DNA from: a virus
Virus record (IMG/VR): IMGVR_UViG_3300040801_002256
Location: 1 to 37,929 of that record
DNA length: 37,929 bases
Strand: one strand, 5' to 3'
Shown: positions 1 through 37,929 of the stretch, one piece after another
How the letters are laid out: each line of letters opens with the position of its first letter
Position numbering within the stretch: position 1 is the stretch's first letter
The notes under the pieces: model-generated
What the model saw: the letters and a program-made list of their open reading frames with translations, nothing else
Database searches by the model: none
Told to the model about the DNA's origin: nothing
Made by a program: the position numbers and the translations under genes

Positions 1-75
1 CAAGTGATTTTTGACGAAGCGCTCAAAAAACTCGTTCAATCAAAAACCAAAATTAAAATTAAAAAACCAAAGTGA
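1..75 (+). CDS. 3' end of a truncated rightward gene, unknown function
   Basis: An open frame runs in from the left edge and stops with TGA at 73-75, giving at least 24 residues that end in a lysine-rich tail (residues like DEALKKLVQSK then KIKIKKPK). The composition looks like a real protein C-terminus (charged helix plus basic tail), but the start lies outside the window or is the GTG at base 4. No family can be assigned. It is the only rightward coding sequence at this edge and is followed by a 400-base non-coding stretch. Confidence 0.35.
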   Translation, partial: QVIFDEALKKLVQSKTKIKIKKPK

Positions 76-476
76 AGTTTATAGCGCGCTTTTTTTTTGG
101 TAACCCCATCGGTTTTGGCTTGGTTTTTTTCTAACACAGCGCTGCGTCCCACCTTCTTTTTTAGCAAAAAATGACACACAGAAAATAATTTCAATAAAAA
201 CAATCACTTACAAGTTTTAATGCGTTGCTGCGTCCCACTTGTCCCACTTAAAAAAACAACCTGGGACAGAATGCGCGACGCAAAAAAGCCAACAATATCA
301 ATAAGTTACAACTGACAACGCGGCGCTGCGTCCCACGTCCCACCTATTTTACTATTAATTAAAAATATGAAAAACGAAATGAAACAGAATACAAAAACCT
401 TATATAGATAAAAAAGTACCTGACCCGGGACGCAGCGGCGTGTTAAGTTTGTAAGTATTTGATATTAATAAGGTTT
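76..476. other. Non-coding region with iteron-like repeats, possible replication origin
   Basis: No ORF of credible length is present on either strand. The motif GCTGCGTCCCAC occurs at 141-152, 227-238 and 325-336, and its inverted core GGGACGCAGC at 427-436. Extra GTCCCAC half-copies follow copies two and three (241-247, 337-343), and CTGGGACA lies at 261-268. The spaces between are AT-rich (for example 345-415). It lies two genes beyond the primase-helicase, at the end of the replication operon. Repeats plus AT-rich DNA beside replication genes suggest an origin or a regulator-binding array. That role is inference. Confidence 0.5.
137..436. repeat. Four spaced copies of a GCTGCGTCCC repeat (one inverted)
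   Basis: Exact 12-base copies GCTGCGTCCCAC are seen at 141-152, 227-238 and 325-336. A fourth copy, GCTGCGTCCC read on the minus strand, is at 427-436. Spacing between the same positions is 86, 98 and about 100 bases. The first copy is fused to the palindrome CAGCGCTG (137-144). The regular ~90-100 base spacing is unlike CRISPR and more like binding sites for an initiator or repressor. Confidence 0.6.
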
Positions 477-734
477 TTAAATGCGGGTTTGGCCCACCTT
501 TACGGATAAATTTACGCTAATATAACACTCTTCAAAATATATACACTCAAAATCTTTAAAGCGGCGTGTTATGTCATAAATTTTTTCTTCTGATGAACAA
601 ATTATTTTATTGTTCACAACGTCATATTCATCAGAAATCCAAAATAACTCATATTGCCAATCTTTTTCATTTTTTGAAATTTCTCTAAACATAACAAGCA
701 TCATTTTTTGATTTCTATCTATAATATTGGCCAT
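477..734 (-). CDS. Hypothetical protein, 85 aa, last gene of replication operon
   Basis: The protein is small, acidic and soluble-looking, rich in aromatic residues and cysteines (about residues 45-70 contain CSSEEK, FKDFECIYFEECY). No signal peptide or membrane segment is seen, and I do not recognise the family. The ATG at 732-734 is preceded by AGAGGAAAAATTAAA, a good ribosome binding site that lies inside the 3' end of the primase gene; the two genes are one base apart. It is therefore co-transcribed with, and probably translationally coupled to, the primase-helicase, which suggests but does not prove a replication-related role. Confidence 0.7.
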   Translation of the reverse strand: MANIIDRNQKMMLVMFREISKNEKDWQYELFWISDEYDVVNNKIICSSEEKIYDITRRFKDFECIYFEECYISVNLSVKVGQTRI

Positions 735-735
735 T

Positions 736-2970
736 TTAATTTTTCCTCTTTATTCCCAAAATAACGCGGTAACGAAAATCACCATTTCTTTCTCTTAAAA
801 TTTTAAAATCTTTTTTAAAATATTTTTTTAGCTCTTTTAAAAACCCAACATAACTGATTTTTGGCGCAATTACTTTTGCGTCTTCATAAGCTTCATTTGC
901 TTTTATGCTTTCAAATTCACTTAATTCAAACTCTTCATCAAACCAATTAAATAATGGATTTGACTCACGAATCATTTCCTCTATTTTTTGTTGATTTTCA
1001 ACGGTGTGTGTAAAATCTCCATTTTGATGCAGCCGTCGTAACCCATAAAGGCACCAATTAATAATTCCTGACATTTCTTTTAAAAGTTTATCCTCAATTT
1101 CTGGAATCATTTTATCTTTTTCAGTGTCAAAATCAGAATCAAAAGGAACAATAAGCATTCTACGGCGCATCCCTTTTGAAAGGTCATTAATATAAGGAAC
1201 TTCATTATAAGAAATCATAATTTTCGAACGGTTTGTTGTCTTATAGCTGTCTTTAAATTTCTTTTCCGATTGAATTGGAGAATTTCCAGTAAGCTTTTTT
1301 AGCATTCCAGTTTTTTCAAAACATTTTTTGTCTTCCTCTTCAGAAACATTTAAGAGCGCATTTTCCATGCTTGAAATGGCAAAACGATTGTTTGCTATGG
1401 TTGAAAGCTCAACCGCTGAACAATTATCATCACCTAAAAGCTGATTGAACATGGTGATAAAAGTTGATTTTCCATTTTTCCCATGGCCAGCAAGAATTAA
1501 AAACTTTTGATGCTTGTTGTAATTTAATCCTGAAATTGTCCAGCCCATAAATTCTAAAAGCTGGTCAATTAATTGAGGTCTATTGCATGTAATGTTTTTC
1601 ATCATTTGTTCAAAAACAGGCGCTTTTGCATCGGGTTGATAGTCCCACGGTATGACATGAAAAACCTTAATTCTTGGCGTGTGTGGAATAAAATCATTTG
1701 TAATAAAATTTAACAACCCATTGGCAAATGGAATGTATTTCTTATCGGCCTGTAAATCTTTTGGTTTTAAATTTACCGATCTTATTGCCAGGTTAGTGAA
1801 TTCATTAATTTGATTTGATTTATCACAAAATGGAGAAAAATATTTTTGTGCAAAATTTTTAAAAAAAGCCGGTGGCGCTTTTTCATAATATTTGCCATTA
1901 AAAATGTATGTTTGATCAAGCTCTGGAACATAAAAATAATTTGTTTCACTAATTAAAAAATTTAAAAGCGCCTCATAATCTCTTATGACGCGTCCTTTTT
2001 CATCATAATAGGAAAATCCAGTTTTAATAATTCTTTGCCTGGTTTTTTCTCTCATTTCTTTTAGGTCAACAAAAACGCGCTCACTTACCGCGTCAATACC
2101 ATCCTCGCAATGCAGATCATTAAAATCACCAATGCGCTCAACATCATCCCATGGGAAAACCACAATTGAGTTTTTAAAACGAGAATGAGCTTGCATTGCG
2201 TAATGCTCGCCAGTTCTTTTGCCGGTTTGTTCGTTTATTTTATCGCGGTCAGCGCAAATAACAACGAAAGCTTCTGGATTTATTTTCCCTATTGTCACGA
2301 TTGCATTTGAAATATTATTTGCTGAAAAACAGACGACAACAGGATAATTTATGGCCATTTGAATTGATGCGGCGGTTGCAAATCCTTCAGTGACATAAAT
2401 CATTTCTGAATTTCTAATTTCTTTTAGTGGTGAAATTGCGCCTTTTATTTTAATGCCGGTTGAATACCATTTTTTGCCATCGGCGGTAATATTTTGATGT
2501 CCTACAATTCCCAATTCGTCATAAGCTGGAATTAATAAGAGATCGCCATCAACTTTTGACTGAAATGGTTTTATTTTTTTTCGAGTAAGATAAGGATGAA
2601 TTTCTGCTTTTTGTGCTTTTTTTAATTTTGCTGTTGATTTTACTCGGCAAGTTTCTTGAATTTGGCGTTTTTCATTTTCAATTTTAGCGGCAATTTCTGA
2701 TTGTTTTTGCCTGGCCATATCTTGAAAATATTTTGTTGGTGCGTGTTCGTTATCATCCCATGAATTTATTTTCTTTTTGGTATATTCATTTCTGAAATCG
2801 CCACAAGTGACTGACCAATATGAATTGTTTTTGTAAATCCATTCATTCCCGATTGCCCATAATGGCTTTTTCGTGGTTTTATCTGAAGAAAATCTATGAA
2901 TTTTGCCATCAAGAGGAAAGTAAGGAATATCCACACCAAGATGGCCAGAAACTTTTTCATGATAATTCAT
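736..2970 (-). CDS. Toprim primase - SF3 helicase fusion (D5-like)
   Basis: This 744-residue protein combines primer synthesis and fork unwinding. A Toprim domain lies at about 188-290, with the catalytic glutamate E195 in YVTEGFA and the acidic DRD motif at D241/D243. A D5_N-like linker (about 330-450) precedes an SF3 helicase domain: Walker A GHGKNGKST (495-503, K501), Walker B LLNVSEEE (539-545), sensor-1 asparagine in SYNE (N589), and an arginine cluster GMRRRM (600-605). The N-terminal zinc-finger of DnaG-type primases is not obvious; instead there is a basic, glutamine-rich helical stretch (85-125). The start overlaps the upstream small gene by 14 bases. This is the main replication protein of the phage. 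Confidence 0.93.
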   Translation of the reverse strand: MNYHEKVSGHLGVDIPYFPLDGKIHRFSSDKTTKKPLWAIGNEWIYKNNSYWSVTCGDFRNEYTKKKINSWDDNEHAPTKYFQDMARQKQSEIAAKIENEKRQIQETCRVKSTAKLKKAQKAEIHPYLTRKKIKPFQSKVDGDLLLIPAYDELGIVGHQNITADGKKWYSTGIKIKGAISPLKEIRNSEMIYVTEGFATAASIQMAINYPVVVCFSANNISNAIVTIGKINPEAFVVICADRDKINEQTGKRTGEHYAMQAHSRFKNSIVVFPWDDVERIGDFNDLHCEDGIDAVSERVFVDLKEMREKTRQRIIKTGFSYYDEKGRVIRDYEALLNFLISETNYFYVPELDQTYIFNGKYYEKAPPAFFKNFAQKYFSPFCDKSNQINEFTNLAIRSVNLKPKDLQADKKYIPFANGLLNFITNDFIPHTPRIKVFHVIPWDYQPDAKAPVFEQMMKNITCNRPQLIDQLLEFMGWTISGLNYNKHQKFLILAGHGKNGKSTFITMFNQLLGDDNCSAVELSTIANNRFAISSMENALLNVSEEEDKKCFEKTGMLKKLTGNSPIQSEKKFKDSYKTTNRSKIMISYNEVPYINDLSKGMRRRMLIVPFDSDFDTEKDKMIPEIEDKLLKEMSGIINWCLYGLRRLHQNGDFTHTVENQQKIEEMIRESNPLFNWFDEEFELSEFESIKANEAYEDAKVIAPKISYVGFLKELKKYFKKDFKILRERNGDFRYRVILGIKRKN

Positions 2971-3163
2971 TTTGTCTTACTTTAACGATTGTCGTGAACT
3001 CTTCATTTGTTTTGGTGTCTTTTAAATAAAGCCTTACAAAAAATTTTTTCATGTGTTTTGAATATGGGTGAGGTGTTGATTCTATTTTTACAGTTTCTTT
3101 TTTTAAAAGAATGCAATTGCCTGGAATATGTTTTTGAATTTGATTTAACGCAAGTGTAGCCAT
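2957..3163 (-). CDS. Hypothetical basic protein, 68 aa
   Basis: The ATG at 3161-3163 gives a 68-residue basic protein starting MATLALNQIQ, with a beta-rich C-terminal half (FFVRLYLKDTK, EFTTIVKVRQ). A longer reading from TTG at 3215-3217 is possible, but that segment is better explained by the overlapping membrane-peptide ORF 3145-3237. A purine-rich GGGAATAAATTT precedes the ATG. It overlaps the primase start by 14 bases, so it belongs to the same operon. No family recognised; a small DNA-binding or replication accessory role is only a guess. Confidence 0.6.
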   Translation of the reverse strand: MATLALNQIQKHIPGNCILLKKETVKIESTPHPYSKHMKKFFVRLYLKDTKTNEEFTTIVKVRQNELS

Positions 3164-3237
3164 AAATTTATTCCCATCCCTAAAAGAACCCATGTAATTG
3201 CGACAATTGCCCAACAAATTGCGGTGAAATTTTTCAT
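3145..3237 (-). CDS. Tiny single-span membrane protein, 30 aa
   Basis: This is a 30-codon ORF starting MKNFTAICWAIVAITW and ending LWLHLR. Residues 4-27 form one hydrophobic transmembrane helix, with a basic residue on each side. The ATG at 3235-3237 overlaps the TGA of the preceding gene (ATGA) and follows GAGGTAGAGGA, a strong ribosome binding site. Its end overlaps the start of the 68-residue gene in another frame. The coupling, binding site and clean helix make it believable despite its length. Function unknown. Confidence 0.6.
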   Translation of the reverse strand: MKNFTAICWAIVAITWVLLGMGINLWLHLR

Positions 3238-3608
3238 TCCTCTACCTCAACATCGATAAACTCGTCCTCTAGCTTTTGTTTTTCATATTCATTCCATCCT
3301 CTGTAAAAATTACCAGTAGTATCCATCCCACTTTCATCGAAATAAACTGATGTTTTTCGATAGTGCGGTTCTTTTATATTCCAAATCCAAAACCTTTTTG
3401 TGACTGTTTTCTTTTTTGTTTCCCAGTGGTAAGGAACAGAAAAGAGAGCAAAGAAAACATCACTTATTACAAAAGATTCGTCATGTTTAATAACTAAATT
3501 CCCCCTTTTTTTATTAAGAATAACTTCCATATTTCCCAAGTGTTTATCCTTATAAATTAAAGTCTCACCACGAAGTAGTGCTTCCATAATTTCTTTCTGG
3601 TTTTTCAT
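3234..3608 (-). CDS. Hypothetical protein, 124 aa
   Basis: Start chosen at ATG 3606-3608 (MKNQKEIMEALL), because AAAAGGAATAAA sits directly upstream; a GTG 27 bases earlier lies in a hairpin loop and has no good binding site. The protein begins with a short helix and the phrase ALLRGETLIYKD, followed by a strand-rich middle and an acidic C-terminus (EDEFIDVEVEE). The N-terminal 'eALleGk.i' pattern resembles small phage proteins of unknown role. No catalytic motif or membrane segment is visible. It sits between two small membrane-protein genes in the replication operon. Confidence 0.7.
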   Translation of the reverse strand: MKNQKEIMEALLRGETLIYKDKHLGNMEVILNKKRGNLVIKHDESFVISDVFFALFSVPYHWETKKKTVTKRFWIWNIKEPHYRKTSVYFDESGMDTTGNFYRGWNEYEKQKLEDEFIDVEVEE

Positions 3609-3626
3609 TTTATTCCTTTTAATATT

Positions 3627-3653
3627 TGCACCCACTGTCTATTCATGGGTGCA
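3627..3653 (-). promoter_or_regulatory. Hairpin ahead of the 124-aa gene
   Basis: Perfect 8-base arms, TGCACCCA (3627-3634) and TGGGTGCA (3646-3653), enclose an 11-base loop. In the leftward transcript it lies 18 bases upstream of the ATG at 3608 and is followed by AAATATT rather than a U-run. An mRNA structure affecting stability or translation is therefore more likely than an intrinsic terminator. Confidence 0.4.
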
Positions 3654-3654
3654 T

Positions 3655-3798
3655 TTATTTAAAAACCCAACCAAGCACTTCATGAAATGCCTGATAATTT
3701 CCACTTACCAATAAAAAAGTAATGAACCCATAACCAATAACGCCGCCAACTAAAATGGCGCTTAAATATTCACTAGAAGCCAGCTTTTTCCAATTCAT
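3655..3798 (-). CDS. Small membrane protein, 47 aa
   Basis: This 47-codon ORF begins MNWKKLASSEYLSAILVGG and ends LGWVFK. Residues 13-32 (AILVGGVIGYGFITFLLVSG) form one glycine-containing transmembrane helix, with a basic N-terminus. The ATG at 3796-3798 follows AGGTGATTT and lies within the 3' end of the VRR-NUC gene in another frame, so translation is probably coupled. The stop is TAA at 3655-3657. No family recognised. A membrane peptide in an early operon could act in host takeover, superinfection exclusion or membrane anchoring of replication; this is inference. Confidence 0.65.
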   Translation of the reverse strand: MNWKKLASSEYLSAILVGGVIGYGFITFLLVSGNYQAFHEVLGWVFK

Positions 3799-4093
3799 AA
3801 ATCACCTGTTCAGAAGACCGTCCAACAATGTAAATACCACCCATTGACCTGACCATTTTCATAAATCTTTTTTGCTCTTTTGTTTGTTTTGCGTTCCCGC
3901 TTTTTACCTCAATTCCTAAGAAAATAGCAAGACCATTTTTGTTACTGATAAACCCCATCATATCAGGCATTCCCACGGTTCCAATACGCAATGCGTGTCT
4001 CATTGGGTCTATTTTTTCATTAAGTATTGACGATTTAAAAAAAAGTCCAACGTGTTGATCAAAAAGCCTTACGTTTATAAACCGCTTTTGCAC
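3773..4093 (-). CDS. VRR-NUC (PD-(D/E)XK) nuclease
   Basis: A compact stand-alone VRR-NUC domain of about 106 residues. The motif GTVGMPDMMGF supplies the catalytic Asp (D44 counted from the GTG start), FLGIEVKSG supplies Glu-x-Lys (E62, K64), and KQTKEQKRFM the conserved Gln helix; GGIYIVGRS is the usual last strand. Stand-alone phage members cut structured DNA such as junctions. The start is uncertain: GTG at 4091-4093 keeps the overlap with the helicase gene to 35 bases and is preferred; a TTG at 4181-4183 would add 30 unlike residues. It follows the helicase gene, suggesting a joint role in processing replication or recombination intermediates. Confidence 0.85.
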   Translation of the reverse strand: MQKRFINVRLFDQHVGLFFKSSILNEKIDPMRHALRIGTVGMPDMMGFISNKNGLAIFLGIEVKSGNAKQTKEQKRFMKMVRSMGGIYIVGRSSEQVIYELEKAGF

Positions 4094-5618
4094 GGTTACT
4101 TTGATATTTTTCAACAAGTTTTGATGCGCTTGATAAGAACCCTTCACGCTGAATTTCCCCCCGAATGTGTTCAGGAAATTCAATCACATCAAAAACGATG
4201 TCACCAAATTTTTTATGAATTAAATAAAACTTTTGTTTTGGTGAGGTATGAAATTTCTTTTCACGCCATTTAAGCTTTTGAAAAGCTTGCTTAATTTGTG
4301 GTGTTTGATCTATTTCTTTTAACTCGCCGCTCTCTTGTTTTATTTCTCGTTGCTGTTTTGCTTTTTCAATTTCATTTTCACAATAAGGGCAAATCTTGGT
4401 AAAACTCTCCAAAACGGCAAAACAAAATTTACAGGTTTTTATTTTAATTTCTTTTGCGTTTTCTTTTTTATCCTTTTTGGTAAGCGCTGGTTCACGAACA
4501 TCATAAGGAAAACCATGTCTTGAAGTGTTATCAGCATGATCAAGAATTATGGCATGCTCTTTTTTGTATTTGGCTTCATCCGAACCACAATCAGGGCATT
4601 CTTTTTGTGGGCCATATTTAAAATCGCATCTTGCGCAAATTTTAAAAGCGCGCAATACCCGCCCGACCATTTGAATATAAAGCGCTTCACTCATTGTTGG
4701 TCTTGCCATTATGGCGATTTCAGCACAAGGAATATCGACGCCAGTTGTCATGGTTTGAACATTACATAAAATTTTATGAGTTCCTTTTTCAAGACTTTTT
4801 ATCATAGCCTGGCGTTCATCTTTTGTGTGTGATTGATCACAATGAAGCGCTGGTATTCCTTGCTGATTAAAAGCGCGTGCCATCATAGATGAATGTTTAA
4901 TATTAACGGCAAAAAGAATTGTGGGTTTATTTTGTCCGTATTTTTTCCAAGTTTCTACAATGTCGCCGATAATTTTATTTTCAGAAACCTTTTCAAATAA
5001 TTGTCCTTGATTAAATTCGCCAGCGACTTTTTTAACGCCAGAAACATCAATTTTTTTTGGCGCATAAATTCTTGCTGGTGTTAAAACCCCACGGTCGCGA
5101 AGCTCATGAGCTTCAATTGATTTCACGCACGAATCAAAAATGTCATGAACTTTATTTCCAATTTTAAAAGGTGTTGCGGTAAAAGCGAATAGAGCTTTAT
5201 AGTTTATTTTTTCAAAAACTTCACGGTATTTTGGCGCGGTTGTGTCATGACCTTCATCAACACACAAGAAATTGGTTTGTTTTAAAAACTGATATTCCGG
5301 CAAATCAATGCGCCGATGAAGGGTGTCAATTGAAGCGATTTGAAGTGGGGAAAATGAGTCAAAACCTTTTTCCCCGCCCATTATTACTGATGGGTCATGA
5401 TGGCTTAAATATTTATTTATTGCCTGTAAAACTAAGTCACGTCTTTTGACGATAAAAAGAATTGTTTGCTTGTTTTTTATTAGTGAATCAATAATTTCTT
5501 TTGTAACCAAGCTTTTGCCAGCGCCGGTCATTAACCATAAAATTATGTTTTTATCACCGGCAATAATACGCTCACGCGTCATTTGAATTATTTGCTCTTG
5601 ATAATCAAATAATTTCAT
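4059..5618 (-). CDS. SF2 DEAD/DEAH-box helicase with zinc ribbons
   Basis: 519 residues with the full SF2 motif set: Q-motif region LFDYQEQI (3-10), Walker A MTGAGKS (30-36), DEGH (121-124), motif III FTATP (146-150), motif V TTGVDIP (291-297) and motif VI QMVGRVLR (316-323). It resembles UvrB/ResIII-type phage helicases. Two Cys4 ribbons follow the second RecA domain: CARC...CPDC (328-344) and CKFC...CPYC (396-413); these may bind DNA or partners. The C-terminal 70 residues are basic. Its start overlaps the exonuclease gene by four bases (ATGA), so the two are coupled. Probable role: unwinding or annealing of DNA in replication, recombination or repair. Confidence 0.92.
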   Translation of the reverse strand: MKLFDYQEQIIQMTRERIIAGDKNIILWLMTGAGKSLVTKEIIDSLIKNKQTILFIVKRRDLVLQAINKYLSHHDPSVIMGGEKGFDSFSPLQIASIDTLHRRIDLPEYQFLKQTNFLCVDEGHDTTAPKYREVFEKINYKALFAFTATPFKIGNKVHDIFDSCVKSIEAHELRDRGVLTPARIYAPKKIDVSGVKKVAGEFNQGQLFEKVSENKIIGDIVETWKKYGQNKPTILFAVNIKHSSMMARAFNQQGIPALHCDQSHTKDERQAMIKSLEKGTHKILCNVQTMTTGVDIPCAEIAIMARPTMSEALYIQMVGRVLRAFKICARCDFKYGPQKECPDCGSDEAKYKKEHAIILDHADNTSRHGFPYDVREPALTKKDKKENAKEIKIKTCKFCFAVLESFTKICPYCENEIEKAKQQREIKQESGELKEIDQTPQIKQAFQKLKWREKKFHTSPKQKFYLIHKKFGDIVFDVIEFPEHIRGEIQREGFLSSASKLVEKYQSNRAKAVYKRKAF

Positions 5619-6364
5619 TGTTTTTCTAAGTATTCATGAACCCGCAAACAACATTCAGTGTCGCTTTCAGCTTCATGGTGCTTTAATTCAAAACCAATTC
5701 TTTTTGCCCATATTGCAAGACCATTGCCTTCATATCGTGGTTTTCCTGTTTTTGTCCATTGAGGCTTACCATTAATTACAAGTTGATCTTTTCCATAACC
5801 CATTTCACTTGCAAGCCAAATAGTTGATAAGCAATATTCCTGATTAAAAACTTTAAGCCATGAATAATACCAGTCATCGCCAAGTTTTCTGAAAAACCAT
5901 TCCATAAAATGATAGTCAAACATTCCCCATTGCTTTTCTTTTTTGTCTTCATTCCAAAAGCCTTGCCTTAATGCATGACAAACAAAAAGTTGAGGAAAAT
6001 TATTTTCATGCTTATAAGGTTTACAAAAACTTAAAAAATCATGCCCAACCAAAATGCGTTGAGGAAATTCAGCGGCTTGCTCTGGTGAAAAACCATGAAC
6101 GGCTTCAGCGCTTTTTGACCAGGTAACATGATTTATCTGGCTTGGTCTTACATAAGAATGAAATTTATCAATAATTTCAAACTTACCTTTTTCAGTAACA
6201 AGGCAACAAATTTCAATTACATCATTTGTAATAGGGTCGATGCCGGTTGTTTCGACATCGACATAAAAAGTAAATTTATGATTTTCCCTATAATTAAAAT
6301 GGCGGCGCTGAATTGAATCCTGTTTGTTGTTGTGCTGTGTTATTTTGTTGAGTAGGTTTTGCAC
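5615..6364 (-). CDS. DEDDh 3'-5' exonuclease (DnaQ-like)
   Basis: The ExoI motif FYVDVETTG places the metal-binding pair at D36/E38. VGHDF (106-110) is the probable ExoII region, and HEAESD (230-235) is the HxxxxD ExoIII motif of the DEDDh class. Such exonucleases trim 3' ends or proofread; no polymerase is encoded here, so this one probably works on recombination ends or with the host polymerase. The only plausible start is GTG at 6362-6364, preceded by GGGAATTACAA; this makes a 71-base overlap with the SSB-like gene. The first ~30 residues are not part of the domain, so a later non-standard start is possible. Confidence 0.88.
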   Translation of the reverse strand: MQNLLNKITQHNNKQDSIQRRHFNYRENHKFTFYVDVETTGIDPITNDVIEICCLVTEKGKFEIIDKFHSYVRPSQINHVTWSKSAEAVHGFSPEQAAEFPQRILVGHDFLSFCKPYKHENNFPQLFVCHALRQGFWNEDKKEKQWGMFDYHFMEWFFRKLGDDWYYSWLKVFNQEYCLSTIWLASEMGYGKDQLVINGKPQWTKTGKPRYEGNGLAIWAKRIGFELKHHEAESDTECCLRVHEYLEKQ

Positions 6365-6797
6365 TTGTAATTCCCATTTCTTGTTGTAAACGAATCATTG
6401 TTCCAGCGATATTATATCCCGCCATTTTTTGAGCGGCGCCAGCTTGATCAAGCTTATCTTTCATTCCACCGCCAATTTCATTTACCCATTTAACGCGAGT
6501 AAAAACTTTTCCTTCCCATTCATCGTTTTCAATAACAAGCTCAACTTGTTTTACTTGATCAAGAACAGCAATTCCGCTAGTAAGCGCTGTAAGATCGGTT
6601 TCTCTAAATCCACAACGAATTAAAGCCGCCCCTGTAATTTCAATGGCCTTATCACTTGATAAACCACCAAACCAAGTTATCTTTTTTTCAATTTGAGGAA
6701 TTAAAAAAGTAACGAACACTTGTGGTTTTCCTGATTTTGTTTCTGAAATACCGCAATCAATTGGTGATGCGACGTAATTTCCTGGTGTAATTTCCAT
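6294..6797 (-). CDS. Single-stranded DNA-binding protein-like
   Basis: A 167-residue protein with a strand-rich core (KPQVFVTFLIPQ, KQVELVIENDEWEGKVFTRVKWV), an internal helical part, and a Gln/Asn-rich flexible tail ending SAPPF. Core plus disordered tail plus terminal Pro-Pro-Phe is the layout of SSB proteins, though the usual acidic residues before the tip are absent. It resembles phage proteins annotated as ssDNA-binding that sit beside recombination genes. I prefer the second ATG (6795-6797), because AAGGAG is eight bases away from it but only two from the ATG at 6801-6803. It is the first gene of the leftward early operon. Confidence 0.7.
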   Translation of the reverse strand: MEITPGNYVASPIDCGISETKSGKPQVFVTFLIPQIEKKITWFGGLSSDKAIEITGAALIRCGFRETDLTALTSGIAVLDQVKQVELVIENDEWEGKVFTRVKWVNEIGGGMKDKLDQAGAAQKMAGYNIAGTMIRLQQEMGITSAKPTQQNNTAQQQTGFNSAPPF

Positions 6798-6869
6798 AAA
6801 CATTTCTCCTTGCTTTATTGAACCATTTTTGGTTTAAATGTAACATAAAAAATAAAACAAGGTTTTACA
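6798..6869. promoter_or_regulatory. Divergent early promoter region
   Basis: This is the only gap from which transcription of both early operons can begin. Rightward, TTGAAC (6818-6823) and TAACAT (6841-6846) are spaced by exactly 17 bases and lie 24 bases from the HTH gene start. A leftward promoter is less clear; TTGTTT on the minus strand (6857-6862) with TTAAAC 17 bases on is a weak option. The AAGGAG ribosome binding site of the SSB-like gene is also here. Confidence 0.5.
6821..6834. promoter_or_regulatory. Candidate operator dyad between -35 and -10
   Basis: AACCA (6821-6825) and TGGTT (6830-6834) form a perfect inverted repeat around TTTT. It lies wholly within the promoter of the rightward operon, touching the -35. 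A repressor bound here would block that promoter. The adjacent gene encodes a small HTH protein, making autoregulation a natural hypothesis. Confidence 0.4.
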
Positions 6870-7049
6870 ATGATAAATAAATTAAAAAAAGTGATTGAGC
6901 TAGAGGGTGTCAATTATGTGACATTTAAACTCGGTTATCGTTCAGCAAATACAATTTATGCTTGGTTAAAAAATAACAAAATACCCAACACGGCAAAAGT
7001 TCGCGTTCAGGAATTTTTAACATTTTATTTTGAGGAATATGAGTTATGA
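6870..7049 (+). CDS. Small Cro-like helix-turn-helix protein, 59 aa
   Basis: The 59-residue product begins MINKLKKVIELEGVNYVTFK. Residues 13-40 (VTFKLGYRS, then TIYAWLKNNKIPN) match the Cro/CI-type pattern in which a helix, a turn and a recognition helix are followed by a KIP turn. The ATG is at 6870-6872; ACAAGG lies upstream. The TGA overlaps the ATG of the ATPase gene (ATGA). It is the first gene of the rightward operon and stands next to a dyad in its own promoter, so an early-gene regulator binding at 6821-6834 is likely. No partner repressor is visible in the window. Confidence 0.75.
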   Translation: MINKLKKVIELEGVNYVTFKLGYRSANTIYAWLKNNKIPNTAKVRVQEFLTFYFEEYEL

Positions 7050-7786
7050 GTTTATTGTCACAAGTCACAAGCGGAAAAGTAATGAAGCCAATTAATGTTT
7101 TACTTATTGGTGTTGAAGGAATTGGAAAATCAACATTTGCATCAAAAGCACCAAAACCTATTTTTGTTGGCGCTGAAGAAAATGATGAACTTGAGGTTGC
7201 GCGTTTCCCTCGTTGTGATTCTTGGCAAAACTTTATGGAATGTCTTGATGCCCTCATAAAAGAAGATCATGATTTTAAAACAGTCGTTGTTGACACAATT
7301 GATTCAATTGAAATTCTTTTGCATAAACAAATCCTTGAAAACGATAAGGCCGATTCAATGGCAAAAGCTTGTGGCGGCTATGGTGCCGGTTATGTAAAAG
7401 CCGCCAATATGATGACTGATGTTCGTAGGAAGCTTGCCAAATTGCGTGATGAAAAAGCAATGAATGTTATTATTCTTGCACACGCTAATAAAGTTAAATT
7501 TTCTGACCCTGTATCAGGGATTGACTATGACACTTATGAAATGAAGCTTGATAAGAGAAGTGCGCCATTATTTAAGGACTGGGTTTCGTGTGTTTTATTT
7601 GCGAATTATGTAAACCATAAAACCAAAACAAGTTCAGGAAAAGAAATGCTTGTAAGCGTTGGTGATAGAAAAATTTTAACTGAAAAGCGCCCTGGTCATG
7701 ACGGTAAAAATAGATTTAATTTGCCTTATGAAATTAATTTAGACTGGAATGAATTTATCGGTTATGTAAAGGATTTTTATGCTTAA
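7046..7786 (+). CDS. RecA-like phage ATPase (AAA_24; Sak4-like)
   Basis: A 246-residue P-loop ATPase: Walker A GVEGIGKST (22-30, K28), Walker B VVVDT (80-84), and later a RecA-core strand with VIILAHANKV (about 151-160). This matches the phage nucleotide-binding AAA_24 group, which includes the Sak4 single-strand annealing/recombination proteins. It lacks the N- and C-terminal extensions of bacterial RecA. It lies between a Cro-like regulator and a YqaJ exonuclease and opposite an SSB-like gene; this pairing is typical of phage single-strand annealing recombination. It overlaps both neighbouring genes, by four and eight bases. Confidence 0.87.
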   Translation: MSLLSQVTSGKVMKPINVLLIGVEGIGKSTFASKAPKPIFVGAEENDELEVARFPRCDSWQNFMECLDALIKEDHDFKTVVVDTIDSIEILLHKQILENDKADSMAKACGGYGAGYVKAANMMTDVRRKLAKLRDEKAMNVIILAHANKVKFSDPVSGIDYDTYEMKLDKRSAPLFKDWVSCVLFANYVNHKTKTSSGKEMLVSVGDRKILTEKRPGHDGKNRFNLPYEINLDWNEFIGYVKDFYA

Positions 7787-7922
7787 AATTTTTGCTAAAA
7801 GAATAAAAGAGCTTGAGATGGCAATTAGTTTGCGGCTTGATAAAAATTCGCCAACATACAAAATTATGGAAAAAACTCTTGAACTAAATAAATTATTATA
7901 TGAAAAATTTGGCGGGAAATAA
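7779..7922 (+). CDS. Hypothetical helical protein, 47 aa
   Basis: A 47-residue, largely helical and basic peptide beginning MLKIFAKRIKELEMAISLRL. The ATG (7779-7781) follows AAAGGATTTTT, a strong ribosome binding site, and overlaps the ATPase gene by eight bases. Its TAA shares a base with the ATG of the exonuclease gene (TAATG). It therefore fills the operon without a gap, which supports it as real. Family unknown; it could be an adaptor between the two recombination proteins. Confidence 0.65.
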   Translation: MLKIFAKRIKELEMAISLRLDKNSPTYKIMEKTLELNKLLYEKFGGK

Positions 7923-8797
7923 TGGAACAAAATGAAACTGAATGGCACCAATGGCGCAAACTCGGGTTGGGTGGTTCAGATTTGCCAATTATTATGGGTG
8001 ATTCACCTTATATGACCCCATATCAATTATGGCGTCAAAAAACTGGTCTTGATGAATCGGAAAATAAAACTAATTTTGTTCAGGCAAAAGGGCATGAACT
8101 TGAAGTTATTGCGCGAAATAAATATGAAATTCAGACGAACCTCGAATGGAAGCCACGCCTTGCGGTTCATAATGGTTTTGAGCATTTTCGCGCATCTCTT
8201 GATGGTTTTAATGAAAAATTAAATGCCGTTTGGGAATGCAAGTTTATTGGAAAAGATGGTTTTGAAGAAATTAAAAACGGCGCTGTCCCATGTAAGTATC
8301 GCGCACAAGTTCAATGGCAAATGTTTGTTACTGGCGCCGTTGAAAATCATTTAACCGCCATTAATGATGATCATGAAATTGTGACTACAATTGTAAAACC
8401 TGACATGGACTACATTAAAAAGATCGCATTAAAAGCGCAAGAATTTTGGAATTGTGTTCAAGAGAGAAAAGCTCCTAAAATGACTGATAAGGATAAGGTT
8501 GAAATAAGAAGTCATGAATTAAAAAACATGCTTATTATGTATGATTTAAAGGAAAGTCATTTTAAAAAAATGAAGGAAGAACTTGATGAACTTAAAAAAG
8601 AAATTTTTGAAAGAGTTCCACACACTAATTGCTATATTGATTTATTTGGTAGTCATGTCACTGTTCAAACTCAACAACGTCAAGGAACGGTTGACTGGAA
8701 AAAGGTTGTAAAAGAATATGGTATTGACCAGGATAAATTCAGAAAAAAACCAACAAAAGTAAATGTTATTAAGATAACGCGTCAAAAGGGGGGATGA
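7922..8797 (+). CDS. YqaJ/lambda-Exo-type recombination exonuclease
   Basis: 291 residues of the YqaJ family, which degrades the 5' strand of linear dsDNA to leave 3' overhangs for annealing. Visible are the N-terminal GLGGSD (15-20), KGHELE (56-61), the catalytic SLDG (D94), WECKF (E105, K107) and the YRAQVQWQM helix (126-134). A C-terminal helical arm (170-230) precedes a basic tail. It is coupled to the small gene upstream (TAATG) and overlaps the next gene by four bases. With the Sak4-like ATPase and SSB-like protein it forms an annealing-based recombination system. Confidence 0.93.
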   Translation: MEQNETEWHQWRKLGLGGSDLPIIMGDSPYMTPYQLWRQKTGLDESENKTNFVQAKGHELEVIARNKYEIQTNLEWKPRLAVHNGFEHFRASLDGFNEKLNAVWECKFIGKDGFEEIKNGAVPCKYRAQVQWQMFVTGAVENHLTAINDDHEIVTTIVKPDMDYIKKIALKAQEFWNCVQERKAPKMTDKDKVEIRSHELKNMLIMYDLKESHFKKMKEELDELKKEIFERVPHTNCYIDLFGSHVTVQTQQRQGTVDWKKVVKEYGIDQDKFRKKPTKVNVIKITRQKGG

Positions 8798-8988
8798 TGG
8801 CGGGTCGTCCAAGAAAAGTGAAAACTGAAAATGATAAAATTCGCGACCTTATTCGTGAGCAAGTAAATATTATAGTTGAAAATGCCAAGCTTTTATCAAC
8901 AGGAAAATTAAGAAATACTTTTTTTCTTGAAAAAGCAGCGCGTGAACTTACGCGGCTTGAGGGTGAAATTCAAAAATCCAATAATTAA
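8794..8988 (+). CDS. Small basic protein with AT-hook-like N-terminus, 64 aa
   Basis: The N-terminus MMAGRPRKVKTEND contains GRPRK, the core of AT-hook DNA-binding motifs, and the rest is one or two charged helices. The ATG at 8794 (or 8797) directly follows AAAAGGGGGG and overlaps the exonuclease stop. The 3' end overlaps the convergent acetyltransferase gene by 41 bases. Function unknown; DNA binding is inferred from the motif only. Confidence 0.6.
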   Translation: MMAGRPRKVKTENDKIRDLIREQVNIIVENAKLLSTGKLRNTFFLEKAARELTRLEGEIQKSNN

Positions 8989-9376
8989 AATCATCGCCAA
9001 CCCATTTCCATTCAGGTTCATAACAGCGAAAACCTTGATCGATTAGATTGTTTGCGCTTGCGTGGTTTTCCCTTGATGTGTAAGTGATAACGCATTTATA
9101 TCCTCGTTTTCTAGCGTGCCGAATACGAACTTCAATAAGTCTTTTGTGTATCCCTTTGCCTCGACAGGAGAAAATAACACCGGCCCTTGCGAGGAACAAA
9201 AAACCGCCTGTTGATTCACTGGCAATTGCAAAGCCCACTGGTCGCCGTGACCTGTTGTAAGCAGCCCAATAAATAATTTCTGGTTTTTCATCATAAAATT
9301 CTTCACCTGGAAAACATTGTTCATGCAATTGTTTTATTGTAGCAATATTTTGGGTTTTTCTGATGGCAAAATACAT
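8948..9376 (-). CDS. GNAT-family acetyltransferase
   Basis: 142 residues with a GNAT fold. The acetyl-CoA pyrophosphate loop is CRGKGIHKRLI (71-81, pattern R-G-K-G) after strand GVIFS, and ENHASANNLIDQGF (103-116) is the usual motif B helix. The substrate is unknown: a small molecule, host protein or a phage-modified base are all possible. It is transcribed against the rightward early operon, with a 41-base overlapping 3' end, and diverges from the nuclease gene at 9456. No strong ribosome binding site precedes the ATG at 9374-9376. Probably a morphon-like accessory gene. Confidence 0.82.
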   Translation of the reverse strand: MYFAIRKTQNIATIKQLHEQCFPGEEFYDEKPEIIYWAAYNRSRRPVGFAIASESTGGFLFLARAGVIFSCRGKGIHKRLIEVRIRHARKRGYKCVITYTSRENHASANNLIDQGFRCYEPEWKWVGDDFNYWIFEFHPQAA

Positions 9377-9383
9377 AATTTAA

Positions 9384-9448
9384 TTTTACATGTTGACGCA
9401 ATCCAAAAAAACGCACCTTTTTACTTTTAATGTAAAACACAAGTAAAA
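9384..9448. promoter_or_regulatory. Divergent spacer with four TTTTAC half-sites
   Basis: TTTTAC occurs at 9384-9389 and 9419-9424, and its complement GTAAAA at 9432-9437 and 9443-9448. The longer arms TTTTACTT and AAGTAAAA also pair. Several half-sites in the gap between divergent genes suggest operator sites or the promoters of both genes. TTGACG at 9393-9398 is the best -35-like hexamer, but no well-spaced -10 is obvious. Confidence 0.4.
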
Positions 9449-9455
9449 TTGATTT

Positions 9456-9839
9456 ATGTCAAAAGGATTTGGCGAATTGTGCGAAATGGAATTTTGTTTA
9501 CGCGCAATGAGGCTTGGCCTTAGAATAAGCCGTCCCATAACAGAATCAAAATATGATGTTGTCGTTGATAACGGCAAAAAACTTTTGCGCATTCAGGTAA
9601 AAGCAACGCGTTCAGTTATTCGTCGTCACGGTTATGGTGTCATGGTTTCCTATGGGAAAGATTCAAAAAAAGTTTACAATAGTTCACATATTGATTTTTT
9701 TGCAATATTTATTGAACCTGTTGATGTTTGGTTTATTGTGCCGGTTGATTTTATTAATTGCTCAAAAATTACTTTTTCACCAGGTTCAAAAAAGTCAAAA
9801 TATGCGCCTTATGAAAATGCTTGGCATTTAATCCAATGA
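9456..9839 (+). CDS. PD-(D/E)XK endonuclease-like protein
   Basis: A 127-residue protein with the PD-(D/E)XK core: conserved GELCE (6-10) with E7 on the first helix, the acidic strand KYDVVVD (D34), and LRIQVKAT (Q47, K49) where Q-x-K replaces E-x-K. This resembles the PDDEXK_5 group that includes I-Ssp6803I, and also resolvase-like folds. It could be a free-standing homing endonuclease or a junction/repair nuclease; no intron is visible next to it. It is the only rightward gene near the late region, and its 3' end overlaps a structural gene by 12 bases, suggesting later insertion between early and late modules. Confidence 0.75.
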   Translation: MSKGFGELCEMEFCLRAMRLGLRISRPITESKYDVVVDNGKKLLRIQVKATRSVIRRHGYGVMVSYGKDSKKVYNSSHIDFFAIFIEPVDVWFIVPVDFINCSKITFSPGSKKSKYAPYENAWHLIQ

Positions 9840-10559
9840 GAAATCAACACCACAAACGTCATAACCATCTTTTATTTTGTAGATTTTACGCCCTGTTGGT
9901 AATGTAAAATCAACAGCAATGTAAAATGTCGCGCGGTTTTCAACTTTTAATAACGGCGTTTCTGATTGTTGTAATTTAATTTTTATCTGACCAGTTCCCA
10001 CTACTTCAATTGAATCAACTACTTCATTTTCGCCCTCGGTCGTAATGGAAAAGGTGAAATTTGTTGAAAAGTCTTTTATCTCTTCAACTTCACCAGCGAC
10101 CGCATTTGTCACTGTTACCACCTCATTAAGCCTTGTTGCGCTGAAAGCCGCTTGGTTATCAATAGCGACTCTTAAAGCTTCGGCAACGTCATTTGCCACG
10201 TCATTTTCAGAAATGGCAACTTCAACGATTGTGGCGCCAGAAACAACAGGCGGCGAACCGGCGGCATCAACACTGAACCAAAAAGCAAAAACGCCAGTGG
10301 TTGAATAAATTAAAAAATAACGCGAAGCAAGCGACGAATTTACATCAGCAAGACACGTTATATCTGTAATTTGAGCAATTGCAGTTTGCTCAAGTTTTTT
10401 TATAAGGTAGTCTTTTTGTTTTGGGTGAATTGATTGAATTTCGGTTGCGGTTGAAACGTCTATTGCTTCACCAGTGTTTGCATTTAAAAGCGTAACGGTA
10501 AGCTCTTTTCTTTCACCTTGAACGATTTGTGGTATTTTTTTACATTCGTCAGCACTCAT
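9828..10559 (-). CDS. Fibre-region structural protein with inserted repeat domain
   Basis: A 243-residue protein in two halves, a beta-rich frame (about 8-60 and 180-243) split by a domain at 63-177. That domain is clearly related to residues 132-247 of the baseplate J-like protein (shared ADV..SL, ..YF.I, VD..GS.P, ANDVA.A, VVTVTN, DF.T.F.ITT.G). The frame itself (GERKELTVTLLN, GRKIYKIKDGYD) looks like an Ig-like virion domain. It starts after AGGGGTTATAA and overlaps the next gene upstream by 11 bases. It is the last gene of the late operon. Likely a tail-fibre or virion surface protein; exact role unknown. Confidence 0.6.
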   Translation of the reverse strand: MSADECKKIPQIVQGERKELTVTLLNANTGEAIDVSTATEIQSIHPKQKDYLIKKLEQTAIAQITDITCLADVNSSLASRYFLIYSTTGVFAFWFSVDAAGSPPVVSGATIVEVAISENDVANDVAEALRVAIDNQAAFSATRLNEVVTVTNAVAGEVEEIKDFSTNFTFSITTEGENEVVDSIEVVGTGQIKIKLQQSETPLLKVENRATFYIAVDFTLPTGRKIYKIKDGYDVCGVDFSLD

Positions 10560-11127
10560 TTATAACCCCTATGATTTCATTTTCATTTATATTACTTGAA
10601 ATTTCCTCGGCTTCACCAATGACCGCAAAAACCTGGTCATCATCACTTGTGTTTGAAACAACAATTTCATTTGATTCTACACCAAAACCAAGTTTATCGT
10701 CACTTTCAACGCGCGCTGTTATATCAGAAATAATGATTTTAGATAAAATTTCCTCAAGATCAAGTGTTTCAAGAATTGAAAGGGTTTCGCCAGTTGTTCC
10801 AGGGATTTGATGATCTAATATTGGTTCGTCCCAAGTTATTTCATGAACAGATTCACGAATAAAAATTTCGGTTGCTGAACCAACGTCAGTTGAAACAATT
10901 GTTCTTGCCGCATCATCATAAATTAAATATTGAACGGCGATAAATTTTGCTGATGTCATTGAAAAATTCACTGATGGCTTATAAAGTCCATCGTCAATAT
11001 GTGAAAGGTTGACTGTTCCAATAATTGAATTTGATTCATTTCTTAAAATTGCTTGTGGGAATTTTGTTGAATCATTATTTTCAATTTGAAGTTCAATTGG
11101 TAAAATTTCTCCTTCAACCACTTTCAT
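10549..11127 (-). CDS. Hypothetical structural protein, 192 aa
   Basis: An acidic protein with an N-terminal strand-rich domain of about 90 residues (GEILPIELQIEN, FIAVQYLIYDDAARTI) that resembles small Ig-like virion modules, and an acidic, low-complexity second half (ESDDKLGFGVES, EEISSNINENE). No catalytic motif, signal peptide or membrane segment is visible. The ATG follows AAGGAATGAAATAAA and overlaps the holin-like gene by four bases. Placement among fibre-region genes suggests a minor virion protein or fibre chaperone. Confidence 0.6.
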   Translation of the reverse strand: MKVVEGEILPIELQIENNDSTKFPQAILRNESNSIIGTVNLSHIDDGLYKPSVNFSMTSAKFIAVQYLIYDDAARTIVSTDVGSATEIFIRESVHEITWDEPILDHQIPGTTGETLSILETLDLEEILSKIIISDITARVESDDKLGFGVESNEIVVSNTSDDDQVFAVIGEAEEISSNINENEIIGVINEC

Positions 11128-11339
11128 TTTATTTCATTCCTTGGATAAGGCGGCGCAAACCAATGCCCCATTAAAAAACCGGCAATTAATGCTGTTACAG
11201 GGTTGTGTTGACTCCACAACCAAAATACAACACTTATGGTTGCATCATGTTCAGAATCAAAATAAACCCAAATATCATAAGCAGTTAAAATAACCAGCGA
11301 TGCAACCATAACTATTGTTGTTAATTTTCTTTTGTTCAT
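11124..11339 (-). CDS. Two-helix membrane protein, holin-like
   Basis: 71 residues with a basic N-terminus, a first membrane helix (about 7-27, TTIVMVASLVILTAYDIW), an external loop DSEHDAT, and a second helix (about 46-63, VTALIAGFLMGHWF). Small size, two helices and a charged C-terminus fit class II holins. The DAT..V.W.W sequence and the GH(W/L)F motif recur in small phage membrane proteins of unknown role. It is separated from the muralytic gene by about 3.5 kb of fibre genes, so it might instead act in exclusion. Its start overlaps the upstream gene (ATGA). Confidence 0.55.
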   Translation of the reverse strand: MNKRKLTTIVMVASLVILTAYDIWVYFDSEHDATISVVFWLWSQHNPVTALIAGFLMGHWFAPPYPRNEIK

Positions 11340-12241
11340 CGAAAAATCTCAAAAACTGCATTGATTCTGTGTTTGAATCCTGGTGGATGTCTAAAGATAA
11401 AACTTATTCTATTGCATCCCATGTTTGGCCCTACAGGAATAATATTTCCCTGGCCATCGTCTAGCACTTCAGCATAAAGACTTGATGCGCTTACACCTTT
11501 CATCCCAAATGGGACAAGTGGTTTATTAAAAGCTAAATTCATTCCACCACTAAGAACTTCAACAGGTAGGCCATAGTCTGAACCGTCAAATTTTACATTG
11601 GCAAATAAGCCCCAAAAATAAATGTTTTCATCTGGTACGGTTTTTTGTCTGAGCATGCCAGATAAAACCATATAGTCAACGTCAGGCTCCCAATGAAAAT
11701 CACTACGTATACAATCAGCATTTAATTTATTTTGTTTTGCTGTGTCGCTTGGATAGGTAATTGAATCATCTAAATTTATTAAAATCTCTTCTCCATTAAC
11801 AAGCTCGTAGTATTCGACCGTAGACCATCCTGTGTCTTGATTATTATGGTCTCTATCATGCACTCTTCCTCTAGGTATGTTTTGTGCTTCGTTTTCAGCT
11901 ATGCACGTTTCCCATTCTGTTTCGTGAATACGCTGAAGCATTCCAGGTCTTGAATAACGAGGGGTTGAATTTATTGCTAGTGTTTCAGGGTTTTGTTGTT
12001 CAAGCTTAACAGTTTCTCCTCTAAGAATATTTAAAGCCTCTATTCCGTCAACGACGTCATCACCAGCATGGGTTAAAATTAAATTTCCATTTAATAGGTT
12101 CTCATTTGTTGATTTATCCTTTGCCCAGGAAAACCTTTTTTCTTTTGGTATATCATGAGAATTGTCAGGAAAACCGACGGGTCTAAAAAGCGTTTTGTTT
12201 GCTATAATTTCTTGATCTGTAGTATTTCTAATTTTAAGCAT
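11336..12241 (-). CDS. Hypothetical tail-fibre-region protein, 301 aa
   Basis: A 301-residue soluble protein with no signal peptide or membrane segment. The N-terminus (MLKIRNTTDQEIIANKTLFRP) and text such as GNLILTHAGDDVVDGI and GMKGVSASSLYAEVLDDGQGN suggest a strand-rich virion protein. I do not recognise a family. The ATG is preceded by AACAGGTA and overlaps the upstream fibre gene by eight bases, so it is made together with it. A fibre, fibre tip or fibre assembly role is inferred only from position. Confidence 0.65.
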   Translation of the reverse strand: MLKIRNTTDQEIIANKTLFRPVGFPDNSHDIPKEKRFSWAKDKSTNENLLNGNLILTHAGDDVVDGIEALNILRGETVKLEQQNPETLAINSTPRYSRPGMLQRIHETEWETCIAENEAQNIPRGRVHDRDHNNQDTGWSTVEYYELVNGEEILINLDDSITYPSDTAKQNKLNADCIRSDFHWEPDVDYMVLSGMLRQKTVPDENIYFWGLFANVKFDGSDYGLPVEVLSGGMNLAFNKPLVPFGMKGVSASSLYAEVLDDGQGNIIPVGPNMGCNRISFIFRHPPGFKHRINAVFEIFR

Positions 12242-13028
12242 TACCTGTTATCTCCAAAACAATAGTTGTGTTTTCTACTGAAACAACATTTTGATTACCT
12301 GTTCGTCGAATAAATTTTAGACCTAATAAATCGCCAGCAATAACAGAGACACTATTAGAAGTTTGGTCTTGCTCCTCTGCAAATCCTGTCACTATTGAGC
12401 TGTTCCACCAATTTCCTATCGTGTATAAAGATGTGTCAATGTTGAAAGTTATATCCCCTATTTTTGTCCCCTCTCCTGTAAAGCCGACTCTCCATAATTC
12501 AAAAAGCAATTCCAAGTTTGCTGCTGGTGTTCCAGTGGACTGAGCAATACCTCTAATCGAAGCTGTAGCATTATCTACAGTGCCAGTAAAAGCTACTGTT
12601 TGTGGTGCTGAGCCTGTGAATTGATAACCATTAGAAGTATCCCCTGATTCTCTGTTTGTGTTCCCTTGGTCTAATCCAGCAAAAAGATATTGATCAAAAT
12701 TCATTTGTCCAATTCTTTGAAATTGAACATACTGAAATCTTGCGCCTCTTGACTCTTCTAATGCGGCTTGAATATCTTGGGGGTTGTTTGGAAATTGCGC
12801 AATTGTATTATCAAATGGAATATCTTGTGCGCTTAATTGTCGCCAATCATTTACACCGGCCGCAAATTTTCGCCAATAAATTAATCCACTTGCTGTTAAT
12901 TGAAGATAAATTGTTCTAACAGGTAAATCTAAACCAACAGGAGAAGACGAACCGCTTGTTAAATACGCTCCGTCTTCATTTATTACAATGCCATTATTGA
13001 CTTCGTAAGCCCTGTTTAAATTTGTCAT
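12234..13028 (-). CDS. Tail fibre/virion protein, 264 aa
   Basis: The first 60 residues (GIVINEDGAYLTSGS, then TIYLQLTASGLIYWRKF) look like a particle-binding N-terminus. They are followed by IPFDNTIAQFPNNPQDIQAALEE (about 76-98), the 'FDNT....VQ.ALEE' linker repeat seen once here and several times in the neighbouring fibre. The remaining 160 residues are strand-rich and Gly/Thr/Ser-rich, as in receptor-binding or collar-like domains. It starts two bases from the upstream fibre gene. Probable second fibre or tip component. Confidence 0.7.
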   Translation of the reverse strand: MTNLNRAYEVNNGIVINEDGAYLTSGSSSPVGLDLPVRTIYLQLTASGLIYWRKFAAGVNDWRQLSAQDIPFDNTIAQFPNNPQDIQAALEESRGARFQYVQFQRIGQMNFDQYLFAGLDQGNTNRESGDTSNGYQFTGSAPQTVAFTGTVDNATASIRGIAQSTGTPAANLELLFELWRVGFTGEGTKIGDITFNIDTSLYTIGNWWNSSIVTGFAEEQDQTSNSVSVIAGDLLGLKFIRRTGNQNVVSVENTTIVLEITGNA

Positions 13029-13030
13029 TC

Positions 13031-14500
13031 TTAAATGTCTTCAACCGCAATTCTTCTTGCCCTTACAGTTAATCCAGCGGTGTTGGTGTCAATTAAAAGT
13101 CTCATGTTACCACCAGACACATCAACATCAACTTGAACAAATTGCCCACCAGTAGTTCCAAGTTTTAATTTTGAAACTTCATTAAAGTCAGCGTTTGTTC
13201 CATCGTTGATTGCATATACTTCAATAGCCTCTCTGTTTGCTGGAGTAGCCTCTTCAAAAGCAACAATAAACCATTTACAAGCAGCAATTGTTGAAACCGG
13301 AACAGAGTCAACTGCTGTCTGAGTGGATAAACTTACAGACTCAACACTTCTTAAGTTTCCAAGAAAATCGGCCACGGCTTGAAAAGCTGACCTGATTGTT
13401 TCTGTTGCTGTAAAAAGAATTGCACCAAAACCAGTGAAAGCACCTAAGTTTGTGCTGTTTTCGGGTTGTCCACTAAGGGTAATTAAGTCGTCTACATTGG
13501 CATCAATTTCATTAATAATTACGTCTTGCGCTTCATCTTTAGAACCAAGTTCTTCAAGAGCTTCCTTGGTGTTTGAACCGTCTGTGATAACAGTAGTTGT
13601 AAATGTTCCGTGATCTGTACTGTTTTCAGGAGAACCACTTAACGTAATAAGATCATCTACATTTTGGTCTGTTTCTTCATGAGCTGTCTCAATTTCTTGC
13701 AATGCACCTTTAACAGTATTGTTATCAGAAATTGTATTTCCAGAGAAAGTTCCTAGATCAACGTCACCTTGAGAAGTTCCAAGCAATGTGTCTTGTGCAT
13801 CGTTGTTGCCATCAATTTTTTCAAGCGCACCTTGCACAGAGTCAGAGGGTGTAACATCACCTGATGACGCACTGTAGCCACTGGCAAGGTCTATCCCATC
13901 GGCAAAATTCCACCCTATAGACGCTATGCGCACCATAACCGAACCATTGTAGTTAACTATAGCCTGCCCTTCCTGAGCGTCTGGACTATCAGGTAAGTAA
14001 TTTGGAGAAATAAAAGTATCACCTTCAGAAAGAACAGGCGCTTGACTTGGTGTTGAAAAGGTAACGTTTGGAGCAGATACATTTGTCACTTCTAAAAGAA
14101 CAGGCGTTCCATCAGCGTCAGCAATGATAAATTCACCAACTGTAAAATCATTTGAATCAAGTTGTGTCCCTTCATCGTCTGCGAATGGAGTAGTTGTTAG
14201 GTTTCTTGGTGAACCTGGAGTCACGGTGTCGTTTGTTACGGCACGAACTTTCTCACCACGCCATTTTCCAACTTCAGCTCCACCGAATAATTGATAGTCT
14301 GAAGGTGCGCCAACATTTGCTACTTTCTGGTAAAGCTCGCCAGTTCCTTGTCGGATATAAAGTGAACCAATTGCCGCAACGTCTTGACCGCTACTAGTTC
14401 CGTCTGGTGCGGCTGTGCCTACTAAAAAGTCAACCGCATTATCCGTGTTTTCAATATAAAGCCTAATCGCTTTCTCAATGCCGTATGGTTGTCTTGCCAT
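13031..14500 (-). CDS. Tail fibre protein with tandem structural repeats
   Basis: 489 residues. The first ~80 residues (MARQPYGIEKAIRLY, GSLYIRQGTGELYQKV) form a virion-attachment type domain. Residues 214-383 hold four diverged repeats of the pattern LG.F.G..I.D..TVK.AL.E, with NVDDLITLSG..PENST repeated at 280 and 335 (period 55 residues). Such repeats build trimeric fibre shafts. The last ~100 residues (390-489) form a strand-rich terminal domain that resembles the separate 110-residue protein encoded just upstream. The ATG follows AGGGGGAAAC, a strong ribosome binding site. Confidence 0.8.
   Translation of the reverse strand: MARQPYGIEKAIRLYIENTDNAVDFLVGTAAPDGTSSGQDVAAIGSLYIRQGTGELYQKVANVGAPSDYQLFGGAEVGKWRGEKVRAVTNDTVTPGSPRNLTTTPFADDEGTQLDSNDFTVGEFIIADADGTPVLLEVTNVSAPNVTFSTPSQAPVLSEGDTFISPNYLPDSPDAQEGQAIVNYNGSVMVRIASIGWNFADGIDLASGYSASSGDVTPSDSVQGALEKIDGNNDAQDTLLGTSQGDVDLGTFSGNTISDNNTVKGALQEIETAHEETDQNVDDLITLSGSPENSTDHGTFTTTVITDGSNTKEALEELGSKDEAQDVIINEIDANVDDLITLSGQPENSTNLGAFTGFGAILFTATETIRSAFQAVADFLGNLRSVESVSLSTQTAVDSVPVSTIAACKWFIVAFEEATPANREAIEVYAINDGTNADFNEVSKLKLGTTGGQFVQVDVDVSGGNMRLLIDTNTAGLTVRARRIAVEDI
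13335..13861 (-). repeat. Diverged tandem repeats in the fibre gene
   Basis: The DNA encoding fibre residues 214-383 shows ~165-base periodicity: the same phrase (coding VDDLITLSG-PENST) appears near 13450-13500 and again near 13615-13665. Copies differ at many third positions, so the duplication is old or under selection to stay unlike at the DNA level. Confidence 0.6.
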
Positions 14501-14508
14501 GTTTCCCC

Positions 14509-14841
14509 CTATAAAATTATTGTTGTGTAATTTACATTTACATCAAATATTTCATTGTTTGTTATTTGTAGTTCAGCGCTTGAACCATTAACAATAACAC
14601 TCACGCTCAAGTCGCCATTTCCTGTTCTTGCGAAAAGCGAGTCATTTACATTTGAACCACTTTTTAAAACAAGTAAGCTGAAACTTCGCGCAAGGTTTTC
14701 AGTTTCATTAAAAATTGTAACCTTATATTCAATAGAAAAAAAGTTATTAAGAGATATCGAGTCAATTACCTTACTACTTGAGCTTGGAATTAAATCTTTT
14801 TTTACTTGAGAAATTGACGATAAAACACTGGATTTTGCCAT
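14509..14841 (-). CDS. Small virion protein related to fibre C-terminal domain, 110 aa
   Basis: A 110-residue strand-rich protein. After a Ser/Lys-rich start it carries VDSISLNNFFSIEYKVTIFN, KSGSNVNDSLF, DLSVSVIVNGSSAELQITNN and a final VNYTTIIL. The order of these pieces matches the C-terminal domain of the neighbouring fibre (VDSVPVSTIAACKWFIVAF, INDGTNADFNEV, FVQVDVDVSGGNMRLLIDTN), so the two are probably homologous. It may be a fibre cap or decoration domain made as a separate chain. It sits between the fibre and the lytic transglycosylase. Confidence 0.6.
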   Translation of the reverse strand: MAKSSVLSSISQVKKDLIPSSSSKVIDSISLNNFFSIEYKVTIFNETENLARSFSLLVLKSGSNVNDSLFARTGNGDLSVSVIVNGSSAELQITNNEIFDVNVNYTTIIL

Positions 14842-14844
14842 TTT

Positions 14845-15333
14845 TTAAAGCTTTTTTAAGTATTGCCATCTTTCCATTATTTTATCAACATACCCTTGAT
14901 TTTTGTATTGTCCAACAGAATTTTTTCGTGGCGTTCCTTGATTGTAAGCCGATAGTGCGTCATTAATTTCGCCATATTTATTCACAAGTTTTTTAAAAAA
15001 TTCAACACCATATTCAAGCGCTAATCTTTTTCTTGATGCAAGTGTTGATAAATTACAAGGATATCCCATCTCTCTAAAATTTGCGCCCATAACTTGCATA
15101 AGCCCAAAAGAAGTTTTTTGAAAAATTACTTCAGTGTCAACGGTTATGTAGTTTTCTTTTGCAAATTTATCAGGTTCAACAAGCCAGCGATAATGGTGTT
15201 CATAACGGCTTGCATAATGATCGCCATTAGATTCAACAGACACAATTGAAGCAATTAAAAGTGGGTCAAAATCTTTTTGTTTTGAAACTTCGGCAATTTC
15301 TCTTAGCGGTAAATTTAAAACCCATTCTTTCAT
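14845..15333 (-). CDS. Lytic transglycosylase (SLT domain), endolysin candidate
   Basis: 162 residues of the soluble lytic transglycosylase family, cleaving the glycan strands of peptidoglycan. The catalytic glutamate is E34 in IVSVESNGD; the conserved SFGLMQVMG lies at 75-83 and the late ALSAYNQG at 126-133. There is no signal peptide, so release would need a holin. It is coupled to the upstream lipoprotein gene (TAATG). Together with that gene and the small membrane proteins 15635-16343 it forms the lysis cassette. Endolysin is favoured over a virion-borne enzyme because of this context. Confidence 0.9.
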   Translation of the reverse strand: MKEWVLNLPLREIAEVSKQKDFDPLLIASIVSVESNGDHYASRYEHHYRWLVEPDKFAKENYITVDTEVIFQKTSFGLMQVMGANFREMGYPCNLSTLASRKRLALEYGVEFFKKLVNKYGEINDALSAYNQGTPRKNSVGQYKNQGYVDKIMERWQYLKKL

Positions 15334-15638
15334 TATTTTTTTTTGAGCAACCTTTTAAGTTGTATTTCATTTCTTTTCCAAAATCTTTTATTTGTTTTAC
15401 TGGTGTTCCATTGTCTACAACCGTTTATGTAGGTTTCAACAAAAGCTGTAAACCCATCATTTGTAAAACAAAGCATTTCATCAAATTTTGGTGATGCGCA
15501 TTGAATTTCTTCGTTGTCTTGCCGTCTTTCAACCGACCTTGCGTCAGAATTACCAGCATAAACCTTGCATTCAGGGCAATCAGGGATGTCGTTACAAGAT
15601 GAAATTAAAATAAAAAATGAAAAAAGAATAACTTTCAC
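15333..15638 (-). CDS. Small lipoprotein, possible outer spanin
   Basis: The 101-residue product starts MKVILFSFFILISSC, a type II signal peptide with lipobox ISSC (C15), so it should be lipid-anchored. The mature part is Cys-rich (CPEC at about 21-24, two further Cys) and ends in a basic helix. The start is GTG (15636-15638), overlapping the TGA of the preceding gene (GTGA). A lipoprotein directly ahead of the muralytic gene fits an Rz1-like outer spanin, but it is longer than most and is not embedded in an Rz frame, so a lipoprotein with another role is possible. Confidence 0.65.
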   Translation of the reverse strand: MKVILFSFFILISSCNDIPDCPECKVYAGNSDARSVERRQDNEEIQCASPKFDEMLCFTNDGFTAFVETYINGCRQWNTSKTNKRFWKRNEIQLKRLLKKK

Positions 15639-15835
15639 TTAAAAATTGCCTCAATTTTACTGGTGTCTTTTGTTTTTCTGGCGAATTCCATTCCGTCTTT
15701 TAGTTTTTGAATTCTTTGTTTTGAATCAATTTCTTTCATTGCCCATTCAGCAATGCTTGAAATTTCTTTCCATAAAGACCAGATGGCCGGAGCGGCTTTT
15801 ATGACCGCCCATAAACCAGAAAAAAAAGCACCCAT
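15635..15835 (-). CDS. Small amphipathic/membrane-associated protein, 66 aa
   Basis: 66 residues: the N-terminal third (MGAFFSGLWAVIKAAPAIW) is hydrophobic with Trp at the ends, and the rest is a charged helix (EIDSKQRIQKLKDGMEF). Layout of membrane helix plus cytoplasmic or periplasmic helix could fit an inner spanin partner for the lipoprotein gene it overlaps, or a pinholin-like protein. It overlaps the gene on each side (TAATG and GTGA). No family recognised. Confidence 0.6.
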   Translation of the reverse strand: MGAFFSGLWAVIKAAPAIWSLWKEISSIAEWAMKEIDSKQRIQKLKDGMEFARKTKDTSKIEAIFK

Positions 15836-16098
15836 TAAGCTTCCTTAATTTCTTTAATTCCAGAAAAAATCATTGAAATTAATTCCATTGCCTCTACTTC
15901 ATCGAGGTCTTTAATTTCAGCGCCCATTTCATCAAGGTCTTTAAAGCCTTCAATTAGTTCATCAAGGTCTTTTGCAAGTTCAATAACGTGTTGTAAATCG
16001 TCGATTGAAACTTTTTTATCCTTGGCAATGCCATAACCAGCTTTTGCAAGAATAATAAGTGACCCCATTAATTCTTTTGATTCTTTGATTCCTTTCAT
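15835..16098 (-). CDS. Helical hypothetical protein, 87 aa
   Basis: An acidic, almost wholly helical 87-residue protein. There is a mildly hydrophobic segment at about 11-24 (MGSLIILAKAGYGI) and repeated leucine/aspartate helices (DLDELIEGFKDLDEMG, IKDLDEVEAMEL). Similar small proteins appear in lysis cassettes next to holin-like genes. The ATG follows GGGGGAACA. It may be a soluble partner of the membrane proteins on either side. Function unknown. Confidence 0.6.
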   Translation of the reverse strand: MKGIKESKELMGSLIILAKAGYGIAKDKKVSIDDLQHVIELAKDLDELIEGFKDLDEMGAEIKDLDEVEAMELISMIFSGIKEIKEA

Positions 16099-16106
16099 TG
16101 TTCCCC

Positions 16107-16343
16107 CTATTTTAAAAAGTGACTTTTAATAAAAGCCCCTATAAACCCAAAAACTACCGAAAAAGTTGAAGTAATGCCAGCAAGTTTTATTTTGACGCTG
16201 TTCATTTCTTCAATTTGTGTTATGTGGTGACTGTGTAGCCTTTCAGTCATTTTTAATTCAGTTTCCGTCATTTTTTGACTTACACCATCAATGCGTTCAT
16301 GTAACCGTCTAAATTCTTCCTTGAAATAATTGCGGTCGTCCAT
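16107..16343 (-). CDS. Coiled-coil plus C-terminal membrane helix protein (XhlA-like)
   Basis: 78 residues: an N-terminal charged coiled coil (about 5-50, EEFRRLHERIDGVSQKMTE) and one membrane helix near the C-terminus (about 54-73, AGITSTFSVVFGFIGAFI) ending in basic residues. This is the layout of XhlA/haemolysin-type phage lysis proteins that assist a holin. It starts immediately after the stop of the secreted protein gene (TAA-ATG). A lysis accessory role is likely. Confidence 0.65.
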   Translation of the reverse strand: MDDRNYFKEEFRRLHERIDGVSQKMTETELKMTERLHSHHITQIEEMNSVKIKLAGITSTFSVVFGFIGAFIKSHFLK

Positions 16344-17036
16344 TTACATACACTTTTGAAGTTCAGCAATAATTAAATTAATATCTGCTTGATCTAAAAT
16401 AATTCCACTCACATCTATATTCTCTAATGAATCTTGTGCGGTTTCAAGTGCGCCAGCTTTTAATTCTGTGTGAATGTCGTTAAAACTTGTCAGCATTACT
16501 CTTGTTTGCTCAACCGTAATTCCTTTTTGAGCATTAAGCACCGCAATAAAATCAATCACTCTTTGTCCGCAAGCCCTTTTTTGTGCTGCCAGTGCAATAC
16601 CTTGTTCTATAGATTGTTTAGCTGCCACGCTTGCTGTGTAAGTTGACTTAAGTGATGCGTCCTCATAGATGCCCGTAACAGTTTTTTGCTGATAACCAGT
16701 AATTTTAGAGCAATAAACTTCAGTGTAACCCTCGTCAATAAAGGGATCCTCTTGCGGGTCGGTGCAAGCTTTTACTTGCAGTAAAGTTTGGCACGCCTCT
16801 TGGCCATCGCAAGCTTGCGACTCGCTTTTCGAGTAGATCGGCTTTTCAAGGTCGTCTACTTGGTGTTGACCGTAGCGCATGTACTCGCAGTTATGGTTTT
16901 TTGGTTGCTTAATACAATCAACGCCACAAGCTTTTTTAGAGCCGTAAAATGTTGCTTGGCAATTTCCTATGTCCGATTGTTTTAAAAACATTGCGTGAGC
17001 ATTAAATGTCAAAAGTAAAAGTATTAGTATTTTCAT
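16344..17036 (-). CDS. Secreted cysteine-rich protein, unknown function
   Basis: Start chosen at ATG 17034-17036, because it gives a classic signal peptide (MKILILLLLTFNAHA, cleaved near residue 15) and overlaps the stop of the upstream gene (TAATG); an upstream start would hide it. The mature ~215 residues contain about ten cysteines in the first half (CQATF, CGVDC, NCEYM, CDGQEAC, VKACTD, VYCSK), compatible with disulfides in the periplasm, and a helical second half ending LQKCM. No family recognised. Coupled expression with the signal-peptide fibre-like protein suggests the two act together outside the cytoplasm. Confidence 0.65.
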   Translation of the reverse strand: MKILILLLLTFNAHAMFLKQSDIGNCQATFYGSKKACGVDCIKQPKNHNCEYMRYGQHQVDDLEKPIYSKSESQACDGQEACQTLLQVKACTDPQEDPFIDEGYTEVYCSKITGYQQKTVTGIYEDASLKSTYTASVAAKQSIEQGIALAAQKRACGQRVIDFIAVLNAQKGITVEQTRVMLTSFNDIHTELKAGALETAQDSLENIDVSGIILDQADINLIIAELQKCM

Positions 17037-18814
17037 TATGGTTGATCTCCTATGCAAAAAATATTCCATGCCGTATCATTGCTGGATGAATTTGTTTCTA
17101 TGTTAAAAACTTCAAAGCTTGATGATGGGTCTATAAAGCCATTGCTTCCGGTACTTCTAAAAGAAAGTATAGAGGCGTTTTCAGATATTACAGCTTGGTT
17201 TCCATAACAGTTAATTAAGCCATTATAGTAATTGTCTTTTATTTCTACTGTATAAGTTCCAACTGCTGACCGTGAACCACTTTTAAAACAATCGTCAGGC
17301 GATTCAAATGAAGGTGTTGAGGTGTTGCTTGTTTGTGAAATACGACAAATCTTAACAGGGTCGCCACTGTTCGTTACAACTTGATTAACCAAGACTGGTT
17401 GAACGGTTGGAAGTTTAAAGTCATTGGTATTTTTGTGGCAATGTAAATTAAACCGACCGTTAAGGCTTTTTTCAATAGTAACCTTATCTTTTGTTGTTGT
17501 CGCACCGTACTCAATAGCAATGTTTTGATTGCCAGAGCTTTCACCCCTGTAGCTCGTAGCATTACAAATGGGCGGTTCTGTGAAAGTGTCACCTACAAAT
17601 GTGCATTCTGTTCTAGAACTACCTAAAGCAGTACAATCTCCATTAATCCAATCAATTCCAGCTTCAGATTCAACAGGTTCGTCGCCAGAACCATCGCCAT
17701 TAATTGTTGCGTAAAAATCATTTACGTTTTGAGCAACCCTTGGAATGTTTTTGTAAACTTGGCGTTCTACTATTTTTCTAAGTTGAACATAAGTCTCGTT
17801 TTTAGTGCTATTTCCATTTATTCTCGTTGAAACAGTATCCCCTCTTGCTATCAAATCCGAGGTTTGCGCTGTAAAAGTAAAATTTATAGCATGTTTTGCG
17901 TTCGCATTATCATCACCTATTACTGCTAAAAGATTTCCACCGCCTGAAATGGCATCTCTAAATGAAATATTTGCCGATGCAATGTCTGCTTGCCCAAAAA
18001 CCTGATAACGCTGACCTATTTCTAAATTTGAAAAAGATAATTCTGATATATCTACATTTGAAGTAACATCAGCACTCAAAATCTTTTCTTCAACTTCGGC
18101 ATCGACTATTGTGACAAGACCGATTGTTGAACCAAGGTGAGTAACATCAAAATCAATTGGCTGTGAAACTGTTCCGGTTTGTGTAATTCTTAAACGCAAA
18201 ATTCCCTTTTCTGCTGTTGATGTCACAACGTCTTCAGTAGGACATCTAAAAAATGCCGACTCATAATTGGCAATTGAATGTGTTGGCGTTACAACGTCAG
18301 CAAGAATTTCATCATCATCATTTAAAACTTGAATTGAATTATTTGGCCCTGAACCCTTGTAAAAAACTCGCGCCTCACAAGCATTCCCATAAAGACCAGC
18401 ATTAACAACAACCGTTGCCGATTCAACATAATTTGCTTGACCGCCAAAAGTAAAATTTAATGATTTTTTACCCTCAAGAGCATCGGCGTCAGTGATTTCA
18501 GATAAAACACCACCAGAATTTGTCCAACCTGTTAAACCTTGCTCCATGTTTGGATTTGTTAAAAGGTTTATACCGCCACCAGCGCCGCCGCCGCCTGAAC
18601 CAATGTCAAGAAAATTTGTTCCGGCATCATTTGAAAATTGCCATGAACCCGCGCCGCGATTTACTTTTAAAATATTGTTACCGTCTTCAGACTTTATTTC
18701 AATGTCGCTTGAGCTTCCAGGCTTTCCCAAAATCAATTGGTCGTCGGTAATTTTTCTCGCCTGAACATTCAGCGGCAAAATAATAAGCGCAACCAGTAAA
18801 ATTACGTTTTTCAT
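17036..18814 (-). CDS. Exported fibre-like protein with Sec signal peptide, 592 aa
   Basis: The protein begins MKNVILLVALIILPLNVQA, a clear Sec signal peptide. Then come a fibre-like N-domain (KITDDQLILGKPGS..., about 20-70), a glycine-rich linker (73-85, GSGGGGAGGG), and a carbohydrate-binding-like beta-sandwich beginning NLLTNPNMEQGLTGWTNSGG (about 87-235). A second sandwich (about 240-350) and a Cys-containing C-terminal region follow. Tail fibres assemble in the cytoplasm, so a signal peptide is unexpected; the product may be displayed or secreted by the infected cell, or be trafficked before joining virions. The strong site AGAGGGGAAAAA precedes the ATG. It lies directly after the baseplate genes. 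Confidence 0.72.
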   Translation of the reverse strand: MKNVILLVALIILPLNVQARKITDDQLILGKPGSSSDIEIKSEDGNNILKVNRGAGSWQFSNDAGTNFLDIGSGGGGAGGGINLLTNPNMEQGLTGWTNSGGVLSEITDADALEGKKSLNFTFGGQANYVESATVVVNAGLYGNACEARVFYKGSGPNNSIQVLNDDDEILADVVTPTHSIANYESAFFRCPTEDVVTSTAEKGILRLRITQTGTVSQPIDFDVTHLGSTIGLVTIVDAEVEEKILSADVTSNVDISELSFSNLEIGQRYQVFGQADIASANISFRDAISGGGNLLAVIGDDNANAKHAINFTFTAQTSDLIARGDTVSTRINGNSTKNETYVQLRKIVERQVYKNIPRVAQNVNDFYATINGDGSGDEPVESEAGIDWINGDCTALGSSRTECTFVGDTFTEPPICNATSYRGESSGNQNIAIEYGATTTKDKVTIEKSLNGRFNLHCHKNTNDFKLPTVQPVLVNQVVTNSGDPVKICRISQTSNTSTPSFESPDDCFKSGSRSAVGTYTVEIKDNYYNGLINCYGNQAVISENASILSFRSTGSNGFIDPSSSFEVFNIETNSSSNDTAWNIFCIGDQP

Positions 18815-18825
18815 TTTTTCCCCTC

Positions 18826-19383
18826 TTATATCGCTATTTTAGTTATTTCAGTCATTTTAAGAGTTCCAACATAAGAACCGCCAGTTAAATTACTTGAAGT
18901 AATTTGTACTTGGCCAGCACTGGTAATTGAAAACACGCAACCAGCATCATCAAAATTTGTGTTCAATGTTAAATCCCAACTATCATTAACAGAGTCATAT
19001 CGAACATAAATTTCACCAACTTCAACAAAATTTTGCGTTGCCGTTTCTCTTGAAATATCAATAAAAACACGCGCCGATTTTGTAACAAGTTTATCAAAAA
19101 CCAAATCAGTCACGTCAGTTGGCGTTGTTTGATTGTTTGGAATACTAAAATCAGCAATTGAAGAACCGGCCTCAACAAGATTGTTTAAAGCGTCTTGTAA
19201 TTGCGTTAAATCAACGCCAGTTTGATCAAGTGTAATACCTTGAGATTCAATAAAAAGTGCAATTTCTTCTTGTAAACTATTCAACCAATCAGCATCAACA
19301 ACCGTTGCTGGAACACCTGTTAATGGGTCGCCGTTGGTGAACTTATTGTCAACGGTTGAACCGTCGCTATCTGTTCTTTTCAA
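18826..19383 (-). CDS. Tail fibre/tip protein, 185 aa (TTG start)
   Basis: The N-terminus carries the phage fibre signature F.NGDP.TGVPATVVDADWLNSLQEEI (about 15-41), followed by a helix-rich section and a C-terminal strand-rich domain (about 90-185) of the small Ig-like type. It lies right after gp48, where Mu-like phages carry fibre genes. The start is TTG (19381-19383): GAGGGGGAAAAA sits at ideal distance and no in-frame ATG lies nearby, so the rare start seems genuine and would limit its amount. Probable baseplate-proximal fibre. Confidence 0.75.
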   Translation of the reverse strand: MKRTDSDGSTVDNKFTNGDPLTGVPATVVDADWLNSLQEEIALFIESQGITLDQTGVDLTQLQDALNNLVEAGSSIADFSIPNNQTTPTDVTDLVFDKLVTKSARVFIDISRETATQNFVEVGEIYVRYDSVNDSWDLTLNTNFDDAGCVFSITSAGQVQITSSNLTGGSYVGTLKMTEITKIAI

Positions 19384-19419
19384 TTTTTCCCCCTCTCTAT
19401 TAAGCTTATTTTTCCCTTT

Positions 19420-20013
19420 TTAACTTGTAAAAACAAATAAAACCTTAGTATGTGCTGGTTTTAATTTTTCAAAAGTGCATTCCAACGCTTCATTTCCAAG
19501 CTCAAGTAACCTATCACCAGCGCGACCAGCGCCAGCAAGAAAAGGTGTTGATAAATCAGCGGGCGCCGTTACTTGAAACCAAAAAGTCCACTCTTCATTA
19601 GTCAGCGCGTCACCAGCGCGACTCCTACCCGCTTTGAATGGAAAAAAGTCATTAACAGACACATCGAAGCCCAAATTTTGTGCAACGAGTTCAAAATACG
19701 CGCGACTTGAACCGCCAGTATTCGTTAATTTAAAAACAATTTCTTGGCGTCTTTTTTCAATACCAGCACCAAGCTCTGAGCATTCATCAGGAAGCGCAAG
19801 CGCACTTTCCCAATCAGTAAGTAATTCGCTTGTTTTTCTTGGGTCGCGCTCAACCAGCATTTGATCAAGCCTTTCTTGAACGCGCGAAAATTCAACGGCA
19901 AGACCTTCAATAAGTTTTGAAAGATTTGTATTTTCAAGCGCCCATGCTTTTCCTCTTGGAAAAAATCGGCGCAATGAATTTGCAAATTGCTCAATTACAC
20001 TAGTGGTTGCCAT
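19420..20013 (-). CDS. Mu gp48-like baseplate protein (DUF2313)
   Basis: 197 residues of the Mu gp48 (YmfQ/DUF2313) family, which ends the baseplate gene set and connects the wedge to fibres. Recognisable parts are the N-terminal helix with LRRFFPRGKAW (14-24), the helical ERLDQMLVERDPRKTSELL, WESALALPDEC, and the C-terminal ..AHTKVLFVF. The start ATG overlaps the end of the gp47-like gene by 19 bases. Length is normal for the family. Confidence 0.88.
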   Translation of the reverse strand: MATTSVIEQFANSLRRFFPRGKAWALENTNLSKLIEGLAVEFSRVQERLDQMLVERDPRKTSELLTDWESALALPDECSELGAGIEKRRQEIVFKLTNTGGSSRAYFELVAQNLGFDVSVNDFFPFKAGRSRAGDALTNEEWTFWFQVTAPADLSTPFLAGAGRAGDRLLELGNEALECTFEKLKPAHTKVLFVFTS

Positions 20014-21488
20014 GTTATTGTTCCAAGTTCAATTAATTCGCCATCGGTTGTTGGTTCAACATTTGCTGGTGTCAAACTGTTTATTGTAACAATTTCATGA
20101 TCGTCTTCACCATTTGCCCTTGAAATTGCTTCACGAATTCTTGATAAAAGCAAAACGCCGTCATGCGTTTCTGATGGTGATTTATAAGCGCCACGCGGGT
20201 TTGCATCTCTAAAAATTAAATCACGCAATTCATTTGTAGCGGCATCACGAACGGCTTGGGTGTTTGGTTTTATTTTTACCACCAAATCAACCGTTAATGG
20301 TGTTGGCGCAAATGCTGTGACCTTTGCCGTTACTGGCCTAAAGTCCCTGGCGTCTAATGTGTTTTGCATTTCTTGAACTTTTGCAATATCAGGAATGATA
20401 TCGCTTTCATTATCTTCAACGAAAGTCACTCCAACGGTTCCAGTTCCTTCGCCCTCAAAATTAGGATAAACCCATGCGCGGGTAACACCGGCAACGCTTA
20501 ATGCTTTTTGCTCATAGTCATTAACGTCACCGCCCGATGGTGGTCTTTGAATTCGCTGTAAAAGCCTTGCTCTAAAATCATCAATTGTTTCAGTGTTTTC
20601 ACCTTCAACAGTCGTTGCGACAACTTCGGCTTGTGATTGAACACCGGCAATTGAAGCAACAATTGTTAAAAATTCACCATTGTCAACATTTCCAGATTCA
20701 CCACCATTTTCGGCAACAACATCAGCAATGGCCTCAACGTCCACTTGGTCAACACCTTGTGTTGTAATTGTTATTGAAAAGCCTGTTGTGAAGTCCGTGG
20801 CATCCTCAACCGCGCCAACGTCATCATTTGTAACGGTCACAACATTTGTTGAAACCGTAACCGTTAAATCCGTTGCGGTGTCAAGAATTGCTTGTGTAGC
20901 ACTTGCCACATCGTTTGCCGTGTCGTCTTCACCAATGTCAACTTGAACCGAAGTTTTTCCAGTTAAATTTGGGTCACTTCCATTGCCATCAACGCGGTAA
21001 AAAACAACGTATTCGATTTCTGGTGAATTAATGAAAAAATAAGTTCCGGCAAGTGATTGCGCAACATCGGCAACGGTTGTAATTTCTGTTACTTCAGAAA
21101 CGCCAGTTACCGGCGCGGGAATTGTCGCCTCGGCTTGTTGGGTAAAAATTTCCCCTTGATCATTTTGCCATTCAGTGCCAGCGGGAATAATTGCGCCTTG
21201 ATCACCTAAAATTTTAATTTGTAATTCTGCTTTTTGCGCTGGCGTTGGTTCAAGACCAAAAAGTTGACCCCAAATTAAAATGGTTTCATCATCGGCTTGC
21301 GCTGTTGGTAAAAGGTTTTTAGAAATAAAATCAAGATTTCCATGTAAGACATGGGATTGACCAGCAAGAGCGCGAGAAATTGCGCCTAAAAAAGTGCGTC
21401 TTAATATTGTATTTATCCCTAAAATAGAACGTATGTCACCGCGTATGCGGTCAATTATTTGTTGAAGTGTAGGCCGTTGTAATGGCAT
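19995..21488 (-). CDS. Mu gp47-like baseplate J protein with inserted domain
   Basis: A baseplate wedge protein of the BaseplateJ family. The start is the ATG at 21486-21488 (MPLQRPTLQQII), preceded by GAGAGGGTAAAA. Typical features are the N-terminal RIRGDI..., GTEWQNDQGEIF.T (105-117), the GNVDNGEFLTI region after 266, and DDFRARLLQRIQRPPSGGDVNDYE. Between the two halves of the usual domain there is an added ~115-residue module (132-247), which explains the length of 497 residues compared with ~370 for plain Mu gp47. The same module is found in the gene at 9828. Confidence 0.9.
   Translation of the reverse strand: MPLQRPTLQQIIDRIRGDIRSILGINTILRRTFLGAISRALAGQSHVLHGNLDFISKNLLPTAQADDETILIWGQLFGLEPTPAQKAELQIKILGDQGAIIPAGTEWQNDQGEIFTQQAEATIPAPVTGVSEVTEITTVADVAQSLAGTYFFINSPEIEYVVFYRVDGNGSDPNLTGKTSVQVDIGEDDTANDVASATQAILDTATDLTVTVSTNVVTVTNDDVGAVEDATDFTTGFSITITTQGVDQVDVEAIADVVAENGGESGNVDNGEFLTIVASIAGVQSQAEVVATTVEGENTETIDDFRARLLQRIQRPPSGGDVNDYEQKALSVAGVTRAWVYPNFEGEGTGTVGVTFVEDNESDIIPDIAKVQEMQNTLDARDFRPVTAKVTAFAPTPLTVDLVVKIKPNTQAVRDAATNELRDLIFRDANPRGAYKSPSETHDGVLLLSRIREAISRANGEDDHEIVTINSLTPANVEPTTDGELIELGTITWQPLV
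20748..21095 (-). other. Inserted mobile-looking domain inside the baseplate J protein
   Basis: Codons 132-247 encode a module (TEITTVADVAQSLAGTYFF ... FSITITTQG) inserted after GTEW....Q.TIPAPVTG. Its copy at 10029-10373 shares the same order of motifs: ADV..SL, YF.I, F..VD..GS.P, V.V.I.E.D.ANDVA.A, N.VVTVTN..G.VE, DF.T.F.ITT.G. I judge about 35-40% identity by eye. A beta-rich adhesion-type domain is likely. Confidence 0.65.
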
Positions 21489-21490
21489 TT

Positions 21491-21943
21491 TTACCCTCTC
21501 TTGATTTTCTGGCCATCCCAAATGAAATCAAAACTTGTATTTTCGCCGCTTGGCTTTGTGATCTCAATTTCAAGCAAAAGTTGACCAATTTTAGGATAAG
21601 TCGCAACCACCGAAATGTCACTTGCAACACCATCTTGAATAAGCCAGTCAAGAGAGTTTTTTGCAAATCGTTGGTAGCGCGGCAAGTCACTGGTCAATTG
21701 TTTTCCAGAATCAAGTAACCACAATTTTGAACCGATTTGATCGCCGTCAAAATCAGGAAATAAATCACCCCACCAACCACGGCGTGATTTTTGTCCTTGT
21801 GGCAATTCATCAACTTCAACACGTTGATCGGTAAAAAGCGAAATAATAACAGCCGTTTCAAGTCCATCATCAGCTTTAAGATCGCCATTTTCAATTTTTA
21901 AATCAAAAATATTATTTTCGTAAAAAAGTCCTATGTCATTCAT
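21491..21943 (-). CDS. Mu gp46-like baseplate protein
   Basis: 150 residues of the gp46 family. The N-terminal half has DLKIENGDLKADDGLETAV and ISLFTDQRV; the family signature RRGWWGDLFPDFDGDQIGSKLWLLDSGK is at about 54-81. The C-terminus (TSFDFIWDGQKI) is the usual strand. It precedes gp47 with a three-base gap, as in Mu. Together with gp47 it forms the baseplate wedge. Length is typical. Confidence 0.92.
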   Translation of the reverse strand: MNDIGLFYENNIFDLKIENGDLKADDGLETAVIISLFTDQRVEVDELPQGQKSRRGWWGDLFPDFDGDQIGSKLWLLDSGKQLTSDLPRYQRFAKNSLDWLIQDGVASDISVVATYPKIGQLLLEIEITKPSGENTSFDFIWDGQKIKRG

Positions 21944-21946
21944 TTT

Positions 21947-22666
21947 TTACATACTCTCATTTGGCGCGTTTGTTGGCCCACCAGGATTATTATTTTCATT
22001 ATGAGTGTGCGTGTTGTAAATGTCTCGAATCTCTTGCATTGAACCTGTTCCATCGCTTACATTTCCACTTGTTGCCAAATCGCCAGTATGACTAATGTTT
22101 CCAGTCATGTTCATCGTTGTTGGCGCACCACCAGCGCCAGCGACATTTAAAGAACCCGCAACATTTACAACCCCAGTTAAATTAATTATTGGCGCTGTAA
22201 TATCAGCTTGTGTTGCCGCGTTTACTGTTGCATTTTCAGCTTCAACAATTGCTTCAGCGGTTTCAACTTTTACTTGCGAACCGCCAACAACTTCAATAAT
22301 ATTACCACGCTTAAAATGAATTTTGTCGCCTTCATCAGTATAAATTGCAACCTCACCTTTTGCTAAGTTTTTCAATCGAAATTGTCGGTTATCAATTGAA
22401 ACACAAATTCCATGCTCACGATTTCCAAGGGGAAATAAAATCACGCCTTCGCTGTTGTCAGGCGCAACGCTTGTCATCCCATAGTTTTGAAACCTTTCAA
22501 TATCATCAAGAATTTCACCAGCAAGAACTTGACCATTTATTTTTTGAATTCCTTGCGCGTCATTTGTAGCAAGTAAAACACAACGACCAATCAACATGGC
22601 AATTCTATTCGCCATTGGCTGTGTGTATCTTTTAATGATACGCATTAATTCGTTACTGTTCAGCAT
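21947..22666 (-). CDS. Mu gp45-like baseplate spike
   Basis: 239 residues of the gp45/gpV-type central spike. The N-terminal OB-like domain (about 30-120, including VILFPLGNREHGICVS) is followed by a repetitive beta-helix region (about 130-200; VEAENATVNAATQADITAP, VVNVAGSLNVAG) and a tip with YNTHTHNENNNPGGP. The H-x-H pair there probably holds the iron ion found at spike tips. The ATG follows AAGGAAACAAGAAA and overlaps the hub gene by 14 bases. It punctures the outer membrane during infection. Confidence 0.9.
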   Translation of the reverse strand: MLNSNELMRIIKRYTQPMANRIAMLIGRCVLLATNDAQGIQKINGQVLAGEILDDIERFQNYGMTSVAPDNSEGVILFPLGNREHGICVSIDNRQFRLKNLAKGEVAIYTDEGDKIHFKRGNIIEVVGGSQVKVETAEAIVEAENATVNAATQADITAPIINLTGVVNVAGSLNVAGAGGAPTTMNMTGNISHTGDLATSGNVSDGTGSMQEIRDIYNTHTHNENNNPGGPTNAPNESM

Positions 22667-23855
22667 TTTCTTGTTTCCTTAAAAGCGCTTTTCTTTTTGC
22701 TTGCTCAATTTGCCATCCCAAATTAGAAACAGGGTCGGCGTCTTGTTCAATAGTTTTTTTAGGTTGAAAAGCGTCTGGTCTTGTCATTTCCATAGTGCAA
22801 ATTGTTCCACTGTCACTTTTTGAAAAAGAAACCGATCTCACAAGTAAATCTTGTTTTTGTAGGCCAATAAAACCACTTGTTACTTTTACAACTTCATTTA
22901 TACGCCATAAGCGCCCATCTTGTTGAAAAAATTCTTGAACGCTTACATTTACTTTAAAAGAATTTGCCGCCCTTAGCGTGTTTTCCCAATTAGCGCGCTG
23001 TTGTGCTTTTGCCTGGTCAACATTTGTTTCTGAAATAATAACAGTCGGGCGAAAACGAGTGATTCCCTTATCATTTGCCGTGGCACTTGGTGAGCTTACA
23101 TTGGCGCCATTAAAAGTGTCAGTTCCAGGCGCTTGCCCCACAACTTTATATTCTGAAAACCGATCTTTATTGTCATAGCTTGCTGAAATTGAAAGGCAAT
23201 TTACACCTTGAACGATTTCAGTTGACGCACGAAATCGCCCTTTTCTTGTAATTCTAAGTTGACCAAAATCATTTGCAATTAAAAAAACTCCGCGTTGTTT
23301 TGCGGCGCGATCAAGAGTTTCAAAAGCGGTTTCACCTGGCTTTATTCGCCACACTGGAAAAAATTCTTTTGTTGTCGTGTTGTCCAAAACATCTTGAACC
23401 TCAATTCCAAAAGGGGCGCAAATTTCTTGGCACAATTGAGTGAGTGAAAGGCTTTTAAGTTCGCCTTGTTGTTTTGGAACGCAATCAACAAGATCGCCTG
23501 TTAAATCACGGCCAGAAATTGAAAGGTCACGACCGTCGGCGCTTGCCGTTGCTGAAAGGGTGTCAACATAACCAACAAAAATTTTATCCTGGCCAATAAA
23601 CATTTGAATATCGTCACCTGGCTTTATTGGCCATCGCGAACCGTCTTCGCGAAATCTATCATGCAAGGAAATTGAAAAATTCCCTGAAAGTGAATCTAAT
23701 CGGCGGGTGATTGAAAAAGACTTCCAACCATCATATTGAACTTTATTGATAAAGACTTTTGCAATGTCGGGATTTACTGAACCTTGTGGTTTTGATTTTT
23801 TGCGGTTATTTCCAAAAGATTGTTTTGTGATTGTGTCAATTGGATTTTCAGGCAT
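22653..23855 (-). CDS. Mu gpP/gp44-like baseplate hub protein
   Basis: 400 residues of the Mu gpP (gp44) hub family, the homologue of T4 gp27 and P2 gpD. Typical elements: the N-terminal VFINKVQYDGWKSFSITRRLDSLSGNF (about 30-56), GRDLTGDLVDC (139-149), WRIKPGETAFETLDRAAKQRG (about 193-213) and LRITRKGRF. It carries the spike and opens towards the tail tube. It overlaps the gpN-like gene by eight bases and starts after GAGGTTTTGA. Length matches the family. Confidence 0.92.
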   Translation of the reverse strand: MPENPIDTITKQSFGNNRKKSKPQGSVNPDIAKVFINKVQYDGWKSFSITRRLDSLSGNFSISLHDRFREDGSRWPIKPGDDIQMFIGQDKIFVGYVDTLSATASADGRDLSISGRDLTGDLVDCVPKQQGELKSLSLTQLCQEICAPFGIEVQDVLDNTTTKEFFPVWRIKPGETAFETLDRAAKQRGVFLIANDFGQLRITRKGRFRASTEIVQGVNCLSISASYDNKDRFSEYKVVGQAPGTDTFNGANVSSPSATANDKGITRFRPTVIISETNVDQAKAQQRANWENTLRAANSFKVNVSVQEFFQQDGRLWRINEVVKVTSGFIGLQKQDLLVRSVSFSKSDSGTICTMEMTRPDAFQPKKTIEQDADPVSNLGWQIEQAKRKALLRKQENAEQ

Positions 23856-25044
23856 TCAAAACCTCAAGTTCGGTTCCCCCTACAATAAAGCCAGGGTGAC
23901 GAATTGAATTTCTATCAATAATTTCTTGCTCTCTTTCAATATCTTCAAATAAATCATAAGCAAGAATAATTGAATTTGTAGTGTTTTGAGGAACAAACGT
24001 AATAACATTTGAAAGTTCATCGTCAACACTTGGGACAGCGGCAACCAATGCGGCGGCAAGATCATTCATATTTTGGAAAAAATTAATGTCTTCGGCCGTG
24101 TCGGCTTGTCTGTTAATTAATTCTTTTAAATTTTGTTGTTCAGTAATTGCTGCTTCGGTTGAAAAAAAGTTTCTATCAATCGTTTCTTCGGTCGCCAAAA
24201 TTACGGCCATATTTTTTATGTAATTATTAAAGTTTTGCTTATTAAGTCTTTCGCGTTCTCTTGATTCAGTTTCAAAAGGCGCCAATTCCTCTTGGTCATC
24301 ACCAAAGTTAAAAAGCGTTGAAAACGACGCACTTGCATCATCGGCATTTGTGGCGACCGCTGAAAGGTCTTGAATTGCACTTAAAAGATTTTCAGCAAGC
24401 AAGCTTGGTTGTTGAACTAATTCAAGCGCGTCAGCTTTTAAGTTTCTTATTTTAAAAGTTAAATCGGTAATTGTTTGCGTCGCTTCAGGAATAGCGCTTG
24501 TCGCAGCGTCAAAAGCATCAGCGGCTTGTTCAACCAATGCCGTCGCTGAATCAACAACAAAACCAGGTTGCCCAAGAACAGAAAAGCCATTTTCAAAATT
24601 TTCTTGAGCGCTTACAAGTGACTGTTCAGCAAAATCCAAAAGCGTTTGCGCTCTATCCTCTTCAATTGAAGGATAAATATTTGAACCGGCTTCAGTAAAA
24701 CTAATTGTAAAACGAACGATTCGACCCTCTTGGGTGTCTTCAGTAAATGAATAACCGTCAACATTAACATCAATCTGGCCCAAATAAGGGTGAATAAGTT
24801 CACCAGCACCACGCTGTTCAAGCGCTGAAATCATTCGATCGCGTTGCTGAAAATAGTCATCGCCAATTAAATGAATGGAGAGTGAAAAAGATCGCGCTTT
24901 TCGTCCTAAGTCTTCACTAAAAGGCGTATCACGGTCAACAAATTCATGAACCTGAGTTCTTCGACCACCAGTTGATGAATGATTTTCAATAAAAAATGGA
25001 ACACCTCTATAAGACCCTGGTAATAAATTATCTTTCCATGACAT
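23848..25044 (-). CDS. Mu gpN-like tail/DNA circularization protein
   Basis: 398 residues. The N-terminal ~100 residues form the DNA_circ_N domain (WKDNLLPGSYRGVPFFIE, THEFVDRDTPF-type text, FSLSIHLIGDDYFQQRD), and the rest is long and helical. In Mu the protein is a tail or hub component linked to ejected DNA circularization. It lies between tape measure and hub, its normal place. The start ATG follows GGAATTTAATT. No unusual features. Confidence 0.9.
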   Translation of the reverse strand: MSWKDNLLPGSYRGVPFFIENHSSTGGRRTQVHEFVDRDTPFSEDLGRKARSFSLSIHLIGDDYFQQRDRMISALEQRGAGELIHPYLGQIDVNVDGYSFTEDTQEGRIVRFTISFTEAGSNIYPSIEEDRAQTLLDFAEQSLVSAQENFENGFSVLGQPGFVVDSATALVEQAADAFDAATSAIPEATQTITDLTFKIRNLKADALELVQQPSLLAENLLSAIQDLSAVATNADDASASFSTLFNFGDDQEELAPFETESRERERLNKQNFNNYIKNMAVILATEETIDRNFFSTEAAITEQQNLKELINRQADTAEDINFFQNMNDLAAALVAAVPSVDDELSNVITFVPQNTTNSIILAYDLFEDIEREQEIIDRNSIRHPGFIVGGTELEVLNA

Positions 25045-25046
25045 AA

Positions 25047-26783
25047 TTAAATTCCTTGCATTCCGGCAAAAGTCGCACTGAAATCATCAACGCCCGAAGT
25101 TCTTACTTGTGCGCCTTGAGGTAAATTTGAAAAATCAACGGCAACATTGGCGTTATTTGTTTGCGTAATATTACCCGCCGCCGCGCCAGCATTTACCGCG
25201 CCAGTGTTTACATTTCCAGTCGGTGCCGCTGGCGAATCATCGCCAACGCCAGGAATAAAATCAAAAAATGTTGAAATCGCCGAACCAATACCACCAGCGG
25301 AAAATGATTTTTTTAATTCATCCCGCTTGTAAATAAGTCTTGCAATAGCAGCAACAAGGGCGCCAATAGCAAGAACAGGCGCCGAAATAACACCAGCAAT
25401 TGCCGCAAAAACAGCTTTTACCGCGACCATCGCCGGCGCCAAAACAAGCATTGCGCTTTTTACCGCCAAAATTCCTTGCGCCATAAAACCAAAAGCGGCA
25501 AGCGCTGGCCCTAGAGCGGCCGCAAGTCCAGCGGCGGCAATTATTATTGTCTGAAATTCTGGTGAAAGACCTGAAAATTTATCAAGTAAGTCGCCCACTA
25601 ATCCTAAAAGTTTTGCAAAAATTGGCGCAACCTTATCACCAATCACGCGCATTGTTTTACCAAGTCTGTTTTGAAACATTTGAATTGTGGCATTTAATGT
25701 TTTTGTTTGTTGATCAAATTCTTTGTTTAATGCCGTATTTTCATCAAAAGCTTTTCCGGCCATACCCATGGATTTTGTTAAAACATCAGCGCTTTTCGCC
25801 ATCGTTGGAATGATTGCGTTTACTCGTTCGCCAGTAAGGCCGAATTCACTTAAAATCGTCGTGGTTTTCACGCCATTATCTGAAAGTTCACCAAGATTTG
25901 AAATGAAGTCTTGAAATACAGCGCCCGCGTCCTCTTCAAAAGCTTTTTTAAGTTCCTCTTGAGTTTTACCAGTCACATGCTGTAAAACCGCCATGCTTTT
26001 ACCGCCGTTATCAATAGCATCACTTATTTTCATAAATGTTTTACCAATAACAGTCCCACCGGCTTCAGCTTGAATCCCAAGTGATTTCATCGCTGCCGAA
26101 ATTCCTAATGTGGTTTTACTTCCAAGTTCAAACTGAGCGGTTGCCTGGCCAACCCTAGTCGCCATAGTTAAAATTTCCGATTCACTTGCCGCGGAATTAT
26201 TTCCAAGCTCAACAAGTGTTGCCGCAAATTTATCAACCTTACCAATACCATCGCCGGTAACAGTTAAAAGTCTTGCAATTGCTTTTGCGCCCTCTTCACC
26301 AGCAACATCAGACGCTTTTTCTAATTTTGCAAAAGTTTCAGTAAAAACCTCGATATTATCAGCGCCTTTTACACCAAGTTGACCAGCGGCGCCCGCAATT
26401 TCCAAAAGGTTTTCAGTCGCAACCGGAATACGTCCGGCCATACCATCAATAATTTTTGAGGTTTCATCAAATTCAAGGCCAGTCGTTTTTACAACATCAG
26501 TCACACCCTGTTCAAATTTTGCAAATTCACGAATTGCAAAACCGCCAACAGCGGCAATGGGCAATGTCAACTTGGTTGACAAATCTTTCCCAAGACTTAT
26601 TGCACTTTTACCAATTTTATCAAGTGATTCTCTTGAAGCGCGTGATTGTCTTTCAAGTTTTTTAAAAGCCGCCGTACTGTCACGAACGACCCGATTCATT
26701 TTAGGGAATTTTTTAGTGACGCCTTGAAGTGTTGATGAAAGTTTATCAACGGCCTTTAGATTGAATACTATGTCTTTTGCCAT
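25047..26783 (-). CDS. Tail tape measure protein
   Basis: About 578 residues from the ATG at 26781-26783 (MAKDIVFNLKAVDKLSST), preceded by GAGG. An earlier TTG is possible but lacks spacing. The N-terminal half matches TP901/TAMP-type tape measure (TLPIAAVGGFAIREFAKFEQG, VGQATAQFELGSKTTLGISAAMKSLGIQAE...), and residues ~405-490 are a hydrophobic segment (AAAGLAAALGPALAAFGFM, VLAIGALVAAIARLI) expected to enter the membrane during ejection. Relatively short, predicting a short tail: at about 1.5 angstrom per residue it would be roughly 85-90 nm. It follows the chaperone frameshift pair, as usual. Confidence 0.9.
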   Translation of the reverse strand: MAKDIVFNLKAVDKLSSTLQGVTKKFPKMNRVVRDSTAAFKKLERQSRASRESLDKIGKSAISLGKDLSTKLTLPIAAVGGFAIREFAKFEQGVTDVVKTTGLEFDETSKIIDGMAGRIPVATENLLEIAGAAGQLGVKGADNIEVFTETFAKLEKASDVAGEEGAKAIARLLTVTGDGIGKVDKFAATLVELGNNSAASESEILTMATRVGQATAQFELGSKTTLGISAAMKSLGIQAEAGGTVIGKTFMKISDAIDNGGKSMAVLQHVTGKTQEELKKAFEEDAGAVFQDFISNLGELSDNGVKTTTILSEFGLTGERVNAIIPTMAKSADVLTKSMGMAGKAFDENTALNKEFDQQTKTLNATIQMFQNRLGKTMRVIGDKVAPIFAKLLGLVGDLLDKFSGLSPEFQTIIIAAAGLAAALGPALAAFGFMAQGILAVKSAMLVLAPAMVAVKAVFAAIAGVISAPVLAIGALVAAIARLIYKRDELKKSFSAGGIGSAISTFFDFIPGVGDDSPAAPTGNVNTGAVNAGAAAGNITQTNNANVAVDFSNLPQGAQVRTSGVDDFSATFAGMQGI

Positions 26784-26925
26784 CCTCAACAACCTCGTTT
26801 GCTGAATCGACCCACCACAAAAGTTCGTCGGCCGTCATTTTCAACATTTCGTTTCGAGTGAAGCCGAAAAACTTGGCAACCGACCCGACGACTAATTTTA
26901 TTCGCCTTGGGAACCGCCGATAAAG
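26746..26925 (-). CDS. gpE/gp42-like chaperone extension made by -1 frameshift
   Basis: The -1 frame of the chaperone gene is open from the slippery site to TGA at 26746-26748. It encodes 59 residues (LYRRFPRRIKLVVG..., then VAKFFGFTRNEMLKMTADEL and WWVDSAN). The FF.....E...M...EL..W pattern is that of the P2 gpE / Mu gp42 group. No ATG lies before the conserved part, so it can be made only as a fusion with the gp41-like protein (145 residues in total). It overlaps the tape measure start by 38 bases. The fusion would bind the tape measure during tail assembly. Confidence 0.75.
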   Translation of the reverse strand, partial: LYRRFPRRIKLVVGSVAKFFGFTRNEMLKMTADELLWWVDSANEVVEDGKRHSIQSKGR

Positions 26926-27182
26926 TTTCCCACCAATTCAATGATTTTCATGCTATCACTTGGGTGAAGTGATTTAATTAAAATCTCACCACCTTCATGC
27001 TCACAAATTCGACCAGCGATTTCAATGAATTGTCTGGTTTTCATTTTACCAGCTTCAAACTCAAGTTCCAAAATGTCTTCAGTGCGCATTGCGCGAAATT
27101 CAATTTCAGAAACTTGTTCCTCACCCCATTTAACAGGGTAATGTAATTTAATTACTTTTTTTTCTTTTTCCCAACCCAACAT
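26898..27182 (-). CDS. Tail assembly chaperone (Mu gp41/TAC-like)
   Basis: 94 residues of the small chaperone family that binds the tape measure (G in lambda, E in P2, gp41 in Mu). Sequence features: KLHYPVKWGEEQVSEIEFRAMRTEDIL, then a helical FEAGKMKTRQFIEIAGRICEHEGG and the C-terminal IIELVGNFIGGS. The position between tube and tape measure is diagnostic. Its last codons contain the heptamer G GGA AAC in the right phase for -1 slippage. The ATG follows AAAGGAAGCCACAA. Confidence 0.85.
   Translation of the reverse strand: MLGWEKEKKVIKLHYPVKWGEEQVSEIEFRAMRTEDILELEFEAGKMKTRQFIEIAGRICEHEGGEILIKSLHPSDSMKIIELVGNFIGGSQGE
26925..26931 (-). promoter_or_regulatory. Programmed -1 frameshift site GGGAAAC
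   Basis: On the minus strand the heptamer GGGAAAC is phased G|GGA|AAC over Val-Gly-Asn codons 84-86 of the chaperone gene, which is the X-XXY-YYZ layout. Lambda uses GGGAAAG at the same place in gpG/gpGT. The slip joins the gp41-like frame to the open -1 frame. A downstream stem is not evident, and lambda does not need one. Confidence 0.7.
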
Positions 27183-27206
27183 TTGTGGCTTCCTTTTGTT
27201 GTGTGG

Positions 27207-27572
27207 TTATCTAATTTCTTCGCCTGAAAGTCCTTCAAATCTTGCTTCAATTTCGCCCTCTTCACTTCCAACGGCACCTTCACTCGCATAAACGGCATTT
27301 CTTAAAACGATAACTTTTCCATTTGCAAGTTCAAGTGTCACTGTTACGTCAGCGGCTTCTTGAAGCGATAAAAGATCAAGGTTTCCACGGTCAGTAATTG
27401 CACCCTCAATAAAGGGAACTTGTGGCATGGCCTTGTAACCATGAACTTGATCTGAACCAACAACCATTTCTTTCATTTCAGGGTTGATTCTATAACTGAA
27501 CGCGCCTTTTGCGAAAAATTGCGTTCCGTCGATTTTCAGTCTTATAATTCCACCAATTCTTTCAGCGGCCAT
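27207..27572 (-). CDS. Mu gpM-like tail tube protein
   Basis: 121 residues of the Tail_tube family (Mu gpM): GGIIRLKIDGTQFFAKGAFSYRINP at the start, VPFIEGAITDRGNLDLLSLQE in the middle, then VTLELANGKVIVLRNAVY and a C-terminal strand EIEARFEG. Inner tail tube through which DNA passes. The ATG follows AAGGGGGAATAA, and it lies directly after the sheath gene as in Mu. Length is typical. Confidence 0.93.
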   Translation of the reverse strand: MAAERIGGIIRLKIDGTQFFAKGAFSYRINPEMKEMVVGSDQVHGYKAMPQVPFIEGAITDRGNLDLLSLQEAADVTVTLELANGKVIVLRNAVYASEGAVGSEEGEIEARFEGLSGEEIR

Positions 27573-27582
27573 TTATTCCCCC

Positions 27583-29052
27583 TTAGAGTAAAAATTGAAT
27601 TTGCGTTGCGGTAACTCTTAACTGATTTACCAAATCAGGCGGTAGTAAGAAGTCAAGACGGTTCGGGTCTGTTGAATTTCTTTCAACAATCAGATCATTT
27701 TTAAATTGCTCACCACCTTCAACAAGTCCTAGCTCTTCCCATCCACGGAAAATTGAAACTGCTTCAGCCTTTGCCGCAAGTGGTGTCAAGATCGGTTGAC
27801 CAGGGGCAATTCTTGCCCCATCACTTGCCAATTTATGACGTGGAAATTTTCTTAAAAATGTATTTCTAAAATCAAATCTTAAATAACTTAAAGTTAAAAG
27901 CGTATTAAGATCAAGATAACTTGTGTCAGGCGCTCCAAAAGCATTTGTTTTGTAAGTTGTAATTAGTCTTTCAATTCTTACAATCCCACCATCATCAACA
28001 AAGCTTGTAGCAATACCATTTGATAAAAGTTGATTTCTTTCACTGTTTGTAAAACGCTCACTTGATTTTGGCGCAAGAATTTCTGGAATCTCAAGAGTTT
28101 GAAAAGGTCTTGCTGGGTCAATTTGACCATTTAAAGCAACAACACCACAAACCGAAGCGGCTTTTTCCCATGGTGACATAGGCCCATTTGCTTCAAGAAC
28201 TATTGTAAATTGAGAGTTTCTGGCATTTCCAAGTCCAGTAAGATCAGAAAAAGTCCCTCTTTTACCAGTAATTGCATAACCATCATTTTGTCTTAAAGGC
28301 CCAAAACGATCATTAAGCTCACCTTCAAGTTCAGTCAAGTTTGATGCGTCAGTATAAGGGTTTGCAATAATGTTGTATTGAGTTTCATCAAGAACAGCAA
28401 TTGCACTTGCAATATCAGGATTTGCAACACCGCCAGTCATGTCAGTGATTGTTACACCAACACCAGCGGGCAATTCCTCGCCATCAAAATAATTTACTCT
28501 AATATCAATTTCATTTCCGGCTTCACCGCCGTTTTTTGCTGTTAAATCAACCTCGTTTGCATTAACGCCATTTACCGCCGCCGTTACTGGTAAATCACTT
28601 TCAGCGGCAAGGTCAGCTTGAACAGCACTTGCAATATCGTCAGCGCTGTCACCACTTGCAACCGCAACACGAACGCGACGACCGCCAATCATAACAGAAA
28701 CAACACCGGCTTCAGTCGCGGGGCCAGTAAAAGCAAGTTTTCCTTCAGCGGCAACCGCTGAACCATCATCATCAAGAGGTAATGCAAAAACTTGATTAAC
28801 TTTATTTGCATCAAGAAATTTTTCAAGCATGTGAGCAAGCATTGAACCCGCACCAAAATATTGTTTTGCTTGATCAACTTGCGTAATTTGTTGAAGCTCT
28901 AAAGCTGGCTTTGTTCCAGCGGCAAGCTTTTGACCCAAAACAAGAACTTTATACTCTTGTAACGATGGGCCTTGAACCGCGCGTGAATTGTCGAATTCAA
29001 CATAAACAAACGGCACCCTTTGATTGTTTGGTATTTGATTAAAAGAAACCAT
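27583..29052 (-). CDS. Mu gpL-like tail sheath protein
   Basis: 489 residues, similar to Mu gpL (495). N-terminal strand PFVYVEFDNSRAVQGP, a ~100-residue outer domain around residues 105-205 (GGRRVRVAVASGDSADDIASA), the core LDETQYNIIANPYTDAS, and the C-terminal TTYKTNAFGAPDTSYLDLNTLLTL with RHKLASDG. The C-terminal strands handshake between subunits during contraction. It overlaps the small DUF2635 gene (TAATG). This protein proves a contractile, myovirus-type tail. Confidence 0.95.
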   Translation of the reverse strand: MVSFNQIPNNQRVPFVYVEFDNSRAVQGPSLQEYKVLVLGQKLAAGTKPALELQQITQVDQAKQYFGAGSMLAHMLEKFLDANKVNQVFALPLDDDGSAVAAEGKLAFTGPATEAGVVSVMIGGRRVRVAVASGDSADDIASAVQADLAAESDLPVTAAVNGVNANEVDLTAKNGGEAGNEIDIRVNYFDGEELPAGVGVTITDMTGGVANPDIASAIAVLDETQYNIIANPYTDASNLTELEGELNDRFGPLRQNDGYAITGKRGTFSDLTGLGNARNSQFTIVLEANGPMSPWEKAASVCGVVALNGQIDPARPFQTLEIPEILAPKSSERFTNSERNQLLSNGIATSFVDDGGIVRIERLITTYKTNAFGAPDTSYLDLNTLLTLSYLRFDFRNTFLRKFPRHKLASDGARIAPGQPILTPLAAKAEAVSIFRGWEELGLVEGGEQFKNDLIVERNSTDPNRLDFLLPPDLVNQLRVTATQIQFLL

Positions 29053-29252
29053 TATTCATCCCCTCTCTTTTTGGTTATTTTTTTAGAAACCTTTTTTACC
29101 TCTTTTTTCACTTCAACCACTTCGCCAGCGTTCATTCGTCGTCGCCAATATTTGTCAATGACGATTTCTTCACCCTCTTCATGCAAAAATTTTCCATTTT
29201 GTGGTTTAATAATTTTTGCGCCAGCTTTTGCGGGTTTTAGTCTTAATTTCAT
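29052..29252 (-). CDS. DUF2635 (Mu gp38-like) small protein
   Basis: 66 residues with start at ATG 29250-29252 (MKLRLKPAKAGAKIIKPQNG), preceded by GAGAGGGGGATATAAC; an earlier start would lose this site. The motif KPQNGKFLHEEGEEI and YWRRRMNAGEVVEV is that of the DUF2635 family found just before the sheath in Mu-like phages. The C-terminus is very basic. Role unknown in the family; placement suggests a connector or tail assembly role. Confidence 0.85.
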   Translation of the reverse strand: MKLRLKPAKAGAKIIKPQNGKFLHEEGEEIVIDKYWRRRMNAGEVVEVKKEVKKVSKKITKKRGDE

Positions 29253-29275
29253 GTTATATCCCCCTCTCGTTGCGG

Positions 29276-29821
29276 TCAATTGTCAAATTCAATTATGTCT
29301 TCAGCTTCAATATTCCCATCAGGTTCACCCTCTGGTGAAATATCCCACTTAGCGCCAAGTGAATTAAAATCGTCAACTTCAACTTGATCGCGCGGGTACA
29401 ATTCGCGGTATTTTACAAGATATGCCATGCGACAAGAGCCAATAGGCGATTCATTTTCATCACCTTCATATTGAAAATCAACGCTATTTAAAATTATATC
29501 ATCGACAGTGCAATTTAATGTGTCGTCTTGCGCAAGAATTTGCTCAATTTCATCAGCAAGTGTGTCAATGCGAACGGTCATATCAACATCATCATTACCA
29601 TCAGCAATCGCCTCAACAGAAATAAAAAGGTTTCTTCTTAATTCACGCGGCGCTTGTGATAACTCTTCAAAATTTTCTGAAACATTATAAACCAAAATTA
29701 ATGGCATTTGTGTCATTGATGGTTTTGGCGTGTAGGAATAAGCGACATTATCGCCGGCAATTGTGCGGCCCTTTAAAAGTTTTACAATTGCATCAGCAAT
29801 TAAAGTCCTTTTATGCGTCAT
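29276..29821 (-). CDS. Tail terminator/completion-like protein
   Basis: 181 residues: an N-terminal helix (MTHKRTLIADAIVKLLKG), the strand LILVYNVSENFEELSQAPRELRRNL, a helix with DTLADEIEQIL (about 100-112), then IILNSVDFQYEGDENESPIGSCRMAYLVKYRE and an acidic tail. This alpha/beta layout of helix, strands, D.L..EIE.IL and a late Y.V.Y.. strand fits tail terminator/minor tail proteins such as lambda gpU-like or Mu gp37. It lies between head-joining and sheath genes, where such proteins map. Confidence 0.75.
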   Translation of the reverse strand: MTHKRTLIADAIVKLLKGRTIAGDNVAYSYTPKPSMTQMPLILVYNVSENFEELSQAPRELRRNLFISVEAIADGNDDVDMTVRIDTLADEIEQILAQDDTLNCTVDDIILNSVDFQYEGDENESPIGSCRMAYLVKYRELYPRDQVEVDDFNSLGAKWDISPEGEPDGNIEAEDIIEFDN

Positions 29822-30186
29822 CTTAAAAGACCCTCTTGCCCATCGGTTTTACTTCGGCGTGTTTTAAGTCTTAAAAATAAACTCACGCCGCCCTGGCCAT
29901 CCTCGCGCGTGTCTTGAATTAAATATTCTTTTTGATCACGAATAATTAAAATAGTGTCGCCTGTTGTTGGCGCTCTACTTAAATCAGATAAACGAATACC
30001 AACAATAGGTTGATTTGATGAAATCACCCTCTCGGTGTCAGGGTCAACCTGTTCCCATTCGTTATCAAAAACAGCATTTATCTTTTTTGACCCACCATCC
30101 TTGTAACGAAATTCAATTTCTTCACCAAGAATTCTTGTAGCATGACCTAAAAGTCTTTTAACTAAATTATTTTTAAAATTTGCCAT
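29818..30186 (-). CDS. Head-tail joining/closure protein
   Basis: 122 residues from the ATG at 30184-30186 (MANFKNNLVKRLLGHATRI); a longer TTG reading would start inside the terminator hairpin. The strand-rich part has EIEFRYKDGGSKKINAVFDN, QPIVGIRLSDLS, GDTILIIRDQKEYLIQD and a final FLRLKTRRS: the pattern of ATPase-type head-tail joining proteins (gp16/ gpFII-like). No clear ribosome binding site is left between the U-run of the terminator and the ATG, which may keep it low. It overlaps the next gene by four bases (ATGA). Confidence 0.72.
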   Translation of the reverse strand: MANFKNNLVKRLLGHATRILGEEIEFRYKDGGSKKINAVFDNEWEQVDPDTERVISSNQPIVGIRLSDLSRAPTTGDTILIIRDQKEYLIQDTREDGQGGVSLFLRLKTRRSKTDGQEGLLR

Positions 30187-30192
30187 TTTATC

Positions 30193-30222
30193 AAAAAAAA
30201 GGCGGGCAATTAAGGCCCGCCC
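30193..30222 (-). terminator. Intrinsic terminator after the capsid/decoration genes
   Basis: On the minus strand GGCGGGC (30221-30215), a seven-base loop and GCCCGCC (30207-30201) form a perfect GC-rich stem, followed at once by eight T (30200-30193). This is a textbook rho-independent terminator 35 bases past the decoration gene stop. The next tail gene starts seven bases beyond it. Confidence 0.92.
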
Positions 30223-30256
30223 TTTCACACCAAGGAAATGAAAAAACAATCAAAAA

Positions 30257-30580
30257 TTATCTTCCCAATTTTACTTTTACTAAACTTACACTTGTTCCGG
30301 CATCCTCATAAGCATAACCAGCTTTTGTGTTTGTGCTTTCAGTAAGCGTAAGACGGCTGTTACCAGCGTCAAAATAAAGAATGTCACCTTGAGAAACGTC
30401 ATCAGTTCCTAATTTTGGAACTTCAAAAACACCCTCAATATATGCAATCCCTTGCTCACCATTGGCAACGTCAGCGATTGCAACGCCAACAAAAGCACCA
30501 GATTCAACAAGATCACCTGAAGACACCGCCGCGCTGGCTGTGAATTCAATTTCATGTCCCATTTTTACAAAATTTTTCAT
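30257..30580 (-). CDS. DUF2190-type capsid decoration protein
   Basis: 107 residues of the DUF2190 group: EIEFTASAAVSSGDLVESGAFVGVAIADVANGEQG, YIEGVFEVPKL, QGDILYFDAGNSRLTL, and a C-terminal VSLVKVKLG. The family is related to head decoration proteins such as gpD/SHP-like trimers, which stiffen the expanded shell. The ATG follows AAGGGGTAAATAAC. It lies next to the capsid gene, under the same candidate promoter and before the strong terminator, consistent with a need for hundreds of copies. Confidence 0.82.
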   Translation of the reverse strand: MKNFVKMGHEIEFTASAAVSSGDLVESGAFVGVAIADVANGEQGIAYIEGVFEVPKLGTDDVSQGDILYFDAGNSRLTLTESTNTKAGYAYEDAGTSVSLVKVKLGR

Positions 30581-30599
30581 GTTATTTACCCCTTATTAA

Positions 30600-31703
30600 T
30601 TAAGCTGAAACACCGTCAGATTTTAACATTCCGCGCCAGTCAATTGCTTTGACGCCAACCCAATGCTTAATTTTAACTTTAAGACCATCAACCTCAAATC
30701 CCTCTTCTTGAGAAACCATAGGGCCATTTGCGCCTCTTAGCATTGCCATTTCAATCATGTCAATTTGTCCAAGACTTCCAAATAAATACCACTCTTGAGC
30801 GCTGACATCACCAAGTCTTGGTTCAACAATAAGACTTAATGGCGTTCTACCTGTAGGGCCAAAAGGATTAAAATTTGAAGACGAATCAGGTTGAACACTT
30901 GCTAAAAGTTTTTCACCTGTAACCTCAAGGTCTTCAGGAACAGCAAGGTAAATAGGACTTAAATTTAATTTCATACCATCAAGGCCAACTTGTTTTCTAA
31001 AAAGACCGCGACCAGTTCCAAGTGATGTCTCACTAAGATCACCACCAGCTGCAGAAATCAAGTTTCCGTGAGCGGCACTGAATAGCGCATTACCATCGGC
31101 CATATTTGCGTTGGCGGTAATAACACCCCAAGCAAGATCACTTTCAAGATCACGCGCACGTTGTCCAAAAATTGCTGGAATTCTTGTAAAAGCACCAAGA
31201 TCATCATTAATAAGAGTTTCTTCAGTTACTTGAACAATTTTTCCATATTTTTGAATTGAATATTTTTCAGCCGCTTCAGAAACGGTGTCTCTCTCATATT
31301 CCTGACCTTCTTTAACTTCTTTTAAAAGCCCACCTTCGCCAAGTTGAGTTCTTGAAATTTCTTTAAGATCATCAACTTCAGTCATTCTGGTAAAAGGCAT
31401 AAAAGTCTGAGGAGCCGCATCATAACCAGCGCGAAGAGATTTTCTAAGTGAATTCGCAAGAATTTCTTTAAAATCACTTGTTGAATGAAAAGCTCTTTCG
31501 GCCATTTGCCATTTTGCAAGGTTTTTAGTTTCAACACCACGAACATCAAGAATTTCTCTTGCCATTTCAAGTAGTGTCATGTTGTGAAAACGACGACCGT
31601 TTTCATCTAATTCAGCGTGTTTTGCTCTGAAAAGAATTGCGTTTTCAATACCCGCTTTTTTCTTTTCAAGATCAGTTTTCCCAACCTCAATGTTTGTGTT
31701 CAT
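30600..31703 (-). CDS. Probable nested start: major capsid protein alone
   Basis: ATG at 31701-31703 (MNTNIEVGKTDLEKKK) is preceded by AAGGGGACATCAAAC, a binding site as strong as those of independent genes here. It gives 367 residues holding the whole capsid domain with DLKEISRTQLGEGGLLKEV, ESDLAWGVITANANM and GNALFSAAHGNL. That size suits a gpT-like capsid. It would permit abundant capsid made apart from the protease, as for nested genes in other phages. Confidence 0.55.
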   Translation of the reverse strand: MNTNIEVGKTDLEKKKAGIENAILFRAKHAELDENGRRFHNMTLLEMAREILDVRGVETKNLAKWQMAERAFHSTSDFKEILANSLRKSLRAGYDAAPQTFMPFTRMTEVDDLKEISRTQLGEGGLLKEVKEGQEYERDTVSEAAEKYSIQKYGKIVQVTEETLINDDLGAFTRIPAIFGQRARDLESDLAWGVITANANMADGNALFSAAHGNLISAAGGDLSETSLGTGRGLFRKQVGLDGMKLNLSPIYLAVPEDLEVTGEKLLASVQPDSSSNFNPFGPTGRTPLSLIVEPRLGDVSAQEWYLFGSLGQIDMIEMAMLRGANGPMVSQEEGFEVDGLKVKIKHWVGVKAIDWRGMLKSDGVSA

Positions 31704-32567
31704 GTTTGATGTCCCCTTGCTTTTATCCTCTTTTGAGAGTTTTTCAACGATGAATTTTCTTACATCATCAACTTTGTTTTCATTTTCAATAAAAGTTTCA
31801 ATCTGTTTTTGATCAATGTCAAATTTTTTACATAATTCTGTGATTTCAGAAATTCTTTTTCTTTCAGCTTTTACAAAAACATCAACATCAACAGTTTCGG
31901 TTTCGGCTTCAGGTTCAGTTTTAACTTCAATTTCAACTTCAGTTTCAGCTTCGGCTTCAGCCTTTACTTCCATTTCGATTTCTTTTTCTTTTTCTTTTTC
32001 ATTTTCCATGTTTTGTTCCCCTCTAATAATACAATCGTATTTTTCAAAATCTTTTTGTTCCCTTACTTGTGCATCCTTATCGGCCGGAACAGTCACCATG
32101 GAAATTTCCATAGGCTCCCAATCCGTTGCTCTTAAAGTCATCATTTCATCGTCTTCGCGAGTAACATCACTGAATTCGTGAACAACATAACCAACAGAAA
32201 CATTTCTATAAATGCCATCACGAATGTCATCAACAATTTCTTTAATTGACTCACGTTTTGAAAAGCGCATAACAGCATAGCCCTTATCGCCATCAAGCCA
32301 AGCGCGCTCAATAACGCCAATTTGATCGGAAAGGTCAAAACGATTATGCGAATTCAAAACAGGGGCGGCACCGCTTGTAAGACGACCCATGCGAACCTCT
32401 TCAGGTTTCATTCCAAGGACTTCATTAAATCTTTCGCCAAAAAGAAATTGGCGAACAACAGGCGCTTCAGTGGTAAAAACCACCTCAATAGTTCGCGACT
32501 CTTCATTGAAAGTTTCAGGCATGAACCGCGCCGAAATATTTTGTTTTGGCAATTGTTCTTTTTTCAA
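30600..32567 (-). CDS. Prohead protease - scaffold - major capsid fusion
   Basis: 655 residues in three parts. An S78-type maturation protease (1-~175) has its catalytic pair H74 (VLNSHNRFD) and S124 (RNVSVGY), with E154 in PMEIS. An acidic, repetitive linker (187-230; EKEKEKEIEMEVKAEAEAE) plus a helical stretch (230-285) resembles a scaffold. The major capsid (about 289-655) is of the Mu gpT / HK97 type. The start is TTG (32565-32567) after GAGAGGGGAATTTTT. Two strong internal binding sites precede ATG codons 187 (32007-32009) and 289 (31701-31703), so separate scaffold and capsid products are likely. The protease may also cut the chains. Confidence 0.9.
   Translation of the reverse strand: MKKEQLPKQNISARFMPETFNEESRTIEVVFTTEAPVVRQFLFGERFNEVLGMKPEEVRMGRLTSGAAPVLNSHNRFDLSDQIGVIERAWLDGDKGYAVMRFSKRESIKEIVDDIRDGIYRNVSVGYVVHEFSDVTREDDEMMTLRATDWEPMEISMVTVPADKDAQVREQKDFEKYDCIIRGEQNMENEKEKEKEIEMEVKAEAEAETEVEIEVKTEPEAETETVDVDVFVKAERKRISEITELCKKFDIDQKQIETFIENENKVDDVRKFIVEKLSKEDKSKGTSNMNTNIEVGKTDLEKKKAGIENAILFRAKHAELDENGRRFHNMTLLEMAREILDVRGVETKNLAKWQMAERAFHSTSDFKEILANSLRKSLRAGYDAAPQTFMPFTRMTEVDDLKEISRTQLGEGGLLKEVKEGQEYERDTVSEAAEKYSIQKYGKIVQVTEETLINDDLGAFTRIPAIFGQRARDLESDLAWGVITANANMADGNALFSAAHGNLISAAGGDLSETSLGTGRGLFRKQVGLDGMKLNLSPIYLAVPEDLEVTGEKLLASVQPDSSSNFNPFGPTGRTPLSLIVEPRLGDVSAQEWYLFGSLGQIDMIEMAMLRGANGPMVSQEEGFEVDGLKVKIKHWVGVKAIDWRGMLKSDGVSA
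32009..32022 (-). promoter_or_regulatory. Internal ribosome binding site for scaffold-capsid start
   Basis: AGAGGGGAACAAAAC lies immediately before the ATG at 32007-32009 (codon 187, MENEKEKEKE). A product from here would have the acidic scaffold-like segment plus capsid but no protease. Gene-internal sites this strong by chance are unlikely, though the protein sequence here (CIIRGEQN) does allow it. Confidence 0.5.
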
Positions 32568-32581
32568 AAAAATTCCCCTCT

Positions 32582-32619
32582 CAATTGATCTTAATGCGTT
32601 TTGTGTTATTGATCAATTG
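32582..32619 (-). promoter_or_regulatory. Candidate capsid promoter within an inverted repeat
   Basis: On the minus strand TTGATC (32616-32611) and TAAGAT (32593-32588) are exactly 17 bases apart, giving transcription that starts just before the capsid ribosome binding site. The same segment is an inverted repeat, CAATTGATC at 32582-32590 and GATCAATTG at 32611-32619, so the hexamers sit in its arms. A regulator could bind here, or the mRNA could fold. Confidence 0.45.
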
Positions 32620-34123
32620 TGTTTTCATCATTTTGTTGCTGAACACCAGTACGTGTTACTTGACGCGCATCTGAATCAAAAACAAAATTATTACTATCAA
32701 TTGTTTGGTTATCACTGGCAAATTGCGCAAAATGTTCATCAGGGTCTTTGCCTTGCTCAAGTAATGCCTCGGTAAGTGTTGTAAGACCACCGCGAATTGC
32801 TTTAATTTTTGCTTCAGTTTCCTTTGTTGGGTCAATCATTTCGCGCGATGGCGCAATATAAGAAACTTGAACATCACGGAAATTTTCACCCATAAGATCA
32901 AGTGCTTCAAAAAACCATTTTACTGATGTTTCCAAAACCTGAGAAATCATAATATTTTGTTGCCAGTTCTTAATATTACGACTCATTTCAATCCAGCCCA
33001 TGCGCGCACTTGAAAAATTTACTTCACTTAAATCACCAGTAAGTGATTCATAAGTGATTCCCATTCCAGTCGCGACCTTGTGCAACATTGTCGTAATATA
33101 TTCTTTGTAGTTTTCAACCGTGGGCGGGTTTGCAAGCTCAATTGTTTTTCCCGCTGAAAGTTTTTCAATCATTCCAGGTTCAAAATGTTCAATGTCGTCC
33201 ATTTCTGTTTGCGTTAAACCTGTTCCGGTTTCTTGATCAATAATGAACGCCGTAAAACATGCGGCAATTTTTTGACGAATTAACTGAGTGTCCTCATAGT
33301 CTTCAAGGTCTTTTATGTTCAACATAACAGGCGCCGCCCATGGAACACCACGGATTTGCCCTGGTCTATCAGCACGAAAAGCGTGAATTATTTCACTTGA
33401 TGGAATTGTGAAACTTTCAAATGACGGCCCATCAAGATCAAGAAATGCTGAACCAGGGTGTTGTTTATAAATTTCATAAGCAACGCGCCTACCATCATCA
33501 TCAAATTCAATTCCTTGCAAAATTTTACGGCCATTTCTTTTAATGTAACCAGTTGAAAGCGAATCGTTTAAAAAATCAGATTCCAAAATTTGTAATTGAA
33601 TTGGAAATGGGTTTTGATCTGTTGGCGAAACTCGCCTTTTTCTAATTAAAACCTCACCACTTTCACAAACGGCGTCCATAACCATGTTTTGAATTGCTCC
33701 AAGATTCATGCGCCCTTCAAAATCAAGATTATTAGTCATTGCCCATTGGTTCCATAGCTGGCGCAATCTCTGGGTTTGTCTTTCAGTTCGCCCAGTTAAT
33801 TGAACACGAATTCCCTTACCAACAACATTTGCGGTAATAACTTGAATTGCCCTTGAAATGTAAGCTGAATTTCTTCTTAAATCTCTTGAGCGATTTCTTA
33901 ATGTATAAAGATTTTGCTCTGTTTCAGCGCTTGCCGAACTATTTGTTGTGTTCCAACCCTTGCCACGGCGCCCTTTTGTAGCGCCGTCATATTTTCTTGA
34001 AACATTTTCCAAAAAATAAGTTTGATATCTTGCTTGTAGTCGCCGCGCTTTTGCTTGAGGCGAAAAAAAGCCAATTGTATTATCAAGCCATGATGGCGTG
34101 ATTTTTATTTCTTTTTTAGACAT
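32606..34123 (-). CDS. Lambda-family portal protein
   Basis: About 505 residues of the Phage_portal_2 (lambda gpB) family. Start chosen at ATG 34121-34123 (MSKKEIKITPSWLDN), coupled to the stop of the joiner gene (TAATG) with AAGGGAACTTGTTA upstream. Conserved parts include RSRDLRRNSAYISRAIQVITANVVGKGI (about 77-104), GEVLIRKR, HAFRADRPGQIRGVPW (about 226-241), and AGKTIELANPPTV...YLTG-type text near ATGMGITYESLTGDLSEVNFSSARMGW. It forms the dodecameric DNA entry ring. Confidence 0.95.
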   Translation of the reverse strand: MSKKEIKITPSWLDNTIGFFSPQAKARRLQARYQTYFLENVSRKYDGATKGRRGKGWNTTNSSASAETEQNLYTLRNRSRDLRRNSAYISRAIQVITANVVGKGIRVQLTGRTERQTQRLRQLWNQWAMTNNLDFEGRMNLGAIQNMVMDAVCESGEVLIRKRRVSPTDQNPFPIQLQILESDFLNDSLSTGYIKRNGRKILQGIEFDDDGRRVAYEIYKQHPGSAFLDLDGPSFESFTIPSSEIIHAFRADRPGQIRGVPWAAPVMLNIKDLEDYEDTQLIRQKIAACFTAFIIDQETGTGLTQTEMDDIEHFEPGMIEKLSAGKTIELANPPTVENYKEYITTMLHKVATGMGITYESLTGDLSEVNFSSARMGWIEMSRNIKNWQQNIMISQVLETSVKWFFEALDLMGENFRDVQVSYIAPSREMIDPTKETEAKIKAIRGGLTTLTEALLEQGKDPDEHFAQFASDNQTIDSNNFVFDSDARQVTRTGVQQQNDENTIDQ

Positions 34124-34335
34124 TAACAAGTTCCCTTGTCAAAATTTGCAAAACAACGCGACGTTTTATTTATAAGCCCAAGTTCGGTTTTTAGTTTATC
34201 AATGATTCTTTTCATTTCATCAAATGAACGATAACGGACTCTTTTATCGGAATACGCCACTTCAAGAACGCCTTCATAAAGTGATCTTTCAAGCGCATCA
34301 AGCATTTCTTGTTTTTCTTCATTACTTATTGCCAT
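34123..34335 (-). CDS. gpW-like head-tail joining protein
   Basis: 70 residues, two helices with a short hairpin between: EEKQEMLDALERSLYEGVLEVAYSDKRVRYRSFDEMKRIIDKLKTELG. This is the lambda gpW layout (gpW is 68 residues), which closes the filled head. The C-terminus here has an unusual tail (INKTSRCFANFDKGTC, two Cys). It lies between the large terminase and portal exactly as in lambda and overlaps the portal start. Confidence 0.85.
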   Translation of the reverse strand: MAISNEEKQEMLDALERSLYEGVLEVAYSDKRVRYRSFDEMKRIIDKLKTELGLINKTSRCFANFDKGTC

Positions 34336-34341
34336 TTATTT

Positions 34342-37254
34342 TCACCAAAAATCTGATTTTTTGCGAGGTTTTCGCGCTTTTTTTACAGTTTTAGTTTCAT
34401 TTTTACCCACTTCAATAGGTTGTGCAACCTGTTTTTCAACTTCACGCCAATCGCCATCGGAAAACCTATCAATACCAATCATGCTTGCCGCAGCGCGATT
34501 GTAAACCATCAAGTCAAGAGGTTCATTTCTTTCGCGAATTTTTATCCATTCATATTTGCGATAACCCTTTATGAATTTAATTTGAATCTCTTCAGCGGTA
34601 AGACCTTTAAAAAAGTCCTCGCCGTATTGTGGAAAGTGACAATAACCAACAGGAAAAGATTCGTTACCAGTGGGTTTTAATTGTTTAAGCCAGCCATAAA
34701 TTTCAGATTTAATATGTGATGAACCAACAGTCCATAATTTTAATGCACGACGCATTTTAGTTCCAGAATAACTTAAATCAACATCTTTTGGTTGCGAATA
34801 AATAAGTCTTAAAGTGTCCGAACCTTTTATGGCCCTCACTCGGTTTGGTGGGAATTGGCGAACAAAATTATAAACTGTTTGCGTGTTGTAACCAGAATCA
34901 ATCAGCATTAATTGAATTCCCATTTGCACCTGGCCCTTTTTCCAGACATTAGATAAAAGCCCACTTACTTGTTGCCAACACCAATCTTGCGTATTTGAGG
35001 TGTCGCCAACAAAAGTACGGTAGTCAATTGACCAAGAATTTTTATCCTCGCCCCAACCTTTTATTTCAACTTCAAGTCGATCTCTTTGAACATCAACCGC
35101 CGCCGTCAAAAATTTGACACCATCAGGAATTGTATTGATTTCATACTGCTCACGGTTTTCATAAAGTCGTCGCCATTCAGGCGCTTCGCCCTTGTCTTTC
35201 CATGTTTCACCAAGAATTGTGTTTACAAAAGTTTTTAATTTTGATCTGTCTTTTCTTTTGTTGGCGTCAATCCATTCTTCAGCAATTTCTTGCCAAGAAA
35301 GCCAGCCCATGGGTGAATAAAGTGAATTTAAATGATAACCAGCAATTTTTGATTCGGCCTCTGCTATCCATTTTCCACGCGCCAACATAAATGACTTGTT
35401 ATGTTCTTTTATTTCTTCACCGCAATGAGCGCAAAAATAAGCGGCGGTTTCTGGTTTGTCCTTATCCCATTTTAAATTAGTAAATTCTAATTTTTGATAT
35501 TCATTACAATGTGGACAAGGAACGTGATAATAGCGCTTATCACTTATTTCAAATTGTCTGGCAATTCTTGAAGTTGATTCATCAACCGGTGTTGAAACCA
35601 AAAAAAATTTTTTCCTTGAAAAAGTGTTCGCACGTTTTTTTGCAAGGTTTACAGGGTCACCCTCACCGCCCGAGTCACCTGGAAAAGCGTCAACCTCATC
35701 AAAAAAAACTCTCCTAATGGGAAGTGATCTTAAATTTGTTGGAGAGTTTGCACCAACGATGGCCAGATAACCACCAATAAATTGTTTTAGGTTTATGGTG
35801 TTCCCTGAGTCGCGCGACTTTTTTTGCATTACTTTTTTTCTTAAAGATGGCGTTTCCTCAAGTAATGGGTCAATTCTTATTTTTGAATTCTTTTTTACAA
35901 TCCCATCTGTTGGCAAAACCATCATTGTCGGTGCTGGTGAATGATCTATGATGTAGCCAAGCCAGTTATTGCCGCATTCAGTATTGTGAGTAGCAATAAA
36001 AGAATTTGAACATAAATAAAGATGACTTTCAGAATCAACAGAAATGCATTGCGTTGGAATTGAATTGATCTTTTCAACATTTACAATGCGTCTTTTTTTA
36101 GTTTCTGAAATTCTACCCTCTTGTTTTTGTTTTTCGTATTTTCTTTTTAAATTAAAAACCCTAATCCCAAAAACTGTAAACGAAATACGCCACTTAGTTT
36201 TTGGTTCACTTTTTCTTTCAAATTTTTCACGATCTTTAAAATGCCCGCTATTTGAAATGGCCTCATAAACTGACGCTTTAATTCCAAGCGACATTAAAAG
36301 CTCATAAACACCTTTAAAAAGAGGTTCATCAACCGTTGAAAATTCACAACGGTTATTACTTATTGAACCGTCAGAATCCATAAGACCGCGCAAAAGCTCA
36401 AGCCTTTGCTTATAGCTTGCGCGTAAATATTCTTGAGGAATTGATTTTTGTTTTAAGTTACCGCTTAACCTTAATTCTGTGCAAAAACCATCAAAAAGAC
36501 ATTCGACACAATTTTGAGAATCATCACGAACACGAACTTTTCTATTTATTTTTTCTAATATTTCAGCAGAGTCATCTTTATTTAAATAACAAATGCCAGT
36601 GTGTCGATTGCCATCACCAAGCCAAATACCAAAATGATAAGGGTCAATAGGCAGTTTTTTCTTTTTTGTTTTTATTGGTTTTGAAGCTTCAATTGCATAT
36701 CTGTTTCTGGTTTTTTTGCGTAATACTTTAAATGTTTTGGCAATTTCTGAGGTTTTTAATGTAACAAGTTTTCTGTGTTCATATTTTTTTTCATCCCAAA
36801 CAGTCCAGCGATGGTCAGCATCACATTTTATTTTTGTCCCATCATTAAATGTAATTTCAAAGCAATCATGATTTTCAAATATTTCTGATTTAAAAGTGAC
36901 GTTGCAAATATTTCCGTTTTCATCAAAAATCTTGTCGCCAATTTTAATTTTACCCATAGTTGACCAACCATCAACCGTTGGAATTTTTTCATCAAGCGCC
37001 AATGCAAAACCAAGCTGCGCACCTTTCATAACAACAACCTCTTGTGTTTCGTCATGATCGGAAAGCTTGTCCATGATTTCTTTTAAATATGGCGTTCGAC
37101 TTGTTCGCCATTTACCAGGTTCAGCACTTGATTTTGTTGTTAAAACCCTGTTTTGATCTGACCATTCAGAAACGGTAAGGCGTTTTTGTGGTTTTATTCC
37201 CAACAGTAATGGTGTTAAAAATGATTGCTTAATATCGGCAAGGCTATTCGTCAT
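34342..37254 (-). CDS. Large terminase subunit (GpA family) with intein
   Basis: 970 residues as translated; removing residues 84-424 leaves 629, close to lambda gpA (641). The N-extein ends KGAQLGF and the C-extein begins TECGNN: together the P-loop KGAQLGFTE. Further ATPase motifs: Walker B VFFDEVDA (D519/E520) and motif III VSTP (553-556). A Cys4 zinc finger lies at CPHC (580-583) and CAHC (608-611). The C-terminal nuclease domain has AAVDVQRDRLEVEI and LIDSGYNTQTV with catalytic-type aspartates. The ATG overlaps the small terminase gene by 11 bases. It cuts and pumps DNA into the head. Confidence 0.95.
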   Translation of the reverse strand: MTNSLADIKQSFLTPLLLGIKPQKRLTVSEWSDQNRVLTTKSSAEPGKWRTSRTPYLKEIMDKLSDHDETQEVVVMKGAQLGFALALDEKIPTVDGWSTMGKIKIGDKIFDENGNICNVTFKSEIFENHDCFEITFNDGTKIKCDADHRWTVWDEKKYEHRKLVTLKTSEIAKTFKVLRKKTRNRYAIEASKPIKTKKKKLPIDPYHFGIWLGDGNRHTGICYLNKDDSAEILEKINRKVRVRDDSQNCVECLFDGFCTELRLSGNLKQKSIPQEYLRASYKQRLELLRGLMDSDGSISNNRCEFSTVDEPLFKGVYELLMSLGIKASVYEAISNSGHFKDREKFERKSEPKTKWRISFTVFGIRVFNLKRKYEKQKQEGRISETKKRRIVNVEKINSIPTQCISVDSESHLYLCSNSFIATHNTECGNNWLGYIIDHSPAPTMMVLPTDGIVKKNSKIRIDPLLEETPSLRKKVMQKKSRDSGNTINLKQFIGGYLAIVGANSPTNLRSLPIRRVFFDEVDAFPGDSGGEGDPVNLAKKRANTFSRKKFFLVSTPVDESTSRIARQFEISDKRYYHVPCPHCNEYQKLEFTNLKWDKDKPETAAYFCAHCGEEIKEHNKSFMLARGKWIAEAESKIAGYHLNSLYSPMGWLSWQEIAEEWIDANKRKDRSKLKTFVNTILGETWKDKGEAPEWRRLYENREQYEINTIPDGVKFLTAAVDVQRDRLEVEIKGWGEDKNSWSIDYRTFVGDTSNTQDWCWQQVSGLLSNVWKKGQVQMGIQLMLIDSGYNTQTVYNFVRQFPPNRVRAIKGSDTLRLIYSQPKDVDLSYSGTKMRRALKLWTVGSSHIKSEIYGWLKQLKPTGNESFPVGYCHFPQYGEDFFKGLTAEEIQIKFIKGYRKYEWIKIRERNEPLDLMVYNRAAASMIGIDRFSDGDWREVEKQVAQPIEVGKNETKTVKKARKPRKKSDFW
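35983..37005 (-). mobile_element. Class 3 intein with LAGLIDADG homing endonuclease
   Basis: A 341-residue intein occupies residues 84-424 of the terminase ORF. It starts Ala (ALALDEKIPTVDGW), not Cys or Ser. It carries the class 3 W-C-T set: W150 in block B (DADHRW), C403 in block F (TQCISVDSESHLYLC), and T423 before the terminal N424 (ATHN). The +1 residue is T425. The endonuclease motifs are FGIWLGDG (208-215, D214) and LLRGLMDSDG (287-296, D295). Both domains look intact, so splicing and homing are likely. The insertion point is the middle of the terminase P-loop. Confidence 0.9.
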
Positions 37255-37846
37255 CGTCCACTTTGTCGTTGTTTCTTTTTCTTTTCAAAATCTCTTCAGT
37301 GAGCTTTTTTAATTTTTCTGGAACATTATGAATTTCTTCAAGCGCCTTAGTAAGCTCCTCTTCAAGTCGAATAGAAATTTTTTTAGGGTCAAGTTCAGCG
37401 GCGAATTCATGGGAAAGCCTGTCTGGTAATGCCAAAAGATTTTCTCTTGTTATTTTTCCAGTCTCAAAAGCAATTCTTTTGACCTTGTTGGCCTCAACTA
37501 ATTCGCCAGCTTTAAATTTATATTCAATCTCTGCTTTTTTTGATGCCCACTTTTCTTTGTCGCGTCGCCAATCCGCGTATGCCTTTGTTCCTTCGGTTGG
37601 TTTTTTACCAGGGTCTTCGCCAGCGTGTGCTTTTACCGCCTGTTCAAGCTGAAAACCTTTTGCCGGTTCCCACTCGGGGTTGACGTGTTCACGCCAAGCC
37701 TTTATAGCGTCTTTAACATTAATTGAAATTTGATCATGGGCATTTCTATGATGGGGAATAGTTCCAGCTCGCAAGTGTTTTCTAACGGTTGTTACGGCAA
37801 CGCCGAGATATCTTGCAAGTTCGGCTTGATTCATTATCTTTTGCAT
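37244..37846 (-). CDS. Small terminase subunit (Nu1-like)
   Basis: 200 residues. The N-terminal winged helix-turn-helix (about 5-35, QAELARYLGVAVTTVRKHL) is of the lambda Nu1/MerR-like type, for recognition of the packaging site. A helical part (about 75-135, ADWRRDKEKWASKKAEIEYKFKAGELV) and a helical, charged C-terminus (EELTKALEEIHN, KKLTEEILKRKR) follow, probably for oligomerisation and binding of the large subunit. Starts at ATG 37844-37846 with GGATTTTAATCA upstream. First gene of the late region, with the terminase large gene overlapping its end. Confidence 0.9.
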   Translation of the reverse strand: MQKIMNQAELARYLGVAVTTVRKHLRAGTIPHHRNAHDQISINVKDAIKAWREHVNPEWEPAKGFQLEQAVKAHAGEDPGKKPTEGTKAYADWRRDKEKWASKKAEIEYKFKAGELVEANKVKRIAFETGKITRENLLALPDRLSHEFAAELDPKKISIRLEEELTKALEEIHNVPEKLKKLTEEILKRKRNNDKVDDDE

Positions 37847-37929
37847 TGATTAAAATCCGTACATTTTCAGTTGTCCCCATGTGTCAAAAATCTGACGGTG
37901 ACTAACGCGCCGCCGCGCGCTTCGCTACC
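37847..37929. other. Right-edge non-coding segment upstream of the terminase genes
   Basis: This 83-base stretch carries a perfect -35 hexamer TTGACA on the minus strand (37887-37882). A partner -10 is poor (TGTACG at 18 bases), and the leader would be only about five bases. The last ~30 bases are strikingly GC-rich (GCGCGCCGCCGCGCGC-type) in an AT-rich genome. A late promoter or packaging-site remnant are both possible. Confidence 0.3.

Follow-up and report, generated by a model that had tools for sequence, protein, structure and literature searches.

A ~115-residue insertional beta domain in unrelated virion proteins of uncultured phages and its apparent insertion into itself

The finger of T4 gp11 and the inserted domain of T7 gp12 are single fixed copies, each in one protein, and flagellin and FliD carry nested outer domains on a filament. 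Ig-like domains of phages are usually appended to their proteins; Fraser is said to have described them in 2006 as promiscuous. Domain I of the T4 sheath protein gp18 (PMC3004832) is an inserted beta domain that contains a helix and points outward; it has no contacts with the rest of the sheath but binds the baseplate and the retracted fibres; domain I is nested in domain II, which in turn is nested in domain III. Additional sheath domains, some of them formed from two regions of the chain, are treated by Evseev and colleagues (PMC9230969), who suggest adhesion or stability as their role. A census of inserted domains from 2026 (PMC13114784) gives the six-level nesting of cyanobacterial RNA polymerase as an example of complexity.

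The domain described here, called the module below, is read as a ~115-residue insertional beta domain slotted into unrelated virion proteins and into itself, with a probability of roughly 0.78 for this reading as a whole. With the outer domain of contractile sheaths (PF17481, Phage_sheath_domII; phages Milano, A-1(L) and 7-7-1) it shares the fold over nearly its whole length, insertion in a host protein and a weak sequence link to its second half, but it forms a distinct sequence family, has many non-sheath hosts and appears to be self-nested. Domain I of T4 gp18 (PMC3004832) is a possible parallel, as the module too is an inserted beta domain with a predicted helix that may point outward and, in nested arrays, would lie inside an inserted domain; the nested layers of gp18 are different domains, whereas those of the module would be copies of one. 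The SI3 insertions of the cyanobacterial RNA polymerase (PMC13114784) are likewise recursive, many levels belonging to one motif family, but they sit at one locus in a cellular enzyme, whereas the module is viral and occurs in many proteins; its deepest array, L005, would have eight levels against the six of SI3. Phage Ig-like domains resemble the module in being optional and common to unrelated virion proteins, but they belong to another sequence family and, judged from the predicted model, probably to another fold, while the module is inserted and apparently nested. New here are an unnamed insert domain, whose fold is already known, and its apparent recursive self-insertion.

The window, i.e. 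the whole stretch of DNA analysed, is a virus record of 37,929 bases. It was judged to be a Mu-like myovirus from its gene content, which includes a GpA-type terminase with an intein, a sheath, a GpP-like hub, J and Gp48. Two full module copies, F and J, were found in it, both in frame and both on the minus strand:

9828..10559, minus strand: ORF of a 243-aa fibre-region protein; the module flanks are residues 1-61 and 177-243, of unrecognised family
10032..10376, minus strand: module copy F, residues 62-176 of the 243-aa protein, boundaries from the final profile
19995..21521, minus strand: baseplate J-like protein (PF04865, E 6.2e-48; phrog_6, E 1.2e-54), split by the module
20754..21095, minus strand: module copy J, within the baseplate J protein

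A PD-(D/E)XK endonuclease-like ORF on the plus strand (9456-9839, E 2e-15) adjoins the gene of the 243-aa protein, and a GNAT acetyltransferase-like ORF (8948-9376, E 6.6e-8) lies near it. An intein that contains a LAGLIDADG endonuclease (E 2.3e-9) interrupts the large terminase gene (34342-37254); judged by eye, the first residue of the intein is apparently alanine, rather than cysteine or serine.

Residues 59-180 of the F protein align by BLASTP with residues 139-260 of J, ungapped over 122 residues of which 52 are identical (43%; 79.3 bits, E 2e-21). Scored without composition adjustment, the pair reached 99.8 bits, against a maximum of 32.7 over 1000 shuffles of the smaller protein. The homology of the two copies is established by these figures, and with it the claim of an earlier, sequence-only reading that a fibre-region protein and baseplate J share a domain of ~115 residues; the boundaries in the final profile differ from those first given by two codons at most. 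Similarity between the copies is significant by profile and by sequence, and no differing folds were seen, the J copy having been folded and the F copy being one row of its alignment. The same reading had the module interrupt a recognisable host domain in both proteins. This holds for J, where module-free J proteins run straight across the site; a host domain in the 243-aa protein was recognised neither by Pfam, nor by PDB sequence search, nor by phage tblastn. Its flanks matched no family in Pfam or the PDB sequence search, and no module-free relative of the whole protein was found in phage records (tblastn, E 1); judged from these flanks, the module likely interrupts a host domain here as well.

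Insertion into J is directly visible in the J proteins of Bordetella phage PBb001 and Pseudomonas phage PG1, which have unbroken host sequence across the module site; an ORF of Paraburkholderia phage IPK likewise lacks the module. The site lies between '...ATI.A' and '...V.A...G..GN', a hairpin by appearance, and the much diverged J proteins of L030 and L031 carry the module at the same place as the J of the window. A clean empty site also exists for the head-tail adaptor of L019, whose host sequence is continuous without the module in phage ctuI7215. The phrog_2175 family uses two sites, one near the N-terminus (L040, L111 and L114) and one about 70 residues later (L099 and L101, L099 having been assigned to the family by clustering with other carriers, not by PHROGs). 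An empty site was not obtained for the sheath of L010, whose relative in Rhizobium phage RHph_TM39 has a different sequence there, nor for the phrog_290 host, for which phages gave just a partial relative. A second repeat-like stretch was observed directly before the module, at the same J site, in L030 (3323-5425) and L031 (3-1775).

The host proteins were assigned by a scan of 48 carrier entries against PHROGs (47 distinct, L101 repeating L015):

contractile sheath, phrog_23: 6 carrier entries
minor tail protein, phrog_290: 6 carrier entries
baseplate J, phrog_6: 4 carrier entries, plus the J of the window
'Ig domain' protein, phrog_2175: 5 entries, 4 of them distinct
head-tail adaptor, phrog_40/442: 3 entries
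major-tail-like, phrog_584, inside large proteins: 3 entries
structural protein, phrog_399: 2 entries

The remaining 19 entries gave no match, a module-only match, families of uncharacterised role, or weaker tail-fibre or head-decoration families (e.g. L116). By these assignments the module is hosted by at least seven unrelated recognised virion protein families, and its spread over unrelated hosts is established. Sheath carriers form one cluster (7 of the 84 module ORFs); most carriers, including the J and F proteins of the window, are not sheaths.

No Pfam family above cut-off was found at the module position of F or J, where the PF04865 match of J overlaps the module end. Over 51 isolated module copies Pfam gave scattered matches, each confined to one or two copies (best E 0.003), and PHROGs gave weak matches to the sheath family phrog_165 in 14 of the 51 (best E 2.2e-4). 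An open-access literature search returned no description of the module or of its self-nesting. Judged from the profile searches, the module is an unnamed family of its own, without a Pfam name, that has a known fold. Single-sequence hints from the PDB (an endo-glucosaminidase at E 0.22, FapF at 0.55) were dropped, as the profile and fold searches point elsewhere, and a match to the carbohydrate-binding module 4v17 (E 0.1) was too weak for use.

Successive IMG/VR scans gave 4 loci, then 44 and 44, plus two new contigs. The module is present in about 77 further IMG/VR contigs; a viral scan for which F was the sole query found no relative. The core set comprises 84 module ORFs on 77 loci including the window, with re-fetched loci removed and L005 and L006 being one contig; L118 and L120 are counted on top of it. 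Repeat fetches of known contigs (L052-L081) were left out, L015, L018, L024, L036 and L039 were replaced by the re-fetches L101, L095, L083, L110 and L090, and near-identical contigs (L012/L013, L043/L046/L047/L048, L019/L021 and others) were kept in the counts. Among 50,697 phage records, tblastn with the F and J copies found no module relative at E 1e-3. The statement of the earlier reading that similar modules occur in other environmental phages holds here for metagenomic contigs. Two scans of genome contigs from 84,980 species matched 57 and 111 stretches with no relative among them; these scans work from short peptide patterns and are no proof that bacteria lack the module.

The module of J was predicted by AlphaFold2 from the 51 aligned copies with a mean pLDDT of 97.1 and a pTM of 0.90, as four strands, a helix and three strands. 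The best matches among solved folds are sheath outer domains, namely those of cyanophage A-1(L) (Z 9.6, 96 residues, 3.3 A), phage Milano (Z 9.4, 101 residues, 3.0 A) and PhiTE (residues 86-178, Z 8.7); T4 gp18 is not among the fold matches listed. The module is also like the finger of T4 gp11 (residues 78-191, Z 7.7) and the inserted domain of T7 gp12 (Z 7.6) in fold. Flagellin (best Z 7.8) and FliD (Z up to 6.3) match with their D2/D3 outer domains at Z 4.6 to 7.8, which is the range of common arrangements; unlike the module they are cellular, and no sequence link to them appears among the Pfam families listed. Foldseek against the PDB gave nothing at or below E 1e-3; its strongest match was Phage_sheath_domII at E 3.3e-3 (probability 1.00). 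Against predicted viral proteins 19 matches reached E 0.001, the strongest at 1.9e-14; one of the 19 is an uncultured phage protein labelled 'Baseplate protein J-like'. Deposited sequences thus already contain the module, though under no name that is specific to it. The best predicted-structure match is A0A481YRU0 (TM 0.93, 37% identity), filed under Marseillevirus LCMAC101, which may be a misassigned phage contig.

The sequence-only reading had named two copies. A weak third relative, absent from it, was found in the tail sheath of the window:

27583..29052, minus strand: tail sheath protein (phrog_165, E 1.2e-180), PF17481 domain II being residues 96-198
28537..28689, minus strand: weak third relative, second half of the module, in the tail sheath outer domain

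This relative sits within PF17481 domain II (matched by the sheath at 7.3e-8) and was detected at E 3e-5 and 2.8e-5 with the profile of F and J, and by hhalign with a probability of 48%. The flagellin IN motif PF07196 reached E 0.33 in the sheath and was not among the listed matches of the 51 module copies. It could be supposed that the module is an ordinary contractile sheath outer domain, duplicated from the phage's own sheath; the fold matches and the weak link to phrog_165 and to the sheath of the window speak for such an origin. J and F, however, are far nearer to each other and to the modules of other phages (best 50.9% and 45.4%), just the second half is detected in the sheath, and PF17481 is not among the 25/26 families listed for the 51 isolated copies at E up to 1. 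An origin in the phage's own sheath is accordingly considered decidedly improbable. Descent from a promiscuous phage Ig-like domain by divergence would explain the same optional occurrence in non-homologous virion proteins, and one host family even bears the name 'Ig domain' (phrog_2175). No Ig-family model is among the 25/26 Pfam families listed for the 51 copies, however, the predicted fold has a helix between strands, its best matches are not Ig, and antibody domains appear in Foldseek at E 0.76 or worse, which leaves this proposal barely credible.

The evidence for insertion of the module into itself comes from the order of its halves. The module profile was cut in the loop that follows strand three, and each ORF was read as a word of N and C halves. 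Among the 84 ORFs, 62 read NC, nine NCNC and four NCNCNC, while nested words were found in single ORFs: NNCC in L027 (within a sheath; 2+2 N and C halves), NNNCNCCC in L044 (4+4) and NNNNNNNNCCCCCCCC in L005 (8+8). The words are balanced in 78 of the 84 ORFs, and two of the six unbalanced ones are cut by contig ends (L104 and the second ORF of L026). As to the other four, a second N-half of L033 was seen in another search, L007 has an apparent truncated N-half at residues 294-329 (by eye), L034 an apparent truncated N-half with the whole-module profile match starting at position 18, and L042 an extra N fragment of 14 residues. Nested arrays occur at five loci (L005, L007, L026, L027 and L044). 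Of 2498 reversed ORFs none was matched by a half profile, and the sheath of the window was the sole match in ORFs that lack a full module; as the loci had been fetched by whole-module similarity, lone halves elsewhere would escape. The balanced order is itself an observation. Insertion of the module into itself at one loop, with the halves paired in the manner of brackets and as many as eight levels in L005, is supported by a mirror test, by a foreign domain split at mirror positions and by a structure prediction.

In L005 each N(i) joined to C(9-i) gives a single match of 65-122 bits over nearly the whole profile, which is expected from the parts and weak alone. The distances among N-halves and among C-halves correlate in mirror order with r 0.79, a value reached by 0.54% of the 40320 pairings, against -0.08 in direct order; without the innermost pair r is 0.53 (p 0.048), and without the innermost and outermost pairs 0.59 (p 0.049). 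A foreign domain, X, is present in two pieces, one between N2 and N3 and the other, at the mirrored position, where the C-half of layer 3 is followed by that of layer 2. The joined pieces match two contiguous places in L016, weakly (E 2.5e-5 and 3.5e-5), a score reached by one of 1000 shuffles. The sheath encoded by L016 (1-3237) is 1079 aa long; it holds two modules and no fewer than two copies of the small domain X.

For the nested pair of L027, strands and helices were predicted in nested order with middling confidence (pLDDT 73, pTM 0.53), from an alignment with almost no rows for the outer halves. A sheath outer domain aligns to residues 8-249 of this model with just 91 residues (2.1 A), a spread consistent with a discontinuous outer module, and the inner copy (residues 51-170) is where other chains align. 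Sequence order and prediction agree here with recursive domain insertion (A1-B1-C-B2-A2), in which the inserted domain is itself a host.

Were each half a small domain in its own right, with duplications of its own, the balanced order would be coincidental. The runs of halves in L005 and L007 and the few truncated N-halves (L007, L033 and L043) would suit this, but it is very unlikely in view of the equal counts in L005, L044 and L027, the lack of lone halves outside module ORFs save in the sheath of the window, the mirror test, the split X domain and the nested L027 model.

Resolution is poor in a tree of 80 full module copies, with 12 of its 77 inner branches starred, which leaves the count of transfers uncertain. 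The tree requires 22 host changes, the minimum possible being 9 and the mean for shuffled labels 51.9; this clustering by host points to much vertical descent after insertion, alongside transfer. The clearest gene-to-gene transfer is suggested by the adaptor copy of L019, which falls among phrog_290 copies in a 95-starred set; its identity to the module of L012 is 68.6%. The best relative of J is in L086 (50.9%) and that of F in L094 (45.4%), while J and F are 43.9% identical; each is thus nearer to copies of other phages than to the other, by a small margin for F. A recent duplication within the phage was rejected, as neither copy is the other's best match; separate acquisition or an old duplication is likelier, the tree being undecided. 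The description of the domain as mobile, made before any database search, gains support from the many non-homologous virion hosts, from the two sites in one host family, from the adaptor copy within the phrog_290 set and from the self-insertions, which require insertional events.

The clean fit into host loops and the fold suggest that the two ends of the module are adjacent, which would allow insertion into an exposed loop without breaking the host fold. A domain with ends close together would fit the tip of a hairpin and, its own loop being such a tip, could host itself. Among the acceptors observed are the sheath, baseplate J, the head-tail adaptor and an Ig/tail-tube-like protein, as well as, within the module itself, the loop that joins strands three and four; repeated insertion into this loop would build nested stacks of N-halves followed by C-halves. 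In the phage of the window the module would decorate J and the small fibre-region protein, with a distant relative in the sheath outer domain. It is moderately probable that the domain spreads within and between phage genomes via loops of virion proteins, and that recursion at one fixed loop builds outward stalks, that of L005 having eight modules and one foreign domain.

Exposure on the virion surface is plausible from the likeness to outer sheath domains, the gp11 finger and flagellin outer domains, and by analogy the module may point outward and act as a spacer, docking or adhesive surface. From fold and position, a putative contact with the outside (cell surface, glycans or flagella) is given about even odds, and a putative docking or stabilising of other virion parts is a more doubtful proposal. 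Less probable still is a neutral decoration, in which the insert persists as a harmless passenger without function of its own. Optional presence, hairpin-like sites and self-insertion are compatible with a passenger, but the copies keep a common core, roughly 30-50% identical to the window's copy across hosts, and no stop codon was found in the module among the places listed, which together suggest selection.

In uncultured phages the module could serve as a sequence marker of virion-protein loops that are exposed, and it illustrates how a virion surface may be rebuilt with one portable insert. A natural case of recursive insertion within one family would make its origin, depth limit and folding accessible to study, and if the module does bind cell surfaces, it would be a transferable adhesion element of environmental phages.

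Two further arrangements were observed. Contig L120 (3-7233) carries one module each in three different virion ORFs, and L043 (2425-3840; also L046, L047 and L048) encodes a 472-aa protein that consists mostly of three modules in tandem.

Follow-up and report, generated by a model that had tools for sequence, protein, structure and literature searches.

Class 3 inteins are defined by a first position that lacks a nucleophile and by a triplet of Trp at B:12, Cys at F:4 and Thr at G:5 (PMC3196547, PMC5050341). In mycobacteriophages, the inteins TerL1-a and TerL1-b lie in Walker A of the large terminase (Kelley et al. 2016, PMC5050341); the TerL1-a site falls between the invariant Lys and the nucleophilic Thr, just before the Thr, and in that study inteins turned up in Terminase_1, Terminase_6 and a single terminase-like family of mycobacteriophages and in no other (PMC5050341). 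A class 3 intein also occupies the GK/T P-loop (here and below, a slash marks the insertion point) of the terminase of Synechococcus phage B23 (MN695335, L082), a large cyanophage (Kyanoviridae) whose host gene is non-GpA. In bacteria, DnaBi1 of M. smegmatis (6bs8) and MchDnaB1 of M. chimaera (6rix) are endonuclease-free mini-inteins of the replicative helicase.

Here we analyzed a virus record of 37,929 bases (IMG/VR record IMGVR_UViG_3300040801_002256), referred to as the window, whose large terminase gene is interrupted in its P-loop. With a probability that we put at roughly 96%, the P-loop of this GpA-type phage terminase holds an intact class 3 intein equipped with a LAGLIDADG homing endonuclease; for this intein we infer splicing and homing. 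Like the mycobacteriophage TerL1 inteins it sits in a phage large terminase, but theirs belongs to Terminase_1 instead of GpA (PMC5050341). It has P-loop insertion, W67, Cys48 and the class 3 fold in common with DnaBi1 and MchDnaB1, unlike which it carries an endonuclease and lies outside a helicase. Its best match among phage records is the B23 intein, at 39% identity over the full length. The features of the locus are collected in Table 1.

Table 1. Positions of the terminase gene and its intein in the window; catalytic roles are predicted
Feature	Position	Strand	Basis or remark
terL (GpA-type large terminase) ORF, including intein	34342..37254	(-)	970 aa; ORF call and Pfam
N-extein, terminase residues 1-83, ending KGAQLGF	37006..37254	(-)	alignment with 78 uninterrupted relatives
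Class 3 intein, A84-N424 of ORF, 341 aa, with LAGLIDADG homing endonuclease	35983..37005	(-)	
C48 of intein (C131 of ORF), matching DnaBi1 redox partner Cys48	36862..36864	(-)	aligned to 6bs8 residue 48
W67 of intein (W150 of ORF), block B Trp of triplet	36805..36807	(-)	invariant in 169
First LAGLIDADG motif FGIWLGDG, D131 of intein	36610..36633	(-)	
Second LAGLIDADG motif LRGLMDSDG, D210/D212 of intein	36367..36393	(-)	Pfam LAGLIDADG_3
C320 of intein (C403 of ORF), block F nucleophile (predicted)	36046..36048	(-)	invariant in 169
T339-H340-N341 (T422-H423-N424): triplet Thr, penultimate His, terminal Asn	35983..35991	(-)	
C-extein from T425 (TECGNN), remaining ATPase and nuclease domain	34342..35982	(-)	Pfam and alignment of relatives

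A GpA-type terminase gene with an interrupted P-loop

The host gene is a GpA (lambda-type) large terminase, as seen from its domains and from its terS and portal neighbors. Pfam places GpA_ATPase (PF05876, 2.7e-89) and GpA_nuclease (PF20454, 2e-85) at the ends of the 970-residue ORF, with LAGLIDADG endonuclease models in the middle. Upstream lies the terminase small subunit gene terS (phrog_57) and downstream a lambda-type portal (PF05136) and a protease/capsid fusion; the ORF is therefore a tailed-phage packaging gene. Elsewhere in the window, positions 19995-29052 hold Mu-like baseplate genes (Baseplate_J, GpP-like and Gp45) and a tail sheath, which makes the phage a myovirus with a contractile tail, combined with packaging genes of the lambda type. 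Unlike most of the window, the genes for an AAA_24 ATPase and a YqaJ/RecE-like exonuclease (7046-8797) lie on the plus strand. Among annotated phages, the terminase exteins are closest to terminases of Wolbachia phage WO (~49% identity), and one Wolbachia phage WO record has a terminase gene with an insertion sequence.

The P-loop is split as KGAQLGF/TECGNN, with A84-N424 inserted between F83 and T425, and the 341-residue insert that the initial annotation had placed at 35983-37005 between these two motifs agrees in reading frame, coordinates and length. That annotation had also proposed an alignment with GpA terminases lacking the insert. Among 80 related GpA loci from IMG/VR, 78 span the site, and in every one of them the P-loop runs uninterrupted through exactly this point (for example, VFMKGAQVGG/TEAGNNW), so the insert boundaries are exact. 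On sequence comparison, the interruption of the terminase P-loop is far beyond chance. The reading of the segment as a normal domain of this terminase subfamily, and no intein at all, has next to no chance of being right: the segment is missing from all 78 relatives that span the site, and it matches intein structures from end to end.

Joining the exteins gives a predicted terminase of 629 aa, in which T425 is both the P-loop Thr and the predicted +1 nucleophile. G+C content is 32% in the insert and 38% in the exteins, and at third positions 20% and 29%, respectively (Fisher p = 0.003); the lower G+C of the insert is in keeping with a separate history.

Splicing residues, endonuclease and predicted fold

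The intein begins with Ala, as the initial annotation had it, and so has no Ser, Thr or Cys nucleophile at position 1; Ala is also found there in 107 of 169 related inteins, which were picked for alignment by their similarity to this one. The W-C-T triplet is W67, C320 and T339 in intein numbering, or W150, C403 and T422 in ORF numbering. The first two residues had been named correctly, whereas T423 had been given for the third: the Thr is T422, and residue 423 is the penultimate His. None of the 169 aligned inteins departs from H65, W67, C320, T339 or N341, and after the terminal Asn comes Thr (91) or Ser (75) in nearly all; here it is T425. Class 3 DnaB inteins (6rix, 6bs8 and 6riy) are the matches among PDB sequences, at ~1e-17 (phmmer); the Pfam model Intein_splicing is matched only below threshold (0.0029; 17.9 bits versus a cutoff of 35.8).

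The endonuclease is recognized by LAGLIDADG_3 over intein residues 200-251 (7.4e-10) and also by Hom_end. Both LAGLIDADG aspartates are kept, D131 in WLGDG and D212 in LMDSDG, as had been claimed. AlphaFold2, given the intein with 12 flanking residues per side, returned a model with a mean pLDDT of 91.9 and a pTM of 0.90. With VIA-align, this model superimposes on 6bs8, the class 3 DnaB intein of M. smegmatis (Z 21.2, 1.4 A, 127 residues), and on the bifunctional intein PI-SceI (Z 28.4, 3.3 A, 324 residues); its structural matches also include I-DmoI. The model thus supports a splicing domain of the hedgehog/intein fold into which a LAGLIDADG endonuclease is inserted. Alignment, structure model and relatives together uphold the earlier assignment of a class 3 intein with a homing endonuclease at the P-loop.

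Two residues, E6 and A338, deviate from the family consensus (position 338 is Pro in 152 of the 169 aligned inteins), as might be expected of an intein that is degenerating and has lost its splicing or homing activity. We regard such decay as very unlikely, because all splicing residues and both endonuclease aspartates are retained, the frame is open across 341 codons and the rest of the terminase is intact.

For the intact intein, class 3 inteins whose splicing has been tested suggest the following pathway. The block F Cys320 would attack the F83-A84 bond, the N-extein would then be handed to the +1 Thr, T425, and Asn341 would cyclize, joining the terminase halves and restoring the loop KGAQLGFTE. 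Before splicing, the ATP-binding loop is split, and the precursor should not drive packaging; PMC6195587 cites a RadA intein in a P-loop, and from that analogy we infer that the precursor could not use ATP normally. The element would spread by homing, its endonuclease cutting the allele that lacks the intein.

A widespread family at the GpA site

By tblastn, 758 of 50,697 phage records contain a match to the insert, and in 522 of these the match covers 80% or more of the insert. When viral contigs were scanned with the intein as a single sequence, no relatives came back, but an alignment-based scan did find them, and such scans give at least ~600 candidates in viral contigs and at least ~600 in GTDB genomes. 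Judged by their exteins, 39 of the 171 intein loci that we gathered are in GpA-like terminases, and each of these is in the P-loop directly before the Thr or Ser (for example, KGAQVGA/TE); most of the others occupy GK/T or GK/S P-loops, be it of DnaB, of a different terminase or of some other protein. The GpA-like terminase inteins (for example, L093-L102, L106-L108, L111 and L173-L184) come from phages and prophages and share with the window intein its insertion point, W-C-T triplet and LAGLIDADG endonuclease. The best identity to a GpA-site intein among the loci gathered is 45% (L179).

GpA-site inteins, including the one described here, are strongly clustered on a 100-row tree, with 6 label changes versus 31 in shuffles. 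Many of them start with Pro, whereas the window intein starts with Ala and forms a long, loosely placed branch; no starred set contains it. Among the papers searched, none names inteins in GpA terminases. The remarkable status suggested by the initial annotation does not hold up, as dozens of GpA-like terminases have such an intein at the identical site and P-loop terminase inteins are already published (PMC5050341). The intein is real, intact-looking and of a well-known, widespread kind of mobile element.

Cys48 and a possible control of packaging

In M. smegmatis DnaBi1, Cys48 forms a disulfide with the catalytic Cys118 under H2O2 and splicing stops, an inhibition also seen in vivo (PMC6195587). 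The initial annotation had named redox through C403 as a possible control point, a fair hypothesis that the cysteine pair makes specific and testable. With this published precedent, and with Cys at both matching positions of the window intein (position 48 and block F), one could picture the intein as a redox switch in addition to a mobile element: oxidation would pair Cys320 with Cys48, splicing would halt and DNA packaging would wait. We nonetheless consider this unlikely. Cys48 is common to 84% of the family (142 of the 169 aligned inteins; among the 341 columns it ranks 68th by weighted conservation) and is thus not specific to this phage. Replacing Cys48 of DnaBi1 abolishes splicing (PMC6195587), so the residue may be kept for structure. 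With Cys48 in 142 of 169 inteins and a structural reason equally open, the pair is weak evidence of regulation; moreover, the window intein contains further cysteines. A splicing-controlled packaging switch is possible, and it would not be special to this phage.

The DnaBi1 paper terms Cys48 non-conserved (PMC6195587), as against its presence in 142 of the 169 inteins aligned here, a class 3 sample chosen by similarity to the window intein. Nine of the inteins (L197, L206, L210, L221, L224, L229, L231, L236 and L251) have Ala or Gly in its place; most of these nine come from genomes of Bacillota, with insertion sites such as IPKKNGK/SELAAA. The idea that Cys48 goes with aerobic hosts was set aside, as other anaerobes keep the Cys and the loss in Bacillota could be a single event.

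Overall, this locus is a well-formed addition to a family already known, and it shows that class 3 P-loop inteins are commonly housed in GpA terminases and not just in the Terminase_1 and Terminase_6 families. It is quite improbable, in our estimate, that these inteins form a deep, widespread GpA-terminase lineage in which the shared pair of Cys48 and the block F Cys lets host redox gate phage packaging. If redox gating were true across the family, phage packaging would be tied to the state of the host.
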